In this document: piece by piece, positions 1 through 26,129 of the stretch
How positions within the stretch are numbered: position 1 is the first letter of the stretch
How the letters are laid out: every line of letters begins with the position of its first letter
Virus record (IMG/VR): IMGVR_UViG_3300030061_001594
Coordinates: 1 to 26,129 of that record
Direction: 5' to 3' (one strand)
Origin: a virus
Length of the DNA: 26,129 bases
Translations under genes and position numbers: made by a program
Notes under the pieces: generated by a model
What the model saw: only the letters and a program-made list of their open reading frames with translations
Database searches by the model: none
What the model was told of the DNA's origin: nothing

Positions 1-200
1 TACCATTGTTGTCCAAGTGCAGCAACTGCAAAACCTACGATATGCCCATCAAAGGTTGCCCATCCTGGTCCTTTAGTTTTTATGTTTGGATCTTTAGTTT
101 CTAAGTCAATTGCAATTTCTGTTGCTTGAGATAAGTCTGGATATTCTGCTGGAGCTATCCAATCACTGTCATTGTATATAAAATTTAATTGATGAGTCAT
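1..200 (-). CDS. DNA polymerase family A, N-terminal part (cut by window edge)
   Basis: The ATG at 200 opens a frame that continues past the left edge, so only the first 66 residues are visible. Residues 28-37 read EIAIDLETKD. This matches the Exo I motif (DxE, here D32 and E34) of the 3'-5' proofreading domain of PolA-type phage polymerases, and the following GWATFDGHIVGFAVA matches the next strands of that fold. The start overlaps the stop of the upstream zinc-knuckle gene (ATGA), and TAGGAAG lies about 7 bases upstream as a ribosome site. It is probably the replicative polymerase, fed by the primase and helicases to its right. The polymerase domain itself is not visible, so a stand-alone DnaQ/RNase D-like exonuclease cannot be ruled out. 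Confidence 0.8.
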   Translation of the reverse strand, partial: MTHQLNFIYNDSDWIAPAEYPDLSQATEIAIDLETKDPNIKTKGPGWATFDGHIVGFAVAALGQQW

Positions 201-343
201 TGCTTCTTCCTACTTAAGTTTGCGTCTTCGATTGATACTGCTTTTTTAAATGGTATGTTTAATTCAAACAAAGCACAGTCCGCACAATAATAATTATATT
301 CATGCACAATTACTGCAACCACTTCATCACAACGCTCACACAT
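197..343 (-). CDS. 48-residue zinc-knuckle protein
   Basis: This short frame runs from ATG 343 to TGA 197. It holds two CxxC pairs, CERC at residues 2-5 and CADC at 20-23, the spacing of a small zinc ribbon. The charged C-terminal half ends in NLSRKKQ. It is coupled to the DNA polymerase gene by an ATGA overlap and starts 7 bases after the DUF3310 stop. No clear Shine-Dalgarno is seen, so translation may depend on coupling. Zinc-ribbon miniproteins in phage replication operons often bind DNA, RNA or a polymerase, but the exact role is unknown. The paired cysteines and the tight fit between neighbours argue that it is real. Confidence 0.7.
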   Translation of the reverse strand: MCERCDEVVAVIVHEYNYYCADCALFELNIPFKKAVSIEDANLSRKKQ

Positions 344-350
344 TATTAAT

Positions 351-602
351 TTATTTTTCTTTTTTGGCATCTTTTAAATGTTCTATTTCTAAATCACAAT
401 AATGTTTTATTTTTTCTAAATCTTCTATTTGCTTTCCCTTGAATAAATATCTACAAACATATTTTATAACGTTTGCTTGAAATGGGTTTAAACCATTTTT
501 TCTAATAAATGTCCAAGGTTGAATTAAAAAGTGTTGGTAGTGAGATCCCCCAACTTGTCTATCTTTAGGAAATACCTCATCGAACATACTTTTATCTGAC
601 AT
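351..602 (-). CDS. DUF3310 protein (T7 gp1.7-like)
   Basis: This is an 83-residue protein. The core DRQVGGSHYQHFLIQPWTFI, followed by the N-x-F-x-x-N-V-I-K-Y-V-C-R-Y segment and a charged helix (EDLEKIKHYCDLEIEHL), is the DUF3310 signature. That family includes T7 gp1.7, a nucleoside monophosphate kinase acting on dGMP and dTMP, so a role in nucleotide supply is possible. Many family members are much shorter than gp1.7 and untested. I chose the ATG at 602 because ACGAGG sits about 7 bases upstream and the domain begins soon after. The longer frame to 698 would lie deep inside the helicase gene. The start overlaps the helicase end by 11 bases. Confidence 0.8.
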   Translation of the reverse strand: MSDKSMFDEVFPKDRQVGGSHYQHFLIQPWTFIRKNGLNPFQANVIKYVCRYLFKGKQIEDLEKIKHYCDLEIEHLKDAKKEK

Positions 603-2205
603 AGTTAGCCTCGTATTGTTTAAAATATTTTCCAAGTGGAAAATTATATTGATGGTAAGTGCCCAACAGATGGAGAGTGCTTTTAGATCTGGTGGCACCT
701 GTATACCAAACTCTAAGTTCTTTTACTTTATCTGCTAAATTCTTTTTATCGAAGTGTGATGGAAAGTTACATTTGCTCGCCAGGACAACATTATCAGCTT
801 CACCACCTTTTACCTGGTGTATGGTATCTATAATAATTTTAGGAGGTTGTGATAAATCTACACCTTCATTCATAAGTTTTTGAAAATACTGTTTGTCTTT
901 GTCTTTAAATTTTCTTTTAAATACTTGATTCCATGGACCTTTTTCATCACGCATACCACACCTTAAATGTAATTCATCAAATGTAAAGACTTGATTTGGA
1001 TGTGCAAAACTCCATTTTTTACTGTCCGTTGACCGGTAGCCGTGATCAATGTTTAACAAAAACTCATACATTGTTGTAGCTTCTTCTCTAGTAATGCTAC
1101 CACCATTACAAATCTTCTCCCAATAATTAATCGCTGCAAACTGATTAGGATCAAAAGACTTATTGTTTTTTTGATCTTGATAGTACAGGCCAAGATTCCT
1201 TGCCTCCTGTTGGAGTTCTTTTTTTACATCATTAATTCTAGCTAATACCATCCAACTACCATCCATATCCCAAGGTACTTTCTTTAATCCATTCCAACGA
1301 TACACATGTCCTTCTTTACCGTTAGAATAAAACTCTTTCTGTATACGATTTTCACCCATAGAATTTAATAAACACTTAGAGAAGAAATGTATATTCTTGT
1401 TTAATCGCACACTTTTTTTTAATACCAAAGACTTACCAGGAAAAGTTTGAAATAAATTAACATCAGCACCATTCCATTCATATATTGCTTGGTCATCATC
1501 ACCTGCAATATAAACTCTCTCTACTGCACTTGCTATTTTAACTACCATATCCCACTGCAGGGGTGTTAAATCTTGAGCTTCATCTACCATCAAAACTTTA
1601 AAAGGTATAATAAGACCATCATTAATAAATTTTTCTACCATGTCGGTAAAGTCTAGTCTGTCCGGTGTTCGTTGTCCGCTCTCCATCTCCATTGTTTTAA
1701 ATTCTTGATAGCCTGCAATTATAGATTTAAATTGTTGTAGTCTAACTGTCTTTCTAGCTTGTTGCTTATATAACCACACAGGATCAACTTTCATATTTCT
1801 TGCCCTGTCATATATTTGAAGCGACCAATTATTATATACCTTTTGATCATCCCAAGTATCTTTATAGCCTACCTTGACAGTGCCATATTGTGTATGAAAC
1901 ATCAGCATGTCAGCTTTGGGATCTAGTACGGGAATTTCAGCAAACTGTTGTCTGGCCAAAGAATGTAATGTTCTAAAATATGAGAAAGCATCTTCGTCAT
2001 AGCCTTTGAACTTTTGTCTAACCCTTGCAACACACTCGTTAACAGCTTTGTTAGTAAATGATACATAACAAATTTCGTCTGGAGAGTAGCCCTTCTCCAG
2101 GTACCTCTTAACCCTTTTGAGTAAGTTCTCTGTTTTCCCTGTCCCTGGTGGTCCAAATATTTTAATTGTCTTCCCACGCAGCTTTTGCTTTATTAAATTT
2201 GACAT
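592..2205 (-). CDS. UvrD/Rep-type superfamily 1 DNA helicase
   Basis: This 537-residue protein carries the full SF1A motif set: Walker A GPPGTGKT (18-25), motif Ia YVSFTNKAVNE (47-57), Walker B DEAQD (208-212), motif III GDDDQAIYEWNGA (235-247), motif V TIHQVKGGEADNVVL (461-475) and motif VI VWYTGATRSKSTLHL (499-512). It should be an ATP-driven 3'-5' DNA translocase that unwinds duplex at the fork or in recombination. It is shorter than bacterial UvrD (about 720), with small 1B/2B insertions. Its first 44 bases overlap the primase gene and no strong ribosome site is seen, suggesting coupling to primase translation. With no DnaB-type helicase in view, it could be the main fork helicase. Confidence 0.92.
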   Translation of the reverse strand: MSNLIKQKLRGKTIKIFGPPGTGKTENLLKRVKRYLEKGYSPDEICYVSFTNKAVNECVARVRQKFKGYDEDAFSYFRTLHSLARQQFAEIPVLDPKADMLMFHTQYGTVKVGYKDTWDDQKVYNNWSLQIYDRARNMKVDPVWLYKQQARKTVRLQQFKSIIAGYQEFKTMEMESGQRTPDRLDFTDMVEKFINDGLIIPFKVLMVDEAQDLTPLQWDMVVKIASAVERVYIAGDDDQAIYEWNGADVNLFQTFPGKSLVLKKSVRLNKNIHFFSKCLLNSMGENRIQKEFYSNGKEGHVYRWNGLKKVPWDMDGSWMVLARINDVKKELQQEARNLGLYYQDQKNNKSFDPNQFAAINYWEKICNGGSITREEATTMYEFLLNIDHGYRSTDSKKWSFAHPNQVFTFDELHLRCGMRDEKGPWNQVFKRKFKDKDKQYFQKLMNEGVDLSQPPKIIIDTIHQVKGGEADNVVLASKCNFPSHFDKKNLADKVKELRVWYTGATRSKSTLHLLGTYHQYNFPLGKYFKQYEANYVR

Positions 2206-3736
2206 CTTTATTTTTATGCTCTGTTTGTTGAGGCAGTGCTACAACCCAATGCCTACTACTTATGTTTTGAAACTTCTTCTTAGGCAAAGCTTTTCCTTGC
2301 TCAAGAAAACTAGTACATTCTTTTTCATTCCAATTATAACCTATTTTTTTCATAAATGATTTGAAGGTTTCTAACTTGAATCTCATCTCAACTTCGTCCT
2401 TCCAGATGTTACCAGAATCTATTTGATCAAATTCTGTAGTATCTTCTACATCTTCTAAGAACCTAGTCATTCTAGAATTAAATACATCTTCTCTTTCCTC
2501 ACCTGCATCAAAACCTTCCATGTCTTGTTTGTTAGACAACAACTCATCTAACCAATCCCTGTATGGGTCTGGATCTCTTTTAGTAGCTTTAAGTGGTCTC
2601 CAAACAATATCATAATTTAATAATTGTTCTCCTAGCAACTGCTGTTGGTATAATTGTTTAGTTGAAAGTCTAATTGATTTACCGTGAATAGGTAAAATCC
2701 AATAAGGTTCTGGATAAGAATTCACTTTTAAAAGTTTACCGACCTCAGGCAATGCTTCGTTAGCACCAATACCATGCTTACGTCTTAAACATGTGCTTGA
2801 TGAACAATGCATTCTAGCTATTGATGTTTTACATTTGTAGGCATACTCTTTGTTTTCAACACCCTTAAATATATTTTCTAATTCTTTTGGATGTAACTCC
2901 TCTGAACAAACCTTGTTCATCATCTTACGAGTCCAATCTTGGTACATAACAGGGTCTGGATTAATTTTTTTACCTAATACTGCTACGTTAAACATAGCAT
3001 CATTACGACCCTCACCTTTTTGAACTTTGTTTTTCATGAAGTTAACTACACAAGGTGGGTAGTCTTTTGTTTCGTCATCCTGAAATATTTTTAATTTTTT
3101 AAACTCTGCAGGTGTAAGTCTATAATCAGATACAAATTTAAATAAATCTTCTATCTTTACAGAGTTAGCATTATCATCCATAGCAACTCTCGTTGTCATG
3201 TGTGCTTTTTGATAAGGTAGGTTTACAAAATTACCTTTTCTTTTTTGATTCCAATCCTCAGGTGTTAAATCAACTTCATCCTGTGCAGGATATATATCTG
3301 TTGTAGTATCGTTAACACCTAAATCTGATGCAAGTTCAATTAATTTTTTACGCATTGATGCTGCAGGAACTACACCATCAATAAATAATATTAAATGGAG
3401 TCCGTTGGATTTTGATCTGAATGGTACGAGTGGGTATTTTCTTTTCCGTATAACCGATATAACTTCCTTATGCTGTATATTATAACGATCAACATCGATG
3501 ACCCCCCAACTGCATGTATTATCATCTCGAATGGGAACTGATCCATAGTATTTCTCTCCTTTTAAATGTTGCGACCAATGTTCTTTGGTCATGGGTTTTG
3601 GCTCTACCCAATGTCTAAATTCTTGTTTCCCATCCCTGTCTCGTTTGTGACCTAGAGGTTCTGAAGCACCAAAATATGTAGAAGAGCCCTGGAAGAGTTC
3701 TATAAACTCCTCCAGGGTGTTGTCAAGTAGGGCCAT
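2162..3736 (-). CDS. Archaeo-eukaryotic-type primase/polymerase
   Basis: This 524-residue protein shows the three acidic/His motifs of the AEP (prim-pol) fold: WGVIDVDRY with D81 and D83 for metal binding, RSKSNGLHLILF with the SxH-type H114, and TDIYPAQDE with D147. Downstream lies PPCV (C229), then a segment with GRNDAMFN, then C302, C311 and C316. These four cysteines are arranged like the Zn or Fe-S site in the C-terminal part of other prim-pols. The last 190 residues have no helicase motifs that I can see. It should make primers for the family A polymerase. The gene sits between the SSB-like gene (1 base gap) and the helicase (44-base overlap), which supports a primase-helicase unit. Confidence 0.85.
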   Translation of the reverse strand: MALLDNTLEEFIELFQGSSTYFGASEPLGHKRDRDGKQEFRHWVEPKPMTKEHWSQHLKGEKYYGSVPIRDDNTCSWGVIDVDRYNIQHKEVISVIRKRKYPLVPFRSKSNGLHLILFIDGVVPAASMRKKLIELASDLGVNDTTTDIYPAQDEVDLTPEDWNQKRKGNFVNLPYQKAHMTTRVAMDDNANSVKIEDLFKFVSDYRLTPAEFKKLKIFQDDETKDYPPCVVNFMKNKVQKGEGRNDAMFNVAVLGKKINPDPVMYQDWTRKMMNKVCSEELHPKELENIFKGVENKEYAYKCKTSIARMHCSSSTCLRRKHGIGANEALPEVGKLLKVNSYPEPYWILPIHGKSIRLSTKQLYQQQLLGEQLLNYDIVWRPLKATKRDPDPYRDWLDELLSNKQDMEGFDAGEEREDVFNSRMTRFLEDVEDTTEFDQIDSGNIWKDEVEMRFKLETFKSFMKKIGYNWNEKECTSFLEQGKALPKKKFQNISSRHWVVALPQQTEHKNKDVKFNKAKAAWEDN

Positions 3737-3737
3737 A

Positions 3738-4529
3738 TTAGAATGGTGTTTTTTCTACTTGTTCTTCTTTACCGTGATTAACTCTGACTGCCCCTTTTTT
3801 ACATGACTCGTAAAATTCAAAGGCTGCTTTGATTGTGTCTTCGCTCTCCACTGTACCAGTATGCTCGATCTCCCAACCATACCAAGAACCTAAATTGTTC
3901 TTTTCAAGAACAGTTTTAAGTGAGTACTGTTGAGTAAATGGTGCAGGTCTAAAGAAACCTTTACCATCTTTTTTCTTCTGTCTCAAAGACATCATCATTG
4001 AATTCCATTTTTTGGATTTTTTTCTTTGAGTAGATTTCATAGTAATCATAGCCGTAGAAGATTTTTCTTCTTCAACAACCATTACATAGTGAGAAGCGGT
4101 CTCCTCAATGTAATTACCATTTTCGAGTCTATCTTTACCATCGTCACCTCTGGTAGTTTTACTCATGATATCCGAATCAGATGCATATACATTTACGGGA
4201 GCAACAGCACCTTTTTCTCTGTCTCTCCACTCGATGTACTCTAATTTATAATAGCAAGGTATAACTGTAATACCATCAGCGCCATTATAAAGTTCATCTG
4301 TAACGGTGTTATATATCATTCCAGGTCTTGCTTCAGGGTTAAACTGACTATCACCTTGCGTTACTTGTGGTGATAGCTGTCCTAGAACTTTAAGGAATGG
4401 TAATGCTAAACTCTTTGAATCTACATTATCAAATCCTGCATCAGCAAATTGCTCAATGTTTACATTGGCAATCGCACCAGCTTCTTTTTTAATCGATACT
4501 TCGTTCGATTGTTCGTCTTTTGTCTTCAT
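3738..4529 (-). CDS. Probable single-stranded DNA-binding protein
   Basis: This is a 263-residue acidic-tailed protein of a type I recall from many marine phage replication modules. The N-terminal half has DSKSLALPFLKVLGQLSPQV and then PGMIYNTVTDELYNG...ITVIPCYYKLEYIEWRDREKG, a beta-rich pattern fitting an OB-like fold. A basic stretch follows (MKSTQRKKSKKWNSMMMSLRQ), then WYGWEIEHTG. It lies directly upstream of the primase and in line with the helicase and polymerase genes, so coating ssDNA at the fork is a reasonable role. The family assignment is from memory of similar proteins, not from a diagnostic motif. An alternative is an uncharacterised recombination mediator. AGGT sits a few bases before the ATG. 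Confidence 0.6.
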   Translation of the reverse strand: MKTKDEQSNEVSIKKEAGAIANVNIEQFADAGFDNVDSKSLALPFLKVLGQLSPQVTQGDSQFNPEARPGMIYNTVTDELYNGADGITVIPCYYKLEYIEWRDREKGAVAPVNVYASDSDIMSKTTRGDDGKDRLENGNYIEETASHYVMVVEEEKSSTAMITMKSTQRKKSKKWNSMMMSLRQKKKDGKGFFRPAPFTQQYSLKTVLEKNNLGSWYGWEIEHTGTVESEDTIKAAFEFYESCKKGAVRVNHGKEEQVEKTPF

Positions 4530-4540
4530 ATTATTACCTA

Positions 4541-5089
4541 TTATTTGTTAGTTATTTTCGTTTTATTTGCGATGTATACACCGAACAAATCAAAAGGTAG
4601 TTCTTTTCCACCCTCGACTTGCTCTTTAACAAAAGCCTTTAAAGTCATAGGTTCAACTTTTTCTTTTTTATTATAGTTGAATCCATGTTCTTCACAGACC
4701 TTTATCAATTCAGAGACTTCGTTGTCTTGTCCTCTGTTGAATGAAGCGGTAACAGTGTTCTTAATAATATCTTCGAACCCCTTACCTCTTAACCAACTGA
4801 AGGCCTCCTCAACTCGTGATTCAGGAATTTTTGCTGCATAAAATGGTTTTACTTCAACAGTAGAACCATCACTTAATTTCAACAAAGATACACCTGCTTC
4901 CTGCATCATCTCTGGAATTATTCTCTCTTCCATATCTCTAGCTTTTTGCTTAAGAAGAGAAAGACTTTCCTCGTCTTTTTCAATTTGTTTCTTTAATGTG
5001 TTGAATTGATTGCACTTATCTGAAATAGACTTAACACTATCTTGGCTAAGATCTATATTAGACATTTTTTCAATATCTAGTTTTTCCAT
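4541..5089 (-). CDS. Coiled-coil protein of the replication operon
   Basis: This is a 182-residue protein of unknown function. Residues about 15-70 are a charged helix with heptad-like spacing (QFNTLKKQIEKDEESLSLLKQ then ARDMEERIIPEMM). A compact domain follows with LLKLSDGSTVEVKPFYAAKIP, in which the GST-V-V-K-P strand is typical of a family widespread in phage early regions. I chose the ATG at 5089 because a perfect AGGAGG lies 5-6 bases upstream; the frame can extend 11 residues further without a ribosome site. It is the first gene of the leftward replication run and faces the divergent SNF2 gene. The coiled-coil shape recalls host-nuclease inhibitors of the Gam type, but nothing proves that. 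Confidence 0.7.
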   Translation of the reverse strand: MEKLDIEKMSNIDLSQDSVKSISDKCNQFNTLKKQIEKDEESLSLLKQKARDMEERIIPEMMQEAGVSLLKLSDGSTVEVKPFYAAKIPESRVEEAFSWLRGKGFEDIIKNTVTASFNRGQDNEVSELIKVCEEHGFNYNKKEKVEPMTLKAFVKEQVEGGKELPFDLFGVYIANKTKITNK

Positions 5090-5122
5090 ATTTCCTCCTG
5101 TTGGGGTTCTTAAATTATTCAT

Positions 5123-5149
5123 TTGATCTTTGCAAGAAAAAAATATAAA
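5123..5149 (+). promoter_or_regulatory. Weak candidate promoter for the SNF2 gene
   Basis: In the short divergent gap, TTGATC (5123-5128) and TATAAA (5144-5149) are 15 bases apart, shorter than the ideal 17. The -10 box ends 10 bases before the ATG at 5160, so the mRNA would have almost no leader. This agrees with the absence of a Shine-Dalgarno there. Some promoter is needed because this is the only rightward gene, but the match itself is only moderate. Confidence 0.35.
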
Positions 5150-5159
5150 AAGTTTTCAG

Positions 5160-6587
5160 ATGTGGAAATACCCTTATAAGACCCAGCCCTACGAGCATCA
5201 AAAAAATGCTTTGTCTCAATCTGCTGAGAAAAAAGAATGGGCATATTTTATGGAAATGGGTACAGGCAAAACTAAAGTAACTATAGATAATATTGCATTT
5301 CTTTACTTTCAAAGAAAAATAGATTCTGTTTTAATAATTGCACCTAAATCAGTTTATACAAACTGGGAGTCTGAGATAGAAACCCATATGCCTGACGTTT
5401 TAAAATATAAAATTTACAAATGGAATATTGATAAGCCAAAAGATTATTTTAAAATGGACCAATCACCAGACCTAAAAATATTTTTAATTAATGTAGAAGC
5501 TTTATCTACTAAAAGAGGGTACCAAGCTTGTGTAGAATATTTACTCAAAAATAGATTAAATTTTGTAGCACTGGATGAATCAACCACAATAAAAAACCGA
5601 TCAGCAAAAAGAACAAAAAACATTTTATCACTATCCAAAGTATCCCATATAAAGCGTATATTAACAGGATCCCCAATAACAAAATCTCCATTAGATCTAT
5701 TTACACAATGTGCTTTCTTAAGTCCAGAATTATTAGGCTTTCATAGTTACTTAGCTTTCAGAAATAGATATGCTGAAATGACTGACATACCTGTAGGTTC
5801 GGGTAGATATATTTCTATACCTAAATATTACAAAAGATTAGATGAGTTGGAAGAGAAGATGAAGTCTTTTGCAACCAGGATTCGTAAAGACCAATGTTTA
5901 GATCTTAAACCTAAAGTCCGATCTAAAAGATATATTGAATTAGAAGGTGATGGTAAGAAAATTTATGAACGATTGAAGCATCACGCCTTAGCTATTGTTG
6001 AAGACAGTACAATATCTTTTTCGAATAAACTTACTGAGATTATAAAACTTCACCAGGTCTGTAATGGTTTTACTAAAAATGATGATGGTGAAATCATGCA
6101 ACTACATAAATCTAAATTAAATGCCTTAGATGAAATCTTACAAGAAACAGATGGTAAAGTTATTATCTGGGCTAACTATTTATATAATATACATGAGATA
6201 AAAGATTTTCTAACAGAAAAATATGGACAGGATTCAACGGTATGTATTTATGGAGCTGTCGATGTTGAAGATAGACAAGATGCCGTTAAAAGAATTCAAG
6301 AGGATGACAAAACAAGATTTCTTGTTGCTAACCCAACTACAGGAGGTTTCGGTCTTACACTAACTGCTTGTAATACAGTTATATATTTTTCTAATAATTA
6401 TAACTTAGAAGTGAGAATGCAATCAGAAGACCGTGCTCATAGGTTGGGCCAAAAAGGCACTGTTGTTTATATTGATATTGTTGCCAAAGGTACATTAGAT
6501 GAAGCTATAATGAAATCACTTACTAGTAAAGGGCAGATTGCTGCTAAAACATTAGGGGAAGAAGATCTTAAGAGTTGGCTTCTGTAA
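5160..6587 (+). CDS. SNF2-family superfamily 2 helicase/translocase
   Basis: This 475-residue protein has a complete SF2 SNF2 core: motif I EMGTGKT (32-38), Ia LIIAPKSVYTNW, II LDEST (DE at 139-140), III ILTGSPITKSPLDLFTQ, IV VIIWANYLYNI, V TTGGFGLTLTACNTVIYFS and VI QSEDRAHRLGQ (421-431). Such proteins use ATP to move along duplex DNA and displace bound proteins or remodel forks. It is close to a minimal core, with no accessory domain. It is the only plus-strand gene, and its last 20 bases overlap the end of the convergent exonuclease gene. I chose the ATG at 5160. A TTG at 5130 would add 10 residues, and neither start has a Shine-Dalgarno, so the start is uncertain. Confidence 0.9.
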   Translation: MWKYPYKTQPYEHQKNALSQSAEKKEWAYFMEMGTGKTKVTIDNIAFLYFQRKIDSVLIIAPKSVYTNWESEIETHMPDVLKYKIYKWNIDKPKDYFKMDQSPDLKIFLINVEALSTKRGYQACVEYLLKNRLNFVALDESTTIKNRSAKRTKNILSLSKVSHIKRILTGSPITKSPLDLFTQCAFLSPELLGFHSYLAFRNRYAEMTDIPVGSGRYISIPKYYKRLDELEEKMKSFATRIRKDQCLDLKPKVRSKRYIELEGDGKKIYERLKHHALAIVEDSTISFSNKLTEIIKLHQVCNGFTKNDDGEIMQLHKSKLNALDEILQETDGKVIIWANYLYNIHEIKDFLTEKYGQDSTVCIYGAVDVEDRQDAVKRIQEDDKTRFLVANPTTGGFGLTLTACNTVIYFSNNYNLEVRMQSEDRAHRLGQKGTVVYIDIVAKGTLDEAIMKSLTSKGQIAAKTLGEEDLKSWLL

Positions 6588-7236
6588 GTTTATTATATTG
6601 TTCTACTCTCTCTAAAAACTTTTCTCCATACTCTTTTAAATCAGATTCATTTAATTTAAATTCTTGATATTGTAGATCTCTTGTACAAATAGATATTACA
6701 CCTTGCTCTATTGGTCCATAGTTTTTTGTGTGTGCTAAGTAATATGCACCTAATTGGTATTTATAATCCTCAACCCATTCTTCTTTCTTAGGTCTATTAG
6801 ATTGTTTCCAGTCTACGATGCTAGGTTTTCCATAAGCAACACAAGATAAATCTGCAGTGCCTGCGTATTTATTTTCATACTCTAAACTTATTTCATTGCC
6901 CCACACTTCATCTATTTTTATATTTTCTAAAATAGTTTTAGCCATCATTCTAGGTTTTGTGCCTTCTTCTGTAGCGTTGTAATAACCTTGTCCTGTTAAA
7001 TGATACTCAAGTACCTGGTGCATCTCAGTTCCAATTGCTGATGCTTGTTGCATAATTCTATCTGCTTCTGCATCTCCAACTTTCCTACGCCAATTATCTA
7101 AAAATCTTTTATCTTTAGTAGCACTTAATATAGTTGTAACGCTAGGTACTTTTATATTATCAACTAAGTACTTACGTCCTGTGGTGTCTGAGAATCTGTT
7201 ATAGTGTTTGTAAGGATACTTTTTAAGTAACTTCAT
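6568..7236 (-). CDS. PD-(D/E)XK exonuclease (RecB/MGME1-like)
   Basis: This 222-residue protein has the RecB-type nuclease layout: PSVTTIL (31-37), GTEMHQVLEYHL with H73, an acidic strand NEISLEYENKYAGTADL with D129, the catalytic VDWK (D142 and K144), and QLGAYYLAH (Q161, Y165). The PSVT-x-I-L entry plus H, D, DxK and QxxxY order is what mitochondrial MGME1 and phage exonucleases of this group share. It should degrade DNA ends or flaps with Mg2+, for recombination, primer-flap removal or host DNA breakdown. It sits between the holin-like gene (12 bases away) and the convergent SNF2 gene. All core residues are present, so it should be active. Confidence 0.88.
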   Translation of the reverse strand: MKLLKKYPYKHYNRFSDTTGRKYLVDNIKVPSVTTILSATKDKRFLDNWRRKVGDAEADRIMQQASAIGTEMHQVLEYHLTGQGYYNATEEGTKPRMMAKTILENIKIDEVWGNEISLEYENKYAGTADLSCVAYGKPSIVDWKQSNRPKKEEWVEDYKYQLGAYYLAHTKNYGPIEQGVISICTRDLQYQEFKLNESDLKEYGEKFLERVEQYNKLTEANS

Positions 7237-7248
7237 TAGTAGTTAATA

Positions 7249-7425
7249 CTACAAATGATTGGAAAGTACAGCCATAAATATAGCAAACATACCTGCTACA
7301 ATAATCTTTTCTATTCTATTTATTCTTTGTTCCATTCTATCAATTCTTTCAAAAGTCTGTCTTTGCATTAATCTACAAATCTTTTCGTGATTATCTATTC
7401 TATCTAATGCAGATTTTCTAGCCAC
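7249..7425 (-). CDS. 58-residue one-helix membrane protein, holin candidate
   Basis: The frame starts at GTG 7425 with a strong AGAGGAG about 8 bases upstream, lying inside the last codons of the 1056-residue gene, and ends at TAG 7249. Residues 22-41 form a charged amphipathic helix with repeating R-I/M pairs (RIDRMEQRINRIEK). Residues 41-57 are a hydrophobic segment (IIVAGMFAIFMAVLS) ending in NHL. An amphipathic N-terminal helix with a single C-terminal membrane helix is the layout of XhlA-type holin-associated proteins. A lysis role is therefore possible, though no endolysin is visible. The alternative is a small membrane protein used in DNA entry. The 8-base overlap suggests translational coupling. 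Confidence 0.72.
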   Translation of the reverse strand: MARKSALDRIDNHEKICRLMQRQTFERIDRMEQRINRIEKIIVAGMFAIFMAVLSNHL

Positions 7426-10400
7426 GTCTAACTCCTCTTTGTGCTATTGCAGCTCCTGTTGGATCGTTAGGGAACAGTGCTTGGAATGATTGAGGGTTCA
7501 CTTGTCCGGTAGCCGGTGGTACTGGTGCTACAGGCGGTTGAGCTACAGGACTTTCAAGTTGCAAGTCAGCCATAATAGATGTTTTTTCTTCAGCTTCAAT
7601 TGGTGCTTCTTCAGCATCAACCATAGCTTCATTCTGTGTAGCTGTAGATAACATACTTACAGCGTTAGTATCTGTTTGTAAGTCTCCTGAGCTTCCGGAG
7701 TAGTCTTGTGCAAACATAGTTTCAAAATTCTTTTTAGGAATTGTATCTTCATTGTAGTTAGGTGCTGGAACTTTCGCATCTAGTTGTCCCATTCTTTCAG
7801 TAATTTCTTCTGGTGTTACAGTTTTTGGATCTACTCTAGGTACATCAGCATCACTTTCATTTAAGTAATTAACTAATCTTGCAAACGCTTCTCTTTTTTG
7901 CGTAAGGCCAAGTCTACCAACAACGCCTGGTGATTGTAAAACGTTAGCTGCTGTTTGGATATCTCTACCTTTAAAATATCTTCTTCCAATACCTAAAACT
8001 CCTGGTACACCATCACCAACTTTTTTACCCATTAGTAATCTAATTTGTTCTTCAGGGTTTAGAGCATCGTTGAAAGCTCTCATAGCAATTGGATCTGTAA
8101 GAATTTGACCTGCACGTCTACCAAGTAAAATAAATAATGCTGGTGCAAATGGGTTAACAGCTGCAGAACCTCCAAGAACTAGAGCTCCTGTAAATGAATT
8201 AAGACCACCTAATTGTAATCTTCTTTGCATAAAAGTGGATGTATCAGCTATAGGGGTATCGGATATTGCTTTCATATAAGTTAAAAATTTTTCAAATTCT
8301 TTTGATTGTGCTTTACCACCTAAAATGGCTGTCATTTTTTCTTGCCCTACATCATCAACAATATCACTTAAGCCTAAATTTCTCATAAATTTATTTATAT
8401 TAAACATGGAAGTATCTTTTGGACTAAACCTAATTTTAGTTGCATCAAATATATTAGTTCCACCTTTAACTTTATCAATACTAAAATCTATTGTTTGTTC
8501 TACTCCAGTTCCCTTTTGAACCATAGATTCCATAACATCTACAGTTCCATTAATTCCTGCTTTAACAGTTGATTCTTCCATAATTTCATCTATCATTGAT
8601 CTACCCGCAGGAGAAGAAGCTGAATCAAAACTTTTTATAAATGAATTAAACATCCATCTTGCTTTTGCTGCATCATATAATGCTTCTCCACCACCTTTAG
8701 TAATTCCTATACCTTTTCCTGGTGTTTTTCTTGATGCTATTTTTGAAGCTCCTAACAATTGTTTAAATTGTAAAACTGCATCTGTGTCTCCACGTGTAAA
8801 TACATCATTAGCTAAATCGTTAAAAAATCTTTGAGCTTTTTTCTTTTGCATTCCACCAATTCCAGCTAAAGCTTTATTTGTAAATGTTGTTGCGTTGTAT
8901 TCTCTAAAAATTTTAGTTATATTAGCGTCTTGATAAAAATTCATTAATGTTGAAAAAGTATCATTTGCGCCATATAATTTATCTTTTAATTTTTCTGATT
9001 CACTAATTTTAAGAGCCATGTCTGCTTCTGCTGCAGCAGGATTTGTTTTCTTTAACGTTTCATAAGCTGCTTTTACTGCATCATCTTTTAAAAATGTTTC
9101 TTTTGTTATTGCTCCACCAAATGAATTAAGATCGTTTTCAAGAGCTTCTCTTATAGACCATAAAGTAGGTCTAATATTATCATAAGTTGTTTCTCCAATA
9201 GCTCTGTTTAAGGTTTCCATCATACCTTTGTATTGTTTTGGTGTTACAAAATCATCAATCTTATTCATGTATCTAAAGAATAAAGCTAATGGATCACCTG
9301 TACCTTGTAATTTTTCTAATGCTTTCATATCTATATTACCTATTGCATCTTGTGCATAAGCATTCAGGCCTGGATATTTCATAGAAAGTTCACCAATATA
9401 ATCACCTGCCATTTTTTTAACATGTCCTGTAGGAATAACTTTAGGATTACCAATTGTATCAGCCAAAGTATCAAAAGCTTTGTAACTAGAATTAATTAAA
9501 TTAGAATTTTGTTTAAAGGCTGCATCTGCTTGTTTCCAAATAGTAGCTGACAACATTCCTGTTTTAATCAATGGCCCGTATTTAAGGACATCATTGTTTA
9601 AATAATTTTTACCAGCTGCTTGTTCAGCTCCTTGTAGAGCTTCTTTACCAATTCCATTAATAAAAGGCATAATACCAAGTACCTTAAAATATTTAGCAGC
9701 AAAACCACCAAGAAGACCTGTACCTTCTTGTGCAGTCATTACCATAGGTATTGGTAAACCTTTATCTCTTGCAATGTTAACTAATTCTTTTGCATCTTTT
9801 GATTTAGCACCAATCATTAATCTACCAACTTTACCTAAACCTTTTGTAATTACCGGTGTCAGTGTTGCAGCACCAGCATTCCATGCTAAAGCTGTAAACA
9901 TTGAGTCTGCAGCGTTAGCCATCATATCTGTGTTCACTTCTTGTGGTTTCATGTTTTCCATATCAGATGCAATTGCATCCATTGCAGCAACTCCAACAGT
10001 TTCATTCAACATGTCGTAAGTGACTGAACCTGCTCCTGCTCCTGCAGTACCGCCTAAAACAGAATATACTTCTGCTCTTCCAAGTGGACTAGCTAATACT
10101 CTACCAACAGTTGGGTCTGCTACTTTTGCAACTAATTTTGCTAAGCCACCTAGTAATTTAAATCTTCCTGGTAATCTTGTTGTAAGTTTATCAGCAAAGT
10201 TACTAAACATTTTTGTTCTAGCAAATAGTCCAGTTGATTTATCTCCTGGTACTTTTGATTTAGCTGCACTGAATATTTTTTTTCTCATTGCAACATAAGG
10301 TGTAATAGATCCTATTAGATCTCCAGCAAGAACTGCTTCTGATCTACCATCTAATGAGCTTCCTGTTTGTTGTAATCTCACACCAATAGGATTTTTAACT

Positions 10401-10588
10401 GCTTCATCCATTGTAGCTACATCTCTTGCAGCACCTGCTCTTTTTGATTGTAATTCTGACATTGAAGGACCCTTTATTAGTCCTCTTCGAATAGCTTCAT
10501 CTACTGCTTGTCTTTGTCTTGAATTTAATTTACTTGGATCAAAAGTGTTGTTATCTATTTGATCTTGAATATCTTTTAAGGAAGCCAT
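7418..10588 (-). CDS. Large internal virion/DNA-ejection protein (1056 residues)
   Basis: I see no enzyme motif in this largest gene. The protein is mostly helical, rich in Ala, Lys and Gly. It has a Gly/Ala-rich hydrophobic stretch near residues 175-195 (VLGGTAGAGAGSVTYDML) and another near 800-825 (GALVLGGSAAVNPFAPALFI). The C-terminal 130 residues are Pro/Ala/Glu-rich and end in a basic GVRRG. Size, composition, hydrophobic segments and position next to a second giant protein fit podovirus ejection proteins (T7 gp16 or P22 gp16/gp20 type), which leave the capsid to form a channel through the cell envelope. No lytic transglycosylase motif was found. The start ATG overlaps the previous stop by one base (TAATG). 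The role is inferred from context. Confidence 0.7.
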   Translation of the reverse strand: MASLKDIQDQIDNNTFDPSKLNSRQRQAVDEAIRRGLIKGPSMSELQSKRAGAARDVATMDEAVKNPIGVRLQQTGSSLDGRSEAVLAGDLIGSITPYVAMRKKIFSAAKSKVPGDKSTGLFARTKMFSNFADKLTTRLPGRFKLLGGLAKLVAKVADPTVGRVLASPLGRAEVYSVLGGTAGAGAGSVTYDMLNETVGVAAMDAIASDMENMKPQEVNTDMMANAADSMFTALAWNAGAATLTPVITKGLGKVGRLMIGAKSKDAKELVNIARDKGLPIPMVMTAQEGTGLLGGFAAKYFKVLGIMPFINGIGKEALQGAEQAAGKNYLNNDVLKYGPLIKTGMLSATIWKQADAAFKQNSNLINSSYKAFDTLADTIGNPKVIPTGHVKKMAGDYIGELSMKYPGLNAYAQDAIGNIDMKALEKLQGTGDPLALFFRYMNKIDDFVTPKQYKGMMETLNRAIGETTYDNIRPTLWSIREALENDLNSFGGAITKETFLKDDAVKAAYETLKKTNPAAAEADMALKISESEKLKDKLYGANDTFSTLMNFYQDANITKIFREYNATTFTNKALAGIGGMQKKKAQRFFNDLANDVFTRGDTDAVLQFKQLLGASKIASRKTPGKGIGITKGGGEALYDAAKARWMFNSFIKSFDSASSPAGRSMIDEIMEESTVKAGINGTVDVMESMVQKGTGVEQTIDFSIDKVKGGTNIFDATKIRFSPKDTSMFNINKFMRNLGLSDIVDDVGQEKMTAILGGKAQSKEFEKFLTYMKAISDTPIADTSTFMQRRLQLGGLNSFTGALVLGGSAAVNPFAPALFILLGRRAGQILTDPIAMRAFNDALNPEEQIRLLMGKKVGDGVPGVLGIGRRYFKGRDIQTAANVLQSPGVVGRLGLTQKREAFARLVNYLNESDADVPRVDPKTVTPEEITERMGQLDAKVPAPNYNEDTIPKKNFETMFAQDYSGSSGDLQTDTNAVSMLSTATQNEAMVDAEEAPIEAEEKTSIMADLQLESPVAQPPVAPVPPATGQVNPQSFQALFPNDPTGAAIAQRGVRRG

Positions 10589-12792
10589 TAGTTTATCCCT
10601 TCAATAATATTTTCTATCTCTTCTAAACTTAAGTCTTCTGCTAATTGAGAAGCAACACCACCTTCTCCCTCGAATACTTCAAAGTTTTTTAGTTTTCTTA
10701 AATCTTTTAATGTAGTTTCTAATCCACCTGCTGTTGTGTAAAGACTTTCTTGTCTTCTAATATCCGACTCAAGCTGTCTTCCAATTGCTTCAATAGAAGC
10801 TTTAACATCTTTAGAAGATCTAGTTAATGAGAATATATTTACAATTTCTTTAGCAGCATTAACATCCCTTTGTGTTAATCTATCTTGATCTTTAAATGTG
10901 TTTGCAAGTGCGTAAGTCAGTGTAACTTCTTGTACAGCAAGTTTTTCTTGTTCTTCTCTGGATAATCCAGATAGCATTCCTCTTTTATTTAATCTTGCCT
11001 TAGCTTGTTTAATTAAATTTTTACTATCTAAATTTTTCTTAGCTGCTTCTTTACCCTCATCACTTAAATCAGGATCTCTATCTATTGCAGCATATTCATC
11101 TGCTTGTAATTCAGCTACTTTTGCCTCTAAAGCATCTAATGACATTCCTGATACTTCAAATCCTAAAACTTCTTTTGCAACACCACTTAATCTTCTAGTA
11201 AATTGATCAATAGATAATGCAGCACCGGCTTTTACAGTCTCCCCAGACTCATCCATTTGATTTAAAGTTTTTAACACATCTCTAGTAACAGATAATGCGT
11301 TGTATCTATTTCCTAATACATCTTGAATATCAAATAATCTTTTGTCTACATTCTTTTGTTGTAAGAAGTTTTCAAACTGACCAATTAATTTACCATCGCT
11401 ATCAGCAATCGGTGCTCCTTGTGAAACAGGTACAAACATTTCTCTACCATCAGCTCCAATTCCTGCAGCCATAGTTACTGTTCCATCTTTCATTTGATAA
11501 GCTTTGTAGTTTCTCAACCTACCATCAGCTCCTCTTATTTGAACTATTCCACCAGTTTGTTCAGGTCTTTCAACTTCAGCATTAGCATTATCATTTACAA
11601 ATTTCATATGATCTAAAGCTGCATTAAGAGAGGCTTCTCTGTTATTAGCTCTTAGCTCACCTTCTTTTAATTTTATTGTTGCGTAATTATTTACAGCAGG
11701 TCCTATTGCTTGACCAAATACTTCCATAGCTCCAGCAATACCAGATCTTCTTGTAGTTCCTGTTAATAATCCTGATGCAAGATTAGCTAAAAAGACTAAG
11801 CCTGCTTGTGATCCTTCATTTTTAAAAACTTCTTCTTGATATTTTTTAGCAAGTGCAATTGTTTTATTAAATTCTACATCATCAGATGGACCACCTAATG
11901 CTATTTCGTTATTACCTTGAGCTGTATTTTCTTTTTCAATATTTTTCTTTTCATCTTTAGACATATCTTTATCAGCAACATCCTTAGTAGATTTTGTTGG
12001 TAAAGTATCTGTGCTTCCTGGAGGTCCTGGAGGCATTCCCGTGCTGTCAAGATTTACAGCATTTTCTTGCACTGCATCTAAATCCGCTATGTCATCTGCA
12101 TTAGCTACATTATCCTGTAATAATGGATCACCTTCAGCTTTTAATGTTTTTGATTTATTGAAACTTGGTCTTCCTGATCCTGGTCTACCTTCTATAATTT
12201 TTCTGTCTTCTGCAACTTTTTCTTCAATGGGTTTTGGTACAAACTTCCCGAATAAGTCTGCATCACTAAATCCACCTGCTTCTCCCTCTAAAGCTTTAAT
12301 TCTATTCATTCTTTCAAACTCCGCTCTTTCTTGTGGAGACATCGCATTTATTTTTTTTCTTAATTCTACTCCTGCATCGTATCTATTTTTAAGACCTGCT
12401 AGCCCTGCTAAACCAACCACACTAGGTAAAAAACCTATTCCCGCTAAAGCAGGCAATGCTCTTGTTGCAGCATAACCACCACCTAATCCGAAAGCTGTTC
12501 TCCCAATAGGGTCTTCTATACCAAAACCTTGTGCAACCTTATCACCTGCATAATAACCAAGCACTCCAGGTATCTGAACTCCACCTTTTATTAAATTTTT
12601 TGTTCCTCTTACTGGTCCGCTAACTGACATTCTCTCAAAAAATGTAGGTGGTTTTCTCAAAGCTGGGACAGGTGCTGGAGTAGTCGGTTGCCCAACCATT
12701 ATACCTGTGTTTGCATTAATAGTTTTAAGCACACCTTTTCTAAGTGCTTCTTTTCTAAACATCGGTCTGTTTAAAACTTTGTTGAGTGACAT
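10588..12792 (-). CDS. Large internal virion/DNA-ejection protein (734 residues)
   Basis: This protein is in three parts. Residues 1-150 have a basic start and a Gly/Ala hydrophobic region (AFGLGGGYAATRALPALAGI, then LPSVVGLAGLAGL). Residues about 170-310 are disordered-looking, rich in Asp, Pro, Asn and Lys. The rest is charged helix with a Gly-rich segment (LVFLANLASGLLTGTTRRSG). It is coupled to the 1056-residue gene by TAATG and preceded by AGGGGG four bases before its ATG, one of the strongest ribosome sites here, as expected for an abundant virion protein. The hydrophobic segments and pairing suggest that it forms the ejection channel with its neighbour. I do not recognise a named family. 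Confidence 0.68.
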   Translation of the reverse strand: MSLNKVLNRPMFRKEALRKGVLKTINANTGIMVGQPTTPAPVPALRKPPTFFERMSVSGPVRGTKNLIKGGVQIPGVLGYYAGDKVAQGFGIEDPIGRTAFGLGGGYAATRALPALAGIGFLPSVVGLAGLAGLKNRYDAGVELRKKINAMSPQERAEFERMNRIKALEGEAGGFSDADLFGKFVPKPIEEKVAEDRKIIEGRPGSGRPSFNKSKTLKAEGDPLLQDNVANADDIADLDAVQENAVNLDSTGMPPGPPGSTDTLPTKSTKDVADKDMSKDEKKNIEKENTAQGNNEIALGGPSDDVEFNKTIALAKKYQEEVFKNEGSQAGLVFLANLASGLLTGTTRRSGIAGAMEVFGQAIGPAVNNYATIKLKEGELRANNREASLNAALDHMKFVNDNANAEVERPEQTGGIVQIRGADGRLRNYKAYQMKDGTVTMAAGIGADGREMFVPVSQGAPIADSDGKLIGQFENFLQQKNVDKRLFDIQDVLGNRYNALSVTRDVLKTLNQMDESGETVKAGAALSIDQFTRRLSGVAKEVLGFEVSGMSLDALEAKVAELQADEYAAIDRDPDLSDEGKEAAKKNLDSKNLIKQAKARLNKRGMLSGLSREEQEKLAVQEVTLTYALANTFKDQDRLTQRDVNAAKEIVNIFSLTRSSKDVKASIEAIGRQLESDIRRQESLYTTAGGLETTLKDLRKLKNFEVFEGEGGVASQLAEDLSLEEIENIIEGIN

Positions 12793-12800
12793 TGAACCCC

Positions 12801-13655
12801 CTATCCCTGTCCAGTTGGTTTCACGCCTTGAAACGCTGTGAATGCTCCTATACCAGTACCAACAGCTTGAGCTAGTGGACTAGTTGTAGGTTGTGTACCC
12901 ATTGTAACCTGAGAAGATGACTTAGGTCCTGCAGCATACAAGTTAGCTAAGAATTCAGCTCTTTGGTATGGTTCATACTGTTGTTGTAATGTAGATTGTC
13001 TTTGTGCATCAAGTGTTGCTTGTGCAAGTTGTCTTTGGATACCACCTGCAGCCATAAGTTGATTTATGTCCGATTGAGCCATTTGTTGTTGGCCTGCACC
13101 TAATTGACCTAAAAGTTGTCCGCTTTGCAATCCAACTCTTTGTTGGTTCTGTGCTGCTTGAAGTGCAGTATTAAATCCTTGTGCTTGTGCTTGACCCATT
13201 GCAGATAATGCTCTCCCTTGTAACTCTGCTTGTTGAACACCTTCTCTGCCACCACCAAATGCTCCAGCACCAACAGCTTGAGATCCTAATTGATTTTGCA
13301 TCATTTGAGATTGTCTAGCTATTTCATCTGTAACATAAGATTGATATGGGTTTAAATATTGTGAAATTTGTTGTGCACCAATAGGTGCCGCTGCCTGTTG
13401 TACTTGACTTATACCTTGTTGAACAGTAGGAGCACCAATACCTGTAGTTCCCGCAGCTTGAATACCTTGTTGTTCTAAAGCACCTAACCCTGCTACTTGG
13501 TAGTCTGGTAAATCAATGGGCTTTTGCGCTACTTGACGCGCAATATCCATTAATTCTAATTTTCTTTCCTCTATACCAGGAGCTTCTCTAACAATTTGTG
13601 TTTGTGTTGATGGTGGAGCTGATGAACCTCCGCCTCCTCCTCCGAAAAAACTCAT
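12801..13655 (-). CDS. Gln/Ala-rich virion protein, probable ejection protein
   Basis: This 284-residue protein begins with a six-glycine run (SFFGGGGGGSS). Its body is very rich in Gln, Ala and Gly, such as QGFNTALQAAQNQQRVGLQ and GQLLGQLGAGQQQM, and is probably helical. A central YLNPYQSYVTDEIARQ motif and GAFGGGREGVQQAELQGRAL recur in marine podovirus proteins of this kind as I remember them. The C-terminus is Thr/Gly-rich (TGIGAFTAFQGVKPTGQ). It lies between the giant proteins and the GNAT-like gene, so an ejection or internal core role is likely (compare P22 gp7/gp20 or T7 gp14). There is no signal peptide and no catalytic motif. Confidence 0.68.
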   Translation of the reverse strand: MSFFGGGGGGSSAPPSTQTQIVREAPGIEERKLELMDIARQVAQKPIDLPDYQVAGLGALEQQGIQAAGTTGIGAPTVQQGISQVQQAAAPIGAQQISQYLNPYQSYVTDEIARQSQMMQNQLGSQAVGAGAFGGGREGVQQAELQGRALSAMGQAQAQGFNTALQAAQNQQRVGLQSGQLLGQLGAGQQQMAQSDINQLMAAGGIQRQLAQATLDAQRQSTLQQQYEPYQRAEFLANLYAAGPKSSSQVTMGTQPTTSPLAQAVGTGIGAFTAFQGVKPTGQG

Positions 13656-13656
13656 A

Positions 13657-14118
13657 TTATATCCATTTCTCTAGTTGCACGTGTTTCTTTTTCCATCCCC
13701 ATTTTTTAGAAATTTTCTCCCATCCGGGTCTGGCCATTATACTTAATCTTTTGCATTTGTTAACAGTAGCAAAATCAGTAACTGCTTTAATAAGGTTATC
13801 TTCCCATAGTTCTCTTCTTTTACCTGTACAAATAACAATTTCGTATTGATTATAATTTGGCATAACACCAATTCTACCAACACAAATACCAAAAACTTTA
13901 TTTTCTTCAAATTCATCTGAACCAAACATGATCCAACATTGCATAGTATCTTTTTTTAATTCATCCATAACCCAAGCCGAGTCTGCATATTTACCAGAAA
14001 AAGCTAAAGCTTCTGCAATCATAAATTCTGCTAGAGGCCAAAATCTTTCAATATCTTTAGGTTCTAAAGGAAGAATACTTACTAAAGGTTTAATTTGTTT
14101 TTTGTTCGCTGTTGCCAT
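13657..14118 (-). CDS. GNAT-like virion-associated protein (T7 gp13-like context)
   Basis: This 153-residue protein has the strand-helix order of an acyl-CoA N-acyltransferase fold: ERFWPLAEFMIAEALAFSG, QCWIMFGSD, KVFGICVGRIGVMP, YEIVICTGKR then a helix, KRLSIMARPGWEKI and a final strand HVQLEKW. The acetyl-CoA loop (Q/RxxGxG/A) is not clear, so catalysis is doubtful. T7-type phages carry a GNAT-fold protein of this size, gp13, at the matching place beside their ejection proteins, which is needed for virion assembly. I chose the ATG at 14118 because CAGGAT lies 7 bases upstream; the longer frame to 14184 overlaps the previous gene too far. The start overlaps that gene by 29 bases. Confidence 0.65.
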   Translation of the reverse strand: MATANKKQIKPLVSILPLEPKDIERFWPLAEFMIAEALAFSGKYADSAWVMDELKKDTMQCWIMFGSDEFEENKVFGICVGRIGVMPNYNQYEIVICTGKRRELWEDNLIKAVTDFATVNKCKRLSIMARPGWEKISKKWGWKKKHVQLEKWI

Positions 14119-15094
14119 TTCTATCCTGTAATAAATCAAATACACGTTTGTATCTTTTTTGTTGTTCATAGAAATATTGGGCACCTTTTTCTCGCATGTC
14201 TTTCATGCTATTTGGATTAGCTCCAGCTATGATTCCAGCACCTAATACTCCATCCGCTCTTGTTACAAACTCTCCGTCTGCTAATTGAGCTAACATTGTA
14301 TCCTCGTCTTTGTTTCCTACGCCTGCTCCGTCTTCAACATAACCTGATGCTCTTACATAATTGTTAGCATCATTTTCATCATGTGAAACTTTTGATGGAA
14401 GATAGTTTACACCACCTTCATTAAATTTTTTAATTTCTGCTATACCACCTACTCTCAATCTTTGAACATTCATAGAATAAGGACCCATTCTTGGATCGCC
14501 TCTACCTGCTTCTTCAGGTGCATAAACTTTTTCATAAGCTCTTTCTTCACCTGTAGTTGGATCAATGTAAGTGTATCCAGGTCTATTAGCTTGTAAGTCT
14601 AAATAACCCATGTTGTATCCTGGTGTGTAAATATCCGTTGGCCCTTGATCGAAAGCACCTAGTCCATAACTTGTTGCTGCTAACATTGCAGATGCTTTAA
14701 AAGGATCTAATTTGTTAACCTTATCTTTTTGATATAAAAGTTTTTGCATCATTGTTCTTTGATCATTAGCTTTATTTAAACTTGCTATTGTGTCAGTAGC
14801 TACTCCAGGGTCTGCTCGACCAACCATTTTGGGATCTACTCCACCACCACTACCACCAAACAAAGGATTGTTTAGAAAACTTAAAGGACCTGTTTTAGTT
14901 GCTTGAAAAGCTGCTTGTGTTGTAGGAGAGCCAAACGCTCCTATACCTGCAGAACCTAAGGTATAACCACTATAAGCTCCTGCCGCAGCACCTAATAATC
15001 TTTTTATGCCAGATGCCCCTGCATCCTTCGCACTTTTGTAACCTTTGTAACCACCTATAGCTGCTAATGCGTAGGGTAAAAATTGAATGGGCAT
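14090..15094 (-). CDS. Gly-rich virion protein (334 residues)
   Basis: The N-terminal 65 residues are a Gly/Ala-rich hydrophobic region (YALAAIGGYKGYKSAKDAGA, then LLGAAAGAYSGYTLGSAGIG) that may insert into a membrane. The C-terminal third holds GGVNYLPSKVSHDENDANNY and LAQLADGEFVTRADGVLGAG. The second of these resembles a motif seen in minor virion proteins of many marine phages, where ADGEFV is followed by a helix and GA. It is the first gene after the promoter at 15130-15158, with AAGGAG well placed before its ATG, so it leads the ejection-protein transcript. The role is inferred as internal virion or head-completion. No enzyme motif is seen. Confidence 0.65.
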   Translation of the reverse strand: MPIQFLPYALAAIGGYKGYKSAKDAGASGIKRLLGAAAGAYSGYTLGSAGIGAFGSPTTQAAFQATKTGPLSFLNNPLFGGSGGGVDPKMVGRADPGVATDTIASLNKANDQRTMMQKLLYQKDKVNKLDPFKASAMLAATSYGLGAFDQGPTDIYTPGYNMGYLDLQANRPGYTYIDPTTGEERAYEKVYAPEEAGRGDPRMGPYSMNVQRLRVGGIAEIKKFNEGGVNYLPSKVSHDENDANNYVRASGYVEDGAGVGNKDEDTMLAQLADGEFVTRADGVLGAGIIAGANPNSMKDMREKGAQYFYEQQKRYKRVFDLLQDRNGNSEQKTN

Positions 15095-15110
15095 TAATTA
15101 AATTCTCCTT

Positions 15111-15122
15111 TTAAGATCTTAA
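15111..15122. promoter_or_regulatory. 12-bp perfect palindrome at the promoter start site
   Basis: TTAAGATCTTAA is a perfect inverted repeat lying just after the predicted transcription start of the 15130-15158 promoter and directly before the AAGGAG ribosome site. The position suits an operator for a dimeric repressor, or a small leader hairpin that could mask the ribosome site. AT-rich palindromes of this length can occur by chance. Confidence 0.4.
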
Positions 15123-15129
15123 GTATTGA

Positions 15130-15158
15130 ATAATACCATTTTACTCAGACAGTTTCAA
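15130..15158 (-). promoter_or_regulatory. Sigma70-type promoter for the ejection-protein genes
   Basis: Read on the minus strand, TTGAAA (15153-15158) is followed by exactly 17 bases and TATTAT (15130-15135), five of six matches to each consensus box. The predicted start is near 15123, about 29 bases before the ATG of the 334-residue gene. The -35 box lies in the last codons of the glycosyltransferase gene. This is one of the few gaps in an otherwise overlapping gene run, which adds support. Confidence 0.6.
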
Positions 15159-16022
15159 CTCGTCTCTAAAACAACCCTCATATTGGTGTTCTCCTACATG
15201 TATAATAGGGTCATTGACATAGACATAACATTTACCACCAATGTCTTTCCAAAGCTTACAGAATGAAAAATCTTCACCTAAATAAGTCTTAGTTTCCGGG
15301 TCGTGTATACAATCAAAAAAGTTCCATAGATTAGGTCTATTTACATACTCACCATTAATAACAGTCTTTTGAACTATGTTTTTATCTGGATACTTTTCTA
15401 TCATCTTGTCAAACACTGATCTTTTAATCAACATACATCCTGTAGGGCTATGGGTAACTTCCATAACACCATTATCTAATTTTATATTGTTAGGATTCTC
15501 AACTTTCATAGGGTAAGTATTCAGCCATCTATGTATGTCTCCAGGATTTCTCACTTCACCATTATTCCATTTTTTGTAAAGTTTATCCCACATCATAGTT
15601 TTGAGAGGATAAGGAATTGATATTAATTCTTTATCTATATCTAACATTTTTATTATCGATTCTGCTCTGAAATATATATCTGAATCAACAAACAACATAT
15701 GTGTGCAACTTGATTCTAAAAAAGCTGAAGTACAAAGGTTTCTTCCTTGAGTTACCAAAGAAGATTTTAATAAAGTAAATGTAATTCTAATTCCTTTTTT
15801 AATACAAAGTTGTTGTAGTTCTAGTAACGCTTGTGTGTAATGCATAGTCACATCACTATGACAAGGCGTACAAATCATTAAACTGTATTTTGATTTACTT
15901 ACTTTCTTTGTTTCTTTTTGTCCGGTGTCCGGTTTCCACATTGGAAGAGTAGCTTTTTCGTATGGTGTGACCTCGACTTCTTTTAAAGTTTGGTATGTAT
16001 CTTCATTTACTGTTTCTTTCAT
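15141..16022 (-). CDS. GT-A-type glycosyltransferase
   Basis: This is a 293-residue soluble protein. After a variable 45-residue start, residues 46-54 (YSLMICTPC) form the first Rossmann strand. VTQGRNL (90-96) and MLFVDSDIY with DSD at 113-115 supply the metal/nucleotide-sugar site. SPTGCMLIKR (192-201) and YLGEDFSFCKLWKDIGG, with GED at 249-251, mark the acceptor and catalytic region, and H275 and H279 near the end may also bind metal. The layout fits GT2 or Anp1-like (GT62) transferases. It should move a sugar from a nucleotide sugar to an unknown acceptor. AAGGAG lies 6 bases before the ATG, and the start overlaps the second transferase by 20 bases, so the two are probably made together. 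Confidence 0.85.
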   Translation of the reverse strand: MKETVNEDTYQTLKEVEVTPYEKATLPMWKPDTGQKETKKVSKSKYSLMICTPCHSDVTMHYTQALLELQQLCIKKGIRITFTLLKSSLVTQGRNLCTSAFLESSCTHMLFVDSDIYFRAESIIKMLDIDKELISIPYPLKTMMWDKLYKKWNNGEVRNPGDIHRWLNTYPMKVENPNNIKLDNGVMEVTHSPTGCMLIKRSVFDKMIEKYPDKNIVQKTVINGEYVNRPNLWNFFDCIHDPETKTYLGEDFSFCKLWKDIGGKCYVYVNDPIIHVGEHQYEGCFRDELKLSE

Positions 16023-16938
16023 GCAGAGCTCCTTTCAAAAAGTTTGTCCATTCCATACCCTTTTTCTCCCAACTATAAAATCTTTTATAAAACTTTTGCT
16101 GCTCCTCTAGATGGTCTTGCATAAAACCTTCATGTAGATAATCAGCTGCTATATTAATTGCACTTCCAGTATCTTGTGCCATTTGTTCATAGTTTGTAGA
16201 GTAATTAATGTAGACAGGCCACTCTGCACAAGTTTCATACAAAGCTCCAAAATTATTAGTAATTACATGCAAACCAGATGCTAAAGCTTCTAACGCTGAT
16301 GCACAGGATGTTTCTTCAAATATAGATGGATATACAAACATATCATAAGAAGGCATCATTTCTTTTATATATTCATGTGGTTTGTAACCAATGTAATTTA
16401 CATTTGGTAATTTTTTAGCTTGTTCGTACAATGCTTCAAAATCTTTTTCAGTATTTTTTTCAAACTCAGATCCATAAACTTTACACGAACTATAAACATC
16501 TAATTTTATATTAGGGTTTTCAATTTCTTGCATAGCACGTAATAAAACATTTAAACCTCTCCAAGGTGTGCAGTGATGTATTAATTTGATGGGATTTCCT
16601 CTTTTATATTTTTTTCTTATTGGAAAATTGTCTATACCATTTTTTATTACTATAGATTTTTCAGTTGGTATATCAAAGGCATATCTAAATTTTTCATAAT
16701 TCCAATGACTATTAAAAACATACCAATCATATTCTTTGTGTCTTTCCTTATCTTTGAAAAATTTTTGTAAGTTAGGTTGATCCCAAGAATTCTTTTGCCA
16801 AAGTATATTTAATTTATCTGGGTCTAATGGAACTTTACCTGGTATGGAAGTACAAATTTGTACTTGATCTAACAGTTCTTTGGAAACATGCTTATGGAGC
16901 ATCTCCATTTGGATTTCTGTTGCTCCTCGAGGTTGCAT
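16003..16938 (-). CDS. GT4-family (GT-B) glycosyltransferase
   Basis: This is a 311-residue protein. The C-terminal domain is clearly GT-B: IKLIHHCTPWRGLNVLLRAM with R127, a YIGYKPHEYIKEMMPSYDMF stretch, then YPSIFEETSCASALEALASG with the E-x7-E pair (E209 and E217) that holds the nucleotide sugar in retaining GT4 enzymes. It is shorter than usual (350-400). The N-terminus opens at MQPRGATEIQMEMLHKHV, which matches the helix after the glycine loop, so the first strand of the fold is missing or reduced. It is coupled to the 65-residue gene by a TAATG overlap and to the GT-A gene by 20 bases. Confidence 0.85.
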   Translation of the reverse strand: MQPRGATEIQMEMLHKHVSKELLDQVQICTSIPGKVPLDPDKLNILWQKNSWDQPNLQKFFKDKERHKEYDWYVFNSHWNYEKFRYAFDIPTEKSIVIKNGIDNFPIRKKYKRGNPIKLIHHCTPWRGLNVLLRAMQEIENPNIKLDVYSSCKVYGSEFEKNTEKDFEALYEQAKKLPNVNYIGYKPHEYIKEMMPSYDMFVYPSIFEETSCASALEALASGLHVITNNFGALYETCAEWPVYINYSTNYEQMAQDTGSAINIAADYLHEGFMQDHLEEQQKFYKRFYSWEKKGMEWTNFLKGALHERNSK

Positions 16939-17135
16939 TATTTTTTAGTGGCAGCCCCCATAGTAACTTTAGTAACTTTGATTTCAAGGTCTTGTCTAAA
17001 GTCATCCACAGTAGTATCAGTATTGGGATCAGCAACATCAGCATCAAACTCAGCTTTATCAGCATAGACTTTACCCGTCCTTTTATGTTTGACTATCTCT
17101 TTTGCTTCTGCAGGTATTTTTATTAAATCACTCAT
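16938..17135 (-). CDS. Small conserved hypothetical protein (65 residues)
   Basis: The protein starts SDLIKIPAEAKEIVKHKRTG and continues KVYADKAEFDADVADPN, ending in a basic ATKK. The pattern KHKRTGKVYADKAEF looks like a short two-strand unit with a processed or exposed tail. No family is recognised with confidence. Its ATG overlaps the stop of the 46-residue basic protein (ATGA) and its stop overlaps the glycosyltransferase start, so it belongs to the same run. Position among virion genes suggests a minor structural or assembly part, but nothing in the sequence proves that. Confidence 0.65.
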   Translation of the reverse strand: MSDLIKIPAEAKEIVKHKRTGKVYADKAEFDADVADPNTDTTVDDFRQDLEIKVTKVTMGAATKK

Positions 17136-17272
17136 TTTTGTCTACGTCCTTGTCTATTGTATTTTTTATTATGTTGCAACTTCTTTTTTTTATTTGGGTT
17201 TTTTGCATGCCTTCTAGGTCTTTTCTTTGGTTTATCCCTTGGTACAAAATGTGTAAATTTTTGTTTAGCCAT
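17132..17272 (-). CDS. 46-residue highly basic protein
   Basis: The frame runs from ATG 17272 to TGA 17132. About 40% of residues are Lys, Arg or His, with the core HFVPRDKPKKRPRRHAKNPN followed by a Lys-run and QGRRQK. The start FTHFVPRDKPKKRPxRH recalls a small protein found in marine T4-like cyanophages and pelagiphages, also of unknown function. CAGGA lies close to the ATG, inside the end of the 111-residue gene (8-base overlap). The charge suggests nucleic acid binding, or binding to an acidic virion surface. The conserved start and the coupling on both sides support a real gene despite its size. Confidence 0.75.
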   Translation of the reverse strand: MAKQKFTHFVPRDKPKKRPRRHAKNPNKKKKLQHNKKYNRQGRRQK

Positions 17273-17600
17273 TTTCCTGTGAACGATCAATCAAAGCATA
17301 ACTTACAATACCTGTGATCGCGTTAGCTGCTCCTGCTTGCATAGATAAAACATCACTTGCTTCTAGATTTAAAGATCCTTTAACCATATTTGCAGTTGCC
17401 TTATTTAATTCTTCGTAAGATATTTTTACAGCAGATCCACCTGATTTTGTCACTAAAGCATGAGTATCAACATTACTAGAAGTGTCATGTACAGCTTGTA
17501 TGCTTTTTACAATAATAGTTGCATCACTAGGACATGTTAATACAGGTGTAACATTGGTAGTTGTTAAATCAAATGTTTCGCTTTTATATCTTATTGTCAT
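17265..17600 (-). CDS. Small beta-rich virion protein (111 residues)
   Basis: The sequence is Thr/Ser/Val-rich with short alternating strands: YKSETFDLTTTNVTPVLTCP, ATIIVKSIQAVHDTSS, ALVTKSGGSAVKISYEELNK, SLNLEASDVLSMQAGAAN and GIVSYALIDRS. This pattern fits a small beta-sandwich, as in head decoration, head-tail joining or tail proteins whose genes lie near the tail hub gene. I recall similar proteins in marine phages without a proven role. The ATG overlaps the stop of the 54-residue gene (ATGA). Confidence 0.7.
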   Translation of the reverse strand: MTIRYKSETFDLTTTNVTPVLTCPSDATIIVKSIQAVHDTSSNVDTHALVTKSGGSAVKISYEELNKATANMVKGSLNLEASDVLSMQAGAANAITGIVSYALIDRSQENG

Positions 17601-17761
17601 TGCATGAAATAATTAAATGAATCTTGTTCGTTTTTCAAGTCCTGTTGATAAGAAGTGTTTAATTGATTTTCAACAGTAGCTATAGCTTGGTTAATTTGTC
17701 TAAACCCTTCCGTTGAATATTCTGCTGGTGGTTCAGGCACGTATACATTTATCTTAGCCAT
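17597..17761 (-). CDS. Small hypothetical protein (54 residues)
   Basis: I chose the ATG at 17761 because GGTGGAG lies about 7 bases upstream. The frame can extend to 17863, but the added 34 residues fall inside the end of the 141-residue gene in another frame. The protein begins AKINVYVPEPPAEYSTEGFR and continues as one predicted helix (INQAIATVENQLNTSYQQ) with an Asn/Gln/Asp-rich tail. The PPxEYxxxxFRQINxAIxxVExQL pattern is common among small structural-region proteins of marine phages, in my memory. The function is unknown. It could be a small tail or assembly factor. Confidence 0.7.
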   Translation of the reverse strand: MAKINVYVPEPPAEYSTEGFRQINQAIATVENQLNTSYQQDLKNEQDSFNYFMQ

Positions 17762-18179
17762 GCAACGCTCCACCTCTTTCTGAAGAATCAAAACCACCCC
17801 TAGATGGACTACTTGGTGCGCTTTGGTTTGCTCCTCCAGGTCTATCTCCTCTTCCTCTATCACCCTCGGAAGAACCTTGATTATTTAATCTTTGTTGAAT
17901 TTGTTGTATATCGCTTCTTCTCTGATCAGCCATAACTTGTCTTTGCATTCTTTTGTTTTCTAAGTAATTAGATATCAAACCAGATCTACCAGTTAATGCA
18001 GAAATACCAACTAAAGGGTTTATGGCAGTACCAAATACAGTCGATCCTAAAGCTTCTAAACCTATTTTTTCACCAAGTTTGTTAAGAGCAACATTTCTTA
18101 TTACATTTCCGCCTATTGTTCTAAAATCAGGTAAAGTTGTTCCTTCATCAATTAAAGGTTTAATACCAAGTTGTTCCAT
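17754..18179 (-). CDS. Virion-region protein with disordered Gly/Ser tail (141 residues)
   Basis: The first 65 residues contain a Gly/Ile/Leu-rich segment (IGLEALGSTVFGTAINPLVG then ISALTGRSGLI) with moderate hydrophobicity. A charged helix follows (NKRMQRQVMADQRRSDIQQI). The last 40 residues are low-complexity Gly, Ser, Arg and Pro (EGDRGRGDRPGGANQSAPSS). The start overlaps the stop of the tail hub gene (TAATG). The mix of a semi-hydrophobic segment, helix and disordered tail fits a small virion or ejection protein. I do not recognise a family. Confidence 0.62.
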   Translation of the reverse strand: MEQLGIKPLIDEGTTLPDFRTIGGNVIRNVALNKLGEKIGLEALGSTVFGTAINPLVGISALTGRSGLISNYLENKRMQRQVMADQRRSDIQQIQQRLNNQGSSEGDRGRGDRPGGANQSAPSSPSRGGFDSSERGGALHG

Positions 18180-20107
18180 TATCTTCTTCCATCAATATTC
18201 ACATCAGCCCTAAAGGTTCCAAACCTCCAAGTTTCGTTAACTGCTGTGTTTTGTATTTTTAAATTAGCCAATCGTCCTCTAGCTCTTGTATCAATTTTAC
18301 TTGTAGATGAGTTTATAGTAAAAGGACCCAATTGGGAAGAGGTTCCTGAGTCAATTGGAAAGTTCTTTAAGAATATAGTCACTATTGCATTTCCTTGTAA
18401 ATTTTTGAAATCAGGTAAAAATCTACTTACTCTTAGCATATATTGACCATCTCCTTCAGTTGGTAAATCAAAATCACCTGATTGTATGTATGCTGGAATC
18501 GCAGTTTCAGTACCATTTAAAGATATTTCATTATTACCTACCTCATGTGCATAATAAGTAGTAGCTCCAAAGGTATTAGTCGCTCCACTTAAATTAGAAA
18601 TTGTTGGAGTACCAGTTGAAGAATATTCAGTTGCATAAGGCACATCATATGTACTAGCATCCGCATAAGAACTTCTTGCAAGGGACATTACCGACCATGT
18701 ATTTTCTACATAATTATATACAGCAGCTCTGTTATTTTGAACAGCAGGGTTTCCTAAGGGTGTGCCTGAAGGATAAAACCAAATAATTTCATTAAATAAA
18801 GAGTTGTGTGAACCATATATAATTTCATTAGATGAGTAGTTTATTCCTACATTTGATCCGGTGGTCGTAAATACAAAGTCTTCAACAAGTGAAGGAAGTA
18901 ATTTAACCGTACCATCAAACACAAAGAATCCTCCACCTGAACCCATCCAAAATACTTTACCGTCTGCATATACAGTAGCGTGTTGACCAATACATCCACA
19001 GTTGGAACCAACTTGTCTTATAGAAAAAGTAAATGGTGGACCTACAAACTGCATTGTGTACGCTGCTTGATCAGTCAAAATTAAATTATAATCTTTACCA
19101 GATACGGCTGCTACGATTTTGTTTCCGGTGTCCAGTCTAAATGTTCCAGCAGTATTTACAGAAGTAGGTTGATAAACATTATAGTTTTCTTGATCACTAA
19201 ATCTAATAAACATTGGGTCTTGTGTTGTATTATCTCCAATCGTAGTCTCAGTTCCAAAATGAACAACGTGCCTATCCCTGTCTGAAGTTATAGTTAATCT
19301 TGATGCTGTTGGAGCTCCTGTCATAACTGTAGCTCTAACCGTCAAAGGATTTGAGACACCAGGGTTCCAAGTAAATGTTTTACCATCTTTTACTGTTGCT
19401 ATTAATTGTTGTCCAAAATTATCTAATGACCATGTTCCAGGATCAAGTATAACTGTGGAACTTGTTGTAGCAGAACCCCATGTTCCTCTACTCCATGTAC
19501 CTGTACCCCATCCATAACCATATGTTTGAATAGTCGGACCAATTTCTTCGTAAGGGTTAATACTTGCAGAGCCTGCTGCAGTCATACCTGTTCCCGACTC
19601 ATTTGTTTTCATTTGAACCGTAAAAGAATTAACATTTGGAACAGTTAAAATTTCAAAAGTAAAATCTTGAAAATCACCTGTAGTATAACCCGTTGCTCCA
19701 CCACCAGGTAAACTCACAGAAGTAAAAGTTATATATTCTCCAATATCTAAACCATGAGAAGATTTATTTACAGTAACAGTATTTGATCCGTTTGTTGATG
19801 TAAAAGTTGCACCTGTTATAGCAGTTGCTAAAGGTGTTATATCATAAAATTTATCTTCATAATAAATATATAAAGCCTTTGAAGAACCAAGTGCTGCATA
19901 TCTATTACCTTCTAAATCTGTCCAAGTGTGTTGAGCACGTGTTGGTCCTGCAATTGTTTCTTGACCAATGGCTGTATAACCACCTATTTTTTCTGGTTGA
20001 CCATATCTAAATCTAACAAAATCTCCATCAATCCATTGTCCTTCTGCTCCTGATGGGGTATCTGCTTTATTAATTCCTGGTCGAATAGTTACGTTTGTTA
20101 AAGGCAT
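18179..20107 (-). CDS. Tail hub/nozzle protein (P22 gp10 or T7 gp12-like)
   Basis: This 642-residue protein is beta-rich. It opens TNVTIRPGINKADTPSGAEG then QWIDGDFVRFRYGQPEKIGG, a start I recall as typical of a tail protein in marine podoviruses. The middle has repeated WD-like beta motifs such as GNKIVAAVSGKDYNLILTDQ and SNCGCIGQHATVYADGKVFW followed by MGSGGGFFVFDG. This recalls the barrel of packaged-DNA stabilisation or nozzle proteins (P22 gp10, T7 gp12), which close the tail channel and carry fibres. Placement between the small tail genes and the fibre genes agrees. The precise family is uncertain. No enzyme motif is present. Confidence 0.68.
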   Translation of the reverse strand: MPLTNVTIRPGINKADTPSGAEGQWIDGDFVRFRYGQPEKIGGYTAIGQETIAGPTRAQHTWTDLEGNRYAALGSSKALYIYYEDKFYDITPLATAITGATFTSTNGSNTVTVNKSSHGLDIGEYITFTSVSLPGGGATGYTTGDFQDFTFEILTVPNVNSFTVQMKTNESGTGMTAAGSASINPYEEIGPTIQTYGYGWGTGTWSRGTWGSATTSSTVILDPGTWSLDNFGQQLIATVKDGKTFTWNPGVSNPLTVRATVMTGAPTASRLTITSDRDRHVVHFGTETTIGDNTTQDPMFIRFSDQENYNVYQPTSVNTAGTFRLDTGNKIVAAVSGKDYNLILTDQAAYTMQFVGPPFTFSIRQVGSNCGCIGQHATVYADGKVFWMGSGGGFFVFDGTVKLLPSLVEDFVFTTTGSNVGINYSSNEIIYGSHNSLFNEIIWFYPSGTPLGNPAVQNNRAAVYNYVENTWSVMSLARSSYADASTYDVPYATEYSSTGTPTISNLSGATNTFGATTYYAHEVGNNEISLNGTETAIPAYIQSGDFDLPTEGDGQYMLRVSRFLPDFKNLQGNAIVTIFLKNFPIDSGTSSQLGPFTINSSTSKIDTRARGRLANLKIQNTAVNETWRFGTFRADVNIDGRR

Positions 20108-20125
20108 AAGCCATTTTACATCATT

Positions 20126-20800
20126 TTATAGCTTCATCCAAGTCGCAGGGGAAGGTATATTATGTTCAGATTTAACACCTTCTTTCATAGTTAACATTAT
20201 ATCACCTGATATTGATATTCGAGGTACATCTTTAGTATTCTTTCCAGTTTCATGAAACATCATAGAAGGAAATATAATCACATTACCAGTTTCGGCAGGA
20301 TACTCAGCTTTACCATAATTACTTTGGTTCCACTCTGTGAAATATGGATCTCTTTTAGGTACGTTTAATCCAACCTTATGTGCGTCATCATCAAGTAAAA
20401 AAAGATTACCCTGCTCATAGGCTTGCGGATAATAAACAAAACTAAAATGACTACTCATGTGTCTATGGTAAGATATAAACTGGTCTTTAACTGATAGAGT
20501 TGCCCAAGACTTTGTGATATATGCTTCAAGCAAATCTAAATTATATTTTTGTGCAGACAAACAATCTTGTATTACTTTTGATAGTTCATTATATAATTTT
20601 TCAAATCTTATATCTGTATGAAGGTTATCATCAATGGTTTGTAATTCTTTTGGTTTTATATCTGTGGTTGTTGAGTATTGAGAATTGGTTGGAGTAATAT
20701 CTCTAAGTATTATTGGTACAATCTTTTTATTTATTTCTTCAAAGTTTTCTAGCTTAGTTATATATATTGGGTAACCAAACCATTTTGATATATTAGCCAT
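20126..20800 (-). CDS. 2-oxoglutarate/Fe(II)-dependent oxygenase
   Basis: This 224-residue protein carries the double-stranded beta-helix motif of the 2OG-Fe(II) oxygenase group common in marine phages (PF13759-like): ISYHRHMSSHFSFVYYPQAY with H112/H114 as iron ligands, GNLFLLDD, then TGNVIIFPSMMFHETGKN with distal ligand H183, and PRISISGDI with R194 to bind 2-oxoglutarate. It should hydroxylate a protein, nucleotide or small molecule using O2 and 2-oxoglutarate. I chose the ATG at 20800 because AAGGG lies 7-8 bases upstream; the longer frame adds 7 residues. The start overlaps the ParB-like gene by 8 bases. The substrate is unknown. Confidence 0.8.
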   Translation of the reverse strand: MANISKWFGYPIYITKLENFEEINKKIVPIILRDITPTNSQYSTTTDIKPKELQTIDDNLHTDIRFEKLYNELSKVIQDCLSAQKYNLDLLEAYITKSWATLSVKDQFISYHRHMSSHFSFVYYPQAYEQGNLFLLDDDAHKVGLNVPKRDPYFTEWNQSNYGKAEYPAETGNVIIFPSMMFHETGKNTKDVPRISISGDIMLTMKEGVKSEHNIPSPATWMKL

Positions 20801-21110
20801 CAAGTTTCCCTTGATAATCAAACCAAATATAGCTATTTAATTTTGATAATAATTTTTCCATGTCATTATCCTTTACCACATATACAAGTGTTTCTGTACA
20901 AAAATCTTTAATAGCTTCATACCTATGGTGACCATCGATTAATACACCATTATTAACAACTAATGGACATAACAAACCATTTAATTTTATATCAATTTCT
21001 AATTGATCTATTAGTTCTTGATTATTATTAGATTGATTAGGCTTTATATTTTTAAATTTATATCTTTGAAGTATTGAATTAAAAATAATTTTTTTAGGTT
21101 TAAGAAACAC
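20793..21110 (-). CDS. Stand-alone ParB/sulfiredoxin-fold protein
   Basis: This 105-residue protein has the ParB N-terminal domain signature: a helix with IDQLEIDIKLNGLLCPLVV, where I-x-x-N-G-L-x-x-P-L-V-V is box I, then VLIDGHHRYEAIKDF (residues 57-71). Canonical partition ParB has GERRxxA at the second site. DGHHR is the form used by ParB-fold small-molecule enzymes such as the serine kinases SerK and SbnI, from my memory. No DNA-binding HTH follows, so partitioning is unlikely. The start is a GTG in a TAGTG overlap with the adhesin gene stop; no other start lies near. It could be a kinase, a nucleotide-dependent switch or a nuclease. Confidence 0.72.
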   Translation of the reverse strand: MFLKPKKIIFNSILQRYKFKNIKPNQSNNNQELIDQLEIDIKLNGLLCPLVVNNGVLIDGHHRYEAIKDFCTETLVYVVKDNDMEKLLSKLNSYIWFDYQGKLDG

Positions 21111-22057
21111 TAATTAACTCGTAAGAATCTATACCTTATTTCTCCGTTTCCACCTGAAGCACCGTTTGTAGCACCACCACCAGTTACTTGTGCGGCTCCA
21201 CCTCCACCACCAGATCCACGAGTTCCTGCAGATCCTGCTGTACCTGATCCAGAAGACGAGCCACCAGACCCTCCTGATATAGCACCTGCATAAGAGTCTC
21301 CTCCATCAAAACCACTTATTCTACAGTTATCACCACTACAGTTTCCAGATCCTGATAAATCACCTTGAGCACCATTGCCTGATTGATTAAAAGAAGCTCT
21401 TGGTCCCGATGTATTTGTAGTAACAGATTTAGTGGTTCCATCACTATCTCTAAAATTACCAGAGGTAATTGCAGTTCCTCCAATTGTTGCTGATCCCGCA
21501 CTACCCCTTGTGTTAGTTCTTAAAGGTCCTTGTACTCCACCACCTGTTCCAGATGATCCACCACCCGCACCTAATGTAAATAATGATCCAGCCGAAGATC
21601 CTGATAAAGTAGTATTAGTACCTGCAGAAGCTATTCTTGGTTGACTAAAATTAGCAGTTTGGTTTCCTGGAGCGCCTCCACCACCAATTGAATAAGATAA
21701 TGTTTCACCTTCTGTAACAGAAAATATTTTGTCAGATATATACGCACCTGAACCACCTCCTGCACCTGCAGATTCTCCACCTGCTTTATCATAACTTACA
21801 CCACCTGCAGCACCACCTCCGCCACCAACAGCAGCTTGTATGTGAATTGCATTAGCACCATCAGGTACTGTAAATGTTCCTGAACCAGAACTTAGTGTTT
21901 GAATTGAACCAGGTGTAAAAGCTGCAAATACTAATTTCCAAACACCAGATACTTTCGCATAAATTTCATCCGCTTCTTGCCAAGTACCCGATACTTTTCC
22001 GTAAGCGTTTTCTATCTCTTGAAATGTTCCCGAAACCTTAGCATAGGTATTAGCCAT
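21110..22057 (-). CDS. Glycine-rich adhesin-like tail-tip protein
   Basis: This 315-residue protein is in three parts. Residues 5-44 hold three 14-residue repeats of the type YAKVSGTWQEADE, ending VWKLVFAAFTPG. Next a beta-strand block (SGTFTVPDGANAIHIQAAVG) leads into a region of about 240 residues full of poly-Gly runs (GGGGGAAGG, GAGGGSG, GGSGGSSSGSGT, GSGGGGGAAQ) broken by short strands such as GETLSYSIGGGGAPG. The C-terminus is GEIRYRFLRVN. The pattern resembles T-even gp38-type adhesins with a polyglycine-II lattice, which bind the host receptor at fibre tips. AGGAG lies 5 bases upstream of the ATG. A receptor role is inferred from composition. Confidence 0.72.
   Translation of the reverse strand: MANTYAKVSGTFQEIENAYGKVSGTWQEADEIYAKVSGVWKLVFAAFTPGSIQTLSSGSGTFTVPDGANAIHIQAAVGGGGGAAGGVSYDKAGGESAGAGGGSGAYISDKIFSVTEGETLSYSIGGGGAPGNQTANFSQPRIASAGTNTTLSGSSAGSLFTLGAGGGSSGTGGGVQGPLRTNTRGSAGSATIGGTAITSGNFRDSDGTTKSVTTNTSGPRASFNQSGNGAQGDLSGSGNCSGDNCRISGFDGGDSYAGAISGGSGGSSSGSGTAGSAGTRGSGGGGGAAQVTGGGATNGASGGNGEIRYRFLRVN
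21926..22045 (-). repeat. Three 14-residue AKVSG repeats in the adhesin gene
   Basis: Residues 5-44 of the glycine-rich protein hold YAKVSGTFQEIEN, YGKVSGTWQEADEI and YAKVSGVWKLVF. Each unit gives one Y-x-K-V-S-G-x-(W/F) strand. The repeat sits before the poly-Gly part and may be the trimer-forming stem or the attachment point. Confidence 0.85.
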
Positions 22058-22065
22058 CTAAACTC

Positions 22066-22740
22066 CTATGTTGAATATTTAAACCAGATGTCTCCATCAC
22101 TACCTCCTGAAGGAGAAGATGTGCTTATTGTAAATTTTCTTTCAAGCTTTGCAGCAGTCACCGCATTGTCAGCTAATTTTGCTGTACTAACTTGATTTGC
22201 AGAAATATTTGCAGTCAATACTGCATTGTCAGCAAGTTGAGCAGATTGAATTGCATCATCTGCTACTTTCGCATTGGTCACTGCATCATCAGCAATTTGT
22301 GCTGTCCCTAGTGTGCCTCCTAAAGTATCTAACGATACTTCGTTTAAGTTCGTACCATCAGCATATGCTGCATAAATTTTTGAAGCATCTAGTGTGAATC
22401 CAGTTCCTGATGCAGTTTTAATAGTGAGGTTTGTTGGGTTAGTTATTAATCTACAATCAAATATATAAAATTTTTCTATAGAGTCTGGTATGGTAACTGT
22501 TGTTGCACCTGAAAGAGTAATAGTTGCAAATTTAATTACCATATTTCTAGCAGTAGAAATAGATGCGTTACTCATAACTAAAGCTGTAGTAGAACCACTT
22601 GAAAGAGAGATAGACTCAAAACCTGCAATCGCTTGTTGGACAAGTTCTAAGTTTGTATTTGTTTTAGTACCCCATGTACCGGCATTCTCACCGGTGGCCA
22701 TTAGTTCTAGTTTAAGATCTGATGAATATGTTGATGCCAT
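22066..22740 (-). CDS. Tail fibre protein with decapeptide repeats
   Basis: This 224-residue protein opens ASTYSSDLKLELMATGENAG then TWGTKTNTNLELVQQAIAGF, a start found in many phage fibre and collar-type proteins, where it attaches the fibre to the tail. A beta-sandwich-like block (to about residue 140) is followed by five near-perfect 10-residue repeats at 146-195 (pattern xAxxADxAVx) and then PSGGSDGDIWFKYST at the end, a tip motif common in fibre proteins. It should be a trimeric fibre involved in host contact. It sits immediately after the promoter at 22749-22777 and has no Shine-Dalgarno, unlike most neighbours. Confidence 0.8.
   Translation of the reverse strand: MASTYSSDLKLELMATGENAGTWGTKTNTNLELVQQAIAGFESISLSSGSTTALVMSNASISTARNMVIKFATITLSGATTVTIPDSIEKFYIFDCRLITNPTNLTIKTASGTGFTLDASKIYAAYADGTNLNEVSLDTLGGTLGTAQIADDAVTNAKVADDAIQSAQLADNAVLTANISANQVSTAKLADNAVTAAKLERKFTISTSSPSGGSDGDIWFKYST
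22141..22305 (-). repeat. Decapeptide repeat array in the fibre gene
   Basis: Residues 146-200 read as units TAQIADDAVT, NAKVADDAIQ, SAQLADNAVL, TANISANQVS and TAKLADNAVT, then AAKLE. Small hydrophobic residues at fixed places suggest a triple beta-helix or coiled shaft. Copy number in such arrays can change by slippage. Confidence 0.85.
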
Positions 22741-22748
22741 AATTTAGT

Positions 22749-22777
22749 ATTATACCCTTTTTAAGCTGCCTTATCAA
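22749..22777 (-). promoter_or_regulatory. Near-consensus sigma70 promoter for the fibre gene
   Basis: Read on the minus strand, TTGATA (22772-22777) is followed by 17 bases and a perfect TATAAT (22749-22754). Only 8 bases (ACTAAATT) separate the -10 box from the ATG at 22740, so the start of transcription would be 1-3 bases before the ATG. No Shine-Dalgarno lies in usable range, which fits a leaderless mRNA. The -35 box overlaps the last codons and stop of the 228-residue gene. Confidence 0.65.
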
Positions 22778-23447
22778 CTTCTGTCCAAATGTTAGAAACT
22801 CCTTTATTTACCTCAGTCCATGTATTCGTTACATCTGGATCTACGTTAGACCATGCAGTAACTAATGGACTATTAATAGAAGCTGTCATTTGTATACCTG
22901 TTACATCTACAACTGTATTTAGATCTATTGTTACTGAAGCTATAGAACCTGTTAATTGTGATCCTGTAACATCTACAGGAGTATTAACATCTATTGTTTC
23001 CTCACCTAGGCTAGCTGTTATCTGTGTTCCTGTAACGTTAATATTAGCGTCAGCTGTTACTGTTGTTGAACCAATTGAAGTAACCATGTCATGCTCGGTG
23101 ACAACTACACTTACATTACCATCTGCAGAGATTGAATATGTTCCTAAAGATAAACCTAATTGAGATCCTGTAACTGACACAGTTGCATTTGCTAAAGGAG
23201 TTTCTTCTCCAAGTGTCATTGTTAATTGTGAGCCTGTTACACCTACAATTGTATTTAAGTCTATTGTGGAATTACCTAAAGATCCTGTTAATTGAACGCC
23301 TGTAACATTTATATTAGCATCTCCTGTTACAGATTGTACTGCTCCTATACTAGAAGCTAAACTAATACCTGTGACTGCAGCAGTTGCGTTCGATGAACCT
23401 GTAGCTGCAAAAGGAGCTTCTGCAAATGTAGTTATTCCAAAAGCCAT
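22761..23447 (-). CDS. Tandem-repeat beta protein, probable tail fibre/appendage
   Basis: This 228-residue protein is nearly all tandem repeats of 22-23 residues, with a VTG-x-Q-L-T-x-S-L-G core then an acidic T-I-D-x-N-T segment. VTG occurs at residues 25, 48, 70, 92, 138, 160 and 182, with a diverged copy near 115 (VVVTEHDMVTSIG). The regular strand-turn pattern predicts a beta-solenoid or stacked sheet. The last 25 residues hold two 11-residue units with (N)xWTEV, at 208-213 and 219-224, possibly a cap or anchor. Strong Ser/Thr/Asn content and position among fibre genes suggest a surface appendage. No named family is recognised. Confidence 0.72.
   Translation of the reverse strand: MAFGITTFAEAPFAATGSSNATAAVTGISLASSIGAVQSVTGDANINVTGVQLTGSLGNSTIDLNTIVGVTGSQLTMTLGEETPLANATVSVTGSQLGLSLGTYSISADGNVSVVVTEHDMVTSIGSTTVTADANINVTGTQITASLGEETIDVNTPVDVTGSQLTGSIASVTIDLNTVVDVTGIQMTASINSPLVTAWSNVDPDVTNTWTEVNKGVSNIWTEVDKAA
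22848..23378 (-). repeat. Eight-copy 22-23 residue repeat (VTGxQLTxSLG)
   Basis: The periods between successive VTG sites are 23, 22, 22, 23, 23, 22 and 22 residues, counting the diverged fifth copy. Pairs such as the second and sixth copies (DANINVTG then TIDxNT) match better than neighbours, which suggests that blocks of several units were duplicated together. Confidence 0.82.
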
Positions 23448-23450
23448 CTA

Positions 23451-23750
23451 TTATGCTCCTGGTTTTGGATATTTATTTTTAGTAGCTGTTCGTTTAGCTT
23501 GTAATTCTGTAAGCGTATCACCACCATCTAATAGTGCGTGGATACATTCTTCGTGTGTTGGGTATTCTGCTTGTCTGTTTCTTTTCCATTCTTCTGCATC
23601 ATACTCTGCTTGTAGTTCTGTCATCTTAGCTTCTATGTCAGCTACTGGTATAGGTGTTGTTCCATTTAACCAAGTTATTTGATTTATGTCATCTGCATTT
23701 ACAGAAAATTCTGCATTTGGATTAATTTTTTTTATTGCTAAATCAATCAT
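23451..23750 (-). CDS. Small fibre-region protein, possible assembly chaperone
   Basis: This 99-residue protein starts IDLAIKKINPNAEFSVNADD then INQITWLNGTTPIPVADIEA, followed by a charged helix with KMTELQAEYDAEEWKRNRQA and an end rich in basic residues (KRTATKNKYPKPGA). The start plus NAEFxV...IxWLNG...P-I-P and a long helix is a common layout for small phage proteins coded beside tail fibres, some of which act as fibre chaperones or assembly factors. No motif proves this. The stop lies 3 bases before the repeat-protein gene, and the ATG overlaps the previous stop by one base. Confidence 0.7.
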   Translation of the reverse strand: MIDLAIKKINPNAEFSVNADDINQITWLNGTTPIPVADIEAKMTELQAEYDAEEWKRNRQAEYPTHEECIHALLDGGDTLTELQAKRTATKNKYPKPGA

Positions 23751-24280
23751 TATCCAGCTATCTCCATTAATGTAAGTGTTGAAATTTGTCTTGAATAACT
23801 ATTAGTATCTCCATCAACTTGAGTTCTATTTATATAAGTTGTTGAACCATTATTATTTGCTTGAATTTTATATGTTAAAGCAGATGTACTTGAAGGTGTA
23901 TCAAGAAAATTAATAGTTGCACTTCCACCAGCTCCACCACCAGCTATTCCTTCAATAGTAGTTAAGCGTTGTCTACTACCAGCTGCGTCTGCAATTGCAA
24001 TATCAGTTCCATCTCTATCAATAAGAAAATTTGTATGTGATGTACTACCACCTACAGAAAGTTGAGCAGTAATTAATATTTTATTACTTGTGGATGTTGG
24101 AGTAATTGTAGCTGAAAATCCTGTTATATCTGCTGGTGCTGATGTATTTGAAGTAGAAACAGTAAAAGTATCTGTTTTAACAGTTTGAACAACTTGCAAA
24201 ACCTTTCCTTGTCCAGGTGCAACACTTGTTGGTATCGTCCCTGTTATTGCATTCGCTCCACCTAATCTAGTTATTGCCAT
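23750..24280 (-). CDS. Tail-fibre-type beta-sandwich protein (176 residues)
   Basis: The sequence opens AITRLGGANAITGTIPTSVA then KVLQVVQTVKTDTFTVSTS, a fibre domain I recall from marine cyanophages and other phages. Ser/Thr-rich strands follow: ADITGFSATITPTSTSNKIL, ITAQLSVGGSTSHTNFLIDR, GSATINFLDTPSSTSALTYK and RQISTLTLMEIAG. This fits a jelly-roll or C1q-like receptor-binding fold. It is coupled to both neighbours by TAATG-type single-base overlaps. Binding to a host glycan or protein is the likely role, but the target is unknown. Confidence 0.75.
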   Translation of the reverse strand: MAITRLGGANAITGTIPTSVAPGQGKVLQVVQTVKTDTFTVSTSNTSAPADITGFSATITPTSTSNKILITAQLSVGGSTSHTNFLIDRDGTDIAIADAAGSRQRLTTIEGIAGGGAGGSATINFLDTPSSTSALTYKIQANNNGSTTYINRTQVDGDTNSYSRQISTLTLMEIAG

Positions 24281-24561
24281 TATGCTCCTATCAACGCTTT
24301 AATTTCTGCGTCGTCCAATCCTAAATCTTTTAGCTTCTGTTTACCAGAGGCTTTTTTATCTATTGCTGTTTGTTCAGCGTCTTTTAATTCTTGTATCTTT
24401 GCATTTACTTCTGCTTCTGTTGGTTTTGTTATTGAAGCATCATATACGATAATATTTTCGTAAGACATTCTTTCAGTTCCAGTATAATCTTTTTTCCAAC
24501 CATACCATTGACCTGTGTGCATTTTTGATAAAGCTAAACTTAACAATTCTTTATTATTCAT
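24280..24561 (-). CDS. Small fibre-region protein (93 residues)
   Basis: The protein begins NNKELLSLALSKMHTGQWYG then WKKDYTGTERMSYENIIVYD, with a helix PTEAEVNAKIQELKDAEQTA and an end QKLKDLGLDDAEIKALIGA. The C-terminal LGLxxxEIxALxG hook is common among small phage tail-region proteins. The gene alternates with fibre genes, and like the 99-residue protein it may help fibre folding or attachment. The N-terminal half is not a family I can name. It is coupled by a one-base overlap at both ends. Confidence 0.68.
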   Translation of the reverse strand: MNNKELLSLALSKMHTGQWYGWKKDYTGTERMSYENIIVYDASITKPTEAEVNAKIQELKDAEQTAIDKKASGKQKLKDLGLDDAEIKALIGA

Positions 24562-25142
24562 TACTGTGCATCTCCTAATCTCATAAAACGAACAAAAGTT
24601 TGGTCTTTATTAGTGTTACCACTGGTTGTTGTATTAGTGTCATGGTGATTAACCCAAAACTGTACTTTTTGATTTGCCGTATCTGTTATATTTAAAGTTT
24701 GACTTGTAATAGCACTTGAATAAGTAGTTGAACTTGTGTTGTTACTAATAAATGTATAACTATGTGCTGTTTCTGAGTATGTTGAATTATTTAATGTTGT
24801 CTGTATTGCATTGGAACTAAATCTACTATTACTATTTAAATTATAAGAAGCCATAAAAATTACATAATAAATTCCTGTTTGTGGAAATGTAAATGTACCA
24901 GAACTTTCTGTCATGCCTGTTCCTAATTTACCTAAGTCTATTGTGTTATCTGCTCTTTCCCAATTAGATGCAATAGGATTAGCATTTCCTGTAAAAGAAG
25001 AAGTTACTCTCCAGTTATCAATCATTACAATTCCATTTTTAAAAGTCTGGTTATTAACAGTAATAGTCCCTGATCCGTTGGAAGTGATTATTTCATTCCC
25101 CCCTGAATCCTGAAGTTGGTCTACTTTTAAAATACTGCTCAT
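24561..25142 (-). CDS. C1q/TNF-like tail fibre protein (193 residues)
   Basis: An N-terminal adaptor SSILKVDQLQDSGGNEIITS plus NGSGTITVNNQ is followed by a C1q/TNF-type jelly-roll. TFTFPQTGIYYVIFMASYNL is the classic strand pair with T-F-P-x-T-G-I-Y, and the domain continues through SAITSQTLNITD and QKVQFWVNHHD to FVRFMRLGDAQ. C1q-like domains in phages form trimers at fibre tips and bind receptors. The same SGTIT adaptor appears in the next gene, so the two are probably related copies. AAGGAGA sits well before the ATG. Confidence 0.8.
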   Translation of the reverse strand: MSSILKVDQLQDSGGNEIITSNGSGTITVNNQTFKNGIVMIDNWRVTSSFTGNANPIASNWERADNTIDLGKLGTGMTESSGTFTFPQTGIYYVIFMASYNLNSNSRFSSNAIQTTLNNSTYSETAHSYTFISNNTSSTTYSSAITSQTLNITDTANQKVQFWVNHHDTNTTTSGNTNKDQTFVRFMRLGDAQ

Positions 25143-25150
25143 AATTCTCC

Positions 25151-25708
25151 TTAAATAATTCTATATGCTCCAAAAAATGTTTTAGTTCCAAATTTTGCAT
25201 TAGTTACGTTAGTGTTACCATCTAGATGGCCATACATTTCTACATAATCAGAAGTTCCATTAAATGTTATTACTCTAGCTACATATGGTGCTATAAACTG
25301 AGCTCCATTGCTCCCATCATACAAGTTCCAATAAGTATTTGAATTTGAAAGTTCAGAGCCGTTAAAATAAAACTTTAAATAACCTTGATTGACTTGTCCA
25401 CTTGTGCAAAATATTTCACATACACTATAAACAAAATATTTACCAGCTACTGTCGGTGTAAATCTATAATTTGTTGAACTATCATAACAATTATCTGTAT
25501 CATAATCTTCTGTATTTATTTGAAGTTTAGTATCTGTTGCATCAGATATTCCTGTTTGATCTGAACCTATATAAGCATGAAATGCTGGGGTTAATAAATT
25601 ATTAGTTGTTGCACCTAGAGCAATCGTCTCCCCAGATTGACCAAGTGTAATAGTTCCTGATCCAGAGCTAGTTGTTATTGTTCCTACTTTTAATGTTCCG
25701 TCTGCCAT
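25151..25708 (-). CDS. C1q/TNF-like tail fibre protein (185 residues)
   Basis: Residues 1-33 form the adaptor TLKVGTITTSSGSGTITLGQ then SGETIALGATT, well known from marine phage fibres. Residues 40-185 are a C1q-like domain: TPAFHAYIGSDQTGISDATD, YRFTPTVAGKYFVYSVCEIF, YLKFYFNGSELSNSNTYW, then FGTKTFFGAYRII. Cysteines at CYDSST, CEIFC could pair, but phage fibres fold in the cytoplasm, so this is doubtful. It should be a trimeric receptor-binding fibre or part of one. It is 8 bases upstream of the previous fibre gene and has AGGG before its ATG. Confidence 0.82.
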   Translation of the reverse strand: MADGTLKVGTITTSSGSGTITLGQSGETIALGATTNNLLTPAFHAYIGSDQTGISDATDTKLQINTEDYDTDNCYDSSTNYRFTPTVAGKYFVYSVCEIFCTSGQVNQGYLKFYFNGSELSNSNTYWNLYDGSNGAQFIAPYVARVITFNGTSDYVEMYGHLDGNTNVTNAKFGTKTFFGAYRII

Positions 25709-25711
25709 AAT

Positions 25712-26129
25712 TTACCCTATTAATTTGTATCCATCTAGTCTTGTTATTTGACTACCTGAACTGTTTTCTTGTCTGATATTTCCAGTTGAAGTAACAGAAT
25801 AGTAATAACCTTTAATTTCATCTCCAGCAGATAAATCTAAAATAGCATTAAAATTAAAACCAGTTAAACTTCCAGTTCCAGTAGTATCTAATTCTCTTAT
25901 TGCACTTCCATTTTTCCAAATACCTAAAATAAATCTTGTTGAATAATTAAAAGAAACTTGTAGACTTAAAAAATATTTTCCACTTTGTCCAGTTGGTATA
26001 ACATATTTATTATTAGTCAAATCAACACCACTATGTGTGTCAAAGTTTGTAACTTGCCATGTTATTAAATTAGTAGCATTAGCAGATGTAGATTGATTTG
26101 AATCTTTTGCTATTGAAAAAGCTGGTGTG
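25712..26129 (-). CDS. C1q-like tail fibre protein, C-terminal part (cut by window edge)
   Basis: The frame is open without a stop up to the right edge, giving 138 visible residues; the start lies outside. The visible part begins TPAFSIAKDSNQSTSANATN, the entry of the same C1q-like domain as the neighbouring gene, and continues YVIPTGQSGKYFLSLQVSFN, AILDLSAGDEIKGYYYSVTS and ends in RLDGYKLIG. A TTG at 26020 could start a short frame, but the domain match upstream shows that it is internal. It is probably a third related fibre or the longest fibre of the set, since the cut hides the N-terminal part. Confidence 0.8.
   Translation of the reverse strand, partial: TPAFSIAKDSNQSTSANATNLITWQVTNFDTHSGVDLTNNKYVIPTGQSGKYFLSLQVSFNYSTRFILGIWKNGSAIRELDTTGTGSLTGFNFNAILDLSAGDEIKGYYYSVTSTGNIRQENSSGSQITRLDGYKLIG

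What the first reader, a model, noticed from the sequence alone, without database searches (positions are those of the whole stretch)
15141..16938. Two unrelated glycosyltransferases inside the virion operon
Seen: a GT-A enzyme (DSD, GED motifs) and a GT-B enzyme (E-x7-E) overlap by 20 bases and sit between tail and ejection genes. Two different folds made together suggest a two-sugar pathway. Together with the oxygenase nearby, one inference is hydroxylation followed by glycosylation of virion fibres, as happens on hydroxylated residues in some collagens. The alternative is changing host surface sugars to block superinfection.
Basis: partly seen in the sequence, partly recalled or inferred. 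Interest (0 to 1): 0.6.

Follow-up and report, generated by a model that had tools for sequence, protein, structure and literature searches.

The report
Paired sugar-transferases in ocean phage virion operon
The most abundant known kind of virus infecting the ocean bacterium SAR11 carries two genes for sugar-attaching enzymes, locked together in the block that makes the virus particle; they probably decorate the particle's own proteins with sugar, but that has not been shown.

Summary
The window is a fragment of an HTVC023P-type pelagiphage. A GT-A enzyme (15141-16022) and a GT-B enzyme (16003-16938) overlap by 20 nt on the minus strand, between a tail/stabilisation gene and ejection-protein genes. 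Catalytic residues are intact, dN/dS is about 0.07, and the pair is conserved in HTVC023P, HTVC027P and many environmental relatives. Over 135 distinct pairs, 128 are within 20 nt of each other. Surveyed pelagiphages have both genes or neither, and the two co-vary (r 0.94). A second, unrelated lineage (marine virus AG-345-L05 and kin) has both families side by side in reverse order, among tail-fibre-like genes, 2OG oxygenases and a sulfotransferase. The GT-A model and profile match STIV A197, an essential archaeal-virus glycosyltransferase thought to glycosylate the coat protein.

Best reading: sequential glycosylation of a virion protein (about 0.5). A canonical DNA route is disfavoured: GT-bearing pelagiphages lack thymidylate-synthase-type hydroxymethylase, TET/JBP and C5-methyltransferase; sliding-clamp-linked cousins in T4-like phages form a separate clade. 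Hydroxylation-then-glycosylation is only partly supported: oxygenases accompany nearly all GT pairs but also occur in GT-lacking relatives, and no collagen-like repeats are present. Acceptor and sugars are unknown.

The parts
16003..16938 (-). GT-B (GT4-like) glycosyltransferase, 311 aa; E209-x7-E217, R127; N-terminal domain short, starting at the GxTE loop; start codon overlaps the stop of the upstream 65-aa gene (TAATG)
   Evidence: homologues HTVC023P gp77 (72%) and HTVC027P gp80 (56%)
15141..16022 (-). GT-A glycosyltransferase, 293 aa (phrog_1574 family); DSD 113-115, GED 249-251, H275
   Evidence: homologues HTVC023P gp78 (63%) and HTVC027P gp81 (52%)
16029..16034 (-). Shine-Dalgarno AAGGAG for GT-A, inside the 3' end of GT-B, 6 nt before the ATG
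   Evidence: sequence
16003..16022 (-). 20-nt overlap of GT-B and GT-A (conserved in 122 of 126 close loci)
16938..17135 (-). 65-aa conserved protein directly upstream of GT-B; also present in GT-lacking relatives, so not GT-specific
20126..20821 (-). 2OG-Fe(II) oxygenase (PF13759, phrog_81), candidate but unproven partner
18179..20107 (-). virion structural / stabilisation protein (phrog_3287), upstream context
17265..17600 (-). small conserved operon protein (111 aa), upstream context; also in GT-lacking relatives
14090..15094 (-). 334-aa operon protein next after GT-A, presumed virion/ejection; related gene in GT-lacking phages
12801..13655 (-). DNA ejection protein (phrog_4287), downstream context

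Best explanation
The two genes form a translationally coupled two-enzyme glycosylation module made with the virion proteins. One glycosyltransferase, most likely the A197-like GT-A, puts a first sugar on a side chain of a virion protein (a tail, fibre or other exposed structural protein). The other, most likely the GT-B, extends it with a second sugar, using host nucleotide sugars. The result would be a short glycan on the particle that alters adsorption, stability or recognition. Shown here: both enzymes are intact, conserved, coupled and selected together, and the pair recurs in an unrelated phage lineage among tail-fibre-like genes. Inferred: that both are active, the order of addition, that the acceptor is a virion protein, which protein it is, and which sugars are used.
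For: Intact active-site residues in 88-90 GT-As and E-x7-E in GT-B; dN/dS about 0.07 for both. Fixed 20-nt overlap in 122/126 close loci; 128 of 135 distinct pairs within 20 nt. Both present or both absent in 29 of 29 tail-anchored loci with enough flank: 5 with both, 24 with neither. GT-A and GT-B distances correlate at r 0.94 over 109 pairs, 0 of 999 permutations as high. Independent pairing in reverse order, interleaved with large kelch-like fibre ORFs, 2OG oxygenases and a sulfotransferase in AG-345-L05 and kin. Location between stabilisation and ejection genes with no terminator-like site on the operon strand between 17265 and 15141. GT-A profile hits STIV A197 at E 6.6e-6, fold Z 17.8; A197 is essential, the STIV coat protein is glycosylated, and A197 is proposed, not proven, as its enzyme (PMC10551542). 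Neither GT has a membrane-spanning stretch. The window's GT-A lies in a clade of paired enzymes apart from the sliding-clamp-linked clade.
Against: No acceptor protein or glycan is identified; virion glycosylation has not been reported for any pelagiphage in the literature I could search. Operon position does not prove the acceptor: phage auxiliary genes often sit in late operons. Cousins of the GT-A in T4-like phages sit in replication modules, so the family is not confined to virion work. GT-lacking relatives live without the pair, so it is not universally needed. Late expression was not verified: the HTVC027P transcriptome text does not name gp80/gp81. The fold match is weakened by GT-A being a common fold.
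Confidence: 0.5

Rival explanations
1. The pair alters a host surface glycan (LPS core or O-chain) during infection, blocking superinfection or readsorption of progeny to debris, as was proposed for glycosyltransferases of pelagimyophages.
For: GT-B's nearest curated families are LPS/exopolysaccharide GT4 enzymes, all far below cut-off. In Cr30 the GT-B homologue sits beside a UDP-glucose 4-epimerase, a heptose kinase and phosphoheptose isomerase. Pelagimyophage authors favour O-chain modification and note that only one of more than 100 SAR11 genomes had a restriction system (PMC7029224).
Against: The pair sits inside the virion operon, presumably expressed late, when exclusion would help little. 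Neither enzyme has a membrane segment. GT-A resembles viral and eukaryotic protein glycosyltransferases more than LPS enzymes. AG-345-L05 has the pair among fibre-like genes.
Confidence: 0.2
2. The pair glycosylates a modified base of the phage DNA, as T4 alpha- and beta-glucosyltransferases do.
For: Distant GT-A cousins in T4-like phages lie within about 600 bp of the sliding-clamp gene in 77 of 80 loci, and T4 alpha-GT binds the clamp gp45 (PMC13216743). Cr30 and DLP6, which hold both GT families, encode TET/JBP oxygenases, in DLP6 a few genes upstream of GT-A. Some HTVC023P-type clades carry hypermodification genes (PMC9599517).
Against: HTVC023P, HTVC027P and GT-bearing records of 58, 53 and 44 kb have no thymidylate-synthase-type enzyme, no C5-methyltransferase and no TET/JBP. 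The pelagiphage GT-As form their own clade, without the clamp-linked gene order. The pair is in the virion operon, not with replication genes. Several clamp-clade phages also lack TET/JBP and TS.
Confidence: 0.12
3. A 2OG oxygenase hydroxylates a side chain of a virion protein and the two GTs then build a disaccharide on the new hydroxyl, the first reader's collagen-like scheme (a special case of the best explanation).
For: At least one 2OG oxygenase in 50 of 53 distinct GT-bearing loci with enough flank. An oxygenase lies between GT-B and GT-A in L493 and directly upstream of GT-B in L480, L528, L539 and L494. AG-345-L05-type loci interleave GTs, oxygenases and fibre-like genes. LH3 and COLGALT1 are among the closest folds of GT-A.
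Against: GT-lacking relatives carry 2OG oxygenases too. The oxygenases are of several non-orthologous types and positions. The LH3 match is to chain residues 293-536, which from general knowledge is the accessory domain, not the catalytic GT domain. No G-X-Y repeats in the window. O-glycosylation of Ser/Thr needs no hydroxylation.
Confidence: 0.2
4. The pair makes a soluble or lipid glycoconjugate (for example a modified nucleotide sugar, tRNA base or lipid) unrelated to virion, LPS or DNA.
For: Single GT-A homologues of unknown function occur in alphaproteobacterial chromosomes, including Pelagibacter beside a hisF-like gene.
Against: Nothing in the operon points to such a substrate; paired GT-A/GT-B in bacterial records was seen only in eight close matches, at least one of which (L550) is phage by its neighbours.
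Confidence: 0.1

Closest known systems
STIV A197 (archaeal virus GT-A, proposed coat-protein glycosyltransferase)
   Same: GT-A fold, profile E 6.6e-6 and Z 17.8 (rmsd 2.4) over 163 residues; virus-encoded; soluble; single small catalytic domain
   Different: No GT-B partner is known to me for A197; different virus kind and host domain; A197's acceptor is itself only proposed
Mycobacteriophage Che8/Rita virion glycosylation (GTs that glycosylate capsid and tail tube)
   Same: Tailed phage with more than one GT; sugar on virion proteins is the proposed outcome here and was reported there (PMC11256854, PMC12619734)
   Different: There the GTs lie near the genome's 3' end (Maravista) and glycans were detected; here the pair is inside the virion operon and no glycan has been measured; sequence relationship of the GTs not tested
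T4 alpha-/beta-glucosyltransferases acting on hydroxymethylcytosine DNA
   Same: Two phage GTs used together; clamp-gene adjacency in T4-like cousins of this GT-A
   Different: Both T4 enzymes are GT-B folds (general knowledge); no base-hydroxymethylating gene of the tested types in GT-bearing pelagiphages
Collagen lysyl hydroxylase LH3 / COLGALT1 and Mimivirus R699
   Same: Nearby GT-A folds (Z 15-17); oxygenase plus GT theme
   Different: LH3 match is to residues 293-536, not the catalytic GT domain; no sequence match; separate proteins; no collagen repeats
Marine virus AG-345-L05 (Kyanoviridae) GT-A/GT-B cluster
   Same: Same two families side by side, with 2OG oxygenases, among fibre-like genes
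   Different: Reverse gene order, GT-B carries an extra C-terminal region of about 300 aa, a sulfotransferase nearby

Membership tests
GT-B, Pfam Glycos_transf_1 (GT4-like) | Profile score above curated cut-off | tested here: met
   57.6 bits against 26.4
GT-B, Pfam Glycos_transf_1 (GT4-like) | E-x7-E motif in the C-terminal domain | tested here: met
   E209/E217 invariant in the family alignment
GT-B, Pfam Glycos_transf_1 (GT4-like) | Complete N-terminal Rossmann domain | tested here: inconclusive
   Protein starts at the GxTE loop; Glyco_transf_4 matches only residues 56-103, below cut-off; GT-B was not modelled
GT-A fold glycosyltransferase | DxD metal motif and GT-A fold | tested here: met
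   D113 and D115 invariant; model pLDDT 89; many GT-A matches up to Z 17.8
Pfam Anp1 (GT62) | Score above curated cut-off | tested here: not met
   17.0 bits against 28.8 for the window protein; weak hits in 48 of 88 relatives
STIV A197-like viral GT | Significant sequence-profile and fold match | tested here: met
   E 6.6e-6, Z 17.8
Virion-glycosylation system (as in Che8) | Glycan on a structural protein | not testable with these tools
   needs mass spectrometry of virions
Virion-glycosylation system (as in Che8) | GT genes linked to virion genes | tested here: met
   between phrog_3287 and phrog_4287 genes; same in HTVC023P and HTVC027P
DNA glycosylation / hypermodification system | Base-hydroxymethylating enzyme (TS-type, or C5-methylase plus TET/JBP) | tested here: not met
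   none in HTVC023P, HTVC027P or long GT-bearing records; PPlase-type genes not searched by family
Hydroxylation-glycosylation (collagen-like) | Oxygenase and GTs co-occur strictly | tested here: not met
   oxygenases also in GT-lacking relatives
Hydroxylation-glycosylation (collagen-like) | Collagen-like G-X-Y acceptor | tested here: not met
   no run of four or more G-X-Y in any frame of the window; the rest of the genome is not held
O-antigen conversion (gtr-type) system | Membrane glycosyltransferase and flippase | tested here: inconclusive
   no membrane stretch in either GT; flippase not searched by family

The most novel reading that the evidence does not exclude
Pelagiphages and unrelated marine myoviruses independently assembled a virion post-translational modification module: 2OG oxygenases hydroxylate side chains of tail or fibre proteins and a GT-A/GT-B pair (with a sulfotransferase in AG-345-L05) builds a short glycan on them, a phage counterpart of hydroxylysine glycosylation.
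Probability: 0.2. Interest if true: 0.8.

Novelty: new variant of a known kind. Interest (0 to 1): 0.55.

Why it matters
[quoted passage not shown] If they glycosylate their particles, sugar-coated virions would be common in the sea, with consequences for adsorption, host range and particle stability. Cultured members (HTVC023P, HTVC027P on HTCC1062) make the question directly testable. It also gives a candidate function to a large unnamed phage family (phrog_1574) by linking it to a known viral glycosyltransferase fold.

Tried and rejected
Single-sequence structure prediction of GT-A failed (pLDDT 34); repeated with an 88-row alignment. PDB sequence search with only five GT-As was inconclusive (A197 at E 0.04) and became significant with 88 rows. 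Strict oxygenase-GT co-occurrence rejected. Canonical DNA hypermodification in GT-bearing pelagiphages disfavoured. GNAT-like gene 13657-14184 as a third pathway enzyme: found in 37 of 49 GT-bearing and 0 of 24 GT-lacking loci, but the GT-lacking set is mostly one clade and the gene also occurs in phages where no GT homologue was found, so not counted. Looked for temporal expression of gp80/gp81 in the HTVC027P transcriptome text: not named. Two key papers (on DNA-glycosylating viral GTs and mycobacteriophage virion glycosylation) are not held. The GT-A tree is a quick search; the careful search did not finish.

Full report
Setting. The window is an IMG/VR virus record. The tail protein 18179-20107 is 80% identical to HTVC023P gp72 and gene order matches HTVC023P and HTVC027P, so it is an HTVC023P-type pelagiphage (podovirus of SAR11). 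A GT-bearing phage-like contig also occurs in a Pelagibacteraceae single-cell genome (L550).

The observation. The GT-B (16003-16938) and GT-A (15141-16022) genes overlap by 20 nt on the minus strand. GT-B is a GT4-like enzyme with E-x7-E and a short N-terminal domain. GT-A belongs to phrog_1574, of unknown function; D113 and D115 of its DSD, E250 and D251 of its GED, and H275 are invariant across 88-90 homologues. A strong Shine-Dalgarno for GT-A sits inside GT-B, which fits translational coupling. dN/dS against close relatives has a median of 0.069 (GT-A) and 0.066 (GT-B).

A functional pair. The 20-nt overlap is kept in 122 of 126 close loci. In 135 distinct pairs, 128 are within 20 nt and 124 have the order GT-B then GT-A. 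In tail-protein-anchored loci with at least 3.5 kb downstream, 5 have both and 24 have neither; none has one alone. That set was anchored on 023Pt_psg01, so the absence is largely one clade. GT-A and GT-B distances correlate at 0.94 over 109 pairs, 0 of 999 permutations as high; shared descent contributes to this. Among annotated phages, 15 of 19 records with the GT-B also have the GT-A, including T4-like phages where the two genes are far apart (my count from the tables).

Other contexts. Marine virus AG-345-L05 has GT-A followed directly by GT-B, flanked by large kelch-like ORFs, two DUF6445 proteins (one with a sub-threshold 2OG match), a 2OG-FeII_Oxy_3 protein and a sulfotransferase; several IMG/VR contigs share this. 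By contrast, 77 of 80 distant GT-As lie within about 600 bp of the sliding-clamp gene, and the GT-As of Cr30, DLP6, phiM12, OspM_OC and RHph_I1_18 also lie just before that gene. On a quick maximum-likelihood tree the pelagiphage GT-As form one clade, AG-345-type another and clamp-linked ones a third.

Structure. The GT-A model (pLDDT 89) matches STIV A197 best (Z 17.8), then LH3 residues 293-536 (Z about 17), Mimivirus R699 (15.5), COLGALT1 and Mnn9 (15.1), with generic GT-A enzymes near 13. A profile of 88 sequences also hits A197 at E 6.6e-6. A197 is essential to STIV, whose coat protein is glycosylated; A197 is the proposed enzyme, donor and acceptor unproven (PMC10551542). Fold similarity alone does not show function.

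Oxygenases. The window's oxygenase (20126-20821) is PF13759. Of 53 distinct GT-bearing loci with at least 6.5 kb upstream, 50 carry at least one 2OG oxygenase-like ORF. Eighteen distinct pairs have one within 400 nt on the same strand (some by profile only), including one between the GTs in L493; Pfam supports the examples in L480, L493, L494, L528 (one of two) and L539. But 023Pt_psg01 and other GT-lacking relatives carry 2OG oxygenases as well, so the association is suggestive only. The published survey had already noted three glycosyltransferases and eight non-orthologous 2OG oxygenases in this phage group (PMC9599517).

DNA rival. GT-bearing pelagiphages lack thymidylate-synthase-type enzymes, C5-methyltransferases and TET/JBP. 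Cr30 and DLP6 do have TET/JBP, so DNA glycosylation remains a fair guess for that separate clade, though other members lack both TET/JBP and TS.

Conclusion. A real, coupled, conserved two-glycosyltransferase module in the virion operon of an abundant ocean phage group. Modification of a virion protein is the best-supported guess (about 0.5); acceptor, sugars and any role of the oxygenases are untested.

Noticed in passing
L225-L304 (80 loci), Cr30 L130, DLP6 L133, phiM12 L135, OspM_OC L388, RHph_I1_18 L389: Distant GT-A relatives sit next to the T4-type sliding-clamp gene in 77 of 80 loci, a conserved linkage pointing to a DNA-related role in that clade.
   Followed up: partly
KU682439.2 27179-28525 (DLP6) and KF301602.1 59353-60681 (Cr30): Genes annotated 'SNF2 DNA repair protein' match the TET/JBP oxygenase family above its cut-off and look misannotated; both phages also carry both GT families.
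   Followed up: partly
window 13657-14184: GNAT-like small protein (my reading of the sequence; only a weak phrog match) found in 37 of 49 GT-bearing and 0 of 24 GT-lacking loci; also in HTVC106P and CRP-7.
   Followed up: partly
window 20793-21110: ParB-like 105-aa ORF overlapping the start of the oxygenase ORF, inside the virion operon.
   Followed up: no
window 22761-23447: 228-aa protein built of short repeats (VTGxQLxxSLG-like), probably a repetitive tail or fibre protein.
   Followed up: no
window 16938-17135; 023Pt_psg01 L128:39282-39533: 65-aa protein before GT-B has a homologue at the same place in a GT-lacking relative (31%, E 9e-6), so the GT pair looks like a cassette inserted after it.
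   Followed up: partly
L387:10091-10918: Sulfotransferase (PF13469) among fibre-like genes and GTs in marine virus AG-345-L05.
   Followed up: no
L611, L612: Stand-alone GT-A homologues in Pelagibacteraceae records on contigs over 130 kb; in L611 beside a hisF-like gene, a possible host source of the family.
   Followed up: no
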